From: Parvicella tangerina
GTDB lineage: Bacteria > Bacteroidota > Bacteroidia > Flavobacteriales_D > Parvicellaceae
Assembly (NCBI RefSeq): GCF_907165195.1
Contig: NZ_OU015584.1
Location: 3,110,978-3,174,977, forward strand
DNA: 64,000 bases
Reading direction: 5' to 3'
The notes under the pieces are model-generated. The model had not been told where the DNA came from and did no database searches. It saw nothing but the letters and a program-made list of their open reading frames with translations. The position numbers were made by a program, and so were the translations under genes. This document shows positions 1 to 64,000 of this stretch, in pieces; position 1 is the first letter of the stretch, and the number at the start of each line of letters is the position of its first letter.

Positions 1-49
1 CATTCAGGAGTAGAACCAAAATCAAATTAGAAAGAAACTTCCGTTGCAT
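1..49 (-). CDS. 5' end of a secreted or membrane protein (partial)
   Basis: An ATG at 49 on the minus strand opens a frame that runs off the left edge. The 16 visible codons start MQRKFLSNLILVLLLN: a basic N-region followed by a hydrophobic stretch, as in a signal peptide or first membrane segment. A TACATTTG box lies 5 nt upstream, which supports this start. Nothing can be said about the mature protein. Confidence 0.5.
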   Translation of the reverse strand, partial: MQRKFLSNLILVLLLN

Positions 50-54
50 GACCG

Positions 55-62
55 CAAATGTA
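55..62 (-). promoter_or_regulatory. -7 promoter box for the left-edge gene
   Basis: TACATTTG on the minus strand matches the Bacteroidota -7 consensus TAnnTTTG. It ends 5 nt before the ATG at 49, so the transcript would be leaderless or nearly so. No clear -33 TTG was seen. Confidence 0.5.
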
Positions 63-101
63 GTAGATTTTAAAAAGTATTTTAACGGTATTAATTGTCT
101 A

Positions 102-665
102 TCATTGTATTTCACTGATACAAGTGCAATAATTCCCGATCGTGAACATTTTTGGATCTCGTAGGGTAAGCCTCCTATCAAATTCTGGTTGATCAATTAA
201 TTCGCCAAAGCCAAGCGTGATATGAGGAGAATAATTATCTAACGACTTTGAAGCGAACGTGTTTATATAGTTAGTGGTCTGTTTATCAAGAGGCTTGTAA
301 TCAGAGCAGATTTCTCGAAATGGTTCAAAAAACAAGTGAATTCTATTCTGAAAAAGGTACAAAGCTCTTGTTGTTTGCACTTCCCAGCTCAACACATTTC
401 CAAATTCGCTATTATAAGTTTCTAGGGCTCCTAATTCGGTCTTAACAGAACTACTGCTAAAGATCTTCTTTAGCCCCAGATTTAAAGCACCTACTTGCGT
501 CCTTTTTATGAACCCCATCCATAAGGTAATATGAGGAATGGATCTAGTGAAATCAATTTTGGATCGATCCAAATCTCCATTTAGTTTGGACAAGAGTTGC
601 TCTAGGTTTTCCGGCAGGTCAAAACCAATTAAAACGGGTTCAAGATCATGTACAGCGTTCTTCAT
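102..665 (-). CDS. 2H phosphoesterase superfamily protein (2'-5' RNA ligase-like)
   Basis: The 187-residue protein has the two HxTx motifs that define the 2H phosphoesterase fold: HITL at residues 45-48 and HITL at 148-151, each preceded by Pro. Family members act on 2'-5' linkages or cyclic phosphates of RNA or nucleotides; the substrate here is unknown. I chose the ATG at 665 (MKNAV) over an upstream TTG, because a near-consensus -7 box (CAACTTTG, 672-679) lies 6 nt before it. The gene is divergent from plsC, with about 60 bp between the start codons. It could also be annotated as a mobA/ligT-like phosphoesterase. Confidence 0.75.
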   Translation of the reverse strand: MKNAVHDLEPVLIGFDLPENLEQLLSKLNGDLDRSKIDFTRSIPHITLWMGFIKRTQVGALNLGLKKIFSSSSVKTELGALETYNSEFGNVLSWEVQTTRALYLFQNRIHLFFEPFREICSDYKPLDKQTTNYINTFASKSLDNYSPHITLGFGELIDQPEFDRRLTLRDPKMFTIGNYCTCISEIQ

Positions 666-710
666 TAAACACAAAGTTGAGAAAAATAGTTCAAGTTTTA
701 GTAACTTCCT

Positions 711-718
711 TACATTTG
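711..718 (+). promoter_or_regulatory. -7 promoter box of the plsC gene
   Basis: TACATTTG is a perfect TAnnTTTG match. It ends 6 nt before the ATG at 725, predicting a leaderless or very short-leader mRNA, and it argues against the in-frame TTG at 677 as the start. Confidence 0.55.
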
Positions 719-724
719 CTTTCT

Positions 725-1453
725 ATGCGTTGGATTGGAGCACCATTCAGGTTTTTATACAAACTCTATTTTGGCATGGTCTACCTAACCACAGGTCTGC
801 TGTTATACCCATACTTTCTAATCGCACTTCGTGGTTCAAATAAATTTGAGAAGGCGGTTAAAGTTAAAAAAGTTTGGTCAGTAGCGATTTGCTTTCTGTG
901 TGGAATTCGTGTTCGCGTGATTGGTGCGGAAAACTTTCCAAACGAGGGTTCGTTCATTGTCTGTGCTAATCATGCTTCTTATCTTGACATTATCCTCATG
1001 TATAGAATAATACCGAGCGACTTTGCTTTCTTAGGTAAGGCAGAAGTCTTAAAGTGGCCAATTATCAACATTTTTTTTAAGAAGGGAATTGACATTCCTG
1101 TAGATCGGACGAACAGAAAGGCGGCATCTGAAAGTCTGCTAAAAGCTAAAGAAGCTTTGAGACAAGAACGGAGTTTAGCCATTTTCCCTGAGGGAACTAT
1201 GGGACCTCAACCTCCAAAAATGCTACGCTTCAAAAATGGCGCTTTTAGCCTAGCGATGGAATTTAGCACAAACATTATCCCCATTACTTTCTCTAACAAT
1301 TACAAACTATTTTATGATCACACGGATTTCTTTGGACCGGGAAGACCAGGGGTTGCAAAAATTATCGTCCATCCTGCAATAGAGGTAACGAGTAAATCAG
1401 ATTTAGTATCTTTGCGCAACGAAACTTACCAAATTATTAAGTCAGGCCTTTAA
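725..1453 (+). CDS. plsC: 1-acyl-sn-glycerol-3-phosphate acyltransferase (PlsC family)
   Basis: The 242-residue membrane-associated acyltransferase has the catalytic NHxxxxD motif at 82-88 (NHASYLD) and the acceptor-binding FPEGT motif at 154-158. Hydrophobic segments near residues 17-35 and 50-60 anchor it in the inner membrane. It would acylate lysophosphatidate to phosphatidate in phospholipid synthesis. The start is the ATG at 725, just after a -7 box. gatC follows after 11 bp, so the two are probably co-transcribed. This copy keeps the canonical FPEGT Glu, unlike the two PlsC-like paralogues at 59.3-61.1 kb, and is the better candidate for the housekeeping enzyme. Confidence 0.85.
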   Translation: MRWIGAPFRFLYKLYFGMVYLTTGLLLYPYFLIALRGSNKFEKAVKVKKVWSVAICFLCGIRVRVIGAENFPNEGSFIVCANHASYLDIILMYRIIPSDFAFLGKAEVLKWPIINIFFKKGIDIPVDRTNRKAASESLLKAKEALRQERSLAIFPEGTMGPQPPKMLRFKNGAFSLAMEFSTNIIPITFSNNYKLFYDHTDFFGPGRPGVAKIIVHPAIEVTSKSDLVSLRNETYQIIKSGL

Positions 1454-1464
1454 ATAAGCTCAAT

Positions 1465-1752
1465 ATGAAATTAGACGACAAGACCGTAACAAAAATTGCT
1501 TCGCTGGCAAAACTTGAATTTAATGGCAAAGAAAAAGAGGCTATTCTGGAAGACATGAATAAAATGCTGGATTTCGTAGGAAAATTAGAGGAAGTAGATA
1601 CGGATGGTGTTGCTCCTCTCATTCACATGACGGATGAGAAGAACGTTCTAAGAGAAGATATTTCAAGAACTGATATTACACAAAAAGAGGCGTTAAAAAA
1701 CGCCCCTAAAAAAGATAGTACTTACTTTAAAATACCGAAAGTAATCAAGTAA
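1465..1752 (+). CDS. gatC: Asp-tRNA(Asn)/Glu-tRNA(Gln) amidotransferase subunit C
   Basis: The 95-residue protein is typical in length and sequence for GatC (KIASLAKLEF near the N-terminus, DGVAPLIH in the middle, FKIPKVIK at the C-terminus). GatC stabilises the GatA-GatB complex that converts mischarged Glu-tRNA(Gln) or Asp-tRNA(Asn) to the correct amidated form. gatA and gatB are not in this window, so the subunits are encoded apart. It lies 11 bp after plsC and ends 3 bp from the convergent bacilliredoxin gene. Confidence 0.93.
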   Translation: MKLDDKTVTKIASLAKLEFNGKEKEAILEDMNKMLDFVGKLEEVDTDGVAPLIHMTDEKNVLREDISRTDITQKEALKNAPKKDSTYFKIPKVIK

Positions 1753-1755
1753 GGT

Positions 1756-2166
1756 TTAACAATACTCGTTAAAAGCAGCTATAATATTCTCAGCAATCAT
1801 TTCGGCTGGTCTCCCTTCTATATGATGCCTTTCAATAAAGTGAACCAAGGTTCCATCTTTAAAAAGCGCCATTGATGGTGATGATGGTGGGTAAGGTAAA
1901 CAATACTTTCTTACCTGATCGACTGCTTCTTTGTCCACCCCTGCGAAAACAGTTACTAAATTATCAGGAAGCTTATCATTAGCTGTGGCTTCTATAGCCG
2001 CTGGTCTGGCGTTCGCTGCCGCACAACCACAAACACTATTGATGACTACAAAAGTAGTTCCGTCCTCGTTAAGAACATTATCAACGTCATCTGCAGTAAA
2101 CAATTCTTTATACCCCCTTGAAGTCAAATCCTGCTTCATTGGAGCTACTAATTCTTCTGGATACAT
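1756..2166 (-). CDS. BrxA/BrxB family bacilliredoxin
   Basis: The 136-residue thioredoxin-fold protein carries the C-G-C motif (C46, C48) in the context NSVCGCAA, as in the YphP/YqiW (BrxA/BrxB) family. These proteins reverse mixed disulfides of protein thiols with bacillithiol after oxidative stress. Length and the whole sequence, including the RHHIEGR segment, are typical. Bacillithiol use by this organism is inferred from the family only. It is a single gene, convergent with gatC. No good -7 box was seen upstream. Confidence 0.9.
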   Translation of the reverse strand: MYPEELVAPMKQDLTSRGYKELFTADDVDNVLNEDGTTFVVINSVCGCAAANARPAAIEATANDKLPDNLVTVFAGVDKEAVDQVRKYCLPYPPSSPSMALFKDGTLVHFIERHHIEGRPAEMIAENIIAAFNEYC

Positions 2167-2320
2167 ATAGGTTTATTTAAAAAATTAAATTCTAAATACG
2201 AAGTTAGTCTTAAAATTATTAACTGACAATTCAGTACCGTTCAAACAGATTAATTGTTAATTCATCTAAAAAAAGCCACATTTCGACCATAAAATACAAT
2301 AAGTTATCTTGTTTTTTTGT

Positions 2321-2328
2321 TATGTTTG
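2321..2328 (+). promoter_or_regulatory. -7 promoter box of the Ser/Thr-rich lipoprotein gene
   Basis: TATGTTTG matches TAnnTTTG. It lies 32 nt before the ATG at 2361, followed by an A-rich leader (AAAACAAAAGAA) of the kind that replaces strong Shine-Dalgarno sites in Bacteroidota. No TTG at the right distance upstream. Confidence 0.5.
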
Positions 2329-2360
2329 CATCACATTTTAAAAATTAAAAAACAAAAGAA

Positions 2361-3068
2361 ATGAAAAAATTATTTGTTTACGGATTGAGTATTGCTATGG
2401 TGGCTGGAGCTGCTTCATGTAAGAAGACGTCTAAAGGAAAGTTATCTAACGAATGGACGGTATCTTCAATGGAAAATACTTCTTCTTCAACTAACTCAAA
2501 TGGAGATGTTAGTACTGAAACTATGACTATTGATGGATCAACGATCACTATTGTTCAAACAGATTCTCCAAGTGGTGGAAGTACAACTACAACTACCAAC
2601 ACTGGTACGGTGAACTCTGCTAAAATGACTATTTCTAAAGATGGTACTTGGTCAAGAGACCTAGACATTACTATCGTTTCAGAAGATGAGTTTGGAGGTG
2701 TAACTTACACAACTACTACAAATTCTGTTATTGCTGAGTCTGGTACTTGGGATTTCTTGAACGGTGTTAGCAAAGACTTCAAAAAGAACGAAAGAGTAGT
2801 ATTTAATACGTTGTCTTCTTCTTCTACTTCTTCTAGCACTACTGAGGCTGGAGGAACTTCATCAACTTCTTCATCAACTGATACAGACACCTACTCAGAA
2901 GGTGAAATGTCAGAGATCATGGTTGTTGTTGAGTCTAAAGGAAAAGAGCTTCAAATGAAAGCTGAGGAGTCTAGTACTTCTACTTCTTCTAACACTGGAG
3001 GTGGTTCTACAACTACATCTAACTCTAGCGCTAGTGGAATGACTACAATTACACTTACTCAGGAGTAA
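2361..3068 (+). CDS. Ser/Thr-rich lipoprotein of unknown function
   Basis: The 235-residue protein has a lipoprotein signal peptide with lipobox ending AASC (Cys20), so it should be lipidated and membrane-anchored, probably in the outer membrane. The mature part is dominated by Ser, Thr, Gly and Asn with repeated runs such as GGSTTTTTNTGT. It has a lipocalin-like feel in segments of the type KMTISKDGTWSRDLDITIV, followed by WDFLNG, which resembles small Bacteroidota lipoproteins with a repeated 'signal-to-strand' pattern. No enzymatic motif was seen. The gene is monocistronic, with its own promoter and a strong terminator. The function is unknown. Confidence 0.75.
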   Translation: MKKLFVYGLSIAMVAGAASCKKTSKGKLSNEWTVSSMENTSSSTNSNGDVSTETMTIDGSTITIVQTDSPSGGSTTTTTNTGTVNSAKMTISKDGTWSRDLDITIVSEDEFGGVTYTTTTNSVIAESGTWDFLNGVSKDFKKNERVVFNTLSSSSTSSSTTEAGGTSSTSSSTDTDTYSEGEMSEIMVVVESKGKELQMKAEESSTSTSSNTGGGSTTTSNSSASGMTTITLTQE

Positions 3069-3090
3069 TAACTCATTGATAAAAGTATTT

Positions 3091-3122
3091 AAAGCCTCGA
3101 CCACTGGTCGGGGCTTTTTTTT
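3091..3122 (+). terminator. Rho-independent terminator after the lipoprotein gene
   Basis: A 12-bp stem (AAAGCCTCGACC with GGTCGGGGCTTT, one G-T pair) with an ACT loop is followed by a T-run, 23 bp after the stop codon. Confidence 0.85.
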
Positions 3123-3123
3123 G

Positions 3124-3423
3124 TCATTACTGGTTTCAAAACCTAACGATGCATTTATGGATTACAGTCTCCTTTTAAGGTCTAAAACCTAACTCCAGAG
3201 CAACTTTTATCACATCCATCGAGGTTAGGCTGCCATTCGGTTAAAATAGATCAACCTATAAAGCTCTTTGGTTTAAGAGTAGCATGAATAAAACGCTTTC
3301 AAGAACATCCTGTTAAACTTCTTAGCTGTTTTCTCTCGTTTATTTTCAAAATCTTCCAGGCATTTGTTCAAAGCCTCCCAATAGGTCATTAGCATATTTC
3401 TGAAACTCACTTTTACAGAACAT
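3124..3423. other. Gene-poor interval between two terminators
   Basis: About 300 bp between the lipoprotein terminator and the ATP synthase terminator. The only coding-like stretch is a 40-codon minus-strand frame (3395 to 3273, MLMTYWEAL...AFYSCYS) with no recognisable family or good promoter. It may be a degraded gene remnant or chance. I see no RNA gene or repeat. Confidence 0.4.
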
Positions 3424-3458
3424 AAAAAAAAACCCTGACATCATTCGATATCAGGGTT
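3424..3458 (-). terminator. Terminator of the ATP synthase operon
   Basis: On the minus strand, AACCCTGATATC and GATGTCAGGGTT form a stem around a short loop and are followed by eight T residues. It sits about 20 bp after the atpG stop. Confidence 0.88.
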
Positions 3459-3481
3459 ATACAAATCGTGTTTAACAAGTA

Positions 3482-4360
3482 TTAGCCGTTGAGTGCCTCT
3501 GCACCGCCAACGATTTCAAGAATCTCGTTGGTAATAGCTGCCTGTCGAGCTTTATTGTAAGACAATTGCAGTTCTTTCTTCAATGAGGTTGCGTTGTCAG
3601 TAGCTTTATGCATAGCCGTCATTCTTGCTCCATGCTCAGAAGCATTCGAATCTAACAAAGCTTTATAGAACTGGATCTTCAAGGAGTTAGGTACTAGATT
3701 AGTAACAATCTCTTTTTTTGAAGGTTCAAAAATATAGTCTGCAGAAGAAGTCTCTACTTCATTGGTCGCTGGTACAATTGGCAGCATTTGTTCAATCGTT
3801 AAATCCTGAACCGCAGCATTTTTAAATGCATTGTATACCAGAACTACTTTATCGAATGATCCTTCTTCAAACCGATCCATAAGGTTCTGAGCAATCTCAG
3901 AAGATGTTTCAAAATTCAGATCATCCCAAACCTTCTCAGGATGAGTTGGTAGAACTGAGCCTCTTACCGCATATTCCGTACCTTTCAAAGATTCAGCAAT
4001 CTTTTTACCTACAGGAAGTACAGTAACATTCGCATTCTTATAATCTTCAGCAATCAGTCTCCTTACTCGTTTAATGACAGCGTTATTAAACCCACCGCAC
4101 AAACCTCTGTTTGAGGTAATCCCAACAACAAGGATATTCTTAACATCTCTTTGCTGAGTGTAAGGGTTTTCGCTAGCATCTAATGAAGAAGAAAGATTTC
4201 CGAGAATCTCCTGCAGCTTTTCAGCATACGGACGCATTTGAGTAATCGCATCCTGAGCTCTTCTCAACTTAGCTGCAGAAACCATTTTCATTGCTGAAGT
4301 GATCTGCATGGTTGAGCTAACCGAGGTTATCCTACTTCTTATTTCTTTTAAGTTTGCCAT
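3482..4360 (-). CDS. atpG: ATP synthase F1 subunit gamma
   Basis: The 292-residue central stalk subunit rotates inside the alpha3-beta3 hexamer and couples proton flow to ATP synthesis. The N-terminal helix (MANLKEIRSRITSVSSTMQITSAMKMVSAAKL) and the C-terminal helix (MTAMHKATDNA...EILEIVGGAEAL) are the conserved coiled-coil of the family. It is the last gene of the operon, 21 bp after atpA, and is followed by a terminator. Confidence 0.97.
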   Translation of the reverse strand: MANLKEIRSRITSVSSTMQITSAMKMVSAAKLRRAQDAITQMRPYAEKLQEILGNLSSSLDASENPYTQQRDVKNILVVGITSNRGLCGGFNNAVIKRVRRLIAEDYKNANVTVLPVGKKIAESLKGTEYAVRGSVLPTHPEKVWDDLNFETSSEIAQNLMDRFEEGSFDKVVLVYNAFKNAAVQDLTIEQMLPIVPATNEVETSSADYIFEPSKKEIVTNLVPNSLKIQFYKALLDSNASEHGARMTAMHKATDNATSLKKELQLSYNKARQAAITNEILEIVGGAEALNG

Positions 4361-4381
4361 GTAAACTTAATTTGTTAAATC

Positions 4382-5956
4382 TTAATATTTACCACTGATG
4401 TCTTTAGCTACACTAGCCAAGGTATCAGTTACCTGGTCGGTTAACTTTCCTGCTTTCAATGTATCCAATACATCTTTGTGAGAAGTTTTTAAGAACCTCA
4501 GGTATTCTTCTTCAAACTCTTTTACTTTGTTCACAGGGACACTGTTTAACAAACCTTTAGTCCCACAGTAAATGATCGCAATTTGTTCTTCTACTGGAAG
4601 TGGTGAGCCCTCATTCTGCTTAAGAATCTCAACGTTTCTAGCTCCTTTGTCCAGAACCGCCTTAGTAGCAGCATCTAAATCAGAACCAAACTTAGCAAAT
4701 GCCTCAAGCTCTCTATATTGTGCTTGATCCAGCTTCAATGTACCCGCTACCTTCTTCATAGATTTAATCTGAGCCGAACCACCTACACGAGATACCGAGA
4801 TACCTACGTTAATCGCTGGTCTAACACCAGAGTTAAACAAGTTCGCTTCCAAGAAGATTTGACCATCAGTAATCGAAATTACGTTAGTTGGGATATAAGC
4901 AGAAACATCACCTGCTTGAGTTTCAATAATTGGAAGAGCTGTTAGCGAACCTCCTCCTTTTACCTTTCCTTTCAATGATTCTGGAAGATCATTCATTTGA
5001 GCCGCGATCTCGTCTGACGCGTTGATCTTTGCCGCTCTCTCTAATAATCTTGAGTGCAAGTAGAATACATCTCCAGGGTAAGCCTCACGTCCTGGAGGTC
5101 TTCTCAATAGAAGCGAAACCTCACGGTAAGCAACCGCCTGCTTTGACAAATCATCGTAAACAATCAAAGCTGGTCTTCCTGTATCTCTGAAGTATTCTCC
5201 CACAGCAGCCCCTGTAAATGGAGCGTAAAACTGCATTGGAGCAGGATCAGATGCATTTGCAGCCACAACAACTGTGTAGTCCATTGCTCCTGCTTCTTCT
5301 AATTTCTTAACGATACCAGCAACTGTTGATCCTTTCTGCCCAACGGCAACATAGATACAGAAAACTGGTTCTCCTTTATCGTAAAATTCTTTCTGGTTGA
5401 TAATCGTATCGATACACACCGTTGTCTTACCCGTACCTCTATCTCCTATCACCAACTCACGCTGACCTCTTCCAATCGGAATCATAGCATCAACAGATTT
5501 AACACCTGTCTGCATTGGTTCGTTTACTGGCTGTCTGTAGATTACACCAGGCGCTTTTCTTTCGATTGGCATTTCAAACAACTCACCTTCAATTGGTCCT
5601 TTACCGTCAATAGGCTGCCCTAAGGTATTTATAACTCTACCTTTAAGTCCTTCACCAACTTGCACAGATGCAATTGTATTCGTCCTTTTTACAGTATCTC
5701 CCTCTTTTACTTCGGTAGAGCTTCCTAAAAGAACGGCTCCTACATTATCTTCTTCCAGGTTCAGTGCGATTGCTCTCAATCCGCTATCGAACTGGATCAA
5801 CTCACCATACTGAACTCCTGATAATCCATAAATACGAGCAATACCGTCACCTACTTGTAATACGGTACCTACTTCTTCTAATTCGGCTGCAGACTTAACA
5901 CCTGAAAGTTGTTCTCTCAGAATGTTTGATACTTCTGCTGGTTTAATTTCTGCCAT
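4382..5956 (-). CDS. atpA: ATP synthase F1 subunit alpha
   Basis: The 524-residue non-catalytic nucleotide-binding subunit has a Walker A motif GDRGTGKT at 171-178 and a full-length beta-barrel, nucleotide-binding and C-terminal helical arrangement. It forms the F1 hexamer with beta, whose gene (atpD) is not here. It lies between atpH and atpG with short spacers. Sequence is highly conserved and typical. Confidence 0.98.
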
Positions 5957-5985
5957 GATTATTTATTATTTACGATGTCTAACTG

Positions 5986-6525
5986 TTAATTCTTAATTAA
6001 TTCTTGCTTCAATGTATTGATTCGATTGCTAATACTTGCATCGATCTGTCTGTCTCCCATTCTCATTACGAAACCTCCGATCAATGAAGGATCCACCTTT
6101 TCAATCACTTCAGCATTTTTAACTCCCTGCTTTGCAGCAATTTCGAGTATTTTCTTCTTTTGCTCTTCAGAAAGCGCAATAGCAGAAGTTACCTCTACGG
6201 TTGAAATGTTCTTGTGTATTCTATAAGCTTCTTCATAAGCCATAGCTATTGATGGCAGCAGAGCTTCACGCCCTTTACCAGTAACCATTGCTATGAATTT
6301 ATCCGATAGCTCTGAAACCTTTCCCTTGAATATTTCAGCGAGGATAGCGATCTTCTTCTCAGCTTTTACAATCGGACTTGACAACAAGGCTTTTAACTCC
6401 TTTGAGTCAGTCACAGCTTGATTCAGCAAAAGCATATCCGCGTGAACGGCATCAACTGAACCTTGCTCTAAAGCTAATGTCAATAAAGACTTTGCGTATC
6501 TCTTTGCTGCTAATGAACCTCTCAT
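5986..6525 (-). CDS. atpH: ATP synthase F1 subunit delta
   Basis: The 179-residue peripheral-stalk subunit links subunit b to the top of F1. It has the N-terminal helical bundle (AAKRYAKSLLTLALEQGSVD) and the conserved C-terminal IGGFVMRMGDRQIDASI segment. Its order b-delta-alpha is that of the usual operon. It is 5 bp from atpF. Confidence 0.95.
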   Translation of the reverse strand: MRGSLAAKRYAKSLLTLALEQGSVDAVHADMLLLNQAVTDSKELKALLSSPIVKAEKKIAILAEIFKGKVSELSDKFIAMVTGKGREALLPSIAMAYEEAYRIHKNISTVEVTSAIALSEEQKKKILEIAAKQGVKNAEVIEKVDPSLIGGFVMRMGDRQIDASISNRINTLKQELIKN

Positions 6526-6530
6526 AGTAA

Positions 6531-7031
6531 TTAGTTCAGGTTTACGTCATCAATTAAATTGTCTACTAACGCTTTTTGCTTCTCGTCAGACTCCAATTGT
6601 TCCTTAACGATTTTCTCAGCGATCTCTATCGAAAGCTCCGCCACTTGATTTTTGATCTCAGACATTGCCGCTACCTTCTCCGCTTTGATCTCCTCTCTCG
6701 CAGAAGCGATAATCTTATCCGCTTCAACTTTCGCAGCCGCTTTAGATTCTCCAACAATCTGATCTTTCGTCTCTTTTGCTTCTTTCAACAATGCATCTCT
6801 CTCAGCCAAAGCTTCTTTTCTCATATCTTCATTCTGAGACTTTAGTTTCGCCATTTCAAGTTTTGCATTCTCAGCTGCTTCCAAAGCATCTTTGATTTTA
6901 TCTTCTCTTTCTTTGACTGCCTTAAGAATCGGTTTCCATGCATACTTTGCCAAAAGAACGACAAGAGCCACAAAGATCACAGTTTGCCAGAAGAACAAAC
7001 CAACCGAGAAATCATTCCACAACTTTTCCAT
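6531..7031 (-). CDS. atpF: ATP synthase F0 subunit b
   Basis: The 166-residue protein has one N-terminal membrane helix (residues about 8-28, FFWQTVIFVALVVLLAKYAW) and a long charged coiled coil that forms the stator arm. The Trp-Lys-Pro-Ile turn after the helix is typical of subunit b. Only one b gene is present, as in most Bacteroidota. Confidence 0.96.
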   Translation of the reverse strand: MEKLWNDFSVGLFFWQTVIFVALVVLLAKYAWKPILKAVKEREDKIKDALEAAENAKLEMAKLKSQNEDMRKEALAERDALLKEAKETKDQIVGESKAAAKVEADKIIASAREEIKAEKVAAMSEIKNQVAELSIEIAEKIVKEQLESDEKQKALVDNLIDDVNLN

Positions 7032-7071
7032 TTTGTATAATTATAACGTTTGTATCTATCAATTAAATAAT

Positions 7072-7101
7072 CTAAAGTCGCAGCCAACCGCTGCGACTTT
7101 A
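7072..7101 (-). promoter_or_regulatory. Intercistronic hairpin between atpE and atpF
   Basis: TAAAGTCGCAGC and GCTGCGACTTTA form a near-perfect stem with a short CAACC loop in the gap after the atpE stop. There is no long T-run, so it looks like a stabiliser or partial attenuator rather than a full terminator. Placed after the subunit needed in most copies, it could tune expression within the operon. Confidence 0.6.
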
Positions 7102-7114
7102 GATTTAAAAAGAA

Positions 7115-7306
7115 TTAAACTGCGAATAATGCCGCAAATCCAATACCTTCAATCAAAGCTGCCGCAATCAACATAGCAGTTTGAATTTTACCCGCAGCCT
7201 CAGGCTGACGAGCAATTGCTTCCATAGCAGATCCACCAATTTTACCGATACCTAAACCTGCACCGATAACTACTAAACCTGCTCCTACCATTACTGGAAT
7301 GTCCAT
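7115..7306 (-). CDS. atpE: ATP synthase F0 subunit c
   Basis: The 63-residue, two-helix proteolipid of the rotor ring has its ion-binding carboxylate at Glu53 in LIEGIGF and the polar loop ARQP at 32-35. The residue after Glu53 is Gly and the first-helix Gln of sodium-binding rings is not seen, so proton coupling is likely. The 83-bp gap to atpF contains a GC-rich inverted repeat (AAAGTCGCAGC/GCTGCGACTTT around 7072-7101), which could attenuate or stabilise the mRNA and raise c-subunit stoichiometry. Confidence 0.96.
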   Translation of the reverse strand: MDIPVMVGAGLVVIGAGLGIGKIGGSAMEAIARQPEAAGKIQTAMLIAAALIEGIGFAALFAV

Positions 7307-7347
7307 AATTTATATTTATTTAATTGTTAATAAATCCTTATTTCAAT

Positions 7348-8415
7348 TTAGTGGTGTGGTTCTTCATTTGCCGAACCAAAATACAATGCCGATAACATTG
7401 TAAAAATATAAGCCTGTAAAGCTGCCACTAACAACTCCAACAAACTCAACACAAAAGTTAACAAAGCCGATGGACCTGCTGCCACGCCAATACTATTAGC
7501 GGTATACATCAACCCTAAAATACTCATGATCACGATATGTCCAGCTGTCATATTCGCGAACAAACGTATCATCAACGAGAATGGCTTAATAAAAATCCCT
7601 AGTAATTCAATTGGTGCTAAAACAATCCTCATTGGTTTAGGCACACCTGGCATCCAGAAAATGTGTCCCCAATAATGTTTGTTAGCCGTCAGGTTCGTGA
7701 TTAAGAATGTCAAGATCGCAAGTGATGCGGTAACCGCAATATTATTCGTAACACTTACTCCAAAAGGAGTCAACCCTGCTAAGTTTAAGAACCAAACAAA
7801 GAAGAATACCGTCAAAAGATACCCCATATATTTCTCATAGTTCTTACCAATATTCGGTATAGCAATATCGTCTCTGATAAAAACAATGATCGGTTCAAAA
7901 AAGCTGGCTGATTTCTGAGGAACCGCGCTCTGACCATATCGCTGTGCCATTTTCTTGAAGAAGAAAAATAAGAACACCGACATCAATAGAATAATCACTA
8001 CATTTTTGGTGATGGAGAAATCTAGCACTTTTCCAACTGCATGACCTTCTTTATCATACTCAACATGACCGTGCTCATTGCACTTGTACATGTGTCCGTG
8101 ATGTATGGTGTAATAATTACCACCAGACTCGGCAATTGTATGAACATGACCATGCTTATCTTTGACCTCCTTAAAGTTAGACGACATGAAAAACTGCACA
8201 CCATCATCAAAAAGAATTACGGGAAGTGGAATACTCACTCCGGGCATTATGGTAAAACTATGATCATCGTGTAAGTGATGTTCTTTTACTTCATCAACAT
8301 ATCTCTGCTTAACCTCTTTGGGAGCATTTGCTGGTGGCGCTTCATGACCTGATGCGAATCCACTCAACATTGAGAATAAAACTACTACAAACAGCCCTAA
8401 TTTCTTCAATTTCAT
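7348..8415 (-). CDS. atpB: ATP synthase F0 subunit a with His-rich N-terminal extension
   Basis: The 355-residue proton channel subunit has the C-terminal AtpB core of five or six helices, including LMIRLFANMTAGH with the essential Arg, and LLVAALQAYIFTMLSALYFGSA. Residues 1-20 look like a signal peptide (LKKLGLFVVVLFSMLSGFASG). About 110 residues follow that are rich in His (HHLHDDH, KHGHVH, HHGHMYKCNEHGHVEY) before the first core helix. Signal-bearing extended subunit a proteins occur in Bacteroidota. The start is ATG 8415, with a -7 box 36 nt upstream; an upstream in-frame TTG lies too near that box. Confidence 0.95.
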   Translation of the reverse strand: MKLKKLGLFVVVLFSMLSGFASGHEAPPANAPKEVKQRYVDEVKEHHLHDDHSFTIMPGVSIPLPVILFDDGVQFFMSSNFKEVKDKHGHVHTIAESGGNYYTIHHGHMYKCNEHGHVEYDKEGHAVGKVLDFSITKNVVIILLMSVFLFFFFKKMAQRYGQSAVPQKSASFFEPIIVFIRDDIAIPNIGKNYEKYMGYLLTVFFFVWFLNLAGLTPFGVSVTNNIAVTASLAILTFLITNLTANKHYWGHIFWMPGVPKPMRIVLAPIELLGIFIKPFSLMIRLFANMTAGHIVIMSILGLMYTANSIGVAAGPSALLTFVLSLLELLVAALQAYIFTMLSALYFGSANEEPHH

Positions 8416-8451
8416 AACTCTTCTTTTGAGTCTTTGTTTTAAAATCAGCGG

Positions 8452-8459
8452 CAAAAGTA
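8452..8459 (-). promoter_or_regulatory. -7 promoter box of the ATP synthase operon
   Basis: TACTTTTG on the minus strand matches TAnnTTTG, 36 nt upstream of the atpB ATG. It probably drives atpBEFHAG independently of the two membrane genes upstream. Confidence 0.55.
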
Positions 8460-8576
8460 TGTATTTCCTTCTTTTACGAAAAAGAAAAATACAATTATCT
8501 TTTTCAACTGTTAATAAAAATAGATAAACCTTTTGTTTTCAGTTATTAAGATAAAAATAATACACACCAATGTTAA

Positions 8577-9023
8577 TTACTCTTCTTCATCATCTTCCTT
8601 GTAAACAATTACATAATCAGGATCCATAGGTACTTTATTCAACACATGTACCAAATAGACTATCTCCACTACAAAAGCAGTTATATACGGAATAAAAAAA
8701 ACTGCATATTCTTCCTTGGAAACTAAACCATCCTTAAGGAAGTAGAATCTAAATCCAAGAACGTACACTAAGAACTTGACTAAACTGAACCCTAGAAAAA
8801 AGAATCCTGCATGCTCTCCTTTTTTCACACTTACCCTAGCAAGGAGAAAAAAAGAAGCTACACTCAACAAAAGCTGAGACAAGTAACTGATAAAAATCAC
8901 TAATTCAGGAACTTCTGAGGCTCCACTCAAAATCAACAAATGCAAAACACAGACAACAACCAAAACCAAGAGCACAGTAACCAAGAACTGACCAATAATC
9001 CGTTTCGAAAACTCAATTTTCAT
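8577..9023 (-). CDS. Small integral membrane protein in the ATP synthase locus
   Basis: The 148-residue protein has four predicted membrane helices (about 10-30, 42-63, 73-93 and 105-127) and an acidic C-terminal tail ending EDDEEE. Its place between an AtpZ-like gene and atpB matches the small DUF6168-type membrane proteins common at this site in Bacteroidota; that family name is from memory. It overlaps the upstream gene by 11 bp, indicating translational coupling. A role in F0 assembly is inferred from context only. Confidence 0.7.
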   Translation of the reverse strand: MKIEFSKRIIGQFLVTVLLVLVVVCVLHLLILSGASEVPELVIFISYLSQLLLSVASFFLLARVSVKKGEHAGFFFLGFSLVKFLVYVLGFRFYFLKDGLVSKEEYAVFFIPYITAFVVEIVYLVHVLNKVPMDPDYVIVYKEDDEEE

Positions 9024-9246
9024 TAGACTTTCTTTTTTCCTCGTCCTTCTTTAATTGTCTCAGTAAGTTGAACAAGGCAAGTGCCACCGACAAAATGGTC
9101 AAAATCATTGTGAACCATTTTTTGTCCGCAGGAAATTGACCATCTAGGTACTTTCCCAGGTACGCCCCCAGAAAGACGGTCACCCCCATCTGAATAGCGA
9201 AGGTACTATACTTAACATAATCTTTAAAGCCTCTTTCGTCACTCAT
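9013..9246 (-). CDS. AtpZ/AtpI family membrane protein
   Basis: The 77-residue protein has two membrane helices: GVTVFLGAYLGKYLDGQF, with the family Gly-x-x-x-Gly-x-x-Asp pattern, and MILTILSVALALFNLLRQL. A charged C-terminus follows. AtpI/AtpZ proteins assist F0 c-ring assembly or magnesium supply for the synthase. It is the first gene of the minus-strand block and is divergent from the PBP1A gene. The start ATG 9246 is well placed. Confidence 0.85.
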   Translation of the reverse strand: MSDERGFKDYVKYSTFAIQMGVTVFLGAYLGKYLDGQFPADKKWFTMILTILSVALALFNLLRQLKKDEEKRKSNEN

Positions 9247-9354
9247 CCTTAGACATATAAATCACAAAGGAAAGAATAATCCATTCATTCAACCAAATAA
9301 TCAACATTTATCAACAGTTACTGAACACGATAAGTGCACTGCTCATTTTTTTTC

Positions 9355-9362
9355 TACATTTG
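9355..9362 (+). promoter_or_regulatory. -7 promoter box of the PBP1A gene
   Basis: TACATTTG is a perfect TAnnTTTG match, 21 nt before the ATG at 9384. It overlaps an in-frame TTG at 9360, so that TTG cannot be the start. Confidence 0.55.
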
Positions 9363-9383
9363 CCCCGTTACAGTTATGGAAGC

Positions 9384-12038
9384 ATGAATACACCTGAGGA
9401 GACCATAAAAGATCACCAACCTAACCAAGCGGAAGAGAAAGCAAAACAACCCAAGAGAAAGTTAAAAAAATGGGTACAGTGGACTATTGTAGTGCTCGTT
9501 TGGATTGCTTGCTTCTCACCTTATTTAGGAATACGAGGAGCATTGATCTGGGCAGAAAGTGACGGTGATTTACCTGGTTTTGATGAGCTTGAAAATCCGA
9601 AAAGTAACCTAGCTTCTGTGGTTTATTCAGAAGACGGCAAAGAACTCGGAAAGTACTTTATAGAAAACCGAACTAATGCCTACTACAATGAATTGTCACC
9701 TTACCTCATTAATGCTTTGATTGCAACAGAAGACGAACGTTTTCATCAGCATTCAGGGGTAGATATGCGAGCAACAGGAAGAGTAATAAAAGGCGTTGTA
9801 ACTGGTGACAATAAAGGTGGGGGAAGTACGATTACCCAGCAACTAGCGAAAATGCTTTTCCCTCGTAAGCAAATGACAAAAATTGAGCTTGTGAAAAGAA
9901 AGTTCAAGGAATGGATCATCGCTACTCGATTAGAGAAGAACTATACGAAAGAGGAAATCATTGCCATGTATTTCAACAAGTTTGATTTCTTAAATAATGC
10001 CGTGGGAATCAACTCGGCTGCGATGGTCTATTTTGGTAAGAAGCCGATTGATCTTGAACTCCATGAAGCAGCTATGTTGGTAGGGATGGCAAAAAACCCT
10101 TCACTTTTCAACCCCTTAAGAGACCCTGACACCACATTGCATCGTAGAGAGGTGGTGCTGGCTCAAATGGAAAAGAACAATTTTATCACTAAAGCGCAAT
10201 ACGACTCTATTCGTATCATGCCACTTGGCTTGAACTATACAAAAGTTGATCACCAAGCAGGTCTTGCTCCCTACTTCAGGGAGTCTTTAAGAGAAGAAGT
10301 TTCCAATCTATTGGACGAAAAAAATCCTGACGGATCTTATAAAATTGCGAAAAGTGATGGCTCACCATACAGCATTTATTCAGATGGTTTGAAGATCTAC
10401 ACTACCATCGATTCGAAAATGCAGGAGTATGCTGAATGGGCGGTACAAGAACACCTTAAACATGAGTTGCAAGAGGATTTCTTCAACAATAACCAGAAAT
10501 GGAAAAACCCTCCCTTCTCCAACGACCTCAATCAAGGACAGATCGATACGATCATGCTTACGGCAATGCATCAATCTCAGATGTACAAAAAATTTACTGG
10601 CCAAGTTTGTGCGTATTGTGAACGACCTAGCAAATGGATTACTAAAGTACAGCTAGACCCTAATGACGCTGACAATGTAATCAAAGATCTTTCGGAGGGT
10701 GAACATCCCACCCATTTCCATTGTGAATATTGTCACCATAATGAACCTATCCGTACTCAAGATAAAATAAACGAGATCTTTAACACGCCAAAACCCATGA
10801 AGATCTTTGATTGGCAATCTGAGAACTATGAGAAAGATACGATCATGACACCGATGGATTCGATTCGATACCACAAAGAAATCCTCAGAGCCGCTATGGT
10901 GTCAATGAATCCTCACAACGGACACATTAAAGCTTGGGTGGGTGGACCCAACTTTCATTACTTCCAATACGATATGGTAATGAAAGGAAGGAGACAGGTA
11001 GGCTCTACATTCAAACCTTTTATCTACGCAACTGCATTAGAGGATGGCGCCATAACTCCCTGTACCATGGTTCCAGACATTCAACATTGCGTTGAAGTAC
11101 CCTATAATAAATACAGAAATAAAATGTGGTGTCCGGGAAATGCTGGTGCAAACTACTCTGGAGAAATGACCCCCATTCCATTTGCACTTGCTGCATCAAT
11201 GAATAACATTACTGCCTATGTAATCGGATTGCAGAGTTCTGATAACGCATCCGCTGAAGGAGCTCTTCCCTACCGAGTTTGGAAGCGAGTAGGCGCTCTT
11301 GGCATTGACACTTCTCAATTTGAACCTGTTCCGGCTATGGCTTTGGGTGTTTTTGACTTAAATGTCTATGAAATGGTTGGAGGAATGTGCGCCTTTGTTA
11401 ACGAAGGAATCTACATCGAGCCAACATTTATCAACAGAATTGAGGATGCTAATGGAAACGTCATTTATGAACCTCATCAACGGATTCAAGAAGTTTGGAG
11501 TAAGGAAACTGCTTACACTATGCTAAGTATGATGAAAAATGTAACTTCAGGCATCTACCACCCAACCGCAAAACGTTCAAATGGGAAGCCATTACTTGGC
11601 GGTACTGCGATTCGTATTAGAGGGAAGCAAACCGAAAGCAGACCTTATGCTGGTCTAAAAATGCCTATTGCTGGTAAAACAGGAACTACTCAAAATCAAT
11701 CTGATGGATGGTTCATGGGGCTAACTCCTGATTTGGTGACAGGTGTATGGGTTGGAGCTGAGGATCGATCTGTTCGATTTAGAAGTTTGCAATTGGGTAT
11801 GGGAACAAACATGGCTCTTCCAATATGGGCCTACTACATGCACAAGGTTTATGAAGACAGCACCTTAGTTATTAGTCAGGAAGATTTTCCCAAGCCGGCA
11901 AGCATCATCAAGGACCCTCTTGATTGTAGCGTTGTTAACATGTCAAACTCTGGAGATATTGAATTTGATGAAAACGGAGGTGATGGTCTTAACATCTGGG
12001 GACAAGAAGATGAAGATGATATCTGGGACACCCCATAA
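9384..12038 (+). CDS. Bifunctional penicillin-binding protein 1A
   Basis: The 884-residue class A PBP polymerises glycan strands and cross-links peptides in the periplasm. A cytoplasmic N-tail is followed by a membrane helix (about 30-52). The glycosyltransferase 51 domain has EDERF at 116-120 and GGSTITQQLAKML. The transpeptidase domain has the SxxK serine at S541 (STFK 541-544) and KTGT at 765-768. Between the domains is an insertion with two CxxC pairs (C409/C412 and C447/C450) next to several His residues, suggesting a metal site. The C-terminus is acidic. It is probably transcribed alone from the -7 box at 9355. Confidence 0.95.
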   Translation: MNTPEETIKDHQPNQAEEKAKQPKRKLKKWVQWTIVVLVWIACFSPYLGIRGALIWAESDGDLPGFDELENPKSNLASVVYSEDGKELGKYFIENRTNAYYNELSPYLINALIATEDERFHQHSGVDMRATGRVIKGVVTGDNKGGGSTITQQLAKMLFPRKQMTKIELVKRKFKEWIIATRLEKNYTKEEIIAMYFNKFDFLNNAVGINSAAMVYFGKKPIDLELHEAAMLVGMAKNPSLFNPLRDPDTTLHRREVVLAQMEKNNFITKAQYDSIRIMPLGLNYTKVDHQAGLAPYFRESLREEVSNLLDEKNPDGSYKIAKSDGSPYSIYSDGLKIYTTIDSKMQEYAEWAVQEHLKHELQEDFFNNNQKWKNPPFSNDLNQGQIDTIMLTAMHQSQMYKKFTGQVCAYCERPSKWITKVQLDPNDADNVIKDLSEGEHPTHFHCEYCHHNEPIRTQDKINEIFNTPKPMKIFDWQSENYEKDTIMTPMDSIRYHKEILRAAMVSMNPHNGHIKAWVGGPNFHYFQYDMVMKGRRQVGSTFKPFIYATALEDGAITPCTMVPDIQHCVEVPYNKYRNKMWCPGNAGANYSGEMTPIPFALAASMNNITAYVIGLQSSDNASAEGALPYRVWKRVGALGIDTSQFEPVPAMALGVFDLNVYEMVGGMCAFVNEGIYIEPTFINRIEDANGNVIYEPHQRIQEVWSKETAYTMLSMMKNVTSGIYHPTAKRSNGKPLLGGTAIRIRGKQTESRPYAGLKMPIAGKTGTTQNQSDGWFMGLTPDLVTGVWVGAEDRSVRFRSLQLGMGTNMALPIWAYYMHKVYEDSTLVISQEDFPKPASIIKDPLDCSVVNMSNSGDIEFDENGGDGLNIWGQEDEDDIWDTP

Positions 12039-12110
12039 AAGATCTTTTTTCTAGTCAATTTTTCGCTTTTGATTCGTATATTCGAGCCATTAACTTCAAA
12101 GGTTGAGAAT

Positions 12111-12809
12111 ATGAATAAAGTAGTCGCAAATGCTTCCGAAGCATGTGAAGGAATAGAGAGTGGAATGACCATTATGTTAGGCGGATTTGGTCTATGCGGA
12201 ATTCCAGAGAACAGCATTTCAGAACTCGTAAAAAAAGAAATTAAAGATCTCACTTGCATTTCAAATAACGCTGGGGTTGATGATTTTGGACTTGGACTTT
12301 TACTACAAGGAAAACAAATCAAGAAAATGATCTCTTCTTATGTTGGTGAAAATGACGAATTTGAAAGACAAATGTTAAGTGGCGAACTTGATGTAGAACT
12401 TACTCCGCAGGGAACACTAGCAGAAAAATGTAGAGCTGCTCAAGCAGGTATCCCTGCATTTTATACTCCGGCCGGTTACGGAACTGAGGTTGCAGAAGGA
12501 AAAGAAACCAGAGAGTTCAATGGTAAAATGTATGTCATGGAGAAAGCTTTTGAGGCGGACTTCGCTATCGTTAAGGCCTGGAAAGGAGATCATGCTGGTA
12601 ATTTGATTTTTAAAGGAACCGCGAGAAACTTTAATCCAAATATGTGTGGAGCAGGTAAAATTACTATCGCAGAAGTTGAAGAGTTAGTTCCATTAGGAGA
12701 GTTGGATCCAAATGAAATCCATATTCCTGGGATTTTTGTTCAGCGTATCTTTAAAGGAACAAACTACGAAAAGCGAATTGAACAAAGAACAACAAGACCA
12801 AGGTCTTGA
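12111..12809 (+). CDS. scoA: 3-oxoacid CoA-transferase subunit A
   Basis: The 232-residue alpha subunit belongs to a class I CoA-transferase that moves CoA from succinyl-CoA to acetoacetate or a similar 3-oxoacid. It has the family glycine-rich segment [12 protein letters not shown] at the N-terminus and FTPAGYGT-type and [10 protein letters not shown] segments further on. I chose ATG 12111 (MNKVV); upstream in-frame codons lie in the promoter zone, where a TATATTCG near-box occurs. The partner scoB is 420 bp away, separated by a four-helix-bundle gene. Confidence 0.93.
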
Positions 12810-12828
12810 TTTAACTAATGTAAAAATG

Positions 12829-13202
12829 AATCAATGCGCCAACTATGATCAAACCCGGAAATCCAGTTGTAGATAAGAGCATTGAATTTTCATTATTGAT
12901 CATTAGATACTGTGATACATTGAATAGTAAAAATAAAAAAGTTATTGCAAACCAATTGTTAAGGAGTGGAACATCAATTGGAGCTAATGTTTCTGAAGCT
13001 CAAAATGCAGAAAGCAAATCCGATTTCATTCATAAAATTAAAATTGCAGCAAAAGAACTAGAAGAAACAAAGTATTGGCTCACACTATGTAAACAAGCAG
13101 ATTCATATCCGTTTGATCACGAGTTGGAAGCAGGTATCAAAGAACTTGGTTTAATCATCTACAAAATACTAAGCTCGAGTAAAAGAAATTGATACATTGA
13201 TT
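12829..13202 (+). repeat. Short inverted repeat flanking the four-helix-bundle gene
   Basis: AATCAATG at 12829-12836 and its reverse complement CATTGATT at 13195-13202 bracket the gene. The flanks are low-complexity (ATTGATACATTGATTAATT), like small intergenic hairpin elements elsewhere in the window. An 8-bp match in AT-rich DNA may be chance. Confidence 0.3.
12845..13192 (+). CDS. Four helix bundle protein (S23/23S rRNA intervening-sequence family)
   Basis: The 115-residue, all-helical protein has the hallmarks of the IVS/S23 family: LLIRYCDTLNSKNKKVIANQLLRSGTSIGANVSEAQ, then DFIHKIKIAAKELEETKYWL. These small proteins form pentameric bundles that bind nucleic acid; they are found in 23S rRNA intervening sequences and scattered through Bacteroidota genomes. 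They are structurally related to Avd, the accessory protein of diversity-generating retroelements. It is inserted in the same orientation between scoA and scoB, with AT-rich flanks sharing an 8-bp inverted repeat. The function is unknown. Confidence 0.88.
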   Translation: MIKPGNPVVDKSIEFSLLIIRYCDTLNSKNKKVIANQLLRSGTSIGANVSEAQNAESKSDFIHKIKIAAKELEETKYWLTLCKQADSYPFDHELEAGIKELGLIIYKILSSSKRN

Positions 13203-13231
13203 AATTATTAAATCGATAAATTTTAACAGAT

Positions 13232-13888
13232 ATGTTAACAAAAAATCAAATTGCGCAAAGAATAGCAAAAGAGTTGGAAGATGGTTGGTATGTTAACCTA
13301 GGAATAGGAATTCCTACGCTCGTAGCAAACTACATTCCCGAAGGAATTGAAGTGGAATTTCAGAGTGAGAATGGAATCCTTGGGATGGGCCCCTTTCCTT
13401 ATGAAGGAGAGGAAGATGCAGACTTGATCAATGCTGGTAAACAAACGATTACTGCAATGCCTGGTGCTGCCTACTTCGATTCTGCTATGAGCTTTGCTAT
13501 GATTAGAGGTCAACACGTCCAACTCACCGTTTTAGGTGCAATGGAGGTTTCTGAAAACGGTGATATCGCCAACTGGAAAATACCTGGGAAGATGGTCAAA
13601 GGAATGGGAGGAGCCATGGACTTGGTTGCTTCAGCTGACAATATTATTGTAGCGATGATGCACACCAACAAAAGAGGCGACAGTAAGATCCTCAAAGAAT
13701 GTTCACTTCCACTTACTGGAGTAAACTGCGTAAAGAAAATTGTGACCAACCTCTGTGTAATGGAAGTGCTTCCTCAGGGAGGTTTAAAACTATTGGAAAG
13801 AGCTCCTGGCGTATCGGTGGAAGAGATTAAAGCAGCTACAGAGGCTCAACTTATCGTAGAGGGAGATATCCCAGAGATGAAGTTCTAA
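13232..13888 (+). CDS. scoB: 3-oxoacid CoA-transferase subunit B
   Basis: The 218-residue beta subunit carries the catalytic Glu46 in SENGILG, which forms the CoA thioester intermediate, and the GIGIPTLVANYIP N-terminal loop. With subunit A it activates acetoacetate or related 3-oxoacids in ketone-body or branched-chain degradation. It has its own short leader after the four-helix-bundle gene. Its last 4 bp overlap the convergent DUF1573 gene. Confidence 0.94.
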   Translation: MLTKNQIAQRIAKELEDGWYVNLGIGIPTLVANYIPEGIEVEFQSENGILGMGPFPYEGEEDADLINAGKQTITAMPGAAYFDSAMSFAMIRGQHVQLTVLGAMEVSENGDIANWKIPGKMVKGMGGAMDLVASADNIIVAMMHTNKRGDSKILKECSLPLTGVNCVKKIVTNLCVMEVLPQGGLKLLERAPGVSVEEIKAATEAQLIVEGDIPEMKF

Positions 13889-14259
13889 TCTTTTTTTGGG
13901 AGAATAACTCCTTTGACTCTTACCACAACAATAGGAGTTATGGGGTCATTGCTTGACATTGTCATTGTCTTGTTCATGGGACCAACTCTTTTTGAGTCAT
14001 ACTTGTACTTAACATAAGTCGTGTCTCCAGGCAATACGGGTTCTTTATCCCAACTAGGCACATCGCATCCACATGATGTTTTTACGTTGGTAAATATTAA
14101 AGGCTGGTCGCCAATATTCACAACCATGAATTCATGCTCACATTGATCTCCCTGCATGAGGGTATCGAAATCATGAAGCATTTCAGGAACATGGATCTTT
14201 GCTTGAGCAAACAACTCTGTAGTGAATCCAACAATTAACATAAGTAAAAGAGTTTTCAT
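13885..14259 (-). CDS. DUF1573 domain-containing secreted protein
   Basis: The 124-residue protein has an N-terminal signal peptide ([19 protein letters not shown]), cleaved near residue 20. A single DUF1573 Ig-like/ASPM-SPD-2-Hydin type domain follows, with [34 protein letters not shown] and [16 protein letters not shown]1573 proteins are abundant in Bacteroidota periplasm and the cell surface; their function is not established. It is a single gene, convergent with scoB. Confidence 0.85.
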
Positions 14260-14385
14260 CGTAATTATGGTTTTAAATTACTTACTAATTTAGTTCTACT
14301 CGGATTAAGCAAACTCCTTATTAACGCCTGTATAACATCAATTAGGAATTCATTAACAAATCGGACGCAATTAGATAAAGTGAGC

Positions 14386-14393
14386 TATCTTTG
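14386..14393 (+). promoter_or_regulatory. -7 promoter box of menG, adjacent to the start codon
   Basis: TATCTTTG is a perfect TAnnTTTG match and ends 4 nt before the ATG at 14398. A start 4-8 nt downstream of the box would put the mRNA 5' end at or inside the start codon. Confidence 0.55.
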
Positions 14394-14397
14394 CAGC

Positions 14398-15123
14398 ATG
14401 GCAGAAGTAAAACCTTATAAAGATTCAGAGAAAGGTAAGAAAGAACAGGTAGCAGATATGTTTGATAATATATCGCACAAGTATGACTTCCTGAATCATT
14501 TGCTTTCAATGGGAATTGATAAGCTTTGGAGAAAGAGAGCTATTCGTATTATATCCAAAAATGACCCAAAAGAAATTCTAGACATTGCCACTGGAACTGG
14601 TGACTTTGCCATAGAATCACTTCGGTTAAATCCAACGGCAATAACTGGTGTCGACATCTCCAACGGTATGCTGGAAAAAGGGAAAGACAAAATCATTAAA
14701 AAAGGTTATGACAAAGTCATTACCCTGCAGTATGGTGATTCTGAAGATCTACCTTTTGAGGATGAGTCTTTTGATGCAATTACAGTTGGTTTTGGCGTTA
14801 GGAACTTTGAAAACCTCGAGAAAGGTTTAGGAGAAATGTACCGCGTATTGAGACCCAATGGCATTGCTGCGATTCTTGAATTCTCTAAGCCAAAGAAGTT
14901 TCCTGTAAAGCAAAGTTTCAACTTTTATTCAAAACATATTCTACCGAAAGTTGGAAATGCAATATCTAAAGATTCTTCGGCTTACACGTATTTACCCGAG
15001 TCGGTAGATGCGTTCCCTGAAGGTCAGGATTTCCTGGACATCTTATCAAAAGTAGGCTATATCAATCTAGCTAAAAGAGAAGTTTCTGGAGGAATTGCCA
15101 CAATCTATACAGGTCAAAAATAA
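14398..15123 (+). CDS. menG: Demethylmenaquinone methyltransferase (UbiE/MenG)
   Basis: The 241-residue SAM-dependent methyltransferase performs the last step of menaquinone synthesis. Motif I is [10 protein letters not shown] at 61-70. The family-specific [21 protein letters not shown] segment is at 21-41, and the [14 protein letters not shown] region follows. The upstream GTG at 14380 is excluded because a -7 box lies between it and ATG 14398. The gene overlaps the convergent DUF2279 gene by 10 bp. Menaquinone is the usual quinone of Bacteroidota. Confidence 0.95.
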
Positions 15124-16025
15124 AGCCAGTAGAATCGAGTTGCTCCGTTACCCAACTCAATTGTGGGCGCTGGAAATTTGATCCAACCAAATGAGCCGAA
15201 AATAGCTTTGAAGACCTTTCGCTTCCACTCTACTTTTGTCAGATCCACATCTATTGATAAATACCACTGTCTGTAAGGACTGAGAGCACCACACAAGTCT
15301 GGGTTAGTTATACAAAAATCCGCATCTGGAGAACCAGCTATCATTTCTTCCACTCCGTAACCCGCAGCCAAATTCAGCCAACCCGGAAAATTATCCACTT
15401 CGCGGAAAAACATTGATTTTAAGTTCATACTAAGCCAGTAAGTTTGACCGTTATAATCCTTTAACATTCTCTCTAACCTAGATGCCCCCAGCACATTTGG
15501 GCGATAAGAAGCATACGTTGTCATATGCGCACTTACTTTCATTTTGAATCGTTGCTCACCCCAGAGTAATTCCTGACCACCTACTAAAACCGTTCCCGAC
15601 ACATTGGCCAACATGTCTCCCCAGCTGAACCCCCAATGAGCAGAGGTACCATCTAGAATTTCTACTCCTGTCAAATACACTAGTCCAAGTGTGCTCCCAA
15701 ACAAAACTGATCTCTTCTGATCCACTCCACTCCACTTCATCATTTCATTTCCAGCCAAACCAATATAATAACTGGTCATGGCGTGACCTACTTTATCCAT
15801 TTGTAACCATTCCCGATTATCATTGAATGAATGCAAAGGCGAACGCGGGTAGTTCTTATACCAGACTTCATTTAGTAAAACAATGGAAGTTGACGCCCCT
15901 ACCCCCTCTGTTATCCAAACCCAGTTTCTTCGCGTTTTATTGAGGGTGTCAGCGTAGTCGAATAATCCCTGTCCATTTCCTTTTAGAAAGACAGCTAACA
16001 GCAATATGAGCAAAGGTAAGCGCAT
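15114..16025 (-). CDS. DUF2279 (YfiM-like) secreted or outer-membrane protein
   Basis: The 303-residue protein has a signal peptide ([19 protein letters not shown]). It has the YfiM/DUF2279 hallmarks: [46 protein letters not shown] and [12 protein letters not shown]. The His and Asp residues of these motifs are conserved, but the function is unknown. The predicted last residues (ATRFYWLYF) suit an outer-membrane strand. I chose ATG 16025 over in-frame TTG/GTG just upstream. It lies 11 bp after the EamA gene and is probably in one operon with it. Confidence 0.78.
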
Positions 16026-16036
16026 CACCAAAACTA

Positions 16037-16954
16037 CTAATTATCGAGGATATCTTCATTTAAGACTTCATTGACTACTTTCTTTTTGATAGGAACACTA
16101 ACCAAAAATACTCCTAAAAAGATCATAAGTCCATAGACAACAACAAATGGTTCAAGTTCTTCTGAGCCTGTGATCACAGCAATCAAAGTTGCCAAAATAG
16201 GCTGAACATAGATATATGCACTAACTATTGTTGGACTTACTTTTCCTAAGCTGTAAACAGTCAATAAATAGGTAAAAAAAGTAGTAGCCAAGACAATAAA
16301 GCCAATTCTCCAATACTCCGAAAAACTCATTTCCCAATTAATACTCCCCCATTGAGCCAGTCCGAATGGCAGGACGATCAATAACCCAAAAGTAAATGAC
16401 CAACGGATTACAGTTATGGGGTTATACTTTTTCATTAAAGGTTTAACCAGCACCAAGTAAACTCCATAAGATGACGCATTCAGTAATATCATCAAATCTC
16501 CGTAACCCGAAAAACCTCCTAAAGCCCCCATCCTTGATACAATCAAGAGTATTGCTCCAGTCATCCCTATACCCACTCCTACTACTTTTTGAAGCACCAT
16601 TTTTTCTCCAAGAAATAATCGGGATAGGATTAAAACGATAAGCGGTGTAGCCACCATAATCACTGAAGCATTGATCGCATAGGTATTGGACAAGCCTTCA
16701 AAAAACATCAATTGATTCGCAGCTACCCCAAACAATCCACAAAGCATAAGTATTGGCCAATCCGCTCCTTTTATTTTTTCCTTTTTAGAGAAAAAAATTA
16801 ACAGCCAGAATAACAATGTTGCTCCAAGAACTCTGATCAAGATAAAAGAGAAAGGAGGAAGAAAGGTGGGCATCACATGTTTAGAATACCCATAGCTTAA
16901 TGCGTAGATTACATTAACAATCAATAAAGCCAAATGAGCTTTTAGATTACCCAT
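16037..16954 (-). CDS. DMT/EamA family transporter
   Basis: The 305-residue protein has about ten predicted membrane helices in two EamA repeats, with the repeat ends LLGATLLFWLLIFF-like and VSAYIYVQPILATLIAV. EamA proteins of the drug/metabolite transporter superfamily export small molecules; the substrate cannot be told. It overlaps the upstream ArsC/Spx-like gene by 8 bp, so the two are co-translated. Confidence 0.9.
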   Translation of the reverse strand: MGNLKAHLALLIVNVIYALSYGYSKHVMPTFLPPFSFILIRVLGATLLFWLLIFFSKKEKIKGADWPILMLCGLFGVAANQLMFFEGLSNTYAINASVIMVATPLIVLILSRLFLGEKMVLQKVVGVGIGMTGAILLIVSRMGALGGFSGYGDLMILLNASSYGVYLVLVKPLMKKYNPITVIRWSFTFGLLIVLPFGLAQWGSINWEMSFSEYWRIGFIVLATTFFTYLLTVYSLGKVSPTIVSAYIYVQPILATLIAVITGSEELEPFVVVYGLMIFLGVFLVSVPIKKKVVNEVLNEDILDN

Positions 16955-17312
16955 CTATTCCAAGACTAGCTTTAACTTCAGCAATTGTATTTTTACTGTT
17001 TCCAACGAATACTTTATCATCAACAAAAATCACAGGACGTTTAAGAAAAGTATATTCCTCAAGGATTAATGGTTTATAATCTTCATCTTTTGACACTTTT
17101 TCTTTTATCCCCATTGACTTATACTTCATTGCTCTTTTCGAAAAAACAGCCTCATAGGATCCATAGACCGCTTTCAGCTGATCCAACGTCTTTTCATCAA
17201 TGTTATTCTCTTTAATATTTTGAACCTCCCAAGATTCATCAACTCCAATCTCATTACTGATTCGTGTGCATGTACTACATGAGTTTAACAGAAGTATTTT
17301 TTTAGTTGCCAT
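16947..17312 (-). CDS. ArsC/Spx-like thioredoxin-fold protein
   Basis: The 121-residue protein of the ArsC/Spx family has a CxxC motif (C12, C15; NSCSTCTR) at the start of the thioredoxin-like fold. Conserved FLKRPVIFVDDKVFVGN lies near the end, a version of the family's RP(v) loop. The CxxC resembles Spx-type redox-sensing regulators and some arsenate reductases. No ars genes are nearby, so arsenate reduction is not indicated. The function is unresolved. Confidence 0.75.
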   Translation of the reverse strand: MATKKILLLNSCSTCTRISNEIGVDESWEVQNIKENNIDEKTLDQLKAVYGSYEAVFSKRAMKYKSMGIKEKVSKDEDYKPLILEEYTFLKRPVIFVDDKVFVGNSKNTIAEVKASLGIDG

Positions 17313-17335
17313 GGTATCATATTACGTTAAACAAA

Positions 17336-17362
17336 AAACCCTGACGATATCGGTCAGGGTTT
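17336..17362 (-). terminator. Terminator after the DUF2795 gene
   Basis: On the minus strand AAACCCTGAC and GTCAGGGTTT form a 10-bp stem with a 7-nt loop followed by TTT. It lies 20 bp after the stop at 17382. Confidence 0.82.
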
Positions 17363-17381
17363 AATTTTAAATCTTTTCCAG

Positions 17382-17603
17382 TTAATATTCATCCTCATTA
17401 AAGAAGAAGTCTTCCTTAGAAGGGTAATCTGGCCATATTTCTTCTATTGTCTCGTACACTTCCTCCTCATCTTCAATTGCCTGAAGATTCTCTACCACCT
17501 CCAAAGGAGCACCTGTACGCATCGCAAAGTCGATCAACTCTTCTTTAGATGCAGGCCATGGAGCATCCTCCAAATATGACGCTAATTCTAATGTCCAATA
17601 CAT
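17382..17603 (-). CDS. DUF2795 domain-containing small protein
   Basis: The 73-residue acidic protein has the DUF2795 pattern: YLEDAPWPASKEELIDFAMRTGAP, then ENLQAIEDEEEVYETIEEIWPDYP. The family is widespread in Bacteroidota as a short cytosolic protein of unknown function. It is monocistronic, with a good promoter (TTG-N19-TACTTTTG) and a terminator. Confidence 0.88.
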   Translation of the reverse strand: MYWTLELASYLEDAPWPASKEELIDFAMRTGAPLEVVENLQAIEDEEEVYETIEEIWPDYPSKEDFFFNEDEY

Positions 17604-17634
17604 AGTCTATTGTTTAGTTGTTTGTAATCGAACG

Positions 17635-17664
17635 CAAAAGTAATTTTTTAGTTACACGAAACAA
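17635..17664 (-). promoter_or_regulatory. Promoter of the DUF2795 gene
   Basis: On the minus strand, TTG at 17664-17662 and TACTTTTG at 17642-17635 are separated by 19 nt, matching both elements of the Bacteroidota sigma-A promoter. The ATG is 31 nt downstream. Confidence 0.7.
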
Positions 17665-17723
17665 CTTTTCAATTCAAAATAGTTATTAACTCACAAAAAC
17701 CTGACAATCAGTAATATAAAAAA

Positions 17724-18278
17724 CTAATTAACATTCTTTGGCTCCCAAAACACCTCAGATGCATTTGTTTCCTGTGCCAATTTTCTTCCTAAGACAAATA
17801 AATAGTCGCTTAATCGATTCAAGTATTGGATAACTAATGGTTCCACTTCAGCTTGATCTGCCAATTCAATTACGCGCCTTTCACACCTTCTACAAACGCA
17901 GCGGGCAAGATGGCAATAGGAAACAATCGTATTCCCTCCTGGGAGGGTAAATTTTGTCATTTCAGGGAGATCTTCATCCATTTTGTCTATTCTCTCCTCA
18001 AGCAGCAGAATGTCTTCTTGCTTTATTCGGGGCATTTTCAACTTTGGTTTATCAGGATCTGCTGCGAGCTGCGCCCCTAGTGTAAAGATCCTATCCTGCA
18101 CTTCTATCAAAAGGCTCTTGTGATCTTCATGAATGCTTTGTGAAATGATCAAACCTATCCAGGAGTTTAGTTCATCGCTTGTACCATAAGCTTCGATACG
18201 TACATTATATTTTTTCACTCGTTTTCCTCCAAAGAGGGAGGTTTCACCAGTATCACCTGTTTTTGTGTAAACTTTCAT
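17724..18278 (-). CDS. Cob(I)yrinic acid a,c-diamide adenosyltransferase (PduO type)
   Basis: The 184-residue ATP:cobalamin adenosyltransferase of the PduO/MMAB class has the N-terminal ATP-binding YTKTGDTGETSLFGGKRVKK segment. The trimer signature FTLPGGNTIVSYCHLARCVCRRCERRV and the C-terminal LNRLSDYLFVLGR follow. It makes adenosylcobalamin for B12 enzymes such as methylmalonyl-CoA mutase. I chose ATG 18278 (MKVYTKTGD); the upstream TTG is unlikely. It is a single gene, with no other cobalamin gene in the window. Confidence 0.93.
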   Translation of the reverse strand: MKVYTKTGDTGETSLFGGKRVKKYNVRIEAYGTSDELNSWIGLIISQSIHEDHKSLLIEVQDRIFTLGAQLAADPDKPKLKMPRIKQEDILLLEERIDKMDEDLPEMTKFTLPGGNTIVSYCHLARCVCRRCERRVIELADQAEVEPLVIQYLNRLSDYLFVLGRKLAQETNASEVFWEPKNVN

Positions 18279-18332
18279 AATTGTTTCTTTTGATGTCAAT
18301 AACGTAGTAAATGACGAATTGTTTAACCCAAC

Positions 18333-19322
18333 TCAATCCACGTAAGCTCCGTATTGATCCATAATACCACCTAAAACTTCTACAATTTCCTCATATTCAT
18401 CTAAGGTAACCAATTGTGTTCGAGTCGGCTTAAAATTCTCAATACCTTTAAAATAGTTTGCATAATGCCTTCTCATCTCCACAACTCCAAGTCGTTCGCC
18501 CTTCCATCTAACAGAGAATTCCAGATGCTCTTTTGTCACTTTAACGCGTTCCTCTAATGTAGCTTTGGGTAAGAGTTCACCAGTTTCCACAAAATGCTTC
18601 ACCTCTCTAAAGAACCACGGATTGCCGATAGAGGCTCGACCAATCATCACACCGTCAACGCCATATTTATTCTTATACTCAAGAGCTTTCTGAGGAGAAT
18701 CAATATCTCCATTTCCGAAAACAGGAATATGCAGTCGTGGGTTATTTTTTGTTTCAGCGATCAATGTCCAATCTGCTTCTCCTTTATACATCTGCTTTCT
18801 TGTTCTTCCATGGATGGAAATTGCTTGAATTCCGACATCCTGGAGCCTTTCGGCAACCTCAACGATGTGCTTACTACTTTCATCCCAGCCCAACCTTGTC
18901 TTTACAGTAACTGGTAAGTTGGTGCTCTTTACAATTTCTGCGGTCATTGAAACCATCTTTGGAATATCCTGAAGTATTCCAGCTCCAGCGCCTTTACAGG
19001 CAACTTTTTTCACCGGACAACCATAGTTGATGTCAATAATATCAGGGTTGGCACTCTCACATATTTCAGCCGACTGTTTCATGGAATCTATCTCAGAGCC
19101 AAAGATCTGGATGCCAATTGGTCGCTCATACTCAAAAATATCAAGCTTTTGGACGCTCTTAGCCGCATCACGGATCAATCCTTCAGAAGATATGAACTCC
19201 GTATACATCACATCTGCCCCGTACTTTTTGCACAGTGCCCTAAATGGTGGATCACTAACATCTTCCATGGGAGCCAGCAAAAGCGGAAATTCACCTATTT
19301 CAATATCCTTTATTTTGACCAA
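18333..19322 (-). CDS. dusB: tRNA-dihydrouridine synthase DusB
   Basis: The 329-residue flavoprotein reduces uridine to dihydrouridine in tRNA. The TIM-barrel start LLLAPMEDVSDPPFR, the catalytic Cys102 in NYGCPVKKV, and the HGRTRKQMYKG and IGRASIGNPW segments are all present. The start codon is TTG at 19322: no ATG or GTG lies in frame between the upstream stop and the conserved core. A TAATTTTG box 19 nt upstream fits. It is divergent from the CPBP gene, which also starts with TTG. Confidence 0.93.
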   Translation of the reverse strand: MVKIKDIEIGEFPLLLAPMEDVSDPPFRALCKKYGADVMYTEFISSEGLIRDAAKSVQKLDIFEYERPIGIQIFGSEIDSMKQSAEICESANPDIIDINYGCPVKKVACKGAGAGILQDIPKMVSMTAEIVKSTNLPVTVKTRLGWDESSKHIVEVAERLQDVGIQAISIHGRTRKQMYKGEADWTLIAETKNNPRLHIPVFGNGDIDSPQKALEYKNKYGVDGVMIGRASIGNPWFFREVKHFVETGELLPKATLEERVKVTKEHLEFSVRWKGERLGVVEMRRHYANYFKGIENFKPTRTQLVTLDEYEEIVEVLGGIMDQYGAYVD

Positions 19323-19327
19323 AAGTG

Positions 19328-19335
19328 TATTTTTG
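19328..19335 (+). promoter_or_regulatory. -7 promoter box of the CPBP protease gene
   Basis: TATTTTTG matches TAnnTTTG, 23 nt before the TTG start at 19359. It lies 6 bp from the divergent dusB start. Confidence 0.45.
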
Positions 19336-19341
19336 AGAAGG

Positions 19342-19349
19342 CAAAATTA
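19342..19349 (-). promoter_or_regulatory. -7 promoter box of dusB
   Basis: TAATTTTG on the minus strand matches TAnnTTTG, 19 nt upstream of the dusB TTG start. It is only 6 bp from the opposing -7 box at 19328-19335, so the two promoters should exclude each other. Confidence 0.45.
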
Positions 19350-19358
19350 AGCAACCTT

Positions 19359-20279
19359 TTGAAAAACGGGCAATTACAACACCTTAATCCATGGCAGAAA
19401 GTACTCTTCTTTATTGCTGCGTTCGTATTTGCCCTGTCCTTAGCGCAACTCGTTAGTTATTCATTAGCAAAAGTATTGCTTAACACAAGTGAGCCGTTCA
19501 AAATAATTACTGACCTCACTCGTATCGATGCAATCAGAATGATGAAAATCACAAACCTTGTTATTCATTTGATTGCCTTCATATTACCTGCTGTCGTCAT
19601 CAACAAGCTTTTTAATTTTGAACCTAAAGAAGCCGTCCTGTTTAAGCGTCCACACGTTTCAGTATGGATCATTGTACCCGTGTTATTTGTTTTCCTAACA
19701 AGCACTAATGAACTATTGACAAATCTTAATGGACAAATTGATTTTTCATTTATTTCTGAATCGCTTCAAGAAAAACTGAAGTATCAACAAGCCATGCAAA
19801 TGAAGACAACTTATGCCTTCGTTGGTGGAACGGTTAAGAGTTACTTCATTAATCTTATTCTTATCGCTTTAATTCCTGCCATAAGTGAAGAACTCATTTT
19901 TAGAGGAGTTTTACAGAATCTCATCGGGAAAGCTACTCAAAACATTTGGATAGGCATCCTAGTTTCTGCGCTACTTTTTGCTTTAATGCACAGACAACCA
20001 TTTCACTTCCTCCCTATCTTCTTTCTTGGTGTTCTCTATGGTTCTATTGCCGCCTATACAGGAAGTTTATGGATTACCATGTTACTGCATTTCGCGAATA
20101 ATGCATTGTTAATCACACTATATTTCTTTGCCAGAACATACGAAACCTCAATTCCAGAACTCTCGACTATGGCAATAGGCGTTGGTGGACTTAGTTCGCT
20201 TATAATCACAGGGGTCTATTTAAAACTAAAACCCCAAGCATCCCAATGGAATAGTACAAAAGGCATTTATTTTAGGTGA
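19359..20279 (+). CDS. CPBP family intramembrane metalloprotease
   Basis: The 306-residue multi-pass membrane protein belongs to the CAAX-protease/bacteriocin-processing (Abi) family. Motif 1, EExxxR, is at 177-182 (SEELIFRG); motif 2 has H211/H216 in MHRQPFH; the HxxxN motif has H244 and N248 in LHFANNAL. These residues bind the catalytic zinc in the membrane. The start is most likely the TTG at 19359 (MKNGQLQHLNPWQK), because the first in-frame ATG is far inside the first helices. Its end overlaps convergent coaE by 13 bp. The substrate is unknown. Confidence 0.88.
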   Translation: MKNGQLQHLNPWQKVLFFIAAFVFALSLAQLVSYSLAKVLLNTSEPFKIITDLTRIDAIRMMKITNLVIHLIAFILPAVVINKLFNFEPKEAVLFKRPHVSVWIIVPVLFVFLTSTNELLTNLNGQIDFSFISESLQEKLKYQQAMQMKTTYAFVGGTVKSYFINLILIALIPAISEELIFRGVLQNLIGKATQNIWIGILVSALLFALMHRQPFHFLPIFFLGVLYGSIAAYTGSLWITMLLHFANNALLITLYFFARTYETSIPELSTMAIGVGGLSSLIITGVYLKLKPQASQWNSTKGIYFR

Positions 20280-20857
20280 TATTTTCTTCTGACATCCTCC
20301 AATAGTCTTTTCACTTGAGGAATTAGCATCTGTTCACCACTATTATCGATTACGTAGTCAGCATACTTCAGGCGTTGCTTATCTGTCATTTGATTATTCA
20401 ACCGATCAACAACCTGCTGTTCTGAGACACCATCTCTAGCCATCACACGTTTCATCCTTGTTTTTGCCGGAGCCGTTACTACCACTATCTCGTCCACAGA
20501 ATCTTTAGCACCAGACTCAATGAGCACTGCTGCCTCTTTGACGAGGATCTGACTTTTCTGGTAATTGGACCAATTATCAAAATCTTTACCCACTTCTGGG
20601 TGCACGATCCCGTTGAGTGCTTCAAGTGCTTTACGATTCTTAAATACTAGGTTTGCGAGAAAAGCTCGATCAAGTTTCCCTTTATTGTATGCTTCCTTGC
20701 CAAACTGCTGAACAATTTTTGAACGGATCTTAGGCTGATTCATTAACCATTTAGCTCGATCATCCGCATAATAGACAGGAATATTAAACTCCTCAAAAAT
20801 TTTCGCCACTGTACTCTTTCCACTTCCTATTCCACCTGTGAGTCCTAGCTTAACCAC
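20267..20857 (-). CDS. coaE: Dephospho-CoA kinase
   Basis: The 196-residue P-loop kinase phosphorylates dephospho-CoA in the last step of CoA synthesis. Walker A is GGIGSGKS at 8-15, followed by VYYADDRAKWLMN, where the Asp pair holds substrate, and the DNSGEQ segment near the end typical of CoaE. It shares one base with yajC upstream (20857), so they form an operon. Confidence 0.95.
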   Translation of the reverse strand: MVKLGLTGGIGSGKSTVAKIFEEFNIPVYYADDRAKWLMNQPKIRSKIVQQFGKEAYNKGKLDRAFLANLVFKNRKALEALNGIVHPEVGKDFDNWSNYQKSQILVKEAAVLIESGAKDSVDEIVVVTAPAKTRMKRVMARDGVSEQQVVDRLNNQMTDKQRLKYADYVIDNSGEQMLIPQVKRLLEDVRRKYHLK

Positions 20858-21162
20858 TATTTCTCTTCTTTGGCGGGAACAGCATCAGGAGCTGATTCAA
20901 CAAAATTCTTATGTACCTTCATTCTTCCCTCTTCTAATTCAAGCGTAACCTCATCACCATCAATCTTCAAAACTTTACCATAAATTCCGTTGATCATTAC
21001 TTTGTCACCTTTAGCCATAGACTCTCTCATCATCTCCAGCTCTTTCCTTTTCTTGTTCTGAGGTCTTAGGATGAAAAAGTAAAAGACACCAAACATGGCT
21101 ACGATCAATAACATATTCAACATCCCCGCGTTTCCTGATCCTTCTAATAGTGCAATATTCAT
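20857..21162 (-). CDS. yajC: Preprotein translocase subunit YajC
   Basis: The 101-residue protein has one membrane helix (about 15-32) followed by ILRPQNKKRKE and KGDKVMINGIYGKVLKIDGDEVTLEL, the conserved YajC cytosolic domain. It associates with SecDF at the translocon. A promoter box at 21182-21189 precedes it, and coaE follows by a one-base overlap. Confidence 0.94.
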   Translation of the reverse strand: MNIALLEGSGNAGMLNMLLIVAMFGVFYFFILRPQNKKRKELEMMRESMAKGDKVMINGIYGKVLKIDGDEVTLELEEGRMKVHKNFVESAPDAVPAKEEK

Positions 21163-21181
21163 AATCTCTTTATTTGAATCG

Positions 21182-21189
21182 CAAATGTA
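21182..21189 (-). promoter_or_regulatory. -7 promoter box of yajC-coaE
   Basis: TACATTTG on the minus strand, a perfect match, 19 nt before the yajC ATG. It lies just outside the recJ stop codon. Confidence 0.55.
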
Positions 21190-21195
21190 GCAACT

Positions 21196-22938
21196 CTATT
21201 CTACAAATTCGCCTGAAGGTCTTAAATCTTTAATATCCAATTGAAGTTCCTGACTTCCTCGATATTCATTGAGTGATAGACTGAACACAACATCAACATT
21301 ATGACGTTGTAACATCTCTAGTTTGTCTGCCCTACCAAAGGCAATACCTGTAAAGATCTGCTCAGTACGTTCACATTTAAGCGTAACTTTTAGATGGTCT
21401 TCTCCAACAACTCTTGAATAACCAGAATCTTTTAAGTTCCGAATTAGAAAAACCGGACGCATATTCCGGGGACCGAAAGGTGCAAATTGCTCTATGAGTC
21501 TAAACAACTTCGGAAAAGGGTTTCCAGCCGTTTCTGGAATTAAATCTTCACTTTTTATTTCTGCGTTGATCTGTAGTTTGGGAACCTTCAAGTCTTCCGG
21601 TAGTGAGTTGGCAACCACTTCTTCAAATCGCTCACGAAACTGTTCTAAATGTTCAATTGGTAGGCTTAAACCAGCCGCATATTTATGACCCCCATATTTA
21701 GTGAGTAGATCCGCACATTTTTCGATTGCTTCAAGTACATCATATCCTTTTACCGATCTTGCTGAACCAGTTGCTTCGTTGTCCTTAACCGCCAAAACAA
21801 TGGTTGGTTTGTAGTGATGCTCTATTAGCCGTGAAGCCACAATCCCTACTACTCCTTTGTGCCATCCTTCTTTCCATACTACAGTTGATGATGATTTCAA
21901 ATAGAAGTCATCATTTTCCATTAGTTGAAGGGCTTCGTGAGTGATTCGCTGATCTAATTCCTTTCGCTCCAAGTTGTGTCCGTTAATAATTTCACCCCAC
22001 TCGTTAGCTTGTTCTTCATCATCTACTAGCAACATTTCAACCGCAGCACTTGCATGACTAATTCTTCCCGCGGCATTTACTCGAGGAGCTACGGTAAAAA
22101 CCAAATCTGAAATAGAAATATTAGATAATTTACTTCCTGCATCCAACAACGTTTTAACTCCCAAACGAGGATTTTCATTTACGAGTTTCAAGCCAAAGAA
22201 GGCCAATGTTCTGTTTTCTCCAGTAATAGGAACAATATCTGCTCCAATTGCAACAGTAACAAAATCCAGATAGTCTTTTGTATACTCAGTTCCGTGACCT
22301 TGATGGAGGCTGAAAGCCTGGATAAACTTATAGCCAATTCCACATCCGCAAAGTTCTTTATACGGATAGGCACAAGTGGACTTCTTTGGATTCAAGATAG
22401 CATAAGCTTCAGGCAGATCTTGACCTGGCGTATGGTGATCACAAATCACCACATCAATACCATACTCTTTAGCTTTCTTTACCTGCTGAATAGCTCTTGT
22501 GCCACAATCCAAAGCGATAAGCAATTTTACGCCTTCTTCTTTGGCCGTTTCAATTCCTTGCATTGAGATTCCGTACCCCTCTGCATAACGATCTGGCTGA
22601 TAATAGATCACATCATGCCCAAAATCTCTGATGAAAGAATACATCAATGCCACCGAAGTACTACCATCCACATCATAGTCTCCATAAACCATTATTTTCT
22701 CACCATCAGACAAGGCACGGGCAAGTCGGTCAACTGCTAATTGCATATCTTCCATGAGAAATGGATCATGCAAATCGTCTAACGATGGTCTAAAAAAAGC
22801 TCTGGCATCTTCAAAATGCGTTATTCCTCTCTGCACCAACAACTTGGCAACCAATTCAGGAACTCCCAACACTTTTGACAATTCGACAGTGGTCTCTATG
22901 TCCGTGTCATGATCAAGACACCATTGATAATTATTCAT
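21196..22938 (-). CDS. recJ: Single-stranded-DNA-specific exonuclease RecJ
   Basis: The 580-residue 5'-3' exonuclease works in recombination and mismatch repair. It belongs to the DHH phosphoesterase superfamily: DYDVDG at 87-92, DHH at 167-169 and GIGADIVP are metal-binding motifs, and the DHHA1 domain has GGHKYAAGLSLP. Length is normal. I chose ATG 22938 (MNNYQWCLD) over an upstream in-frame start that would add an atypical 23-residue tail. It is divergent from the secreted-protein gene at 23068. Confidence 0.94.
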   Translation of the reverse strand: MNNYQWCLDHDTDIETTVELSKVLGVPELVAKLLVQRGITHFEDARAFFRPSLDDLHDPFLMEDMQLAVDRLARALSDGEKIMVYGDYDVDGSTSVALMYSFIRDFGHDVIYYQPDRYAEGYGISMQGIETAKEEGVKLLIALDCGTRAIQQVKKAKEYGIDVVICDHHTPGQDLPEAYAILNPKKSTCAYPYKELCGCGIGYKFIQAFSLHQGHGTEYTKDYLDFVTVAIGADIVPITGENRTLAFFGLKLVNENPRLGVKTLLDAGSKLSNISISDLVFTVAPRVNAAGRISHASAAVEMLLVDDEEQANEWGEIINGHNLERKELDQRITHEALQLMENDDFYLKSSSTVVWKEGWHKGVVGIVASRLIEHHYKPTIVLAVKDNEATGSARSVKGYDVLEAIEKCADLLTKYGGHKYAAGLSLPIEHLEQFRERFEEVVANSLPEDLKVPKLQINAEIKSEDLIPETAGNPFPKLFRLIEQFAPFGPRNMRPVFLIRNLKDSGYSRVVGEDHLKVTLKCERTEQIFTGIAFGRADKLEMLQRHNVDVVFSLSLNEYRGSQELQLDIKDLRPSGEFVE

Positions 22939-23067
22939 GGTATAGATTTTGAACGTAATTAATTCGTTGGGGTAACAAATTCTAAGGAAGTTGATGACGC
23001 TGAACAACGTGATAAAATTTGTTCTATTTCAACCCCAGTTGTAAAGATATATTATAATTTTAGGCTC

Positions 23068-23727
23068 ATGAAGACATTAATGTTTGTTTTTGTAACAATG
23101 CTTGTTTCGCAGGCATTTGCGCAATATGAAAATACCTCTTTCTATTTCTCAATTGAGAATATCAAAGATGAAGATCGACTACTATCGTTCAAGAACAATG
23201 AAGTTGGTTTTTACAGTATTAATGAAGACCAGCGGAGAACTTTGATCGTGGATCAAGACAGTATCAGTGTTAGGTCTGGATTTGAAATAGTAATCCCAAA
23301 GAAAGAAGCTATACAAAAAGGATTCACATTTGAAGATGGTAAAATGTTTGGCATGGAACCATACAATGGGGTTCACTATGAAGAAGTAAATGACACCATT
23401 GTCGCCTTATATTTTCAGTTTGACCATTATTTTGGGGAAAATGACCTAATCATTATTGGAAAGAAAGGCTACTTTCTATTCACTCCTGAAACTGATGAGC
23501 TTTTTTCATGTGAATACATTTCTTTCAGTCCCAATGAAATTAACATCTTTTCGATTGACCACGTTGATCAAATGAAAGCTATCCAAAAAATCACCGACTT
23601 GGAGAAAGCAAAGAATACTAAATTAGAGACGTATATTGCTAATCCAACGTTAAAAGAGCTTGAACAACTTGTAAAAAAGGACTGTTTTAACGATCTTCGT
23701 AGTTATCCAAAAGTAGAACATCTGTGA
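23068..23727 (+). CDS. Secreted protein of unknown function
   Basis: The 219-residue protein has a signal peptide (KTLMFVFVTMLVSQAFAQ) cleaved after about residue 18. I do not recognise a family. The mature region has alternating aromatic and charged segments (FYFSIENIKDEDRLLSF, LYFQFDHYFGENDLIIIGKKGYFLFTP) that suggest beta structure. The C-terminus is helical and charged. Its stop overlaps the GTG start of the next gene by 4 bp, so the three genes 23068-24392 look like one operon. Confidence 0.65.
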   Translation: MKTLMFVFVTMLVSQAFAQYENTSFYFSIENIKDEDRLLSFKNNEVGFYSINEDQRRTLIVDQDSISVRSGFEIVIPKKEAIQKGFTFEDGKMFGMEPYNGVHYEEVNDTIVALYFQFDHYFGENDLIIIGKKGYFLFTPETDELFSCEYISFSPNEINIFSIDHVDQMKAIQKITDLEKAKNTKLETYIANPTLKELEQLVKKDCFNDLRSYPKVEHL

Positions 23728-23945
23728 GCGAAGAAGTAGAAGCCATAAAAAATGCCATTGATCTCAACCGCCAAAGTTTGGTGGAAACCATGTTAGGTCA
23801 TCTTGGTGTTGATGAAATTGATGAGCAAACCTTTCAGGAATTGAAGCTCATGGTTGAATACGCTGATCATGAACGACTCAAATACCTAAAAGCACTAGAG
23901 ACACAGGAAGTTGTGGAGTATTTCCTCAAAGACAAACTTGTTTAG
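23724..23945 (+). CDS. Small helical protein of unknown function
   Basis: The 73-residue acidic, cytosolic protein has no signal peptide (EEVEAIKNAIDLNRQSLVETMLGHLGVDEI...). It starts with GTG at 23724 inside the preceding stop codon (GTGA), giving translational coupling, and its stop abuts the ATG of the DUF6495 gene. The family is not recognised. Confidence 0.6.
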   Translation: MSEEVEAIKNAIDLNRQSLVETMLGHLGVDEIDEQTFQELKLMVEYADHERLKYLKALETQEVVEYFLKDKLV

Positions 23946-24392
23946 ATGCGGTTTAGAAGATTGACGACAGAAGAGTTGCATGCGCTGGAAAAAGAGTTCA
24001 TTGACTTCCTCGCAGTTTCTGGGATAGAAGCACACGACTGGGAGCAATTCAAAACATCTAACCCGGACTTTTGCGAAGAGAAAATTGACGAATTCTCTGA
24101 TGTAGTTATTGGAACTATTCTTAGTAAAGCGAAATATGCCGAACATAAGTCTTCAAGTGACTGGCTACTTTTTAAGCTTCACGAAAACGAAATATCTGTG
24201 ATTATCATTCATTCAGATCAAATCGATTTATTGAAAGACGAACTCAACGAGGTGAACATGCAAGCGGTAACCATCAACAAAACTTCTAAACCCTACACTC
24301 CTAACAAGGAGGACGAATTATTTAAAATGATGCAACAAGGCTGTGTTATTACGGACGGGAAAATTTACGACCTGATTGACCGTCAAGTTTAA
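23946..24392 (+). CDS. DUF6495 family protein
   Basis: The 148-residue protein matches my memory of the Bacteroidota-restricted DUF6495 family: N-terminal FRRLTTEELHALEKEFIDFLAVSGI, HDWEQFK, and a mid-region DVVIGTILSKAKYAEH. It is cytosolic, mixed alpha/beta, with no catalytic motif seen. It begins directly after the preceding stop. Its 3' end overlaps convergent ygiQ by 4 bp. Confidence 0.7.
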   Translation: MRFRRLTTEELHALEKEFIDFLAVSGIEAHDWEQFKTSNPDFCEEKIDEFSDVVIGTILSKAKYAEHKSSSDWLLFKLHENEISVIIIHSDQIDLLKDELNEVNMQAVTINKTSKPYTPNKEDELFKMMQQGCVITDGKIYDLIDRQV

Positions 24393-26329
24393 CGTCTTTT
24401 TTTAAAGCGTTTACCCGAATTTTTCGATTTACTCTTGCCCTTCGATTTGTTATCATGCGCTTCCTGTAACCATTTGGGCTTTTGAGATTTTCCTTTCGGC
24501 TTATTTAATAACCTCTTTGCAAGGTCATATCGATCAACCTTCTGCAATTCATTGCGTATCCAGTCTTGATTTTCTCGCTTATACCAGAAGAAAAAACGGT
24601 TCTGTTTCTCCTTTTCCTTCTTAGACTTCGGTGTGTTGACAGGCTTTAAGGTGTACGGATGAACACCAGCATAATAAATAACGGTAGCCACAGTCATCGG
24701 TGTTGGTGTAAAATCCTGAACCTGCTCTAACTCAAATCCCATTTCCTTGGTCTCACATGCCAGGTTGGCCATATCCTCAACTTCACAACCTGGATGACTA
24801 CTTATAAAGTAGGGAATCAGTTGTTGGTTTAGATTGTGCTTTTTGTCAATTTCATCAAACTTCTTCTTGAATTCCTTAAAGTGGTCAAAAGAAGGCTTCC
24901 GCATAATCTTTAAGGTTTCTGGAGCGGTATGTTCAGGAGCCACTTTCAACCTTCCAGAAACGTGTCTGGTCAGTACCTGCTCCATGTATTCGTCAATGGA
25001 ATCATCTGCCTTCTTGTTATAGCTCTTCGTGAGCAAGTCATAGCGAATTCCACTACCCACAAAAGCTTTCTTTACCTTAGGGTTTTGATCTACCTTTCGG
25101 TAAACCTCCGTCATGGCTTTATGACTAGTATCCAGATTACTACATATTACAGGGTGAATACAAGACGGACTCACACATTTATCACAGATATCCTGATCTA
25201 TACCCTTCATTTTGTACATATTGGCACTTGGCCCACCTAGATCCGATATGTAACCTTTAAAGTCGTCCATTTGAGTAACTTGATCAACTTCTTTAAGAAT
25301 AGATTCCTCGCTTCTACTTGCAATGAATTTCCCTTGATGCGCACTGATCGTGCAAAAACTACAACCTCCAAAACAGCCACGGTGCATGTTTACCGAAAAC
25401 TTTATCATTTCATAGGCAGGTATTGGACCTCTCTTTTTGTACTTTGGATGTGGGTACCTCGTGTAAGGAAGATCAAACGATTGATCCATTTCCTTTTCGG
25501 TCATCGTTTGATAAGGCGGGTTAATCACTAGGTGCTTTCCACATGACTCTTGAATAATTCTATTGGCAAAAGTTTTATTCGATTCTTGCTCCACATGCTT
25601 AAAGTTTGCAGCATACGCTTTTTTATCTTTCAAACACGTTTCGTGGCTATTTAGTGTAATATCTTTCCAATTCTTGTTTTTTTGAACTCCTTCCTCAACA
25701 GGTCTCAAATATGCCGTCTGCGGAACCATTGTCAATTGATGAAACGGAACACCTTTATTCAATAACTTGATGATCTCTCTTAGCGGCTGCTCTCCCATTC
25801 CATATACCAATAAATCGGCATCACTCGTTTCAAGAATGTTAGGAATCAGTTGATCACTCCAATAATCATAATGCGTTACACGTCTCAGCGAAGCTTCAAT
25901 TCCACCAACAAGTATTGGCACATCAGGATAAAGTTCTTTTAGAATTTTGGAGTATACATTTACTGCATAATCTGGACGAAATCCTGCTTTACCACCAGGA
26001 GTATAAGCATCCGTGCTTCTTTTACGTTTAGCTGCAGTGTAATGATTCACCATTGAATCCATACAACCCGAAGTGATTCCAAAGAATAGTCTGGGCTTTC
26101 CGAACTTTTTGAAATCTCTTAAGTCATCCTGCCAATTCGGTTGAGCCACAATCGCCACGCGCAGACCCTCACTCTCTAAAATCCTGCCAATCACAGCTGT
26201 TCCGAAAGCTGGGTGGTCCACATAGGCATCGCCTGAAATGATCACCACATCCAGTTCATCCCACCCTCTTTTCTGAACCTCATTCATGGTTAAGGGTAGC
26301 CAATCCGTTATGTCATACTGCTCTTGCAT
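24389..26329 (-). CDS. YgiQ family radical SAM protein
   Basis: The 646-residue protein has the radical-SAM CxxxCxxC cluster at C319, C323 and C326 (RGCFGGCSFC). Its N-terminus has the cobalamin-binding-like YgiQ domain (ITDWLPLTMNEVQKRGWDELDVVIISGDAYVDHP), and a basic Lys-rich tail ends SKNSGKRFKKRR. YgiQ proteins are widespread but biochemically undefined. I prefer ATG 26329 (MQEQYD) over ATG 26356, because a TACCTTTG box lies between them, 6 nt upstream of 26329. Confidence 0.88.
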   Translation of the reverse strand: MQEQYDITDWLPLTMNEVQKRGWDELDVVIISGDAYVDHPAFGTAVIGRILESEGLRVAIVAQPNWQDDLRDFKKFGKPRLFFGITSGCMDSMVNHYTAAKRKRSTDAYTPGGKAGFRPDYAVNVYSKILKELYPDVPILVGGIEASLRRVTHYDYWSDQLIPNILETSDADLLVYGMGEQPLREIIKLLNKGVPFHQLTMVPQTAYLRPVEEGVQKNKNWKDITLNSHETCLKDKKAYAANFKHVEQESNKTFANRIIQESCGKHLVINPPYQTMTEKEMDQSFDLPYTRYPHPKYKKRGPIPAYEMIKFSVNMHRGCFGGCSFCTISAHQGKFIASRSEESILKEVDQVTQMDDFKGYISDLGGPSANMYKMKGIDQDICDKCVSPSCIHPVICSNLDTSHKAMTEVYRKVDQNPKVKKAFVGSGIRYDLLTKSYNKKADDSIDEYMEQVLTRHVSGRLKVAPEHTAPETLKIMRKPSFDHFKEFKKKFDEIDKKHNLNQQLIPYFISSHPGCEVEDMANLACETKEMGFELEQVQDFTPTPMTVATVIYYAGVHPYTLKPVNTPKSKKEKEKQNRFFFWYKRENQDWIRNELQKVDRYDLAKRLLNKPKGKSQKPKWLQEAHDNKSKGKSKSKNSGKRFKKRR

Positions 26330-26335
26330 CGGAAG

Positions 26336-26343
26336 CAAAGGTA
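26336..26343 (-). promoter_or_regulatory. -7 promoter box of ygiQ, adjacent to the start codon
   Basis: TACCTTTG on the minus strand ends 6 nt before the ATG at 26329, again predicting a leaderless mRNA. Confidence 0.5.
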
Positions 26344-26459
26344 GGTAGAAAATCATCGAAAGGTACGCTTCTATCGAAATTTGGTTCGTGTTAGTATAAT
26401 TCTACGCTCGATATTCTTTCCGTTTCATTTCTAACATTACCTTTATCAAAAAATAGGTT

Positions 26460-27386
26460 TTGAAACTAAAGTCATCCATAACACTTGAACAGGCAGCGGA
26501 GCTTTTGGACTGCAAATATGTAGGAAACCCAGATCATGAAATTACAGGTCTTAATGAGATTCATGTTGTAGAGCCAGGAGATATCGTTTTTGTCGATCAT
26601 CCGAAATACTACAAAAAAGCACTTGAAAGTGCAGCAACCACCATCCTCATAGACAAGGAAGTTGACTGTCCTGAGGGCAAAGGGCTACTTGTGAGCGAGA
26701 CCCCCTTTGATGACTTTAATTTTCTTACTCGTCAGTTTGCACCTTTCCAAAAGTGGGTAGGTGAAAGAGGAAGTCACTTCAAAGCAGGAAAAGACACGAT
26801 TATTCAACCCAACGTTACGATTGGGCATAATGTAACCATTGGCGATCATTGTATCATTCATAGTGGTGCGGTGATTGATGATAACACAATCATCGGTAAT
26901 CATGTGATTGTTCAGAGTAATGTTGTTTTAGGAAGTAAAGCATTTTATTATAAGGCAAAACCTAATGGAAGGGATCGAATGCACACCTGCGGAAGGGTCA
27001 TCCTTCACGATCATGTAGAAATTGGTGCAGGCAGTACAATTGATGCTGGTGTAACTGGTGACACGACTATTGGTGAAGGAACAAAAATCGATAACCTGGT
27101 CCACATAGGACATGATACTGTTGTAGGAAAGAATTGTTTGTTCGCTGCACAAGTGGGTATTGCAGGGTGCGTAATTATTGAGGATAACGTAACCCTCTGG
27201 GGACAAGTAGGCGTGACAAGCGGAATTACCATTGGTGAAGGAGCTGTTGTGTCTGGTTGTGCAGGGGTGAGTAAAAGTCTTGCTCCGAAGAAGCATTATT
27301 TCGGTATTCCTGCGGAAGATGCCAGAGTGAAATATAAAGAACTAGCCGCGATTAGAAACCTTCCGAAGATCATAGAAAACCTATAA
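26460..27386 (+). CDS. LpxD-like UDP-3-O-acyl-glucosamine N-acyltransferase
   Basis: The 308-residue protein has an LpxD N-terminal domain (KSSITLEQAAELLDCKYVGNPDHEITGLNEIHVV...). A left-handed beta helix of hexapeptide repeats follows from about residue 105 to 285 (IIQPNVTIGHNVTIGDHCIIHSGAV). It resembles the second, shorter LpxD paralogue of Bacteroidota more than LpxD itself. The likely role is acyl transfer to a UDP-sugar in lipid A or envelope synthesis. The start is TTG 26460; a TACCTTTA near-box is 14 nt upstream. The phosphatase gene follows after 3 bp. Confidence 0.8.
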   Translation: MKLKSSITLEQAAELLDCKYVGNPDHEITGLNEIHVVEPGDIVFVDHPKYYKKALESAATTILIDKEVDCPEGKGLLVSETPFDDFNFLTRQFAPFQKWVGERGSHFKAGKDTIIQPNVTIGHNVTIGDHCIIHSGAVIDDNTIIGNHVIVQSNVVLGSKAFYYKAKPNGRDRMHTCGRVILHDHVEIGAGSTIDAGVTGDTTIGEGTKIDNLVHIGHDTVVGKNCLFAAQVGIAGCVIIEDNVTLWGQVGVTSGITIGEGAVVSGCAGVSKSLAPKKHYFGIPAEDARVKYKELAAIRNLPKIIENL

Positions 27387-27389
27387 CCA

Positions 27390-28631
27390 TTGACGAATAA
27401 CGTAAATAAGATTCTTGAGAAACTTGAGTTGAAGGAGTTTAAGCTAACCTCTTTGCTTGAGGTTACCCGTGCCATTAACGAGAACTTCTCTACTGATAAA
27501 CTGCTGAATATCTACCAGTATATCCTGCGTGATCAGCTCGGAATATCAAGATTACTTCTCTTTAATCATGATGGCGAAGAATGGAAGTGTATTATTCGAT
27601 TTGGAGCTAAAGGCAAGTCTAAGCAAATCAATGTTGAAAGAGACCTTTCACATATCACAGATATTACAGTTATTGAGAGTTCTTCGCAGGCATCACTGAA
27701 TTCGTTTGATATTGTCATTCCTGTTCACCATAAAAACAAGGCGCTAGCCTATCTTCTTTTAGGGGATTTGAATGAGGATCGACTGCAAATTAGTCCTACG
27801 ATCAAGCACATGCCTTTCATTCAAACGTTAACGAATATTATTATCGTAGCGATCGAAAACAAACGTTTTGCAAAACGAATTATTGAACAGGAGCGTACCA
27901 ACAAAGAGCTCGAACTAGCTAGTGAAATGCAAAAACTGCTTTTCCCAAGAAACTTTCCAAGCAATAATCGACTGGACGTGGCAGCAACCTATGAGTCTAA
28001 GCATCTTGTTGGAGGAGACTACTACGACTTCATGCAACTGAACAATGAAGAGTACGTGATGTGTATTGCGGATGTGAGTGGGAAAGGAATGAGTGCAGCA
28101 CTTGTCATGAGTAATTTTCAAGCCCATCTTAAAGCTATTATTCAATACAACCACAAGAACATGACCATGCAAGAGCTTGTGGAACAACTCAACGAAACGG
28201 TGAATGAGGTTACTCAAGGGGAAAAGTTTATCACTTTCTTTATTGCGTACTACAATTGCACAAAGCGAGTCTTAAAGTACATCAACGCGGGCCATAACTA
28301 CCCTATTCTTACTGATGGGAAGCGAGCAAAATTTTTAAACAAGGGCTGCGTTGGTCTGGGCATGTTTGATGCTATTCCAACGATTGAAATGGAGCAATTG
28401 CAAATTAAGCCCAACGACACGCTAGTTTGTTTTACTGATGGATTGGTAGAACTTGAAAATGAAGAGGGTGAACAATTTGAAAACGATCGCTTGATCGAAC
28501 TCATTCATGAGAATTTTCACTTAAAGATGAAAGATCTAAACTCCCTTATTTTTCATAAGCTAAATGAATACAAAGGCAAAGCTCACTTTCTGGATGACAC
28601 CGCCTTAATGTCCTGCAGGTTCTTCGGGTAA
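27390..28631 (+). CDS. PP2C/SpoIIE family protein phosphatase with N-terminal GAF-like region
   Basis: The 413-residue protein has a GAF-like sensory region (about 20-160) and a helical linker (160-190, ERTNKELELASEMQKLLFP). The SpoIIE/RsbU-type phosphatase domain follows, with GGDYYDF at 208-214, metal-binding Asp228 and GKGM at 231-234 (DVSGKGMSAALV), and CFTDGLVE near the end. It likely dephosphorylates an anti-anti-sigma-like partner; none is encoded nearby. The start is TTG 27390, 3 bp after the LpxD-like stop. The last 27 bp overlap convergent O-antigen ligase. Confidence 0.88.
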   Translation: MTNNVNKILEKLELKEFKLTSLLEVTRAINENFSTDKLLNIYQYILRDQLGISRLLLFNHDGEEWKCIIRFGAKGKSKQINVERDLSHITDITVIESSSQASLNSFDIVIPVHHKNKALAYLLLGDLNEDRLQISPTIKHMPFIQTLTNIIIVAIENKRFAKRIIEQERTNKELELASEMQKLLFPRNFPSNNRLDVAATYESKHLVGGDYYDFMQLNNEEYVMCIADVSGKGMSAALVMSNFQAHLKAIIQYNHKNMTMQELVEQLNETVNEVTQGEKFITFFIAYYNCTKRVLKYINAGHNYPILTDGKRAKFLNKGCVGLGMFDAIPTIEMEQLQIKPNDTLVCFTDGLVELENEEGEQFENDRLIELIHENFHLKMKDLNSLIFHKLNEYKGKAHFLDDTALMSCRFFG

Positions 28632-30065
28632 CTGTTTCAAACCTCTTGAGTGATACACATCAATAGCTACAATAATCGCTACAAACCCCCAGACTGGTAC
28701 GGAAGCTTTATCTGTATCCAGGTAGTTGTTGAGCACCCCATGCGTAAAGTAGGTAACCAGTCCGAGCATCAACATCATTACAATACGTTTCAACTCCTTA
28801 TCTTCCAATCTGATATAAACCATTGAGGAAGTATAAAAAATGGCTACGACTAGCCAAATCATGGAGAACAGTCCTAACACTCCTTGTTCAGCTAATGGAC
28901 CGAGATATTCACTATGCGCATTTCCTCCTGTTCCAAAATTGGTAGAAATGATGGTTTCATCTTCTGGAGCTTGAAATGGAGCATACTGCATAGCATAAGT
29001 ACCCGGGCCAAATCCAAATATTGGTCGAGCTTCGAACATTCTTAGTGCACTATTCCATCTATTAAGTCGTTCGAGGTTTGATGCATCCGAAGAGACATTA
29101 CTCATGGATTGAATTCGTTCTCCAACATCCTGTGTTGTATGTTCTGCATCATTCTTCATCAGCATGTAACTGATCTCTGTCCAGTTAGCTGCAATGATAC
29201 CTCCAACAAACAAACCAACTACAAGTAGATACTTAAATTTTATCTTGAATTTAAACAGCAGATATACTAACCCTGCTCCAACAACACTCAAATAAGCTGC
29301 ACGCGTATAACTGTAAAACAGGGCAACCGTAAAAATAATGAGCATGACTCCAAGTAAAGCACGTGTTTCAAAAGAATACTTTTTGTAGAAAGTGAGTGAG
29401 GCAACCACAGGATAAAACAACGCTATGATCGCTCCGTAGGAAGTGTGATCTTTAAAAAACGGACTCATGATCCAATGCCCTACCTCTTCATCAAAACCGT
29501 GGGCAGCATGCTTGACAACCGTAATGATTAACACCACCGTAAGCGGCAACAAATAACACCACACGAAGGTTAATGCATTACTGATTTTGTGTCTGAACAG
29601 CCATATTGCAAAGAAATAGCAAGGAACTACAAACCACAATTGACTTAGCAAGAATTTAAACGAAACAATTGGATCTGAACTCGTCAATGAAGTAATAAAT
29701 ATCCAAGCAAAGTGGAAATATAGTGCAATACTTATAGGGTGATTAATGATTCGCTTGTCTCGATGACTGTTGTCTTTGATCTGCTTAAAAAAGAAGATCA
29801 GCATAATTATAAACAGGATCGGCTCCGTTGGCAAATACAATCCAACACCACCTGACATTTCTTCTAAGTTCAAAGAGAGAGGTGTGCAAATTACCACGAA
29901 CCAAAACAGTTTATCCAGCGCAAACAAAGCTCCGAAAACCACAAACAATGCTGCTGGCAATAAATTCAAAAAGTAAAAATCCTTTGTAAAAACCAGCATC
30001 ATGTTGAGCGCAATAAAAAGCACTCCCGTGATATAAATCCAGTTTTTCTTTAGGACGGTCAACAT
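28605..30065 (-). CDS. O-antigen ligase family protein (Wzy_C)
   Basis: The 486-residue polytopic protein has about twelve helices and the Wzy_C/O-antigen ligase periplasmic loop. The conserved TGGNAHSEYLGPLAEQGVLGL segment lies at about 385-405. It polymerises or ligates surface polysaccharide. It follows the Wzz-like gene by 3 bp, so the two form a small surface-polysaccharide operon. The 3' end overlaps the convergent phosphatase gene by 27 bp. Confidence 0.88.
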   Translation of the reverse strand: MLTVLKKNWIYITGVLFIALNMMLVFTKDFYFLNLLPAALFVVFGALFALDKLFWFVVICTPLSLNLEEMSGGVGLYLPTEPILFIIMLIFFFKQIKDNSHRDKRIINHPISIALYFHFAWIFITSLTSSDPIVSFKFLLSQLWFVVPCYFFAIWLFRHKISNALTFVWCYLLPLTVVLIITVVKHAAHGFDEEVGHWIMSPFFKDHTSYGAIIALFYPVVASLTFYKKYSFETRALLGVMLIIFTVALFYSYTRAAYLSVVGAGLVYLLFKFKIKFKYLLVVGLFVGGIIAANWTEISYMLMKNDAEHTTQDVGERIQSMSNVSSDASNLERLNRWNSALRMFEARPIFGFGPGTYAMQYAPFQAPEDETIISTNFGTGGNAHSEYLGPLAEQGVLGLFSMIWLVVAIFYTSSMVYIRLEDKELKRIVMMLMLGLVTYFTHGVLNNYLDTDKASVPVWGFVAIIVAIDVYHSRGLKQLPEEPAGH

Positions 30066-30068
30066 GAA

Positions 30069-31064
30069 TTATTTTTTAGACCGAGCTTGCAGCTCCTTGG
30101 CTTTCTCCCAAAAAAGTAACAGTACGATAGCCAAAAACACCGTTGAAAAAGTCGAAACTACAACAATTAACCATCGCACTGGGTAGGCTTTTCGAACAGG
30201 TAATGAAGCGGGTTCAATGGTAAACTTATGAGACGGAGATTCAAACGCGTTAGTCTCTGCCTGTTCATAAACAGAAGACATTGTAGCGATACGATCCTCC
30301 AGGAAGTCGAGCGTAATTTCATAAGACTTCAATTCACTCCCGTATAGCTCGGTCATCTCCAACTTTTTCTTGGTAGCTTCTTTATCCTCTTGTGTTTTTG
30401 CATTAATTAATTGGGTTACCAAACCTTCATAGCCGTCCATGGTAACAACTCCTAGCTGGGTTAATTTCGCCATAGTATCTTTCACTGCCTGACGCTCAGC
30501 AAATAATTTTTCCAGCTTAGCTTTTTTAATTTCAAAATCGATCAATGCCTTTTCATGAATGATTGCATTTCTTGCACTATCGTAGAGCTCAGAAATATAG
30601 GCTGCTATGTACATTGCAGTATCAGGACTTCTATCGAGTACGTTGATCATTACCGCTCCCTTGTTATTTCGATCGAAACTGATGAAGTCTTTGTATGATT
30701 CATTAAGGTAATACAGTTTTAGTTCTGAAGAAGTATCAATCTCATAGTGCGTCATCAGATCAAATTTGGATACAACCTTTTCTCTGATATATGAAGATTC
30801 CAAAATTTGAAGCATTTGCTCTGTTGCATCTTTTTCTCCAAAAGCAGTAGGGTCTTGCTCATTCGTCAACTGATCACTATAAATAATAGAACTGGACATC
30901 GTAGGATATAACACAACTGTAGACTTAAACTTTTCTTCCATCAATAACGACACGATAGAAGAGATGACTGCAGCGGCTAATCCAAGTGAAATAAAGATCA
31001 CCTTATACTTCCATAAGAAGTCTAAGATATCATTTGCGGTAAACGCATCTTTTTGGTTTTCCAT
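30069..31064 (-). CDS. Wzz/chain-length determinant family protein
   Basis: The 331-residue protein has the Wzz topology: membrane helices at about 32-50 and 300-322 bracketing a large periplasmic region, with coiled coil around residues 160-240. The sequence FLWKYKVIFISLG...EEKFKSTVVLYP is typical of the N-terminal Wzz domain. It lacks the C-terminal tyrosine kinase of Wzc. It likely sets polysaccharide chain length for the ligase or polymerase downstream. A -7 box is at 31085-31092. Confidence 0.85.
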   Translation of the reverse strand: MENQKDAFTANDILDFLWKYKVIFISLGLAAAVISSIVSLLMEEKFKSTVVLYPTMSSSIIYSDQLTNEQDPTAFGEKDATEQMLQILESSYIREKVVSKFDLMTHYEIDTSSELKLYYLNESYKDFISFDRNNKGAVMINVLDRSPDTAMYIAAYISELYDSARNAIIHEKALIDFEIKKAKLEKLFAERQAVKDTMAKLTQLGVVTMDGYEGLVTQLINAKTQEDKEATKKKLEMTELYGSELKSYEITLDFLEDRIATMSSVYEQAETNAFESPSHKFTIEPASLPVRKAYPVRWLIVVVSTFSTVFLAIVLLLFWEKAKELQARSKK

Positions 31065-31084
31065 AGGTTCGGTTTTCAGGTGGG

Positions 31085-31092
31085 CAAAAGTA
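31085..31092 (-). promoter_or_regulatory. -7 promoter box of the Wzz-ligase operon
   Basis: TACTTTTG on the minus strand, 20 nt before the ATG at 31064. Confidence 0.55.
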
Positions 31093-31202
31093 GGTATTCA
31101 AATTTAAAATTTGAAAATGTAGCAATGTTTTCAATTGAACAATGATCCCATTACATCTCTACCTTTTCTTTTTACGAGTATGTAAACTGATAATTGGGGA
31201 GT

Positions 31203-31838
31203 TTATTGTTTTCCATAAGAGTGTAACTTTTGAACTCCAACTGAAATGGCAAAGTATCTATCGAACAAAATTACAGGCGCATTTCCTATATCGCGAAAAC
31301 CATAATGACACCCAGTCTTCAAAACCAATTCAAACCTCTTTAATGGAATTGTATACCCCAAGTTAAATTTAGAACCAAAATCCAAAGATTTAGTTGAAAA
31401 TTCTTTGGGATTTTTGTTTCCATTTGTTGTAAAGCTCGATTTCAAATAAACACCACAAAACACCCCTGCTTCAAAAAAGAAATTCCTTTTGTTTCCAAAC
31501 TTAACTCTACTTGAAAAAAAGGAATTTAACCGGTGTATAGAAATATCTACATTCGAATAACTTTGAAAATGATTAAGTATTATACCATTACGTAACTGTC
31601 TAGACAAGTCATACGAAACTCCTACAGTTAAATCAAAGAGGTCATTGAGCTCGATGTATCTTGCTAAATTTACTCCCATTCCTGCACCAAAAGGATTCAA
31701 AGTTGAAGAGTAAACCCATTTATTTGTAGTGAGAGAGAACTCATTGAAGAAAAAATCATGTGTTCTATCTTTCTGTTGAGAGAACGTACTTTCATTAAAA
31801 AAGAGAATTAAAACTAATATGAAAAATTTCGTTCTCAT
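31203..31838 (-). CDS. Outer-membrane beta-barrel-like protein
   Basis: The 211-residue protein has a signal peptide (RTKFFILVLILFFNESTFSQ, start ATG 31838). The mature part is rich in alternating hydrophobic and aromatic strands (LFDLTVGVSYDLSR, FFFEAGVFCGVYLKSSFTT, FNLGYTIPLKRFELVLKTG) ending VGVQKLHSYGKQ, as in small outer-membrane barrels. No specific family was assigned. A 138-bp gap separates it from the Wzz-like gene downstream, so it may be transcribed separately. Confidence 0.6.
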   Translation of the reverse strand: MRTKFFILVLILFFNESTFSQQKDRTHDFFFNEFSLTTNKWVYSSTLNPFGAGMGVNLARYIELNDLFDLTVGVSYDLSRQLRNGIILNHFQSYSNVDISIHRLNSFFSSRVKFGNKRNFFFEAGVFCGVYLKSSFTTNGNKNPKEFSTKSLDFGSKFNLGYTIPLKRFELVLKTGCHYGFRDIGNAPVILFDRYFAISVGVQKLHSYGKQ

Positions 31839-31925
31839 GGCTTTGCAATTTACGTATAATTGATGATTCACCAACTCAAACAACCAACTCACTAAGTCTA
31901 ACTTTTAATGACAGTTAAACTGACC

Positions 31926-31933
31926 TAGGTTTG
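31926..31933 (+). promoter_or_regulatory. -7 promoter box of the MuiA-family gene
   Basis: TAGGTTTG matches TAnnTTTG, 24 nt before the ATG at 31958. Confidence 0.55.
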
Positions 31934-31957
31934 CTGCAATATTATAAAATTGAAATC

Positions 31958-33697
31958 ATGAAGAAACAAATTATCCTGTTGGGCTTAATGATCACAGCAT
32001 CGTTTCCAACTCTTGCAAACACCATCTCATCAAGAATTTCATCTGTCACCGTTTACCTCAACGGTGCCCAAGTCTATCGAAAAGCCAAAACATCGTTAAG
32101 TAAAGGAACCAATGAGATCATTATTGACGATGTTTCTCCCTACTTGAACACCAAAAGCATTCAGGCTAGTACGTCTGGGTCTCCATTGATCCTCAATGTT
32201 AAGCACCACATAGAATACAACGACCCGGTATCTGTATCAGAACCATTACCTGAGAAAATCCAGAGCAAGATTGACTTACTGGAGGATTCACTATTCTATC
32301 AAAATCTTCAGCTGCAAAAAATCAGAAATCAAATTTCCAATCTCGATCAGGAAAAAAGAATCATTACCAATAACAAGACTATTCGAGGTGAGGGAAAATC
32401 TGATTCTTTAGCCATATTTATGCAGGCCGTGGAATTCTACCATGAGAAGCTCAACGTCATTGAAAATCAGTTGTTGGAGCTCCAAATCACCGAACATGGA
32501 TTAACACAGAAAGTGAGTAGTACCAACCGAGAATTAAGTGAATTGAGAAATTACAGTGCTCATCAAAAAGTTCAACCCCAAGTAAAGCCTCAAGTTCATC
32601 AGATCATACTTACTGTACACAGTGATTACGATACAGAAGCCGAATTCTTTGTAAACTATTTAGTCAACCGAGCGGGTTGGATCCCATCATACGACCTTAG
32701 AGCAACAGGAGCCGAAGACCCAGTAAACTTAACCTACAAAGCTAGTATCTACCAGAAAACAGGAGAAGATTGGGACAATGTTAAACTAACGCTTTCCACT
32801 TTTAATCAGTCATGCAGCTTTACAGTACCCACATTGGCTATGTGGGAGATTCAAAACAAAACAGAACTAAAATACAACCAAAATCAACGCAACATGCTAG
32901 GCTATGAATCTACTGACACAACTATGGTGATTCAACAGCAGAGCTTTTACTCCAACACACTCATTCCTACCAATAATGCAACTGCTGCTTTCACCGAGTT
33001 TAATGGCGCTATTGCTTCAAATGGATTCACTATTGGAACCCAGCAAGATCAGTTTATCCTACCTAAAAGCTTGGCTGGAAGTATGGATAAAACTCTTTCA
33101 AATGTAGAGTTCACTATCAAGAATAGGTACTCTATCAAAGCAGATGGAAAAGAGACCATGATGGTGGTTAGTAACGTGGATATGAAATCACACTTTAACT
33201 ATATCTCGGTTCCAAAACTAGATACGGATGCCTTCTTGTTAGCCAACTTGACCGATTGGCGGAAATATAATCTTCTTCCTGCAAAAGCGAACATTTACTT
33301 TAACAACTCTTTTGTTGGAGAAACCGATATACAACCGTCTCAAATGAGTGACACCTTAGCTTTGGCTGTTGGACGAGAAAGAGGTTTTGAAATCACACGT
33401 AAAAAGATAGAAGACGAAGCTCAAGAAAAAACGATTAGCTCAAATATAAAGCGCGAAATCACGATCGAATTGGCGGTGAAAAACACCACAGGAGAAACTG
33501 CTGAGATCGAGTTGAAAGATCAAATCCCAGTCTCAAAAACAGACGATATCAAAGTGAAGCAACTCAACCTGAATGGTGCTCGCTTGAACGAAAAAACTGG
33601 GATTCTATCCTGGAAACTCGAACTTGCTCCAAATGAAGGTAAAATTATCGAATTCAGCTACGAGATTGTTCACGACAAGGATATTGAAGTGATATAG
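31958..33697 (+). CDS. Mucoidy inhibitor MuiA family protein (DUF4139/DUF4140)
   Basis: The 579-residue secreted protein has a signal peptide (KKQIILLGLMITASFPTLANT) and an N-terminal DUF4140 region (SSVTVYLNGAQVYRKAKTSLSKGTNEI). A coiled-coil segment (about 95-200, KIQSKIDLLEDSLFYQNLQLQKI) follows, then the C-terminal DUF4139 beta domain with AGWIPSYDLRATG and the end ELAPNEGKIIEFSYEI. MuiA-like proteins are of unclear function; some link to exopolysaccharide. I start at ATG 31958 (MKKQII). Confidence 0.85.
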   Translation: MKKQIILLGLMITASFPTLANTISSRISSVTVYLNGAQVYRKAKTSLSKGTNEIIIDDVSPYLNTKSIQASTSGSPLILNVKHHIEYNDPVSVSEPLPEKIQSKIDLLEDSLFYQNLQLQKIRNQISNLDQEKRIITNNKTIRGEGKSDSLAIFMQAVEFYHEKLNVIENQLLELQITEHGLTQKVSSTNRELSELRNYSAHQKVQPQVKPQVHQIILTVHSDYDTEAEFFVNYLVNRAGWIPSYDLRATGAEDPVNLTYKASIYQKTGEDWDNVKLTLSTFNQSCSFTVPTLAMWEIQNKTELKYNQNQRNMLGYESTDTTMVIQQQSFYSNTLIPTNNATAAFTEFNGAIASNGFTIGTQQDQFILPKSLAGSMDKTLSNVEFTIKNRYSIKADGKETMMVVSNVDMKSHFNYISVPKLDTDAFLLANLTDWRKYNLLPAKANIYFNNSFVGETDIQPSQMSDTLALAVGRERGFEITRKKIEDEAQEKTISSNIKREITIELAVKNTTGETAEIELKDQIPVSKTDDIKVKQLNLNGARLNEKTGILSWKLELAPNEGKIIEFSYEIVHDKDIEVI

Positions 33698-33740
33698 CTC
33701 ATTAGGTTGAAATCTGGAAACTAACTTTTGTGTTCATGAC

Positions 33741-33838
33741 AAGGAGATGCTTCTGACCGTTTTCCTAACGTAAGACTTGTTCAGTATGACCAGCCAGAAT
33801 TAACCCATGTCATGCTGAGTGAAACGAAGCATCTCCTT
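33741..33838. repeat. REP-like intergenic inverted repeat (GAAGCATCTCC family)
   Basis: AAGGAGATGCTTC at 33741-33753 and its exact reverse complement at 33826-33838 form 13-bp arms. The right arm reads TGTCATGCTGAGTGAAACG then GAAGCATCTCC, a form of the short palindromic intergenic repeat common in Bacteroidota. The arms are 72 bp apart. No ORF is between them. It lies between the MuiA and secreted-protein genes and may act in mRNA end formation. Confidence 0.75.
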
Positions 33839-33927
33839 CTAAATGGATACGAATCCTAATTCAGCAATGAGGTTCCTCATCATAAGAATTAACCTGCCAA
33901 GCCAATTCGGGAAAAACAGAATTTAAA

Positions 33928-34458
33928 ATGAGAAAATCACTTTTCATCGCCCTACTACTTAGCTCCTCTTGCTCTTTCGCACAAATAGGGTTGAACGCTC
34001 TTCATGCCAACCCATTTACTCGAAACAAGCTTGACACCTCTGAACTTCACTGTGGAAGAAATTGGATGATGAGCGAACAGCGGATGGACAGTCTGATCAT
34101 AGAAATTCAAAAATGGGAAGACTCATTGTCAAAAATGCAAATCACAGCAACCACAATCAATCTCGATCATTACGTATTACTCTACGCCACAGACTATACC
34201 TACAGAATAGAATTTAATGGAGAAGTCTCGGAACAATTGTGTGTCACTGACTCTCTTATGGGAAGACCCTTCGACTATAGCATGATTCATCTGAGTGAGA
34301 TTACTCCCAACAACATGGATACCTTTGAAAGAGGTGCGTATCTAACCATTTCTAACACCCACTACTACTTGGGAAACTGCGAGTTATGGAATACCCAAAA
34401 ATTCTACTTAATCAGAGAGGATCTTTTTTCAGAGATTTATACCTCAAAAGGAAAATAA
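33928..34458 (+). CDS. Secreted protein of unknown function
   Basis: The 176-residue protein has a signal peptide (RKSLFIALLLSSSCSFAQ). The mature region shows no family I recognise; it has two likely helices (MMSEQRMDSLIIEIQKWEDSLSKM) then beta-rich segments and several Cys (C42, C125 and C149 approximately). Its stop lies 1 bp from the convergent MscS gene. It could be misassigned in its start, but the signal peptide supports ATG 33928. Confidence 0.55.
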   Translation: MRKSLFIALLLSSSCSFAQIGLNALHANPFTRNKLDTSELHCGRNWMMSEQRMDSLIIEIQKWEDSLSKMQITATTINLDHYVLLYATDYTYRIEFNGEVSEQLCVTDSLMGRPFDYSMIHLSEITPNNMDTFERGAYLTISNTHYYLGNCELWNTQKFYLIREDLFSEIYTSKGK

Positions 34459-35697
34459 CTACTTCTCGATTCTTACAGCATCCGAACTAAACTCAAAAAG
34501 CTCCAGATCAAATTGTGCCGTTGCTGCCATGAGATGATCAAAGATATCCGACATGATATATTCGTAGTTTTCCCACACCTTGTCCTTACTCCAACAATAG
34601 ATTTCTAATGGCAGTCCTTGTGGAGTCGGTTCTAAGTACCGCACCATAGTGATCATTTCGTGATTTAATGCAGGATTACCCCTTAAATATTCTAACGCAT
34701 ACTTTCTGAAAACTCCAAGATTGGTTAGATTTCTTCCATTGATAAGGTTAGATTTGTCAACACCTCTCTTTTCATTATCCGTCTGGATATCAGCACTTCT
34801 TTTAATCAAATAATCCGTAATTAGTTGAATTTCTTTTAATCGCTCCACATCCTCATCTTTTAAGAACTTCACACTCTTCTGCTTCAACCAGATCACCCGT
34901 TTAATCCTTCTACCTCCTGATTCAATCATCCCTCTCCAATTCTGAAAAGAGTCTGAGATCAACGCATAAGTGGGGATTGTTGTGATGGTGTTATCCCAGT
35001 TCCTCACCTTAACTGATGCTAAGCTGATCTCCATAACATCACCATCTGCGCCATAAGATTTAAAGGTAATCCAATCTCCTATTCTAACCATGTCATTTGC
35101 TGCGACCTGAATACTAGCCACAAACCCTAAAATGGTATCCTTGAAAACCAACAACACAATAGCTGAAGCGGCTCCTAAAGTCGTAAAGAAATGCCAAAAG
35201 TTGATCTCCGTAATGATCGCCAACATGGAGAATATCCCCAGCGCCCAAGCAAAGATCATAAAGACTTGAGTAAAGCTATCAATCGGTTTATCTTTAAAAC
35301 GAGGTTTCGTTTTTAAATAGTCTTCAACTGTATTAAAAGTTCTTCTGATAATGGTAAGTGTGAGGTAAACACTTGCCAGCATCAAAACCTTCGTTACTAC
35401 CTTTTCTCCTTTGGGAAATCCTTGATAAATAAAAGTAACTGCATCAAAAGCGATCAACAATGGTGGTATAAATGCTAATCTTAAGGGAACTCTATGGTTG
35501 ACCAAGAAGTCATCAAACTTTGTTTTAGTTCTATCCGCAAGTTTATGAAACACGAATATGATTATTTTACGGATTACCCAATGAACTGCCCAACACAAAC
35601 CAAACAGCAAAATGGTAAAAACCGTAACATCAAGATAGGCAGACCATTTATCTCCTAGTCCCATATCTAAAAACAGATCCCTAAAAAAGTGTTTCAT
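34459..35697 (-). CDS. MscS family mechanosensitive ion channel (YbdG-like)
   Basis: The 412-residue protein has five predicted helices and then the MscS pore and beta domains: TTLGAASAIVLLVFKDTILGFVASIQVAANDMVRIGDWITF is the pore and hinge helix. The C-terminal domain is larger than in MscS (about 190 residues after the pore), as in YbdG-type channels. It would release solutes on hypo-osmotic shock. It is divergent from pepD. Confidence 0.9.
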   Translation of the reverse strand: MKHFFRDLFLDMGLGDKWSAYLDVTVFTILLFGLCWAVHWVIRKIIIFVFHKLADRTKTKFDDFLVNHRVPLRLAFIPPLLIAFDAVTFIYQGFPKGEKVVTKVLMLASVYLTLTIIRRTFNTVEDYLKTKPRFKDKPIDSFTQVFMIFAWALGIFSMLAIITEINFWHFFTTLGAASAIVLLVFKDTILGFVASIQVAANDMVRIGDWITFKSYGADGDVMEISLASVKVRNWDNTITTIPTYALISDSFQNWRGMIESGGRRIKRVIWLKQKSVKFLKDEDVERLKEIQLITDYLIKRSADIQTDNEKRGVDKSNLINGRNLTNLGVFRKYALEYLRGNPALNHEMITMVRYLEPTPQGLPLEIYCWSKDKVWENYEYIMSDIFDHLMAATAQFDLELFEFSSDAVRIEK

Positions 35698-35715
35698 AGC
35701 ATTTTTGGTTTACCA

Positions 35716-35723
35716 CAAAGTTA
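35716..35723 (-). promoter_or_regulatory. -7 promoter box of the MscS gene
   Basis: TAACTTTG on the minus strand, 18 nt before the ATG at 35697. Confidence 0.55.
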
Positions 35724-35755
35724 TGATAAGAAAAATGCAATTCATACCAAATCAC

Positions 35756-35786
35756 TTGTTAATATTCACACCAACCAATACCTTTG
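35756..35786 (+). promoter_or_regulatory. Promoter of pepD
   Basis: TTG at 35756-35758 and TACCTTTG at 35779-35786 with a 20-nt spacer match both promoter elements. The ATG is 25 nt downstream, preceded by an A-rich leader. Confidence 0.65.
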
Positions 35787-35811
35787 AGTCCTCAATAAAA
35801 AAACAAAGAAT

Positions 35812-37251
35812 ATGTCGGTAAGAAGTTTGTCTCCTGAAGTAATTTGGAATCATTTTGAAGACTTGAATGCAGTTCCTCGACCATCAAAAAAAGAAGAACG
35901 TGTGATTGCGTTTATGAAAGAATTTGGAAAAAAATTGGAGCTGGAAACTTACGAAGATCCCGCAGGTAATGTGATCATCAAAAAACCTGCAACTCCAGGA
36001 ATGGAAGATAGACAAACGGTTATTTTACAAGGTCACTTAGACATGGTTCATCAGAAGAATGCGGAAACCGACTTTGATTTTGACACGCAGGGCATCCAGA
36101 GCTACATCGATGGAGAATGGGTTAAAGCAAAAGGAACTACATTGGGCGCAGATAATGGAATGGGAGTAGCAGCTGCGATGTCTATCCTTTCATCAAAGGA
36201 TATTCCTCACCCAGCTATTGAAGCTTTGTTCACCATTGATGAGGAAACTGGAATGACAGGTGCGTTTGAATTAGAACAAGGAATTCTAGAAGGTACAATC
36301 TTACTAAACTTAGACACTGAGGATGATGATGAATTCTCGATAGGTTGTGCGGGGGGAATTGACACGAATACTTCTTACCACTACACCCCAGAATCACCAA
36401 AAGGAACTTTCGCATACAACATCACAGTAAAAGGTCTGAAAGGTGGACACTCAGGTATGGACATCCATCTCGAGAGAGGAAATGCGAACAAAATCATGAA
36501 CCGATTAATTGCAGAGGGGCAGGATTACGGGGTTCAAATCGCTGAGATCAACGGAGGAAGTTTAAGAAATGCTATTCCTAGAGAGTCTTTCGCGACTGTA
36601 GTCGTAAACAGCGAAGACTTCGCTGAAGCAGTTGACCTTGCAAGTGAAGAGATCAAGGACGAGTTTGCCATATCAGACGGTGGATTGAAGATTGAGATTA
36701 CAAAGTGTGACATTCCTGCTGAAGTAATGAGCATTGATGAAACTAACAAACTTATTCAGGCAATATTTGCCGTTCACAATGGCGTTTACAGAATGAGTAT
36801 GGCGATTGAAGGTTTAGTAGAAACCTCCTCATCTCTGGCTCGTGTTATTGTTAAGGATGGGAGTTTTAAGACATTGTCTTTGCAAAGAAGTAGTGTAGAA
36901 AGCAGCAAAATGGATGTTGCTCATACGGTTGGGTCTGCATTTGCGTTGATGGGTTGCGAGGTAGAACATACAGGATCATACCCTGGTTGGGCTCCAAACC
37001 CTGACTCTACCATTCTAAAAACAATGGAGCCTATTTACAAGAAGATGTTCAACGAAGATCCAGACATTAAAGCTTGTCACGCAGGTTTGGAATGTGGGAT
37101 TCTCAATGAACGATACCCTGGATTGGATATGATCTCTTTCGGTCCAACCATTAGAAATCCGCACTCTCCAGATGAAATGGTAAATATTAAATCCGTTGAG
37201 AAATTCTGGAACTTTTTACTGGAAGTCTTGAAAGAGACGCCTAAAAGGTAA
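35812..37251 (+). CDS. pepD: Aminoacyl-histidine dipeptidase (cytosol nonspecific dipeptidase)
   Basis: The 479-residue M20 metallopeptidase cleaves dipeptides with broad specificity. Zinc-ligand motifs are QGHLDMV (H75, D77 at 73-79), GADNGMG (D114) and DEETGMTG (E144/E145). HAGLECGIL and ISFGPTIRNPHSPDE lie in the C-terminal catalytic region. Length is normal for bacterial PepD. It has its own promoter and is divergent from mscS. Confidence 0.95.
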   Translation: MSVRSLSPEVIWNHFEDLNAVPRPSKKEERVIAFMKEFGKKLELETYEDPAGNVIIKKPATPGMEDRQTVILQGHLDMVHQKNAETDFDFDTQGIQSYIDGEWVKAKGTTLGADNGMGVAAAMSILSSKDIPHPAIEALFTIDEETGMTGAFELEQGILEGTILLNLDTEDDDEFSIGCAGGIDTNTSYHYTPESPKGTFAYNITVKGLKGGHSGMDIHLERGNANKIMNRLIAEGQDYGVQIAEINGGSLRNAIPRESFATVVVNSEDFAEAVDLASEEIKDEFAISDGGLKIEITKCDIPAEVMSIDETNKLIQAIFAVHNGVYRMSMAIEGLVETSSSLARVIVKDGSFKTLSLQRSSVESSKMDVAHTVGSAFALMGCEVEHTGSYPGWAPNPDSTILKTMEPIYKKMFNEDPDIKACHAGLECGILNERYPGLDMISFGPTIRNPHSPDEMVNIKSVEKFWNFLLEVLKETPKR

Positions 37252-37254
37252 TGT

Positions 37255-37288
37255 ACCAATTTGAAAGTTTAACAATGTATCAATTGGT
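37255..37288. repeat. Small intergenic hairpin element after pepD
   Basis: ACCAATT at 37255-37261 and AATTGGT at 37282-37288 flank low-complexity sequence with AACAATGTATCAATTG words. It lies between the pepD stop and the start of the next gene and may be a weak terminator or a member of the hairpin elements described elsewhere in the window. Confidence 0.4.
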
Positions 37289-37294
37289 CCATTT

Positions 37295-37747
37295 ATGAGA
37301 GTTTTTTTCGCCTTGTTGTCCTTACTGTTATTTGCAACCTTACCTTCCTGTTCTACTAGCGAATGTGAGCGAAAACTTGAGAATGATTATCCAGAGATTC
37401 CGACTTACATAAAAAACCAAGAATTAGCGAAGCATTCAGAAGTAACTTGCACGGTCAAAGAACATAATTCTTACACGTTTTATGGTTATCAGGAACCTGA
37501 AGGCAAATGTCATTTCTTTGATGTGGAATTGACGTTAGAAAATGTCTTAATTACCACCTTTTCTTTTCTGATTGACGATAAAAGGCAATACGATATTCTC
37601 GTCTACGAATTTGAAAGTGATGAAGACCTCGAGAAATTCAAAAAATTCATACCAGACGCATCGCTATACTACGAAAAGAACAAAGAGATTCATGATTTTT
37701 TTGAAGCCAAGGATAAGGTTTACCTCTATTTTCATGGGATTCCTTAA
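37295..37747 (+). CDS. Lipoprotein of unknown function
   Basis: The 150-residue protein has a signal peptide and a lipobox LPSC (Cys19; RVFFALLSLLLFATLPSC), so it is probably lipidated. The mature part has no family I recognise and is mixed alpha/beta with a likely disulfide-capable Cys set (near residues 24, 52 and 70). It follows pepD by 43 bp, possibly co-transcribed, and its end overlaps convergent trmB by 4 bp. Confidence 0.6.
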   Translation: MRVFFALLSLLLFATLPSCSTSECERKLENDYPEIPTYIKNQELAKHSEVTCTVKEHNSYTFYGYQEPEGKCHFFDVELTLENVLITTFSFLIDDKRQYDILVYEFESDEDLEKFKKFIPDASLYYEKNKEIHDFFEAKDKVYLYFHGIP

Positions 37748-38427
37748 TCAATCGAAAACCTAACGTACTTCGTCTTAATATCTTGAGCCAGCCATTTACT
37801 TTCATAGAAGGTTCGAATTCCCATTTTGTAATGGATCTCATCTTCTTCTGGAGTCTGAGGCAGTAATTCTCCATATACATCCCAGGAGTGCATGTGATTC
37901 TTGTAGTTGTGCTCTTCGATTTGCTCTAGGGTATATTCAAATAGTAAATCACTATCTGTCTTCACATTGATCACACCATCTGGTCTTAAAAACTGCTTGT
38001 AACGCGCCATAAACAAGGGTGAGGTCAATCGTTTTCTTGGACGTTTAGGTTGAGGGTCGGAAAAAGTTAACCAAATCTCTGCAACTTCATTCTCTCCAAA
38101 GTACTGATCGATGAAATCCACTTTGGTTCTGATAAAACCTGCATTATCAATTCCTTCTTCCAAACAAGTCTTTGCACCTCTCCAAATACGAGCTCCTTTG
38201 ATATCCACACCAATGAAGTTGTAGTCTTTGTACCTTCTTGCTAAACCAACTGTATACTCTCCTTTTCCACAGCCTAATTCTAAAATGATCGGCTTATCGT
38301 TTCCGAAGAACTCCTGACTCCACTTTCCTTTCCACTCATGTCCGCCTTTGATGTCCTCCATCTCGGGTTGCAACACATTGGAGAAATCCTCCATTTCGGC
38401 AAATCGCTTTAGCTTGTCTTTTCCCAT
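37744..38427 (-). CDS. trmB: tRNA (guanosine(46)-N7)-methyltransferase
   Basis: The 227-residue SAM-dependent enzyme methylates G46 in tRNA. The glycine-rich motif LELGCGKGEY is at 49-58, FIGVDIKGARIWRG follows, and the catalytic WLTFSDPQPKRPRKRLTSP is present. A TAAATTTG box is only 4 nt from the ATG. Confidence 0.95.
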   Translation of the reverse strand: MGKDKLKRFAEMEDFSNVLQPEMEDIKGGHEWKGKWSQEFFGNDKPIILELGCGKGEYTVGLARRYKDYNFIGVDIKGARIWRGAKTCLEEGIDNAGFIRTKVDFIDQYFGENEVAEIWLTFSDPQPKRPRKRLTSPLFMARYKQFLRPDGVINVKTDSDLLFEYTLEQIEEHNYKNHMHSWDVYGELLPQTPEEDEIHYKMGIRTFYESKWLAQDIKTKYVRFSID

Positions 38428-38431
38428 GCCG

Positions 38432-38439
38432 CAAATTTA
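38432..38439 (-). promoter_or_regulatory. -7 promoter box of trmB, adjacent to the start codon
   Basis: TAAATTTG on the minus strand ends 4 nt before the ATG at 38427 (intervening CGGC). Transcription would start at about the ATG. Confidence 0.55.
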
Positions 38440-38554
38440 TGGAAACTTTGTTTCAATGAATAAATGCACCAATGAAACAATTGATGAATTTGTTCGGTCA
38501 TAAAAAAGAAGCATTTTTTCCTTTCATACCATTGAGCAGCCGCTTTTTGACAGT

Positions 38555-38670
38555 TGTCATATTGAGCGAAGTGCAACGTAGTCGAAATATCTCACGCCAA
38601 ATAATAGCTAGATTTCTTCGCTCCTTGCTTCTCCATAGCGGCTACGGGAAGACAAGTCGTCCGAAGTGAC
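38555..38670. repeat. REP-like intergenic inverted repeat (TGTCATATTGAGCG family)
   Basis: The left half begins TGTCATATTGAGCGAAGTG and ends GTCGAAATATCT. The right half, in reverse complement, begins TGTCACTTCGGACG and ends GCGAAGAAATCT. The two halves are thus diverged inverted copies of the common Bacteroidota motif TGTCAxxTTGAGCGxxGTCGAAAxATCT. No gene is present between trmB and cbpM. Confidence 0.7.
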
Positions 38671-38681
38671 AAAAAAGAAAA

Positions 38682-38966
38682 CTATTCTTCGAATCCAGAA
38701 AGCTTATTCCTAAGCACGATCAGTTCTTCGTTCATTTCATCCATTCGATCCAGCAAGTTCAATATCACATCAATTCCCTCAAAGTTGATATCCAGGTCTG
38801 AGTGAAAGCGGATTATTTTTTCAATTCTCGGTAAATAAGAACTTTCTACATAACCTTCTTTCACCACCTCAATCAACCCATACTCCTCCATCGTAAGAAT
38901 TAGCGTACGCTCAACTTTATGCCCTGAACAAATCTCTTCAATTGCTATTAATGTTTTTGATTCCAT
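38682..38966 (-). CDS. cbpM: Chaperone modulator CbpM
   Basis: The 94-residue protein is of the CbpM/MerR-like family, with LIAIEEICSGHKVERTLILTMEEYGLI and YLPRIEKIIRFHSDLDINFEGIDVILNLLDRM. CbpM binds the J domain of CbpA and inhibits its cochaperone and DNA-binding activity. It follows cbpA by 8 bp, the usual cbpA-cbpM pair. Confidence 0.92.
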   Translation of the reverse strand: MESKTLIAIEEICSGHKVERTLILTMEEYGLIEVVKEGYVESSYLPRIEKIIRFHSDLDINFEGIDVILNLLDRMDEMNEELIVLRNKLSGFEE

Positions 38967-38974
38967 ATCTAATT

Positions 38975-39877
38975 CTATTTACGCATTGCTGCCAATTGTT
39001 TGAATAACTCCTCCTCTTTTTCGGATAAATTTGTGGGTAAAACCACATTATAAGTGATGTATAAGTCTCCAAATTGCCCTTCTTTCTTATAAACAGGCAT
39101 TCCTTTTCCTGTTAGCTTTACCTTCGTTTGACTTTGTGTTTGTGGCTTAACTTTAAGCTTCACCTTTCCAGTTAACGTGTCAACAGTTATCTCACCACCT
39201 AGCATTGCCGTATACAAATCAAGATCAACCACCTTATACAAATTGCTTTTATCACGTCTAAAGGAGGTGTTATTATCAATGATGAACGTAATGAATAAAT
39301 CTCCTTTCGGTCCACCATTCATTCCTGGACCACCATGTCCTTTTATCTTGATCGTTTGTTGATTCTCTACACCCGCAGGTATCGTAATTCTAATATTCTT
39401 ACCATTTACCGTAAGTGTTCTTTTTTCAGAGGTTAAAATATCGGTTAGATTCAGGTGCAGTTCGGCATTGTAATCCTGTCCTCTGTAGCGCACTTTTCTT
39501 CCTCCAGCTCCACCACCAAACATTGAGCTAAAGAAATCGGAATAATCATCTTCATCAAACCCTCCTTGCCCAAACGGGTTCCCTTGCTGTCCACCTGAAT
39601 AGCTACCACCCCTAGTTCTCCCTTCTCGCTCAGCCTTTTCAAATTCATCCGCATGCTGCCAGTGCTCTCCGTATTTATCGTATTTCTTTCTGTTTTCAGG
39701 ATCACTGAGTACTTCATTTGCCTCACTCACTTTTTTGAACATCTCCTCCGCTTTCTTGTCATTGGGGTTAACATCAGGGTGATACTTTCTGGCCAACTTC
39801 CGATAAGCTGATTTGATCTCTTTTTCAGTGGCGGCTTTGGATACACCAAGAACCTTGTAATAATCAATAAAACTCAT
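38975..39877 (-). CDS. cbpA: DnaJ family co-chaperone CbpA
   Basis: The 300-residue type II J-domain protein stimulates DnaK. The HPD motif is at 33-35 in KYHPDVNP; a G/F-rich linker follows (about 85-125, [23 protein letters not shown]); then the two beta-sandwich substrate-binding domains ([34 protein letters not shown]). It lacks the DnaJ zinc finger, as CbpA does. A TAACTTTG box is 24 nt upstream. Confidence 0.93.
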
Positions 39878-39901
39878 AGATCATTAAAATATTAAATCAA
39901 T

Positions 39902-39909
39902 CAAAGTTA
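39902..39909 (-). promoter_or_regulatory. -7 promoter box of cbpA-cbpM
   Basis: TAACTTTG on the minus strand, 24 nt before the cbpA ATG. No heat-shock-type element was recognised. Confidence 0.5.
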
Positions 39910-39972
39910 AGCATTGTAAAATAGCAAAAAATGACCTTTTTCATTATTTTTAGGCAATAGAATCAGTTATCC

Positions 39973-40722
39973 ATGGGTATACAGACGATTATAATTGAAG
40001 ATGAAGAAGCGAGTAGAGAAACACTAAGAAACTACTTGACAAAATACTGTCCACAAGTTGAAATCATTACAGAGTGTAAGAATATTATTGAAGGTAAAGA
40101 AGCCATTGAAAAACATTCTCCTCAATTGATCTTTCTGGATGTAGAAATGCCTTTTGGAAATGCCTTCGACCTGATTGAGCAACTCGAAAAAATCGATTTC
40201 AAAATCATTTTTGTTACAGCTTACAGCAATTATGCAATGAAAGCGATTAATCATAGCGCGAGCTACTACATCCTTAAGCCTATAGATATCGAGGAACTTG
40301 AAACTGCTGTTCAAAAGGTGGAAGAAGAGTTAAAAAAAGAGGATGGTGATGACCTTCAGTTGCAGACAAAAGTGTTGTTAGAAAACCTCCAGAACAACGC
40401 TAATAAAAAAGTCGTCTTACCAACGCTTGAGGGGTTTGAAGTGGTAGATATGGAAGACATTCTTCATTTGGAGGCTAATGATAACTTTACTAATTTCTAT
40501 TTGAGAGACGGAAGTAAAAAAGTGATTTGTAGGACGCTAAAGTTCTATGAGGATGTCCTAAAAGATTCTGGTTTCATGCGCATCCATCGATCACATATGG
40601 TCAACTTGAACTACATAACCTCTTACAAAAAAGGAAAAGGCGGACAAGTGGAGTTAACAGATGGTTCGGTGGTGGATGTTTCAGCTAGTAAGAAGGATGA
40701 ATTATTGAAGTGGTTTAGTTAG
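39973..40722 (+). CDS. LytTR family response regulator
   Basis: The 249-residue protein has an N-terminal receiver domain with phosphoacceptor Asp56 (LIFLDVEMPFG) and a C-terminal LytTR DNA-binding domain (about 150-245). Its segments DMEDILHLEANDNFTNFYLRDG and FMRIHRSHMVNLNYITSY are typical. No histidine kinase is adjacent, so the partner is encoded elsewhere. It overlaps the next gene by 1 bp. Confidence 0.92.
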   Translation: MGIQTIIIEDEEASRETLRNYLTKYCPQVEIITECKNIIEGKEAIEKHSPQLIFLDVEMPFGNAFDLIEQLEKIDFKIIFVTAYSNYAMKAINHSASYYILKPIDIEELETAVQKVEEELKKEDGDDLQLQTKVLLENLQNNANKKVVLPTLEGFEVVDMEDILHLEANDNFTNFYLRDGSKKVICRTLKFYEDVLKDSGFMRIHRSHMVNLNYITSYKKGKGGQVELTDGSVVDVSASKKDELLKWFS

Positions 40723-41249
40723 TGGAGTTCCAATTTATATATACAGATAGACTCAAACTAAGACTAGTGGATCAGCAAGTAATGGACAAAGTCTTTGCTG
40801 CCTATTCCCACGAGGAACTCATCTCATTTTTCGGAGAAGTCATTGCCGAAAAAGAGATTGAAAGATATCATGGTGGTACAAGCATGTATAATAGAACTTT
40901 TTTGTACTTCCAGATGATTCTGAAAGACTCAAACGAACTCATTGGCTGGTGTGGCTTTCACACATGGTATACGAACCATAGTAGAGCAGAAATAGGTTAT
41001 ATGATCTTTGATGAAAAAAACATGGATCATGGGTACATGAGCGAGGCAATGAGCGCAGTAATTGAATATGGGTTCCATGAAATGGAACTTCACCGCATTG
41101 AAGCCATGATTGGAAAGTATAACAGGCCTTCTCTACGACTCATGAACAAGTTTCACTTTGAAGAAGAGGGATGCCTGAGAGAACATTACTTCACTGGAGG
41201 AGTTTACGAGGACTCTTTGGTATTTGGGTTGATCAAACCACAGAAATAA
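40722..41249 (+). CDS. GNAT family N-acetyltransferase
   Basis: The 175-residue protein is of the RimJ/RimL-type GNAT class, with EIGYMIFDEKNMDHGYMSEAMSAVIEYGF (acetyl-CoA loop region) and IEAMIGKYNRPSLRLMNKFHFEEEG. The substrate may be a ribosomal or other protein N-terminus but is not known. It starts with GTG at 40722 overlapping the LytTR stop, so the two are translationally coupled. Confidence 0.88.
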   Translation: MEFQFIYTDRLKLRLVDQQVMDKVFAAYSHEELISFFGEVIAEKEIERYHGGTSMYNRTFLYFQMILKDSNELIGWCGFHTWYTNHSRAEIGYMIFDEKNMDHGYMSEAMSAVIEYGFHEMELHRIEAMIGKYNRPSLRLMNKFHFEEEGCLREHYFTGGVYEDSLVFGLIKPQK

Positions 41250-41287
41250 AAATCCCCGATCATCCCGAAAAATCGGGACATCGAGGA
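41246..41287 (-). terminator. Terminator after the beta-barrel gene
   Basis: The nested stem TCCCGA/TCGGGA (41263-41268 with 41273-41278) plus outer arms TCCCCGAT/ATCGAGGA is followed by a T-run on the minus strand. It lies 37 bp after the stop at 41324. Confidence 0.75.
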
Positions 41288-41323
41288 CTTCATTAAACAT
41301 AAACAAAAAATGATGTGATTATC

Positions 41324-41818
41324 CTATAATCTCACGGAAACTCCTAAATTCATTGGAGCCCATGCGTAGCCAATGGCCAAATAAAGCGAGCCTTTGGACG
41401 AAAAATGCCATCTTCCTCCAGCTTGCAGATTTAGGTCGATACGAAGACCACTGTAAACATAATTACCTCCAGCATAACGAATACCAGCCTTTGCTTTTGC
41501 AAACACATCGAAACGCTCATCCATATCAGGTATTAACCAGTCGAAATAATAGTGACCAACAACACCAGGATTAAAGATCATATAGTTGTGATAAATAACA
41601 CCTGTCTCCGTAAGGTAACCATACCTTCCCATACCAAGTCCTAAAGACGGGCCTATCGTCAAGTTATCATCAAGTATCGGGATTTCATAATCCACATTGA
41701 AGACTCCACCTTGATAGGTTCCGAAACTTGGTCCGAGATAAAAATTCAATTGACTTTCTTGTGCCTGAATCCCCAAGGCTCCAATGAACAGTCCAAGAAT
41801 TAATACTAACCTTCTCAT
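41324..41818 (-). CDS. Small outer-membrane beta-barrel-like protein
   Basis: The 164-residue protein has a signal peptide (RRLVLILGLFIGALGIQAQ). The mature part is rich in Gly, Tyr and Phe with alternating strands (LNFYLGPSFGTYQGGVFNVDY, GLGMGRYGYLTETGVIYH, GGRWHFSSKGSLYLAIGYAWAPMNLGVSVRL). It ends in an amphipathic strand with a C-terminal Leu, typical of outer-membrane barrels. The start overlaps the yqeY stop by 4 bp, so they form an operon. No family assigned. Confidence 0.65.
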   Translation of the reverse strand: MRRLVLILGLFIGALGIQAQESQLNFYLGPSFGTYQGGVFNVDYEIPILDDNLTIGPSLGLGMGRYGYLTETGVIYHNYMIFNPGVVGHYYFDWLIPDMDERFDVFAKAKAGIRYAGGNYVYSGLRIDLNLQAGGRWHFSSKGSLYLAIGYAWAPMNLGVSVRL

Positions 41819-42267
41819 AATGAAGCTAATTTTTCTTTCACCACTTTAGAAATAAGACCTCCATCTGCCTTTCCTTTGAGCTGTCCCATTGCAGCGCCCA
41901 TTACCTTACCCATATCAGAAGGCCCAGTGGCTCCAACTTTAGCGATAACTCCTTGCATTACCTCTGCGATAGCTTCTTCACTCATCTGCTCAGGCAAGTA
42001 TTTTTCAATTACATCCGCCTGGAAGTTCTCTGTTTCAGCGAGGTCTTCTCTATTCTGTTCAACATAAATTGCTGCTGCATCTCTACGTTGCTTATACAGC
42101 TTCTTCAATATCGACAGCTCGGCATCCTCCGTTATATCTCCACCACCCTCTTTAGTAGCTTCTAATAATAGAGCTGCTTTAATTGCTCTTAAAGCTTCCA
42201 GCTTGCCCTTCTCTTTGGCAAGCATGGCCGCTTTTATATCTTGATTGATTTGATTTGTTAAACTCAT
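41815..42267 (-). CDS. yqeY: GatB/YqeY domain-containing protein
   Basis: The 150-residue protein is of the YqeY family (MSLTNQINQDIKAAMLAKEKGKLEALRAIKAALLLEATKEG, then DEYKQRRDAA-type and EKYLPEQMSEE). It resembles the tail domain of GatB but occurs alone; the role is unclear, perhaps related to tRNA. Its position after ftsZ is common in Bacteroidota. It overlaps the beta-barrel gene by 4 bp. Confidence 0.92.
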   Translation of the reverse strand: MSLTNQINQDIKAAMLAKEKGKLEALRAIKAALLLEATKEGGGDITEDAELSILKKLYKQRRDAAAIYVEQNREDLAETENFQADVIEKYLPEQMSEEAIAEVMQGVIAKVGATGPSDMGKVMGAAMGQLKGKADGGLISKVVKEKLASL

Positions 42268-42281
42268 GTATTTTCTGATTT

Positions 42282-42382
42282 AGACTTCAAGACCCTTAGA
42301 TTTTAAGACTTCGCTTCGCGATTAAGACACCTTCTTAGATTAATTTATCGTTAGAAGGGGCTTAATGTCTTAATATCTTTTG
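42282..42382. repeat. Hairpin element A, between yqeY and ftsZ
   Basis: This 100-bp element has words TTAGATTTTAAGAC (42296-42309) and GGCTTAATGTCTTA (42359-42372). A TCGC-TTC-GCGA hairpin is at 42311-42321 and a CCTTCT/AGAAGG stem at 42330-42358. The words and stems recur in element B upstream of ftsZ. It fills the gap downstream of ftsZ. Confidence 0.7.
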
Positions 42383-42395
42383 GTCTTTGTGTCAA

Positions 42396-44294
42396 TTAGT
42401 CAACATTATCATGCAAGAAAGAATTGTTACCACTCAATCCTGTCTTTCCATCTTCACCTTCCTTATTCTCACCTAATGTAAATCTAGACCTTTGTGTTTC
42501 AGAAGAGTGTGGCACATCCTCTAGGCGGATATTTCTTCTCAAATACGCAGGCTCTTTCTCCAACTCATTCAACCCTTCTGCTGATTTCATCTTAGATCCA
42601 GTTTGACGAATTCTTTCTTGTCTCATTCTTGCCAGGTCAGCATTATCTTCAACTGAAGGTTGCGTTTCATTTTCTGACTTGTTTGAAACCGTCCAGTCAT
42701 TCTCCTTTGACGCTTCTTTTTCATCTTCCTCGTCCAGCATGTATCTAATCTTCCCATCTTCAGACTTTGCTGGCTGTTCTGCGGAAGACTCCAAATTAAA
42801 TGATCTCACCTCTTTCTCCGGTGTTGACTCATCATCTAACCATGTCTTATTTACTGGCTGCTCCTCTTCATTCGTTTCATTTACTGGAGGCTGAAAATTC
42901 CATTCAGTAGTGTTGTTCTCAGCTGCTGGCTCGTCAGTAGAGGCATCTTTATTATCCGTCAAATCCAATGTAAACATTGTCTTTTGAACAGGTTGCTCCT
43001 CTTTTGGCTCTTCTGTTTCATCCTCTACTTTATTCTCAGGAGTAGATGCTGAAAAATCATTTGTTTCTTCTGCTTTGGACTCAGGTGTAGCGTTTGGAGA
43101 CCAGTTAGATTCCACCTCTGAAGTAGGCTCTTTTGTCTCTTCATCAGTAACTTCTGGAGCTTCTCTCTTTACAATATATGCATCCTCAGAATCATTATCC
43201 TCCTCATTCTTAATTGAATTCTGCACAGGACTGGCAATTGGATTCTGAATAGGAGCAGTGATCATTGTAGGTCTTTCTTCTTCCAGATTCACTCTTCGTC
43301 TTTCTGGCTCTTTTTGCGGAAGGCCGGTATCAACATTTGTCTTAAACCCAGTTGCAATCAATGTAACACTTAATTTATCTCCGAGTGTCTCATCGTATCC
43401 GTGTCCCCAGATCACATCTGCAGTGCTTCCAGCCTCATCCTGGATATAGTCAGTGATATCTGCGATTTCATCCATTAATACTTCTTGATCTCCGTAAGTG
43501 ATATTTAGAAGAACGTATTTGGCACCAACGATCTGGTTATCGTTTAACAGTGGTGAAGACAGTGCTCTTTCAACGGCTTGTTGCGCTCTGTTCTCACCTT
43601 CAGCAGCAGCGCTACCCATAATAGCCACTCCACTATCTCTCATTACAGTATTCACATCGTTAAAGTCAACGTTTATCGCACCGGTAACGGAGATTACCTC
43701 AGCAATACCTTTAGCTGCTGTAGTCAGCACATCATCAGCTTGAGAGAAAGCATTCGCTAATGTAAGGTTACCGAACATTTCTCTAAGTTTATCGTTATTG
43801 ATGATCAAAAGGGTATCTACCGCTTCTCTCATCTTATCAATTCCTTCTTCGGCTTGAGTTCTTCTCTTTCTACCTTCGAAAACGAAAGGAACCGTTACAA
43901 TTCCAACAGTAAGAATTCCAAGTTCCTTGGCCAGTTTAGCAATAACAGGGGCTGCACCAGTACCTGTACCACCACCCATTCCTGCAGTTACGAATACCAT
44001 TTTCGTATTCTTTTCTAATATCTCTCTGATATCATCCAGGTTCTCAATAGCTGCATTCATTCCCACTTCTGGCAAAGATCCTGCACCTCTTCCTTCAGTT
44101 AGGCTAGAGCCCAGCTGAACTTTCAATGGAACCGGACTAATATCTAGGGCTTGTTGGTCTGTATTACACACCACGAAATCCACCCCTTTTATTCCTTGAC
44201 GGAACATGTGATTAACAGCATTGCTGCCGCCACCACCAACTCCTATCACTTTTATGATAGACGAGCTGTCTTTAGGTAAATCAAATTTCATCAT
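42396..44294 (-). CDS. ftsZ: Cell division protein FtsZ with long C-terminal linker
   Basis: The 632-residue tubulin homologue assembles the division ring. The GTP-binding signature GGGTGTG is at 107-113 and the T7 synergy loop is in the NVDFNDVNTVMRDSG region. The conserved domain ends near residue 325; about 250 residues of acidic, Glu/Thr/Ser-rich linker follow. The conserved peptide PAYLRRNIRLEDVP, which binds FtsA, lies near residue 580. Two adjacent ATG codons (44294, 44291) are possible. The gene is bracketed by homologous hairpin elements A and B. Confidence 0.97.
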   Translation of the reverse strand: MMKFDLPKDSSSIIKVIGVGGGGSNAVNHMFRQGIKGVDFVVCNTDQQALDISPVPLKVQLGSSLTEGRGAGSLPEVGMNAAIENLDDIREILEKNTKMVFVTAGMGGGTGTGAAPVIAKLAKELGILTVGIVTVPFVFEGRKRRTQAEEGIDKMREAVDTLLIINNDKLREMFGNLTLANAFSQADDVLTTAAKGIAEVISVTGAINVDFNDVNTVMRDSGVAIMGSAAAEGENRAQQAVERALSSPLLNDNQIVGAKYVLLNITYGDQEVLMDEIADITDYIQDEAGSTADVIWGHGYDETLGDKLSVTLIATGFKTNVDTGLPQKEPERRRVNLEEERPTMITAPIQNPIASPVQNSIKNEEDNDSEDAYIVKREAPEVTDEETKEPTSEVESNWSPNATPESKAEETNDFSASTPENKVEDETEEPKEEQPVQKTMFTLDLTDNKDASTDEPAAENNTTEWNFQPPVNETNEEEQPVNKTWLDDESTPEKEVRSFNLESSAEQPAKSEDGKIRYMLDEEDEKEASKENDWTVSNKSENETQPSVEDNADLARMRQERIRQTGSKMKSAEGLNELEKEPAYLRRNIRLEDVPHSSETQRSRFTLGENKEGEDGKTGLSGNNSFLHDNVD

Positions 44295-44329
44295 TTTATT
44301 TTTTGTTTTTGTTTGTTTCTAATTCATCG

Positions 44330-44420
44330 ACTGTAAGACTTTTAGATTTTAAGACCTCGCTTTGCGGTCAAGACCCTTCTTATATTATCTCAACCTAAGA
44401 AGAGGCTTAATGTCTTATAT
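44330..44420. repeat. Hairpin element B, between ftsZ and ftsA
   Basis: This element is homologous to A: it shares the 14-bp words TTAGATTTTAAGAC (44342-44355) and GGCTTAATGTCTTA (44404-44417). It has a CTTCTTA/TAAGAAG stem (44376-44382 with 44396-44402) and a GC-rich hairpin near 44353-44369. Outer TAAGAC and GTCTTA can also pair. Confidence 0.7.
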
Positions 44421-44444
44421 CGTATAGCCTTTCAGTCCCATTAC

Positions 44445-45722
44445 TTATTCAATATTGTCATCAAACCAGTTCTTGATTTTATCCAGAAATCCAGTTTTAT
44501 TCTTTTCACTTTTCGAATGCTGACGTGTATTGATCGAATTCCGGTTGGTCGTTTTTTGCCTTTCTTTCTCGTAAGTCTCGAATCCTTTCGCTACCAAACC
44601 AACACCCGTTGCAAACATTGGGCTTGTAACATTGATATTCGTATTACTACTTAGATGCTCGTTTGGATAACCAATTCTCGCATCCATTCCAGTTACGTAC
44701 TCAAATAACTGTGTGATGTGCTTCATCTGAGAACCACCACCAGTAATCACCAATCCACCGATCAATTTCTTTTCATATCCAGAATTTTTGATCTCATAGT
44801 AAACGTGCTCAATAATTTCAGACAATCTGGCATTGATGATATTAGACAAATTCTTAACAGATATCTCTTTTGGATCTCGTCCTCTCAAACCAGGGATGCA
44901 CACCACTTCATTTTCCTGACTTGCTAATGGAAGAGCTGTTCCAAACTTTGTTTTAAGTTGCTCAGCATGTTTCTGCATAATCGTACAACCTTCTTTGATA
45001 TCCTCGGTAATGATGTTACCACCAAAAGGAATCACAGCTGTATGACGGATTATACCATCGTGAAAAATCGCAAGATCCGTTGTACCACCACCTATATCAA
45101 CCAAGACAACACCTGCCTCCATTTCTTCTTTACTCAATACAGATGCTGACGAAGCCAAAGGCTCAAGAATCAATTCGGCCACTTCTAACCCGGCTTTATT
45201 CACGCATCTGTAAATATTTCGTGCAGCAGCCACCTGACCTGTAATAATATGGAAGTTAGCCTCTAATTGTACACCAGCCATTCCTATAGGATCCTTAATA
45301 CCGTTCTGTCTATCTACAATATACTCTTGCGGTAAGACATGAATAATCTCCTCACCTGGGTTGATCAAGATATTATGCATATCATCAATTAAGGCGTCTA
45401 CATCTTGCTGACCAATCTCGTCTTCATATGAAGAACGAGTGATCATTCCTCTGTGCTGTAGACTTTTGATATGCTGACCAGCAATACCAACATTTACCAC
45501 ATTCACTTCAACACCAGACTTAGCTTCCGCTTCCTCTACAGCCGCACGAATCGATTGAACTGTCTTTTCAATATTTGCCACTACTCCCCTTGTCACTCCA
45601 AGACTTGGAGATTTTCCCATTCCTAGAATCTCAATTTTTCCGTGTTCTGTTTTTCTTCCGATCAGGCAAGCTATCTTGGTGGTACCGATATCTAAACCTA
45701 CTACAATTTCTGGTGCATCCAT
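44445..45722 (-). CDS. ftsA: Cell division protein FtsA
   Basis: The 425-residue actin-fold protein tethers FtsZ to the membrane. The ATP-binding phosphate-1 motif GLDIGTTKIACLIG is near residue 10. The SHS2/1C region and the phosphate-2 motif GGGTTDLA-type (VLVDIGGGTTDLAIFHDG) are present. The C-terminal tail ends with the amphipathic helix FLDKIKNWFDDNIE for membrane binding. It is 20 bp downstream of ftsQ. Confidence 0.96.
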   Translation of the reverse strand: MDAPEIVVGLDIGTTKIACLIGRKTEHGKIEILGMGKSPSLGVTRGVVANIEKTVQSIRAAVEEAEAKSGVEVNVVNVGIAGQHIKSLQHRGMITRSSYEDEIGQQDVDALIDDMHNILINPGEEIIHVLPQEYIVDRQNGIKDPIGMAGVQLEANFHIITGQVAAARNIYRCVNKAGLEVAELILEPLASSASVLSKEEMEAGVVLVDIGGGTTDLAIFHDGIIRHTAVIPFGGNIITEDIKEGCTIMQKHAEQLKTKFGTALPLASQENEVVCIPGLRGRDPKEISVKNLSNIINARLSEIIEHVYYEIKNSGYEKKLIGGLVITGGGSQMKHITQLFEYVTGMDARIGYPNEHLSSNTNINVTSPMFATGVGLVAKGFETYEKERQKTTNRNSINTRQHSKSEKNKTGFLDKIKNWFDDNIE

Positions 45723-45742
45723 TTTATCTGTTTGTTTGTCTG

Positions 45743-46546
45743 TTAATAATATAATCTCTTTGAACCAACTATTTGGTCCTTGTATTTTAAGTTTAATGTG
45801 TCGTATATATTTAGCTCTTTTACGTTCATTTCTGCTTCTGTGTAGAAATATTTAAGCCTGAAGAGTTTATCTTCAAAATCATCAATTCCTCCAAAAAGAA
45901 TTCTATGATTACCTACTCGAGGAATCATTTCAAACTCCTGCTTTTCATTTACATATACCTGTAAAATCTGCGCAGTTAGGAAATCATCCTTATTCAACGC
46001 CAACGCCAATGTATAGATCTCATCCAGCACATGTAACTCACTAATGCTATCATTCTTAGTAATTTCCTTAATACTAGGAATCTCATTGTAGGGCTCATAA
46101 ATATATCCCGTAAACACAGGCACCTTTGCGATGTAATCTTGGCTAAGTGGGATCACTTCTCCATCCACATCAAGGTAGCACCCCATTTTTCCTCCCATAA
46201 GTACAATTCTTGCTATGGGCAGTTGCTGTTCAATATCCAACTGAACCAAGCCATTGCTGTATTTATAAGCCTGCACATCCTTAACACCAGGAATCGTTTT
46301 CACTTCCGCTTCAATGCGCTCCAACTCTATCTCTCCCAGTGATTGATCTTTAAAGGAATAACCTAAATCATTCATTACGGCAACCACTTTCTCCTCAGTA
46401 ACAAAATTGTGATTACCGGGTTTTTGAATGGTAATTTTAGGTGCTTGAGTCTCAATCTCCTCATACCCTGCATTCACAAAAAACAGGAGCACAAATACAC
46501 CTAAGACAAATACTGACCAACCTCCTATTTGTAGTACCTTTTTCAT
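45743..46546 (-). CDS. ftsQ: Cell division protein FtsQ
   Basis: The 267-residue bitopic protein has a short cytoplasmic tail, one helix (about 8-25, GGWSVFVLGVFVLLFFVNAG) and a POTRA-like periplasmic domain (HNFVTEEKVVAVMNDLGYSF...IETEVKTIPGVKDVQAYKYSNGLVQLDIEQQLPIARI). It scaffolds divisome assembly with FtsL and FtsB-type proteins. It overlaps murC by 4 bp. Confidence 0.9.
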   Translation of the reverse strand: MKKVLQIGGWSVFVLGVFVLLFFVNAGYEEIETQAPKITIQKPGNHNFVTEEKVVAVMNDLGYSFKDQSLGEIELERIEAEVKTIPGVKDVQAYKYSNGLVQLDIEQQLPIARIVLMGGKMGCYLDVDGEVIPLSQDYIAKVPVFTGYIYEPYNEIPSIKEITKNDSISELHVLDEIYTLALALNKDDFLTAQILQVYVNEKQEFEMIPRVGNHRILFGGIDDFEDKLFRLKYFYTEAEMNVKELNIYDTLNLKYKDQIVGSKRLYY

Positions 46547-47898
46547 TCAGTCAAGGCATTTTTTAGAGGTTCTACTAATCTATCAATATCTCCAGCTCCT
46601 AGTGTTAGTAATACTTCTAACTTTCTTCCCTTTATATCCTGTACCATCTCATCGGCTGGCACGACAACCTTATTCGGTATTGTCATTAAATTCAACAACA
46701 TCTCAGCATTTACCCCGTCAATTGGTAATTCTCTTGCTGGGTAGATATCCATCAATATTGCCTCATCTAATAAATCCAAACTCTTCGCAAATTCACTGGC
46801 AAAATCTCTTGTTCGGCTGAATAAATGAGGCTGAAAAATCCCTGTAACTTTCTTAGAAGGATATAGTTCTTTGACTGAGCTAATACACATTTCTAACTCC
46901 TTGGGGTGGTGTGCATAATCATCAATATAAGTAAGGTTAGCGCTATCAATGACGCGCTCAAACCTTCTTTTCACACCAGTAAATGATAGTAAACCTGACC
47001 TAATTTCATCCTCTGTTAACTCCATTAGTTCTCCCACTATTATCGCTGCTAGAGCATTCTCTATATTGTGTCTTCCTGGTAATCCTACGGTTAGGCCGTC
47101 ATACCTTCTCAACATTGAGATGACATCGAAAATATAGTTGCCATTCTCAACTCTGAGGTTTATCGCTTTCACCTTGGCATCCTCATCAATCCCGTAAGTG
47201 ATCACATTTTTATGCCTTAGTCCTAAACCGTTTCTTAAAACCAGCACACCGTTTTTCGGTATCTTATTGACGAACAGTTGAAATGACTCTAAGAGCGTAT
47301 CATGCTCACCGTAAATATCCAGATGATCCGCATCTGTAGAAGTGACGATTGCAATATTTGGGTCTAGTGTCAAAAAGGAACGATCAAACTCATCTGCTTC
47401 TACTACAGTTGTTCTACTACTTTCATCCAAGATGACATTGGTATTGTAATTCGTTGAAATACCTCCTAAAAATGCATTACAACCCTTTCCACTGTGTTTA
47501 AGCAGATGCGCCACCATTGAAGAAGTAGTCGTTTTACCATGAGTACCTGCTACAGCAATTGAGAATGATCCTTGCGTAATGAGTCCTAGCATTTCAGAAC
47601 GTTTCGCTACGATATTCCCATTTGACTCAAAGAATTTTAATATGGCCAAATCCTTAGGAACAGCTGGTGTATAAACCACCACTGTTGATTTTCCCTTAAA
47701 CAGTTCATTTACTGAATCAAGATTATCCTCATAGATCACTTCAATTCCTTCCGCTTCAATCTTTTTCGTTAGTGAGGTTCTGGTTTTATCGTATCCAGCA
47801 ACTCGTATCCCCATTGAATGAAAATATCTGGCAATGGCACTCATTCCGATACCTCCGATACCGATAAAATATACACTATGTAAACCTCTTACATTCAT
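46543..47898 (-). CDS. murC: UDP-N-acetylmuramate-L-alanine ligase
   Basis: The 451-residue Mur ligase adds L-Ala to UDP-MurNAc in the cytoplasm. The N-terminal Rossmann fold has GIGGIGMSA. The P-loop GTHGKTTT is at 118-125, and the MurC-type YIDDYAHHPKEL segment of the C-terminal domain is present. I chose ATG 47898 (MNVRG); an in-frame TTG at 47910 lies inside murG. It is downstream of murG by 1 bp. Confidence 0.96.
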   Translation of the reverse strand: MNVRGLHSVYFIGIGGIGMSAIARYFHSMGIRVAGYDKTRTSLTKKIEAEGIEVIYEDNLDSVNELFKGKSTVVVYTPAVPKDLAILKFFESNGNIVAKRSEMLGLITQGSFSIAVAGTHGKTTTSSMVAHLLKHSGKGCNAFLGGISTNYNTNVILDESSRTTVVEADEFDRSFLTLDPNIAIVTSTDADHLDIYGEHDTLLESFQLFVNKIPKNGVLVLRNGLGLRHKNVITYGIDEDAKVKAINLRVENGNYIFDVISMLRRYDGLTVGLPGRHNIENALAAIIVGELMELTEDEIRSGLLSFTGVKRRFERVIDSANLTYIDDYAHHPKELEMCISSVKELYPSKKVTGIFQPHLFSRTRDFASEFAKSLDLLDEAILMDIYPARELPIDGVNAEMLLNLMTIPNKVVVPADEMVQDIKGRKLEVLLTLGAGDIDRLVEPLKNALTE

Positions 47899-47899
47899 A

Positions 47900-49006
47900 T
47901 TATAACCCAATGATGGTCATCACCTCATTACATATATCTTCAGCCGCATTCGGTTTCCCCAATGCAGCTATATTCTTACTTAATTCGTTCATTTTTGCCT
48001 CATCTTGAAGCAAAGCCAATATCTCAGGCACTAATTTCGCCTGAGAATCAACGTCTTTCACAAGGAGTGCCGCTGATTTATCAACAAGCGATTTTGCATT
48101 TTTCGTCTGATGATCCTCTGCAACATTAGGTGAAGGCACCAGCACGCAAGGCTTTTGCACTAAACAGAGCTCACTTACCGAGAGTGCTCCAGCCCTACTA
48201 ATTACGACATCCGCTGCTGCATAAGCTAAATCCATTCTTTTGATGAAGGCCATCGGCTTTATGTTTTTATCTCCATGTGCATCAGCCTTTTTTGCCATTT
48301 CCTCTTCGTAGATCTTTCCGGTCTGCCAAATCATTTGAACTCCAGCATCTGTTAACTTCTGAAGGCCTTCTGCTATACTATCGTTTAGTGTTCTGGCGCC
48401 CAATGATCCACCAATTAATAAGATCGTTTTCTTATTGGGGTCTAACCCAAAGTGTTCGAGTGCTTCTTCCCTTTTTCCGTCAAGATCCAAAATATCCTTC
48501 CGGACTGGATTCCCTGTCATTACGATCTTTTCCCTTGGAAAAAAGTGCTCCATATTATCATAAGCCACACAAATCTTACTGGCTTTTTTTGCAAGAATCT
48601 TATTGGTTAAACCAGCATAAGAATTCTGTTCCTGCAGTAAAGTGGGTACTCCCAATTTTCCAGACTGAATCAAAGTTGGCCCACTTGCATAACCACCAAC
48701 TCCTATTGCTATCATTGGATTAAATTCTTTTATAATCTTCTTAGCAGCCATCTTACTCTTTAGATACTTGAAAGGGAAATTCCAGTTTTTCCAAATCTTC
48801 TTTCGTTGTATTCCAACAATATCCAACCCTTTAATCTCGAATCCAGCAGCCGGAACTTTCTCCATTTCCATTTTACCATTTGCTCCAACAAACAGAATAG
48901 CCGCACCTGGATACCTTTCTTTGATTGTGTTCGCAATTGCTAATGCAGGGAATATATGCCCTCCAGTACCTCCACCAGATATGATCACTCTCGGTTGCTT
49001 ACTCAT
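47900..49006 (-). CDS. murG: UDP-N-acetylglucosamine-N-acetylmuramyl-pyrophosphoryl-undecaprenol transferase
   Basis: The 368-residue GT-B glycosyltransferase converts lipid I to lipid II. The G-loop GGTGGHIFPAL is at 12-22, the second glycine loop is GGSLGARTLNDS, and the sugar-binding region has EDHQTKNA. It overlaps ftsW by 4 bp. Confidence 0.96.
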   Translation of the reverse strand: MSKQPRVIISGGGTGGHIFPALAIANTIKERYPGAAILFVGANGKMEMEKVPAAGFEIKGLDIVGIQRKKIWKNWNFPFKYLKSKMAAKKIIKEFNPMIAIGVGGYASGPTLIQSGKLGVPTLLQEQNSYAGLTNKILAKKASKICVAYDNMEHFFPREKIVMTGNPVRKDILDLDGKREEALEHFGLDPNKKTILLIGGSLGARTLNDSIAEGLQKLTDAGVQMIWQTGKIYEEEMAKKADAHGDKNIKPMAFIKRMDLAYAAADVVISRAGALSVSELCLVQKPCVLVPSPNVAEDHQTKNAKSLVDKSAALLVKDVDSQAKLVPEILALLQDEAKMNELSKNIAALGKPNAAEDICNEVMTIIGL

Positions 49007-50154
49007 GCTATTTGTTTTTCATTTGATTCGACACTCTTACTCACATTCAATAGTATTCCAATAGAGACACAGGTAAAAAGAATGGATGTTCCTCCCATAC
49101 TGATCAATGGTAACGGTTGCCCCGTTACCGGAAGCAGGTTAACACCCACCCCCATGTTAATCATAGCCTGCAAAACCAGTAAAAAACTTAGTCCAAAGGC
49201 AACATAAGCCCCAAAACTGCTTTGAGCCTTTAAAGCGACTCGTATACTCCTAAAAAAGAAAGTTAAATAGAGGATCAACAATATAAAAGCTCCTATCAGC
49301 GACCCAAACTCCTCTATAATCGTAGCAAATACAAAATCCGATTGAGCAGAATAGGTATCGTTTTTGACATTTCCTCTACCTGGCCCCTTACCGATCAATC
49401 CTCCATTCACAACTGCAGTTACTGCCTGCATGGCCTGATAATTATCTATTTTTGTTTTTTCATCTTCTTCTTCAGCCTCACCCCCAAAAAAGCTAACTAA
49501 CCTAGTTTCCCAAGTTGTTGCTCTTGGTAGTATACCGGTAAAGTGATTCACCATTAACAGAAACATGAACAACACAATTGCACCACCCACCACAGCGAGC
49601 AAATGTTTTATTTGTACTCCACCAACAAAGAGTAAAATAAAGCTAGCTAATCCAAGCATAAATGCAGTAGAAAAATCAGCGGGTAAAATCAACACACAGA
49701 TCCCGGCAATTGGAATCATTAACGGCAATACGCCTTCTTTGAAATCGTGCAATTTGTCATGTTTAATAACGAGCAGCCTTGCCAAGTATAAGATCAGCAC
49801 AATCTTCGCAAGGTCTGAGGGCTGAAACCCCATAATCCATCTTTGGGCAGAGTTAATGTTTCTACCGAAAAGCAATGTCATGAGCAATAATATTCCTGCT
49901 ACCCATATCCCCATTTGAGAAATACGGGAAAAGTATTTGAATTTAAAATGCTGCAAGTAGATCATAACGACAAACCCAACAACCAAGGTAGCTACATGCT
50001 TAAACCAAAATGGAGTAGCATTCCCTTCAGTAAGTCGATATGCCATATTGGAACTAGCACTCAACGCAATTACCGTTGAAGCCAAGGTCAGCAGAATTAC
50101 AACTGTCCAAATGGTCTTATCGCCTTTTAGGTATTTATCTATTATTTCTTGCAT
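49003..50154 (-). CDS. ftsW: FtsW/RodA/SpoVE family glycan polymerase
   Basis: The 383-residue SEDS protein has about ten helices. The conserved AQRWIMGFQPSDLAKI segment, the KNDTYSAQSDFVFATI catalytic-loop region and the C-terminal signature PVTGQPLPLISMGGTSIL are present. In a dcw cluster next to murG it is FtsW, the septal glycosyltransferase partner of FtsI. Its upstream gap holds hairpin element D. Confidence 0.93.
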   Translation of the reverse strand: MQEIIDKYLKGDKTIWTVVILLTLASTVIALSASSNMAYRLTEGNATPFWFKHVATLVVGFVVMIYLQHFKFKYFSRISQMGIWVAGILLLMTLLFGRNINSAQRWIMGFQPSDLAKIVLILYLARLLVIKHDKLHDFKEGVLPLMIPIAGICVLILPADFSTAFMLGLASFILLFVGGVQIKHLLAVVGGAIVLFMFLLMVNHFTGILPRATTWETRLVSFFGGEAEEEDEKTKIDNYQAMQAVTAVVNGGLIGKGPGRGNVKNDTYSAQSDFVFATIIEEFGSLIGAFILLILYLTFFFRSIRVALKAQSSFGAYVAFGLSFLLVLQAMINMGVGVNLLPVTGQPLPLISMGGTSILFTCVSIGILLNVSKSVESNEKQIA

Positions 50155-50164
50155 CCTATTTCTT

Positions 50165-50244
50165 GGACACTTGATATTTGACGCTGGACGCTAGACGGAC
50201 ATCTTAAGGAGGCGTCTAGAGTCAAAAGTCTTCAATCAAGCGTC
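50165..50244. repeat. Hairpin element D, between ftsW and the orphan MurD-like gene
   Basis: This 80-bp element aligns without gaps to element E (50748-50827), with 65 of 80 bases identical by eye. It contains CTAGACG/CGTCTAG arms around a 15-nt loop. Its end overlaps the stop codon of the orphan gene, so the last residues LDA derive from the element. Confidence 0.75.
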
Positions 50245-50733
50245 TAATTTTTCAACCAGTGTTCTGAAATGTTCTCCTCTTTCTCTGTAGTTCTCATATA
50301 ATGCAAAGCTTGATGTCCCTGGTGAGAACAACACTACATCATCTCCCTCTGCCCATTCACTGGCAGTTTCTACAGCTTCTTCTAAAGTTGATTTATGCGC
50401 ATAACCGTCTACCATGTTCGCAAAGGAGTACTTTAGGTTTGTCTCATATGCTCCGAAACAGATGATCTGTTTCACTTTATACTTTACCAGTTTCTCAAGC
50501 ATACTGTAAGGGAGTTCTACTTCAGAACTTGCTGCGATCCATATCACTGGCTTCTCCATTAACTCAAGTGAGTAATAGGTAGAATCCAGGTCAGTAGCTT
50601 TGGAATCATTGATCCATTCTACCCCGTTGATCTCGGCAACCGACTCCAACCGGTGTGCGATATCCGCAAAAAGGCTCATACTCTTCTTCCGAGCCTCCAG
50701 CATTTGGTCTTTTAATGACTTTGTTTTATTCAT
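50236..50733 (-). CDS. Stand-alone MurD C-terminal domain paralogue
   Basis: The 165-residue protein resembles only the C-terminal domain of MurD, encoded just upstream. HRLE at 27-30 and NDSKATD at 42-48 match HRLE and NDSKATN of MurD, and SPGTSSFALYENYRERG near residue 137 matches SPACASFDLFENYEERG. Key ligase features are missing: no P-loop domain, GGxDKG is replaced by ASSEVE, and the Asp of ASFD is Ala. So a catalytic ligase is unlikely. It is an intact frame with ATG 50733. It may bind MurD or a precursor, or be a partial duplication that is still translated. Confidence 0.8.
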   Translation of the reverse strand: MNKTKSLKDQMLEARKKSMSLFADIAHRLESVAEINGVEWINDSKATDLDSTYYSLELMEKPVIWIAASSEVELPYSMLEKLVKYKVKQIICFGAYETNLKYSFANMVDGYAHKSTLEEAVETASEWAEGDDVVLFSPGTSSFALYENYRERGEHFRTLVEKLDA

Positions 50734-50747
50734 TGTGTTCAATTATA

Positions 50748-50827
50748 GGACGCTAGATGTTTGACTCTGGACGCTGGACGAACAACCTAAGAAGGTATCT
50801 AGCGTCAATAGTCTCTAATCAAGCGTC
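50748..50827. repeat. Hairpin element E, between the orphan gene and murD
   Basis: This 80-bp copy is homologous to D. GACGCTAGAT at 50749-50758 and ATCTAGCGTC at 50797-50806 are perfect 10-bp inverted arms, with an inner ACCT-AAGA-AGGT hairpin. It follows the murD stop by a few bases. Confidence 0.75.
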
Positions 50828-50833
50828 AAAATT

Positions 50834-52177
50834 TTATAATGATCTAACCGCTCTTTTGAACTTATTACCTCTCTCTTCGTAATTCTCAAAAAGATCAAAA
50901 CTTGCGCAAGCAGGAGACAATAATACCGTGTATCCTTTCTTGGCTAATCTGTAACCTAGTCCAACTGCTTCTTCAGCTGAAGTCGCGTCCCAGATGTTCT
51001 CTACCAAGCCCTCGAATGCTTTGTGCAGTTTTGAGTTATCTTTTCCCAGACACACGATTCCTTCTACCCTATCCTTCACTAATCCTTCAAGCATGGTGTA
51101 GTCGTTTCCTTTGTCTACACCACCTGCGATCCAGATCGTAGGCTTTTGCATACTTTCGAGAGCATACCAGGTAGAGTTTACATTCGTAGCTTTTGAATCG
51201 TTAATAAAATCGATTCCGTGCACTGATGCTACGAACTCCAATCTGTGTTCTACATTTTGGAAATCAGATAATGATTCTCTGATAATTTCCTTTCTAATTT
51301 CTAATACTCTACTAGCGATACTTGACGCCATAGAATTGTAAGCGTTGTGCTTACCTTGCTGTGCTAATTCGTGAATAGACATGTTTGTTTGTTGGTTGTT
51401 AATGTTAGTTTGTATTTGTTTGTTTGTTGTTACCCAAGCTCCTTCAGTCAGCTCTACCTCGTGAGAGAAAGCGTACATCCGTTGCTTGAAATTTCGTTTG
51501 TTGTTTTCTGCTTGTATAGTGGGGTCATCGTAGTTGTAGATGAACACATCATCAGGACCTTGATTCTGAACGATTCTGAATTTACTATCCACGTAATTCT
51601 GGAATTTGTAATCGTATCGATCCAAATGGTCTGGTGTGATATTCAGAAGTATTGCAATGTCTGCTTTAAAATCAAACATTCCATCCAGTTGAAAACTACT
51701 GAGTTCAAGAACATAGTAGTCATAATCACCTTCGGCAACGAGTGCAGCAAAGCTTTTACCAACGTTTCCACCAACGGCCACGTTGAGTCCAGCTTGTGAA
51801 AGGATGTGATACAACATCATGGTTGTAGTCGTTTTACCATTACTTCCTGTGATGCAAATCTTCTTAGCAGTCGGTTTCACATATCTTCCTGCGAATTCGA
51901 TTTCTGAAATAACCGGAATACCCTTCTCGCGCAACTCAACGATCATTGGCACTGTATCCGGTATCCCCGGACTTTTGATTACCTCATCAGCTTTGAAGAT
52001 CTCTTCGTGCGTATGCACTCCTTCTTCCCACTTTATGTCATTATTTAAAAGAACTTCTCTGTGTTTGTCTTTGAGTTTCCCCCTATCAGACACCCACACA
52101 TCAAACCCCTCTTTCTTTGCCAGAATAGCAGCTCCGACTCCACTTTCGCCCGCTCCTAGTATTGCTATTCGTCTCAT
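50834..52177 (-). CDS. murD: UDP-N-acetylmuramoylalanine-D-glutamate ligase
   Basis: The 447-residue full-length MurD adds D-Glu to UDP-MurNAc-L-Ala. N-terminal RRIAILGAGESGVG, P-loop GSNGKTTT at 111-118, HRLE and NDSKATN in the third domain, GGVDKGNDY and SPACASFDLFENYEERG are all intact. Element E follows the gene and element C precedes it. The next gene is its truncated paralogue. Confidence 0.96.
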   Translation of the reverse strand: MRRIAILGAGESGVGAAILAKKEGFDVWVSDRGKLKDKHREVLLNNDIKWEEGVHTHEEIFKADEVIKSPGIPDTVPMIVELREKGIPVISEIEFAGRYVKPTAKKICITGSNGKTTTTMMLYHILSQAGLNVAVGGNVGKSFAALVAEGDYDYYVLELSSFQLDGMFDFKADIAILLNITPDHLDRYDYKFQNYVDSKFRIVQNQGPDDVFIYNYDDPTIQAENNKRNFKQRMYAFSHEVELTEGAWVTTNKQIQTNINNQQTNMSIHELAQQGKHNAYNSMASSIASRVLEIRKEIIRESLSDFQNVEHRLEFVASVHGIDFINDSKATNVNSTWYALESMQKPTIWIAGGVDKGNDYTMLEGLVKDRVEGIVCLGKDNSKLHKAFEGLVENIWDATSAEEAVGLGYRLAKKGYTVLLSPACASFDLFENYEERGNKFKRAVRSL

Positions 52178-52183
52178 TGTTTT

Positions 52184-52290
52184 TCGATTTTACGATTAAA
52201 CGATTTGCGATTTCGCTTCGCGAACACGACTACTTCTAAACTGCCGCTTAGAAAGTGTCGCAAAATCGTGTAGTCGTTAAATCTTTTCAT
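52184..52290. repeat. Hairpin element C, between murD and mraY
   Basis: CGATTTT/AAAATCG (52185-52191 with 52262-52268), TTCGC-TTC-GCGAA (52212-52224), ACGACTAC/GTAGTCGT (52226-52233 with 52270-52277) and TTCTAA/TTAGAA (52234-52239 with 52248-52253) give a nested structure. Its layout matches elements A and B, but with different words. Confidence 0.7.
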
Positions 52291-52303
52291 CGTCTTTATT
52301 CAT

Positions 52304-53740
52304 TTATCTCAATTTCAGTGTCACGATAGATAGTACCGCCAGTATGATCCCGACAATCCAGAACCTGGCAACTATCTTCGCTTCATGCATTCCTTTCTTT
52401 TGGTAATGATGGTGCAAAGGCGCCATCAAGAACACTCTCTTTCCTTCTCCTGTTTTCTTCTTTGTGTATTTGAAATAAGCCACCTGCATCATCACGGATA
52501 CGTTCTCGATCAAGAACACTCCGCAGATCACTGGGATCAATAGTTCCTTTCTTATTGCAATCGCAAACGTGGCGATGATTCCACCCAAGGCTAGCGAACC
52601 TGTATCTCCCATGAACACTTTTGCTGGGTATGAGTTATACCACAAGAACCCGATAGTTGCTCCAATAAATGAGGAGATATAGATCACGAGCTCACCCGCA
52701 TCTGGGATGTACATGATGTTTAGGTAATCTGCGAAAATGGCATTACCAGACAGGTAGGCGAAAATTGCTAACGTGGTACCAATAATCGCACTTGTACCGG
52801 TTGCTAAGCCATCCAATCCATCCGTAAGGTTAGCCCCATTCGAAACGGCTGTGACAATAATGATGACTAAGGGAATAAAGATCAACCAGGTAAGATCTCC
52901 AAGTCCAAACCACTCGTAATCGAATTCGTTATTCTTAATGAATGGAATGGTTGTTTTATGAGACTTGTGCTCATTGTACTTGTAGATTCCTTCATCGTCT
53001 TTGTAAAATGTCACACCATCTATTTCTGTCTTACCTTCTATCATTAACTCTAACATTCCATTAGAATTCATAAACTCAAGCACATATCCATTATCCACCT
53101 CATCAGCTATTTCTTCACCATCGATTATCACTGGAGCGCTCGGTAGGTCTCCTTCTTGCAAAATCATTGGAAGCTCATTACCGGAACCATCCTCCAAAGC
53201 GCTTAATGGCGGATAGATTGTCCAGCCCTTCTGACCAACCCCTTCTTTCACAACGTACTCCTTCTCCTTCACCACTACATCATCATGGAAATACAACAGC
53301 GAGCCTACAATTATTCCAACACCAACTTGCCCAACGACTTTAAACTTCCCTGCCAGACCTTTTTTATTCTTCTTAAACACCTTGATGTAATCATCCAGGA
53401 AACCGATCATTCCCAACCAAACCGTAGCGATCAGCATGGTGATGGTATAGATATTATCCAGCTTTGCAAATAACAATGTTGGCACCAGAATCGACCCTAA
53501 AATGATCAGACCACCCATCGTTGGCGTTCCTGCTTTTTCATTTTGTCCTTCCAGACCTAGGTCTCGAATAGACTCACCAACCTGTAGTCTTTGGAGCAAC
53601 CGAATCAAACGACCTCCCATCACCATTGAGATCAACAGCGAAACGATGATCGCCATACCCGCTCGAAAGGAGATATATTGAAATAATCCCGCACCTGGGA
53701 CATTTTGCTCTTGTAGATATTCGAATAAGTGGTAAAGCAT
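52304..53740 (-). CDS. mraY: Phospho-N-acetylmuramoyl-pentapeptide-transferase with a large extra-membrane insertion
   Basis: The 478-residue enzyme makes lipid I. The catalytic Asp pair (DDYIK at 116-120), NLTDGLDG at 304-311, [11 protein letters not shown] and [10 protein letters not shown] are all present, so the enzyme should be active. It is about 118 residues longer than E. coli MraY (360). The extra part lies at about 151-275 between two helices: a charged, soluble segment with [17 protein letters not shown] and EMIEGKTEI-type sequence, most likely periplasmic. Longer MraY occurs in Bacteroidota. It shares one base with murE upstream. Confidence 0.94.
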
Positions 53741-55203
53741 TATTTATTCAATTTTTTTAAGGTTTCTGTTACTATTTCGTAATCATCAAAATGCACTTTT
53801 TCAGTACCAAGGATTTGATAGTCTTCATGACCTTTTCCTGCGATCAATAGAATATCTCCTCCGTGCGCCAGAGCGCAAGCTGTGTTGATCGCTTCTCTGC
53901 GTGATGTTATCGCCAGAACTTTTGGAGTATTCTCAGCCGCTACGCCTTCTTTCATATCTTCAATGATTAAATCTGGATCTTCCGTTCTTGGATTATCTGA
54001 TGTTAAGACAACCTGATCGGATAGTCGAGTTGCGATCTCAGCCATCACTGGGCGTTTCCCCTTATCTCGATCTCCTCCACATCCCACTACGGTAATTACC
54101 ATTTCATTTCCTTTACGGATATTCTTGATAGTCTTCAGTACATTCTCCAATGCATCAGGTGTATGAGCATAATCAACAATCGCTGTGATTCCCGTTTCAG
54201 AAGCATATTGCTGAAAACGACCAGCAGGTGGTTCCAGCCTTGTTAAAGCAGCTAACACCTCCAACTTATCTTTCTTCAACAACACAGCCACCGCATACGC
54301 TACGGTAGCATTGTATGCATTAAAGTCACCGATCAACTTCATGTGCGTATCCATGTTATCGATCATTAAATGAAGTCCTTGGAAACTGTTTTCGATCACC
54401 TTTGTCTTAAACTCAGACGGAGAGGTCACACTATACGTATGCACCTTAGCCTTTGTGTCCTGCACCATGGTTTCTGCATGCGTCTGATCTGCATTTACCA
54501 ATGCAAACGCATCTGCTGGAAGCATATCAAAGAACCCTTTTTTCGCAGCGATATACGCATCGAAAGTCCCATGATAATCCAAGTGATCTCTGGAGATATT
54601 CGTGAATACAGCTCCAGAGAATTTCACTCCGTGAACCCGATGCTGATGCACAGCATGCGAGCTCACTTCCATGAAACAATACTTACACCCTCTCTCAACC
54701 ATTCTTGACAAGAGTTCGTTTAAGTCCAACACATTTGGTGTAGTATGCGTAGATTCAACCTCTTCATTATGGATTTTATTGACTACAGTAGAAATCAACC
54801 CTACTTTTTCCCCGAACAAGCGGAACAGATCATACAAAAGCGTTACCGATGTTGTCTTTCCATTAGTGCCTGTTACACCAATCAACTTAATTCCTTCTGA
54901 TGGATGATCGTGGAAATTTGCTGCAATTATCCCTAACGCAGTTGACGAGTTGACAGCCTTAACATAAGTAACCCCTTCTTTAATCTCCGCAGGCAATTCT
55001 TCACAGACAATACTTACCGCACCTAACGCTATTGCCTTATCAATGAACTCATGTCCGTCTACTTGAGTCCCCTTCAACGCTACAAACATGGTAAATTTTC
55101 CTACTTTTCTAGAATCGTACGCCACATACTCTATAGCAATATTTGTGGACCCAACCACTTCCTCAATTCTAACTCCGTATATGATATCCTTTAATAATTT
55201 CAT
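53740..55203 (-). CDS. murE: UDP-N-acetylmuramoylalanyl-D-glutamate-2,6-diaminopimelate ligase
   Basis: The 487-residue Mur ligase adds the third amino acid. The P-loop GTNGKTTS is at 112-119. The specificity motif is DNPRxEDP at 403-410 (DNPRTEDP), which selects meso-diaminopimelate rather than lysine. So the peptidoglycan should be DAP type. It is 1 bp from ftsI. Confidence 0.96.
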
Positions 55204-55204
55204 A

Positions 55205-57310
55205 CTATATCAAATCCAACTCAATTAATTGTCCTTTCACCAGTTTTGTGCCTGGGTTTATGGACTGATTCTTTACTATTCCACTGCCGTTAACCTGCAC
55301 ACTTAAACCTCGAGATTCCAACACAAACATTGCGTCTATCAACCCCATTCCAATAACAGAAGGCACCTGATCATCTGCGAACTGCTTTGGACTCAACTCC
55401 ACATTATTATCACCAGTGATCGTGGCAACATAATTTGCATTACTGCTATTATCCTTAACTGGTACTCCCATTTTTGAGAACACCTTTTTCAATTCATTTC
55501 GATCTCCATTTTTAGAATACGGATAAGCTGAAACCGCCAATTGCTCTCCCATATCTGCCCTTGTATTTTCCAAGCCACTGGCATAAACTTTATCCGCTAT
55601 TTCTTTAAAAACTGTTCCTGAAACTGCAGAACCATAGATCTGCTTGGTTGGCCCTTGGATTACAACCACACACGAATACTTGGGAGCGTCTGCTGGGAAA
55701 TACCCTACAAATGAAGCCTGATACTTATCAGAGTAACCTCCTTTTTCAGCAATCTTCGCTGTACCCGTCTTACCGGCAATTTCAAATCCTCTAGCCTTAA
55801 TATTCTTTGCCGTACCTCTTTCTACCACTCCTTTTAACAGCTTCTGAAGGTCTAGCAAAGTTGTCACCTTACAAACCATCGGATTCAATACTACTGGAGG
55901 AAACTCTTCAACCACTTCATTTCCCATTCGAATCTCTTTAACAAATTGCGGTTTAACCATCATTCCGTTGTTAGCAACCGCATTATAGAGCGCTAACGTT
56001 TGGAGCGGGGTTTGCAAAACTTCATAACCAATCGCCATCCATGGCAAGGAGATCCCAGAGAATGTTTCATCAGAAGCATCTTTGATCACTGGTTTTCCTT
56101 CTCCTGCAATATCCAACCCTAACGGCTTGTGGATACCTATCTCTTTCAACCCATCTACAAACATTTGAGGCTGCGTTGCGTAGTTGTCATTAATGATCTT
56201 GGAAATAACATTGGAAGACACCTCAAAAGCATATTGAATAGTATTCTTACCATAGCCTCCAGGTCTAGAATCGTGCAAACACGTACCATAAAAACAATAC
56301 TTACCAGGCATATCAATACTATCGGTAATGCGAATCACCTCATCATCTAACGCCACCATTAACGAAGCCAACTTAGATGTAGAACCCGGTTCTGACGCCA
56401 TCCCCACAGCATGATTAAAAGACTCTTTAAACCCTCCATTTACTGTATCCTTCGAAAGGTTTGCAATCGCCTTTATATACCCCGTCTCCACTTCCATCAA
56501 AACCGCACAACCCTTTTGAGCATTTTGCTCAATCATCTGCTTCATCAACGCACTATGCGCAACATCTTGAATATTCACATCAATAGTCGTATAAACATCC
56601 TTTCCAGGTATAGGCTCGTGATTCATTTCACTAGGAATCGGCTTCCAGGCATCATCTCCCAAACCGCCAATACGCTCCATCAGCAGTTCCCCATCAACCC
56701 CTTGCAAATACTTATTGTACGCTCCTTCCAAACCAACAGCATAAGCCTTTGATACCTCCGTAGCAGGTCGGTAATAACCAATTGTTCTACTCGCCAACTG
56801 TTTAAAAGGAGTTACTCGAATCGTTTTTGGAATCTTGATGTACCCACCTCGAAACTGCCCTTGCTCCAGAATTGGAAACGTCTCCAATCGCTGAAGTTGA
56901 ATATGGGTGCAGTTATTCTTGATCGAATAATACATATCACCTTCAGCTCTCGCTACTCTCAAACCCTGCTCCCATTCCATCGGAACTCCGCCAAATAAAT
57001 CAGATAAACTATCTGCCAATGCCAGTACATTTTCCTCAAACAACACACTATCAACTGTAACCAGATCCATTCGGATATCATACCTTGGAACCGAAAGCGC
57101 CAAAGCCGTCTTTTGATCATTATCTGCGAAGATATTTCCACGAGGAGCTACGATCTCTTTAAGCTTAATTGTAGACTGCTCCACCTCTTCCTTCAACTCT
57201 ACGTCACTCCACAACTGTAAATACAGAATACGCGAGAAGATGGCAACTGCAAAAAGCAACACACCAACGTACACCAAATACACCCTTATGATCTGACTCT
57301 TCTCTTTCAT
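55205..57310 (-). CDS. ftsI: Penicillin-binding protein (FtsI/PBP3) with C-terminal PASTA domain
   Basis: The 701-residue class B transpeptidase acts in septal peptidoglycan cross-linking. The membrane helix is about 9-28. Active-site motifs are SxxK at S310-K313 (STSK), SSN at 365-367 and KTGT at 514-517. A single PASTA domain (about 645-701, VPSVIGMGLIDAMFVLESRG) ends the protein. PASTA domains on FtsI are typical of Bacteroidota and Firmicutes. It overlaps ftsL by 4 bp. Confidence 0.95.
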   Translation of the reverse strand: MKEKSQIIRVYLVYVGVLLFAVAIFSRILYLQLWSDVELKEEVEQSTIKLKEIVAPRGNIFADNDQKTALALSVPRYDIRMDLVTVDSVLFEENVLALADSLSDLFGGVPMEWEQGLRVARAEGDMYYSIKNNCTHIQLQRLETFPILEQGQFRGGYIKIPKTIRVTPFKQLASRTIGYYRPATEVSKAYAVGLEGAYNKYLQGVDGELLMERIGGLGDDAWKPIPSEMNHEPIPGKDVYTTIDVNIQDVAHSALMKQMIEQNAQKGCAVLMEVETGYIKAIANLSKDTVNGGFKESFNHAVGMASEPGSTSKLASLMVALDDEVIRITDSIDMPGKYCFYGTCLHDSRPGGYGKNTIQYAFEVSSNVISKIINDNYATQPQMFVDGLKEIGIHKPLGLDIAGEGKPVIKDASDETFSGISLPWMAIGYEVLQTPLQTLALYNAVANNGMMVKPQFVKEIRMGNEVVEEFPPVVLNPMVCKVTTLLDLQKLLKGVVERGTAKNIKARGFEIAGKTGTAKIAEKGGYSDKYQASFVGYFPADAPKYSCVVVIQGPTKQIYGSAVSGTVFKEIADKVYASGLENTRADMGEQLAVSAYPYSKNGDRNELKKVFSKMGVPVKDNSSNANYVATITGDNNVELSPKQFADDQVPSVIGMGLIDAMFVLESRGLSVQVNGSGIVKNQSINPGTKLVKGQLIELDLI

Positions 57311-57660
57311 TTACGTTCTTCTAACCAAATCACCCTAGGCGGATCTTTGGCTTCATATATTTTTTTACCCTCTAATTTCTCTGCAACGGCACTCTGCAAA
57401 CTTTTCTGGTTGTAAACCTCCATCAGTGACTGCAACTCAGAATACAACTCATCCGATCTCTTCTCTTCAGAACTAAGCGACCGAATTGTATTATCAGCGT
57501 AGTAGCCATAAGCGATATAGAGAATCATCAAAAACGCCACATACGATAGAAAGGGCAGGTTTTTCAACACCTTTCCATCCTGCAGCAATTCACCAGAAAC
57601 CAACCCCTTGGGATTTAATTTCTTTGCAACACTTTTGATATTTTTCTTTTCTTCACTCAT
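57307..57660 (-). CDS. FtsL-like cell division protein
   Basis: The 117-residue bitopic protein has a helix at about 37-55 (FLSYVAFLMILYIAYGYYA) followed by a coiled coil (SLSSEEKRSDELYSELQSLMEVYN), the FtsL pattern. FtsL proteins are poorly conserved, so the call rests on position between rsmH and ftsI plus topology. It overlaps both neighbours by 4 bp. Confidence 0.8.
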   Translation of the reverse strand: MSEEKKNIKSVAKKLNPKGLVSGELLQDGKVLKNLPFLSYVAFLMILYIAYGYYADNTIRSLSSEEKRSDELYSELQSLMEVYNQKSLQSAVAEKLEGKKIYEAKDPPRVIWLEERK

Positions 57661-58565
57661 ATTCTTTCAGCCACACGCATTTTTGCACTCCGTGACCTCG
57701 GGTTTATTTCGATTTCTTTATCTGAAGGCAGAATCGGCTTTCGATTCACCTCCTTAAAAGGCCTTATTACATTTCCGTAGAAATCCTTCTCTAACTTCCC
57801 CTTCACATTTCCTGTCTTAATAAAATTCTTCACCATCCTATCTTCTAAAGAGTGATAAGTAATAAACACCACTCTTCCTCCCACCTTAATCATATGCTCC
57901 AATTGCTCTAGCAACAACCTCAACACCTCCATCTCATCATTCACCTCTATTCTTAAAGCCTGAAAGACTTGAGCCAAAAACTTCTTCTGTTTCATTTCTG
58001 GCACCAACCCCTTTATCACATCTTTAAATTGCCCTACGGTAACAATCCTTTTTTCAGACCGGGCCTGAACAATCACTCTGGCCAACTTTCTTGAATTCCT
58101 TAACTCTCCGTACAACCAGAAGACATTCGCTAACTCAGACTCCTCATACTCATTTACCACCACCTTAGCACTAAGGGTAGCCTGACGATCCATTCGCATA
58201 TCCAACTCCGCATCAAACCGAAAAGAAAACCCCCTTTCAGCCGTATCAAACTGATGAGAAGACACCCCCAGATCAGCCAACAGACCATCTACCGGATAAA
58301 GACCAAGCATTCGTAGATTATTCTTGACAAAAGAAAAGTTCTGAGGAACAAACTCAAACCTACCATCATCGATTAAGTTACTCTTGGCATCCTGATCTTG
58401 ATCGAACGCCACCAACTTACCTTCATCACCCAGTAGATTGAGCACCTCTCTCGAATGACCACCTCCACCAAACGTCACATCCACATACACTCCTGCACCA
58501 TCCTGCACAAGCATTTCTACAGCATCATGTAAAAGAACTGGTATGTGATAACCATCATTCGTCAT
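57657..58565 (-). CDS. rsmH: 16S rRNA (cytosine(1402)-N4)-methyltransferase
   Basis: The 302-residue enzyme has the SAM motif VDVTFGGGGHSRE near residue 31, and the family segments GLLADLGVSSHQFD and RVVFITYHSLEDRMVK. I start at ATG 58565 (MTNDG); an alternative ATG 58571 adds two residues. A longer frame to 58670 is unlikely because it runs into mraZ. It overlaps the mraZ 3' end by 11 bp. Confidence 0.95.
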   Translation of the reverse strand: MTNDGYHIPVLLHDAVEMLVQDGAGVYVDVTFGGGGHSREVLNLLGDEGKLVAFDQDQDAKSNLIDDGRFEFVPQNFSFVKNNLRMLGLYPVDGLLADLGVSSHQFDTAERGFSFRFDAELDMRMDRQATLSAKVVVNEYEESELANVFWLYGELRNSRKLARVIVQARSEKRIVTVGQFKDVIKGLVPEMKQKKFLAQVFQALRIEVNDEMEVLRLLLEQLEHMIKVGGRVVFITYHSLEDRMVKNFIKTGNVKGKLEKDFYGNVIRPFKEVNRKPILPSDKEIEINPRSRSAKMRVAERI

Positions 58566-59010
58566 CGCCATCGCCCATAACTTCAGCAGCCAACCCTTCG
58601 AACTCCTCCCAATCTGAATCAAGAAGCTCTTCATAACGCTTCTTATCCCAGACCTCCCAGAGATCAACATTAGCCACCAAGACGATGTCTTTCTGAATAC
58701 CAGCCCAACCCATTAAGGCTTTTGGAAATAGCAACCTTCCACTAGAATCAAGCGAAAGCTTTGTTGCCCCTTTTTGAAACATGCGGGCAAACTTTCTATC
58801 CTTAGCCTTAAACCGGTTGAGACTTCTCAGTTTTTCCATCACCCGATCCCATTCAGACATCGTGTAAAGCGAAAGACAGTCATCAACTCCACGTGAGATC
58901 ACAAACGAATCAGCATCATCAGGAGACAACTGCTTACGCATATCAGCAGGCAATGAAAGCCGACCTTTTGCATCTAGTTTGCAGTGATATTCCCCTATAA
59001 ATCCCGTCAT
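58555..59010 (-). CDS. mraZ: Division/cell wall cluster transcriptional repressor MraZ
   Basis: The 151-residue protein of the AbrB-like MraZ fold has two DxxxR repeats: DAKGR at 13-17 and DSSGR at 88-92. It forms rings that bind TGGGN direct repeats and represses its own cluster in E. coli. Such repeats lie just upstream (59054-59068). It is the first gene of the dcw cluster. The likely -7 box is TAGCTTTA (59033-59040, one mismatch), 22 nt upstream of the ATG. Confidence 0.95.
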   Translation of the reverse strand: MTGFIGEYHCKLDAKGRLSLPADMRKQLSPDDADSFVISRGVDDCLSLYTMSEWDRVMEKLRSLNRFKAKDRKFARMFQKGATKLSLDSSGRLLFPKALMGWAGIQKDIVLVANVDLWEVWDKKRYEELLDSDWEEFEGLAAEVMGDGDDE

Positions 59011-59053
59011 ACGTGTACTCGCGTGTTTAGAGCGTAAAGCTAAAAATTATTTT

Positions 59054-59068
59054 CCCACTTTTTCCCAC
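59054..59068 (-). promoter_or_regulatory. MraZ operator, proximal pair
   Basis: On the minus strand, GTGGGAAAAAGTGGG places two TGGGA units at a 10-bp period, exactly the known MraZ box. They lie about 14 bp upstream of the presumed -7 box of mraZ, over the spacer and -33 region, so binding would block transcription. Confidence 0.8.
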
Positions 59069-59080
59069 AAAAATCTCTTC

Positions 59081-59089
59081 TGTGGATAA
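59081..59089 (-). promoter_or_regulatory. DnaA-box match upstream of mraZ
   Basis: TTATCCACA on the minus strand is a perfect match to TTATNCACA, the DnaA binding consensus. It is 13 bp upstream of the MraZ pair. Confidence 0.5.
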
Positions 59090-59182
59090 CTTTGTTTCAA
59101 CAAAAGTATTACAAAAAAATACACAAAACAAAAAAGCCTATTATAACTAGCATTACGTCCATAATTTCAATTCAAAATAGTA

Positions 59183-59197
59183 GTGGGAAATTGTGGG
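59183..59197 (+). promoter_or_regulatory. MraZ-type operator, distal pair
   Basis: GTGGGAAATTGTGGG on the plus strand again has TGGGA units at a 10-bp period, in the orientation facing the acyltransferase gene at 59278, about 35 bp before its promoter. Confidence 0.65.
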
Positions 59198-59201
59198 AAG
59201 G

Positions 59202-59210
59202 TTATACACA
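59202..59210 (+). promoter_or_regulatory. DnaA-box match, distal
   Basis: TTATACACA on the plus strand also matches TTATNCACA. Together with 59081-59089, it flanks an AT-rich stretch in the divergent promoter region. Confidence 0.5.
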
Positions 59211-59231
59211 TTGAGTTGTTAAATTCAGGTA

Positions 59232-59261
59232 TTGAGATTTTTCCAAAATCAGGTATCTTTG
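59232..59261 (+). promoter_or_regulatory. Promoter of the PlsC-like gene
   Basis: TTG at 59232-59234, a 19-nt spacer and TATCTTTG at 59254-59261 match both promoter elements. The ATG is 16 nt downstream. Confidence 0.75.
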
Positions 59262-59277
59262 CAAGACATTTGTAAGC

Positions 59278-60135
59278 ATGGGTAAAAAGAAGAAGCCAGA
59301 CATATCAACTGTTCCAGAAGAACACAGATTGATCGATGTTGAAAAAGCGATTAAAGACAAGAATCCCAGACTTCTTAAATGGATGCCAGGACTCTTATTG
59401 AGGTACATCAAGAAGACCCTGCACCAGGACGAGCTAAACAACATTATTTACCGGAATAGTCACAAAGAAGGCAAAGACTTTCTGGATGCTGGCATCGAAG
59501 AGTTTGAACTCAACATCACCTACAGAGGGCTTGAAAACATCCCAAAAGAAGGAGGTGTTTACCTCACTGCAAACCACCCTCTTGGAGGACTAGATGGTGT
59601 TGCCATGCTAAGTCTGGTGAGCAAAGTGAGGATTGACCTCAAATTTTTTGTCAATGACCTACTCATGCAAATCAAGAATTTTGGCCCTTTTTTCGTTCCA
59701 GTAAACAAACATGGCTTAAATGGAAAGGAGTACAAAAAGCGATTTGAGGAAGTCTACAGCTCCGATCAGTGCTTGTTGATTTTTCCTGCTGGTTTAGTAT
59801 CCAGAAAACAAAAGAAAGGCAAAATTGAAGATCTTCAATGGAAGAAAAGCATCATTCAAAAAGCCATAGAACACAACAAACCTATCGTCCCAATTCACAT
59901 TTCAGCTAAGAACAGTAACAAGTTTTATAACATCGCAAAATGGCGTAAAAAGTTTGGCGTAAAAGCAAACCTTGAAATGTTCTTTCTGGCAGATGAGATG
60001 TTCAGACAGCGTGGTAAAACCATTCATTTTGAAATTGGAAAACCTATTCCAGCTTCTCATTGGGACAGTTCGAAAAAGCCAGAAGAATGGGTTCAATGGC
60101 TGAAAGAGAAAGTCTATAGTCTACCTTCTAGCTAA
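59278..60135 (+). CDS. PlsC-like lysophospholipid acyltransferase (copy 1)
   Basis: The 285-residue protein has NHPLGGLD at 99-106, the NHxxxxD motif of glycerolipid O-acyltransferases, and FPAGLVSR at 169-176 instead of FPEGT. The same features characterise O-acyltransferases of the GlsA/OlsA type that complete glycine or ornithine lipids; that assignment is from family knowledge and context. It is followed after about 80 bp by a colinear paralogue and then an OlsB/GlsB-like gene. The promoter 59232-59261 lies just outside the divergent mraZ region. Confidence 0.8.
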   Translation: MGKKKKPDISTVPEEHRLIDVEKAIKDKNPRLLKWMPGLLLRYIKKTLHQDELNNIIYRNSHKEGKDFLDAGIEEFELNITYRGLENIPKEGGVYLTANHPLGGLDGVAMLSLVSKVRIDLKFFVNDLLMQIKNFGPFFVPVNKHGLNGKEYKKRFEEVYSSDQCLLIFPAGLVSRKQKKGKIEDLQWKKSIIQKAIEHNKPIVPIHISAKNSNKFYNIAKWRKKFGVKANLEMFFLADEMFRQRGKTIHFEIGKPIPASHWDSSKKPEEWVQWLKEKVYSLPSS

Positions 60136-60217
60136 CTATTTTTCTTAAATTTTTCACAACACTTTGGTAACAGAGCCTTCGAGATTTCTTTAGTTATTTG
60201 ACCACAAAAGCGAATTT

Positions 60218-61117
60218 GTGATTTCTCTGGAAGAACCATTGACTATTGATGTTCCTGAAAAGGACAAGATGGTTAACGTTGAAAAAGCGTTAGCAGATAA
60301 GAACCCCAAACTACTCAGACTGATGCCAAAACCAGTTCTGAAATACGTCAAGAAAACGGTTCGTGAGGATCAAATTAATTCAGTCATCTATCGAAATAGA
60401 AATAAAAAAGGGTGGGATTTTTTAGATGGTGTCCTAAACGAACTCGGGGTCAACATATCTGTCAATGGAATTGAGAACATCCCAAAGGATGGAGGAGTTT
60501 TTTTGGCGGCCAACCATCCCATGGGCGGGTTAGACGGAATGGCATTTATGCATGTTGTTGGGAGCGTGAGAAGAGACTTCAAATTCTTCGTAAATGACCT
60601 TCTGATGCAGGTGGACAATCTGGTAGACAATTTCATACCAGTAAACGTGTTTGGAGACAATAGCGAAGAATACAGACAAGCATTCAACGCAGCCTACACC
60701 TCTGAAGAAGCAGTCTTAATATTTCCAGCAGGAATGGTATCCAGAAGACACCGAAAACCATCGTCTGACAAGATCCAAAAAACCGCAAAAAAACATATTG
60801 AAGACCTACTCTGGAAACGAAGCATCGTGGAAAAAGCAGCAGAATTCAAAAAAGACATCATCCCTGTTCACATTCATGGATTCAATTCAAAGCGCTTCTA
60901 CAACGTGGGCTACTATCGTAAAAAGATATTCATTGAAGCAAACCTTGAACTCTTCTACTTACCCGATGAACTATTTACACAACGAGGTAACACCATCCAC
61001 TTTGAGATTGGAAAACCCATCCCTGGATCCCACTTTGACAACTCTAAAACATCGGCAGAGTGGGTGCAGTGGTTGAAGGAACACGTTTATTCTTTACCAC
61101 AAGACCACCAGCACTAA
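60218..61117 (+). CDS. PlsC-like lysophospholipid acyltransferase (copy 2)
   Basis: The 299-residue protein aligns with copy 1 from the first residues: NHPMGGLD at 99-106 and FPAGMVSR at 169-176, in the same positions. It carries a small insertion (HRKPSSDKIQKTAKKH) after about residue 178. The start is GTG 60218, supported by the alignment; the next ATG lacks the N-terminus. It is a tandem duplicate, likely in one lipid pathway with the next gene. Whether the two differ in acyl-chain choice is open. Confidence 0.8.
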   Translation: MISLEEPLTIDVPEKDKMVNVEKALADKNPKLLRLMPKPVLKYVKKTVREDQINSVIYRNRNKKGWDFLDGVLNELGVNISVNGIENIPKDGGVFLAANHPMGGLDGMAFMHVVGSVRRDFKFFVNDLLMQVDNLVDNFIPVNVFGDNSEEYRQAFNAAYTSEEAVLIFPAGMVSRRHRKPSSDKIQKTAKKHIEDLLWKRSIVEKAAEFKKDIIPVHIHGFNSKRFYNVGYYRKKIFIEANLELFYLPDELFTQRGNTIHFEIGKPIPGSHFDNSKTSAEWVQWLKEHVYSLPQDHQH

Positions 61118-61178
61118 TTCCAACATCCATTCGTTAATCATTTCTTAACACAGGAGATCATTTATTCATTCTAATCAT

Positions 61179-61186
61179 TAGATTTG
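61179..61186 (+). promoter_or_regulatory. -7 promoter box of the N-acyltransferase gene
   Basis: TAGATTTG matches TAnnTTTG, 24 nt before the ATG at 61211. The gene may therefore be transcribed apart from the acyltransferases. Confidence 0.5.
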
Positions 61187-61210
61187 CTATAAGTAGTAAC
61201 GAATGTGCGC

Positions 61211-62143
61211 ATGGAAAAGATCATAGATCCAATAGCAGTACCCCTCTTAAAAGCAGAACTAAACGCTGAAACCTTTGTCCGGAAGACCAATAAAGGGGAT
61301 AACGAAATCTACATATTTGATCACCGGAACGCTCCAAATCTTTTGAGAGAGGTTGGTCGACTTAGAGAACTAGCCTTCAGAACTGCGGGAGGAGGAACAG
61401 GAAAGGACTGCGACCTTGATCACTTTGACTTTGACGAAGAAGCTCCCTACGAACAATTGATTGTCTGGGACCCCGAAGAAGAAGAAATGGTTGGTGGCTA
61501 TCGGTTTATTAAATGTGACAACATTAAGTTTGATGGAGACGAACCTCATATTGCGACCTCCCATTTATTCTCATTCTCTGAAGAGTTTTTGAACAACTAT
61601 CTGCCCTACACCATCGAACTGGGAAGATCTTTTGTACAACCCAAATACCAGCCTTCTCCTTCAAATAGGAAAGGTTTATTTTCTTTAGACAATCTCTGGG
61701 ACGGATTGGGCGCTTTGGTCGTAGACAACCCATCCTTAAAGCACTTCTTTGGGAAAGTAACTATGTATCTGGATTTCAATCAAGAAGCAAGAGACAGCAT
61801 CCTGGCATTTATGAACACCATCTTTCCAGACAAAGACAAACTTGCCACAGTAAAAAACCAACTCCCTTACCATACTGACATGAGTAGTTTTATTGCTGAG
61901 ATAGAAGGTCTTGACTACAAAGAAGCACACCGAATCCTGAACACAAAAGTACGTGCACTAGGGGAGAACATCCCTCCTTTAGTCAATGCTTACATGAATC
62001 TCTCATCCACGATGAAAACTTTTGGAACAGCGCTTAATGATCATTTTGGTGACGTTGAGGAGACAGGGATACTAGTGACAATCGATGATATTTACGAAAG
62101 TAAGAAAGAGCGTCACATTAGTACTTATAGCCCTAAAAGTTAA
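61211..62143 (+). CDS. OlsB/GlsB-like N-acyltransferase (GNAT fold, hemolysin-type)
   Basis: The 310-residue protein matches the 'putative hemolysin' GNAT family that includes ornithine-lipid OlsB and Bacteroides GlsB: YIFDHRNAPNLLREVGRLRELAFRTAGGGTG, LIVWDPEEEEMVGGYRF and ELGRSFVQPKYQPSPSNRKGL. These enzymes attach a 3-hydroxy fatty acid to the amino group of an amino acid. With the upstream O-acyltransferases, a two-step lipid pathway is complete in principle. I chose ATG 61211 over GTG 61205. It overlaps convergent dinB by 11 bp. Confidence 0.85.
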   Translation: MEKIIDPIAVPLLKAELNAETFVRKTNKGDNEIYIFDHRNAPNLLREVGRLRELAFRTAGGGTGKDCDLDHFDFDEEAPYEQLIVWDPEEEEMVGGYRFIKCDNIKFDGDEPHIATSHLFSFSEEFLNNYLPYTIELGRSFVQPKYQPSPSNRKGLFSLDNLWDGLGALVVDNPSLKHFFGKVTMYLDFNQEARDSILAFMNTIFPDKDKLATVKNQLPYHTDMSSFIAEIEGLDYKEAHRILNTKVRALGENIPPLVNAYMNLSSTMKTFGTALNDHFGDVEETGILVTIDDIYESKKERHISTYSPKS

Positions 62144-62654
62144 TCAGATAACGTTCTTTCAACACATTGAGGTGATGTGTATCATGCCCGGATAATACCC
62201 AGCCCAAAACCCTTGGTGTGAAACCCACTCCATTTGCCGTTCCTGCATTATCCAATACAGCTTCAGCAAAAGAATCAAACAAAGCAATTGTTGACTCTCT
62301 TACTATTACATACTCTCTGATTATATCTTCCCAAGATCTTAAGCTAGCATGATCATTAGAAGCAAACGCATCTTCTTCAAAACCACATAAATTTTGTTGA
62401 TCACCACGAGCTATAGACAAAGCCCTGTAACCAAACACTCGCTCCGTATCAATGACATGCTGCACCAACTGCTTGACCGTCCATTTTCCATCGGCATACG
62501 CAAATTCAGCTTGTTCTTCAGATACCTTTTGATAAACAACCAAGGCTTCTTCACAAGCATCTTCAAGCGACTCAATTAAAGCACCACCTTTCGCTAAATT
62601 TACATAGCCTGCAAAGTATTTGCTTGTATTTAATTCAGTAGGCTTCGTGATCAT
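62133..62654 (-). CDS. DinB family protein
   Basis: The 173-residue four-helix DinB/DUF664-type protein has metal-ligand His residues in [16 protein letters not shown] and [15 protein letters not shown]. DinB-like proteins are often thiol-S-transferases or of unknown function. It overlaps aspS by 4 bp (ATGA), so both are translated together. Confidence 0.85.
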
Positions 62655-64000
62655 TTGACAGGAGACTCCATATTTACTCTCAAACTCAACTCTTTCAGCT
62701 GTGTCTCATCAATAACAGCAGGAGCATCAATCATCACATCTCTACCACTGTTATTCTTTGGAAACGCAATAAAGTCTCTTATACTGTCTTGCCCACCAAA
62801 CAAAGAACACAATCGATCGAAACCAAATGCGATTCCACCATGCGGAGGCGCACCATATTCGAAGGCATTCATTAAGAAACCGAACTGCGCCTTCGCCTCT
62901 TCTTTTGTAAATCCTAACAAGTCAAACATTCTTGACTGGATGCTCGAATCATGAATCCTGATTGACCCACCACCAACTTCAACACCATTGATCGCCAAAT
63001 CATAAGCATTTGCCCTAACTTCTCCAGGAGCCGATTCCAACTTATCGAAATCTTCTTTCTTAGGTGAGGTAAACGGATGGTGCATAGCATGATACCTTTT
63101 TGTTTCTTCATCCCACTCCAACAATGGAAAATCAAGGACCCACAAAGGCTTAAACACATTCGGATCTCTTAACCCCAACTCATCTCCCATGTGCAAACGC
63201 AGTTCATTCATCATCTTTCTGGTTTTATCCAAACCTCCGCTTAACACCAAGATCAAATCTCCAGTTTTTGCACCAGCAAATTCTGCCCACGCTGCCAAGT
63301 CTTCTTGAGAATAGAACTTATCCACGGAAGACTTGAATGTACCATCTGTATTGCACTTGACGTACACCATTCCCTTCGCTCCTATTTGCGGACGTTTCAC
63401 CCAATCGGTTAGCGCATCCAGTTGCTTTCTTGAATACTCCGCACAACCTGGAACTGCAATCGCAATCACCGCTTCACACGAATCAAACACCTGAAAACCT
63501 TTATTCTGAGCCAAGTGAGAAATATTCTTCAACTCCATCCCAAAACGAATATCCGGCTTATCCGAACCATACCTTTCCATCGCTTCTGCGTAATCCATTC
63601 TGGGGAAATCACCTTCAAACTCAACGTCTTTTAATGACTTGAACAAATGCTTCACCAAGCCTTCAAAAGTCATCAAAACATCCTCTTGCTCCACAAATGC
63701 CATTTCGCAGTCTATCTGTGTAAACTCAGGTTGACGGTCTGCACGAAGATCCTCATCACGGAAACATTTAACAATTTGAAAATAACGATCGTAACCACTC
63801 ACCATCAACAACTGCTTGAACGTTTGTGGCGATTGTGGCAATGCATAAAATTCGCCTGGATTCATTCTACTCGGCACCACAAAATCTCTTGCTCCTTCAG
63901 GAGTTGATTTGATCAGATAAGGTGTCTCCACCTCAATAAAAGCTTGATCACTTAAGAACTTCCTAGTCTCTAACCCCATCTGATGGCGCAAAAGTAAGTT
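62651..64000 (-). CDS. aspS: Aspartate-tRNA ligase (5' end outside the window)
   Basis: This class II aminoacyl-tRNA synthetase, about 449 residues visible, lacks its N-terminal OB-fold domain because the frame continues past the right edge. [42 protein letters not shown] (motif 2) and GIAFGFDRL (motif 3) are visible. The bacterial insertion domain is present (GELVKGY-type residues replaced, with the [10 protein letters not shown] and [12 protein letters not shown] region). The start is not in the window. Confidence 0.95.

Follow-up and report, generated by a model that had tools for sequence, protein, structure and literature searches.

An old stand-alone copy of the MurD C-terminal domain conserved between murD and ftsW in many Bacteroidia, with hairpin elements that probably arrived later

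A short open reading frame (ORF) lying between murD and ftsW in a 64-kb window (the whole stretch of DNA analysed, part of the complete 3.98-Mb chromosome of the genome coded G000) is almost certainly an ancient, conserved murD paralogue that encodes nothing but the C-terminal domain of the enzyme. On this reading the 3' end of murD was copied long before the family arose, purifying selection has since maintained the copy in the murD-ftsW interval of many Bacteroidia, its D-glutamate site has been lost, and the hairpin elements D and E that flank it are later, independent insertions. The setting of this orphan ORF is a dcw-type cluster, with murD on one side and ftsW on the other, and the features concerned are as follows.

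50834..52177, minus strand: murD, 447 aa, full length, C-domain catalytic residues all present
50743..50835, strand not given: element E, a 93-nt heptamer-repeat hairpin in the murD/ORF spacer
50236..50742, minus strand: stand-alone MurD C-terminal-domain ORF, 168 aa from TTG 50742 or 165 aa from ATG 50733
50160..50252, strand not given: element D, a 93-nt heptamer-repeat hairpin in the ORF/ftsW spacer
49003..50154, minus strand: ftsW, the constant neighbour downstream of the orphan ORF

Judging by the starts of its relatives, the ATG at 50733 is the likely true start of the orphan rather than the TTG at 50742. In a profile search the ORF passed the cut-off for PF02875 (Mur_ligase_C; 32.2 bits against 28.4), and its match to the MurD equivalog TIGR01087 covered positions 292-440 of 441 only and scored 129.2 bits, below the cut-off of 211.95. 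No PF08245 or PF21377 match was found in the 168 aa product, indicating that the N-terminal UDP-binding and central ATPase domains are missing, and the original prediction that the ORF resembles only the MurD C-terminus is borne out by these matches. An AlphaFold2 model generated from 20 sequences (pLDDT 81, pTM 0.78) had MurD structures as its best PDB matches; by VIA-align the predicted fold superposed on A. baumannii MurD 7sir with a Z of 21.1 and an rmsd of 1.9 over 137 residues, and the best 30 rows were all MurD (Z 17.6-21.4). The orphan shares 69/161 amino acids (43%) with its own MurD, and alignment of its DNA to the murD 3' end, a check that had been proposed with the prediction, gave 256/483 identical nucleotides (53%; 0.52/0.66/0.40 by codon position), indicating an old copy. 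It had also been suggested that an orphan closer to the MurD of another lineage would have been acquired by transfer. MurDs of other genera and families do slightly outscore its own MurD against the orphan (for example that of G009, 129.5 vs 122.2 bits), but as the ORF occupies the same slot throughout this is read as an effect of age; acquisition by transfer is unsupported, the orphans also clustering together in trees.

The closest relatives of the orphan are the corresponding ORFs in the murD-ftsW interval of other genomes, with 84% identity in one congener. The search of related genomes recommended at the outset recovered it widely. Among 37 genomes of the window's family, 32 had MurD plus a short second match, the remainder comprising G030 with the short ORF alone, G027 with MurD alone and three genomes with neither. 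Within the same order, families f10 and f11 have one orphan ORF in the murD-ftsW slot, and families f2, f3 and f7, together with G050 of f4, have two; none was found in the mapped genomes of families f5, f6, f9 and f13, and many families lack the ORF, which indicates that they can dispense with it. Across the class, a stand-alone MurD C-domain was present after inspection in 38/129 sampled Bacteroidia genomes, 42 having at least two matches and four (G219, G253, G258 and G272) being removed with the second match lying within an ORF of 823-833 aa; further second matches exist in eight f8 and two f9 genomes beyond those identified. Outside Bacteroidia it was found in 0/61 sampled genomes of the phylum, two of which gave no match at all and one of which (G310) gave a second match amounting to a fragment of 88 aa where a contig begins. 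No ORF with two matches, as expected of a natural MurD-ORF fusion, occurred among the matches listed in the class survey; the long ORFs of G222, G256, G181 and G285 (517-753 aa) are apparently upstream-extended frames and the 862-aa ORF of G283 is apparently an mraY-murD frame. A record titled Chryseobacterium gleum (L102) has the orphan and groups in f10 like G055, and its title may be a mislabel.

At 63 loci the ORF or ORFs directly follow murD and are directly followed by ftsW, the median gaps being 13 and 9 nt, an operon-like arrangement. Where murD is separated from the orphan (four loci, with one or two intervening ORFs in G010, G017 and G032 and separate contigs in G212) the ORF still directly precedes ftsW in 4/4. 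Linkage is thus tighter to ftsW than to murD, hinting that the partner which stays constant is the pathway's membrane end. In genus g8 one or two Pfam-less ORFs lie between murD and the orphan (L054:3415-5012, L057:3436-5487, L058:1951-3063). The second tandem orphan of f2, f3 and f7, beside ftsW, carries a basic N-terminal motif, TIHK(S/G)KKS (L060, L061, L065, L070, L073, L077 and L079), suggestive of a specialised second subunit. In G053 (f8) the murD-ftsW slot contains a 157-aa Pfam-less ORF (L074:2633-3106) with an hhalign probability of 60% to the orphan profile, perhaps a very diverged orphan on this sequence match, and highly diverged MurD C-domain ORFs with no adjoining murD or ftsW were seen outside the dcw cluster at L121, L124, L135 and L136 (G212, G216, G254 and G176).

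The age of the copy was assessed from trees. In a set of 16 orphans and 16 MurDs from the family and near relatives (32 hand-chosen rows) the two groups separated at 100/100, and duplications confined to the family (AU p = 6.2e-5) or to the genus (AU p = 2.1e-88) were both rejected, which places the copying of the gene before the origin of the family as a whole. A tree of 123 rows (62 MurDs and 61 orphans) was likewise divided by a single branch (SH-aLRT 75); left out of it were G050 o1 and o2, G039 o1, the G053 and G283 ORFs, the G239 MurD and four non-dcw copies, and further MurDs and orphans were thinned as near-duplicates. When outgroups were included (74 rows), 22 orphans, drawn from the order of the window and from further families in the class, grouped at 98/86. 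On the outgroup trees (hand-chosen, 74 or 72 rows) the orphan/MurD label changes four times in one and three times in the other, and a single clade of all orphans had an AU p of 0.785; a separate duplication confined to f24 was not rejected in this noisy set (p 0.807), nor was one confined to f1 (p 0.113, compared with 6.2e-5 in the cleaner 32-row set). The 123-row tree and the AU value of 0.785 favour one origin for the class-wide orphans, and the label changes and the f24 result leave several possible.

Orphan dN/dS values (NG86) were 0.084-0.121 for three pairs in genus g2, 0.034 in g7 and 0.074 in g6, the last with saturated dS; dS is also saturated in the window's own genus, so the figures come from these three genera. 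As judged from coding sequence, the orphan is under purifying selection in g2, g6 and g7 (dN/dS 0.03-0.12). The claim of an ancient partial murD duplication retained as an open frame stands. The dN/dS ratios already contradict the idea that the ORF is a functionless, decaying relic of duplication, as does its ancient, intact, operon-like register at 63 loci; the very diverged ORF in the G053 slot (hhalign probability 60) and the losses in mapped f5, f6, f9 and f13 genomes would suit decay, and we regard a relic as very improbable.

The flanking elements have a different history. D and E align ungapped with 74/93 identical positions (80%), confirming the gapless alignment with some 65 of 80 identical bases first described, the best ungapped match to D in window positions 1-40000 being 42/93. 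Both fold as long hairpins (-29.6 and -30.4 kcal/mol; z -5.2 and -5.3; 0/200 shuffles as good) with a 7-nt period, and they are the only two at z > 3 among 26 window spacers of at least 40 nt. The orphan's 3' tail reads GAA AAA TTA GAC GCT TGA in G000 and GAA AAT TTA TAA in the congener G002, such that D contributes the last two residues (Asp-Ala) and the stop codon; the proposal that the element supplied the end of the protein was thus correct. Neither element was found at either position in the congeners G002 and G003, in which the same-place spacers measure 38 and 6 nt and 206 and 53 nt, respectively. Tandem YARCGTC heptamers number 14 in this genome, one each in G002 and G003 and none in eight other family genomes (reversed-pattern control, 0). 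A genome search with the element itself gave 14 matches, two of them near-full copies of the 93-nt sequence and 12 partial. Absence from the congeners and near confinement of the heptamers to this genome indicate that D and E were inserted after the genus split, on this sequence distribution far later than the gene copy and independently of it.

The repeated order gene-element-gene-element and the 80% likeness of D and E could also be explained by a single recent tandem duplication of the murD 3' end with its hairpin, as in the original prediction that C-terminus and element were copied as one unit. That part of the prediction did not hold: the copying of the gene came before the family (AU p 6.2e-5, and 2.1e-88 at genus level), the elements are missing from G002 and G003, their identity of 80% contrasts with 53% DNA identity between the genes, and the heptamer-repeat type is nearly confined to this genome, leaving such an event exceedingly improbable. 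Similar flanking hairpins need not share the history of a gene, and caution is warranted when tandem duplications are read in this way.

Several identities were considered for the elements. A role as intrinsic terminators was rejected, there being no T run, and a scan of the minus strand at 49900-52300 finding nothing that resembles a terminator. No Rfam match was found within the window. The elements may have a role in mRNA processing. With respect to REP/BIME elements, the palindromic hairpin is present but many dispersed copies are not (two near-full); one PF01797 ORF (185 aa, C1:2624123-2624380) is a possible Y1 transposase (RAYT). Like heptamer direct repeats and REP-like hairpins, D and E combine 7-nt periodicity with long hairpins. 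Intergenic heptamer repeats (TAACTGA) are described in some Bacteroidetes (PMC4679880), from which D and E differ in their heptamer, YARCGTC, and in having just two near-full 93-nt copies in the genome. Degenerate heptamer arrays (YARCGTC and kin) also occur around G000:C1 2526241-2527644, 2560381-2560408 and 3913365-3915256, nearly confined to G000 among the family members examined. A second pair of locally alike neighbouring spacers (window 42283-42372 and 44329-44417), differing in sequence from D and E, is 81-83% alike over two blocks with start-to-start distances of 2046 and 2045.

Residues of the C-domain were counted in 78 orphans and 92 MurDs using E. coli MurD numbering, four copies far from the dcw cluster being left out. 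The equivalent of K348, the D-Glu lysine, was present in 6/78 orphans compared with 91/92 MurDs, and was absent in 72/78 orphans including the window ORF. Orphans retained H301 in 64/78, R302 in 57/78, D317 in 69/78, T321 in 62/78 and S415 in 59/78 cases, each of these being present in 92/92 MurDs; R302, D317 and T321 were jointly present in 50/78, with at least one missing in 28/78. The least changed orphans are the f24 copies (GGVDKT) and that of G297 (GGVDKG). Published work on MurD casts R302 as a handle for rotation of the C domain, in contact with ADP (PMC4816537), and reports that K348, T321 and S415 bind the carboxylates of a D-Glu mimic (PMC3527612). Lacking both the ATPase domain and K348, the window ORF is very unlikely to carry out MurD-type catalysis. 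With regard to a split ligase, the genome has seven PF08245 ORFs, six of them with PF02875; the seventh (797 aa) gave no PF02875 match at E 0.001 but is far longer than a bare M domain, and no C-less Mur ligase partner for the orphan was evident among the seven.

Loss of K348 with retention of the nucleotide-side residues in most copies makes a non-catalytic MurD partner or adaptor the most likely role. We lean slightly towards the explanation as a whole, an old non-catalytic paralogue that is a partner of MurD or of the precursor/divisome complex; the working mode, a non-catalytic partner docking in trans and recruiting or tuning MurD, is put forward tentatively. In such a mode the orphan product would be made next to MurD and FtsW and would use its retained hinge and nucleotide-side C-domain face to bind in trans to MurD, or else to MurG or an adjacent Mur enzyme, thereby recruiting or tuning MurD at the membrane precursor/divisome complex. 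That a docking face persists is inferred from the retained residues, which may be structural legacy. Partial correlations of distance matrices with the orphan, over 17 non-independent genomes, would point to MurG (0.54) rather than to MurD (0.04-0.08) or FtsW (-0.15). A more specific form, which we consider possible but doubtful, is a dedicated Bacteroidia adaptor or regulator that is non-catalytic and couples MurD/MurG precursor synthesis to FtsW, duplicated in some Flavobacteriales families into two specialised subunits, one with the conserved basic IHK-KKS N-terminus.

The residue pattern, with the nucleotide side kept and the D-Glu lysine lost, would also fit a decoy, in which the lone C domain takes the closed-state position on the ATP side of the MurD central domain, so that MurD is inhibited or gated. 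A precedent is MigC of A. baumannii, reported as a protein inhibitor of MurD with a Ki of 32 uM (PMC12208494). However, R302, D317 and T321 are incomplete in 28/78 copies, and a decoy is considered rather unlikely. An improbable further role is that of a ligand sensor binding nucleotide or UDP-MurNAc-peptide and signalling precursor level to FtsW/MurG, for which the presence of H301, R302 and D317 in most copies and the constant neighbour ftsW would speak; the D-Glu lysine is lost, and Mur ligases bind UDP-MurNAc mainly through the N and central domains, both missing from the orphan. Should the non-catalytic partner be confirmed, a large bacterial class would have in its division and wall operon a one-domain pseudo-enzyme copied from an essential ligase, and the long-standing idea of a Mur enzyme complex at the divisome would become directly testable. 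For annotation, a lone MurD C domain encoded next to murD should be treated as a conserved gene and not as a broken murD.

No description of a lone MurD C-domain gene was found by title or abstract among the matches listed from the open-access full-text literature. MurD2, which we take to be a full-length ligase, differs from the orphan, a single domain without the D-Glu site. It belongs to an alternative L-Glu pathway and is described as likewise a MurD paralogue (PMC8788868). In the MurT/GatD lipid II amidotransferase a Mur-ligase-like protein is reported in complex with a non-Mur partner (PMC6085368), and MurT is among the fold matches of the predicted orphan structure (Z about 12), but MurT still has its central ATPase domain, its partner GatD is a glutaminase and the gene context differs from that of the orphan. 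As a protein that modulates MurD, MigC is another precedent, but it is a COG0523 GTPase and not a Mur-ligase domain, and MurG is described as scaffolding the Mur enzymes (PMC6420597); none of these three systems is a lone Mur-ligase C domain. The closest likeness remains that to the C-terminal domain (PF02875) of MurD itself (TIGR01087), with which the orphan shares sequence (43% to its neighbour) and predicted fold (VIA Z up to 21) and from which it differs in being a separate gene, without the N-terminal and central domains and with the D-Glu lysine lost.

Follow-up and report, generated by a model that had tools for sequence, protein, structure and literature searches.

Few bacterial gene clusters have been studied as thoroughly as the dcw cluster. 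One of the enzymes that it encodes, MurD, has its UDP-MurNAc site in the N-terminal domain, and the Mur-ligase-derived protein MurT retains the central ATP-binding domain and is active. Residues K348, T321, S415 and F422 of MurD contact the D-Glu part of ligands or their mimics (PMC3527612), complexes of the Mur ligases with MurG and possibly FtsW have been proposed (PMC4929429), and MurD is bound and inhibited by MigC, a COG0523 GTPase of Acinetobacter baumannii (PMC12208494).

We analysed a window of 64,000 nucleotides from Parvicella tangerina, in which the dcw cluster lies on the minus strand as mraZ ... murE, mraY, murD, SA, ftsW, murG, murC, ftsQ, ftsA and ftsZ, where SA (stand-alone) is the name used here for the open reading frame at 50236-50733. 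Gene names other than murD were assigned by sequence and by homology between loci: mraY (52304..53740, minus strand) and murG (47900..49006, minus strand) stand in the same order in relatives, and ftsW (49003..50154, minus strand), the constant downstream neighbour of SA, was recognised by cross-locus homology and by that adjacency. The murD gene (50834..52177, minus strand) is full length with complete active-site motifs and matches TIGR01087 with 403 bits across its whole length. The SA frame is unbroken, running on the minus strand from an ATG at 50733 to a stop at 50236 and encoding 165 amino acids, as the preliminary description had stated. A TTG at 50742 in the same frame would give 168 residues, but we preferred the ATG because an M-N-K-T-K-like N-terminus is common to many relatives. 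The feature was defined from the ORF list, Pfam/NCBIfam matches, same-slot orthologues, AlphaFold2, Foldseek and dN/dS.

SA belongs to the Mur_ligase_C domain family: the Pfam model (PF02875) matches it with 32.2 bits against a gathering cut-off of 28.4, and at E<=0.01 the model recognises 54 of 62 SA members. SA does not qualify as a MurD, since it lacks three defining features. Positions 292-440 of the 441 in TIGR01087 align to it with 129.2 bits, below the curated cut-off of 211.95; the central ATP-binding domain (GxxGKT/S) is absent, with no Mur_ligase_M match and only MurD 292-440 covered; and the D-Glu carboxylate-binding pair Lys348/Ser415 is incomplete, K348 being V and S415 kept. Identity to the C-terminal domain of the adjacent MurD is 43%. 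Residue numbers are those of E. coli MurD and were taken from the PDB alignment. On this numbering SA keeps H301, R302, D317, K319, T321 and S415, carries Y at the F422 position, and has changed K348 to V, G345 to S and D417 to A. The first description of the motifs was thus right: the alignment confirmed that HRLE, NDSKAT and the Ser of ASFD are kept, that the lysine of GGxDKG and the Asp of ASFD are lost, and that no ATP-binding domain is present. With neither a central ATP-binding domain nor K348, SA cannot act as a ligase alone.

In all 27 copies analysed from the host family (f1), K348 is absent and R302, D317, K319, T321 and S415 are unchanged; 8 of these copies keep D417. The family has also gained conserved residues of its own, ETxxKY (85-93%), where MurD has a DNxK-type sequence. 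Outside the host family, 28 of 38 copies retain no more than 4 of the 7 active-site residues, and 11 of the 38 retain 0-2, so that ligand residues are frequently lost while structural ones (the SP, KV and WI motifs and RGxxF) are retained. Ligand binding is therefore unlikely to be the common function, and we infer that a protein-protein role fits better. The earlier reading of SA as a regulatory or decoy domain accordingly stands in part: a catalytically incompetent stand-alone domain has been retained, but D-Glu binding as its conserved function is not supported, K348 being lost in every host-family copy and the other ligand residues in many further families.

AlphaFold2 on 62 SA sequences gave a pLDDT of 88.6 and a pTM of 0.82, with pLDDT 92-98 across most of residues 30-168, and the best PDB matches in Foldseek were all MurD C-terminal domains (E 7e-12), such that SA is predicted to have the Rossmann-like fold of the MurD C-terminal domain. 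Residues 3-23 were modelled as a low-confidence helix equivalent to the end of the MurD central domain. This N-terminal segment retains an LLxAR pattern and is basic, with a mean net charge of +2.5 vs -1.0 in MurD.

A search of 60 related genomes placed SA in 33 of 37 genomes of the host family, including that of P. tangerina itself; counting only the genomes in which at least one of murD and SA turned up, the figure is 33 of 34. Three of the family genomes without it are metagenome-assembled genomes, 57-82% complete, in which neither gene was found; in the other (G027, 720 contigs) only murD was found. Identity falls from 84% and 76% within the genus to about 40% within the family, where the exceptions to an intact gene are one copy with an internal stop (G022) and one short copy (G036). 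In a class-wide draw of 119 genomes from 57 families, with loci followed up, SA was in place in 17 families, and an order-level search added six more (f2, f3, f4, f7, f10 and f11), for a total of 23 families of Bacteroidia. A 24th (f8) is represented by a very diverged copy in the same slot of G053, a 157-residue ORF (L096:1933-2406) recognised by hhalign (E 2.5e-6) and predicted by AlphaFold2 at pLDDT 81 with the same strand and helix order, from an alignment that itself contains SA rows; no SA occupied the slot in the other genomes of that family examined (G043 and G059). Among 44 genomes drawn from the other classes of the phylum, none had a convincing second copy, and one showed a match split over two contigs. 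In almost every family lacking SA, murD and ftsW adjoin directly. As a separate observation, the murD-ftsW slot of G094 (f44) holds a 127-residue ORF (L152:526-906; hhalign probability 5%) that may be a decayed SA. A same-slot orthologue of 84% identity within the genus, together with orthologues across the class, puts SA far beyond chance, and the gene forms a genuine family, confined to the class and missing from many lineages.

SA is also under strong purifying selection, somewhat weaker than that on MurD. By the NG86 method, dN/dS was 0.035-0.195 in the ten pairs with usable dS, and in those ten pairs the MurD C-terminal domain gave 0.016-0.088; for the two same-genus genomes, dS of SA was saturated and dN was 0.11 and 0.16. 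Orthologues with conserved synteny under purifying selection, which the preliminary description had proposed to look for, were thus found, and the outcome was the opposite of the absence from relatives and neutral evolution that it had named as the mark of a decaying pseudogene. A protein that is non-catalytic, yet has been under strong selection since early in the class, is probably a partner or a regulator in cell-wall building.

In an LG+G4 tree of 168 domains, 65 of 72 SA sequences formed one clade, and seven (from f16, f22, f24, f52 and f56) were placed within MurD; a mixture-model tree of 68 rows joined these to the other SA sequences and held 33 of 35 in one clade (support 86/88), the two outside it being long or isolated branches. 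Constraining all SA to one clade gave p=0.50 in an AU test, so a single origin was not rejected. Most SA share a 4-residue deletion before HRLE, VLFSP in place of VLLSP, and Ser in place of Ala in the helix following NDSKAT, and SA resembles its own genome's MurD no more closely than it does other MurDs. From these comparisons, the most likely origin and the simplest account is a single, ancient event within Bacteroidia in which the 3' end of murD was duplicated in tandem; independent origins in each family were rejected because identity to the genome's own MurD is not raised and a single SA clade is not rejected. Two tandem SA paralogs occur in families f2, f3 and f7, the second mostly carrying an N-terminal TIHK[SG]KKS motif.

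Two copies of a 93-nt intergenic repeat made up of GACGCTN heptamer units, 80% identical to each other, flank SA in the window, copy 1 (50160..50252) lying between SA and ftsW and overlapping the last bases of SA, and copy 2 (50743..50835) lying between murD and SA. The repeats were not found at the SA locus of the two same-genus relatives checked, and GACGCTN heptamer arrays also occur at about 2.53 and 2.56 Mb in the genome. A recent duplication in place, as the repeats might suggest, was rejected because they are absent from these relatives and are part of the dispersed arrays; it is also countered by the SA-MurD identity of only 43% and by the grouping of SA orthologues together.

The common arrangement is mraY-murD-[SA]-ftsW-murG, and SA within the cluster adjoins ftsW, the frames often overlapping or nearly touching. 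The link between murD and SA is broken in three lineages, and in each SA is found beside ftsW: in G102 (f52), mraY-murD and SA-ftsW lie at separate mid-contig sites; four Bacteroidales genomes have murD outside the cluster, which reads mraY-SA-ftsW; and in genus g8 of the host family 1.5-2.1 kb separates murD from SA. Because SA remains with ftsW where murD separates, a function on the FtsW side is at least as likely as binding to MurD. A comparison of FtsW alignment columns between families with and without SA yielded nothing that could be told apart from shared descent: the top columns lay slightly above label shuffles, but phylogeny confounds the comparison.

Several features of these loci were recorded in passing. 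The four Bacteroidales genomes are metagenome-assembled (G060-G063; L065, L067, L070 and L071), several of them from ruminants, and their full-length MurD outside the dcw cluster is possibly a displaced or foreign copy. The g8 insert in G010 and G017 (L099:2436-4490 and L098:1915-3515) encodes two lipoprotein-like paralogs with membrane helices and a ...FLQKRKYKKGY... motif. In f24, SA and ftsW are separated by an ORF of ~90 residues that has a single membrane-like stretch (L122:2388-2676, plus strand; L121:1492-1767, minus strand); in f4 a second diverged SA copy is present there. In G106 an extra SA copy outside the cluster (L177:2695-3333) stands beside an aldehyde dehydrogenase gene and not beside ftsW or murD.

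The explanation that we favour builds on the predicted fold, the catalytic loss, the purifying selection, the distribution and the fixed linkage to ftsW, and holds that SA, derived from MurD but without catalysis, serves as a partner protein in the precursor pathway, on its FtsW/MurG side; we give this close to, though somewhat under, an even chance, and the partner role, the partners and the effect are all inferred. The 3' end of murD would have been duplicated once, anciently, and SA retained as a separate non-catalytic protein of the MurD fold, produced together with ftsW and murG. Its old domain surface and basic N-terminal helix would dock one or more Mur ligases and/or the FtsW-MurG membrane machinery, SA possibly serving as a bridge to MurD or another Mur ligase; in the septal pathway, such docking may tie the supply of precursors to the place where they are consumed. 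Against a partner protein of this kind, the host family keeps the nucleotide-side R302, D317, K319, T321 and S415 in 27 of 27 copies, none of which a pure scaffold would need; part of the linkage to ftsW may stem from a common promoter or operon and not from a common function; the relocated extra copy in G106 does not adjoin ftsW; and many families manage without SA. The main rival is inhibition of MurD, with SA as a dedicated regulator that competes with, or caps, the enzyme's own C-terminal domain on the central domain, or that binds elsewhere on MurD and lowers or raises its turnover. We regard this as possible but doubtful, and SA may bind MurD itself. In favour of such a regulator, SA is encoded directly after murD in most genomes, the host-family copies keep the nucleotide-facing HRLE and NDSK[AS]T and lose the D-Glu lysine as a dominant-negative domain might, and MigC offers a precedent in Acinetobacter (PMC12208494). 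Yet the four Bacteroidales keep mraY-SA-ftsW with murD outside the dcw cluster and have lost the ligand residues (NDASSRT), SA is not specifically close to its own genome's MurD, and a free domain would be expected to lose out to a tethered one.

The invariance of the R302, D317, K319, T321 and S415 equivalents in the host family would also suit a ligand sensor, in which SA would signal the precursor level by binding a nucleotide, an amino acid or a UDP-MurNAc precursor, but the depleted active sites of copies in other families, noted above, and the absence of the UDP-MurNAc site from SA make such a sensor unlikely. Far less probable still is a functionless, decaying remnant of the murD duplication. 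SA copies evolve clearly faster than MurD by tree branch lengths, G022 has its internal stop, the G036 copy is short, that of G053 is very diverged, and many families are without a copy; nevertheless dN/dS is far below 1, frames are intact in nearly all genomes, the gene is of class-wide age, a second paralog is conserved in f2, f3 and f7, and the predicted fold is preserved. Purifying selection and distribution refute the remnant at the level of the clade, and for SA itself the dN/dS of 0.035-0.195, the presence in 33 of 34 family genomes and the spread over 23 families rule out a decaying pseudogene.

The preliminary description knew of no protein of this kind, and we likewise found no description of a stand-alone MurD C-terminal domain in the literature searched, which covered few subscription journals; within that literature, SA is an undescribed and conserved extra member of the dcw cluster across many families of one class. 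That it represents a previously undescribed class-wide pseudoenzyme family of Bacteroidia, sometimes with tandem paralogs, that couples the precursor ligases to FtsW/MurG at the septum is a tentative proposal, well short of an even chance. If SA does partner MurD, FtsW or MurG, it would provide a direct genetic handle for asking whether a physical link joins the cytoplasmic Mur ligases to the septal synthase. SA moreover offers a clean example of one enzyme domain retained for a non-catalytic purpose, and its paralogs and losses allow comparison.

Among described systems, MigC (PMC12208494) would be a parallel in its mode of control should SA bind MurD, but it belongs to a protein family unrelated to SA, and MurD binding by SA is putative. 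The MurT-GatD pair is alike in that MurT is a Mur-ligase-derived protein working within a two-protein complex, and differs in that SA has the C-terminal domain only and gives only a weak structural match. In PDB 3mvn, a fragment of Mpl, a Mur ligase C-terminal domain stands alone as SA does, but the title of that entry marks it as one domain from within a larger putative ligase and not as a separate natural gene. The nearest likeness is to the MurD C-terminal domain itself (PF02875, TIGR01087), with which SA shares its fold, the 43% identity to its neighbour's domain and several ligand residues, and from which it differs as a separate protein that has neither the N-terminal nor the central domain, lacks K348 and reaches 129 of 212 bits.
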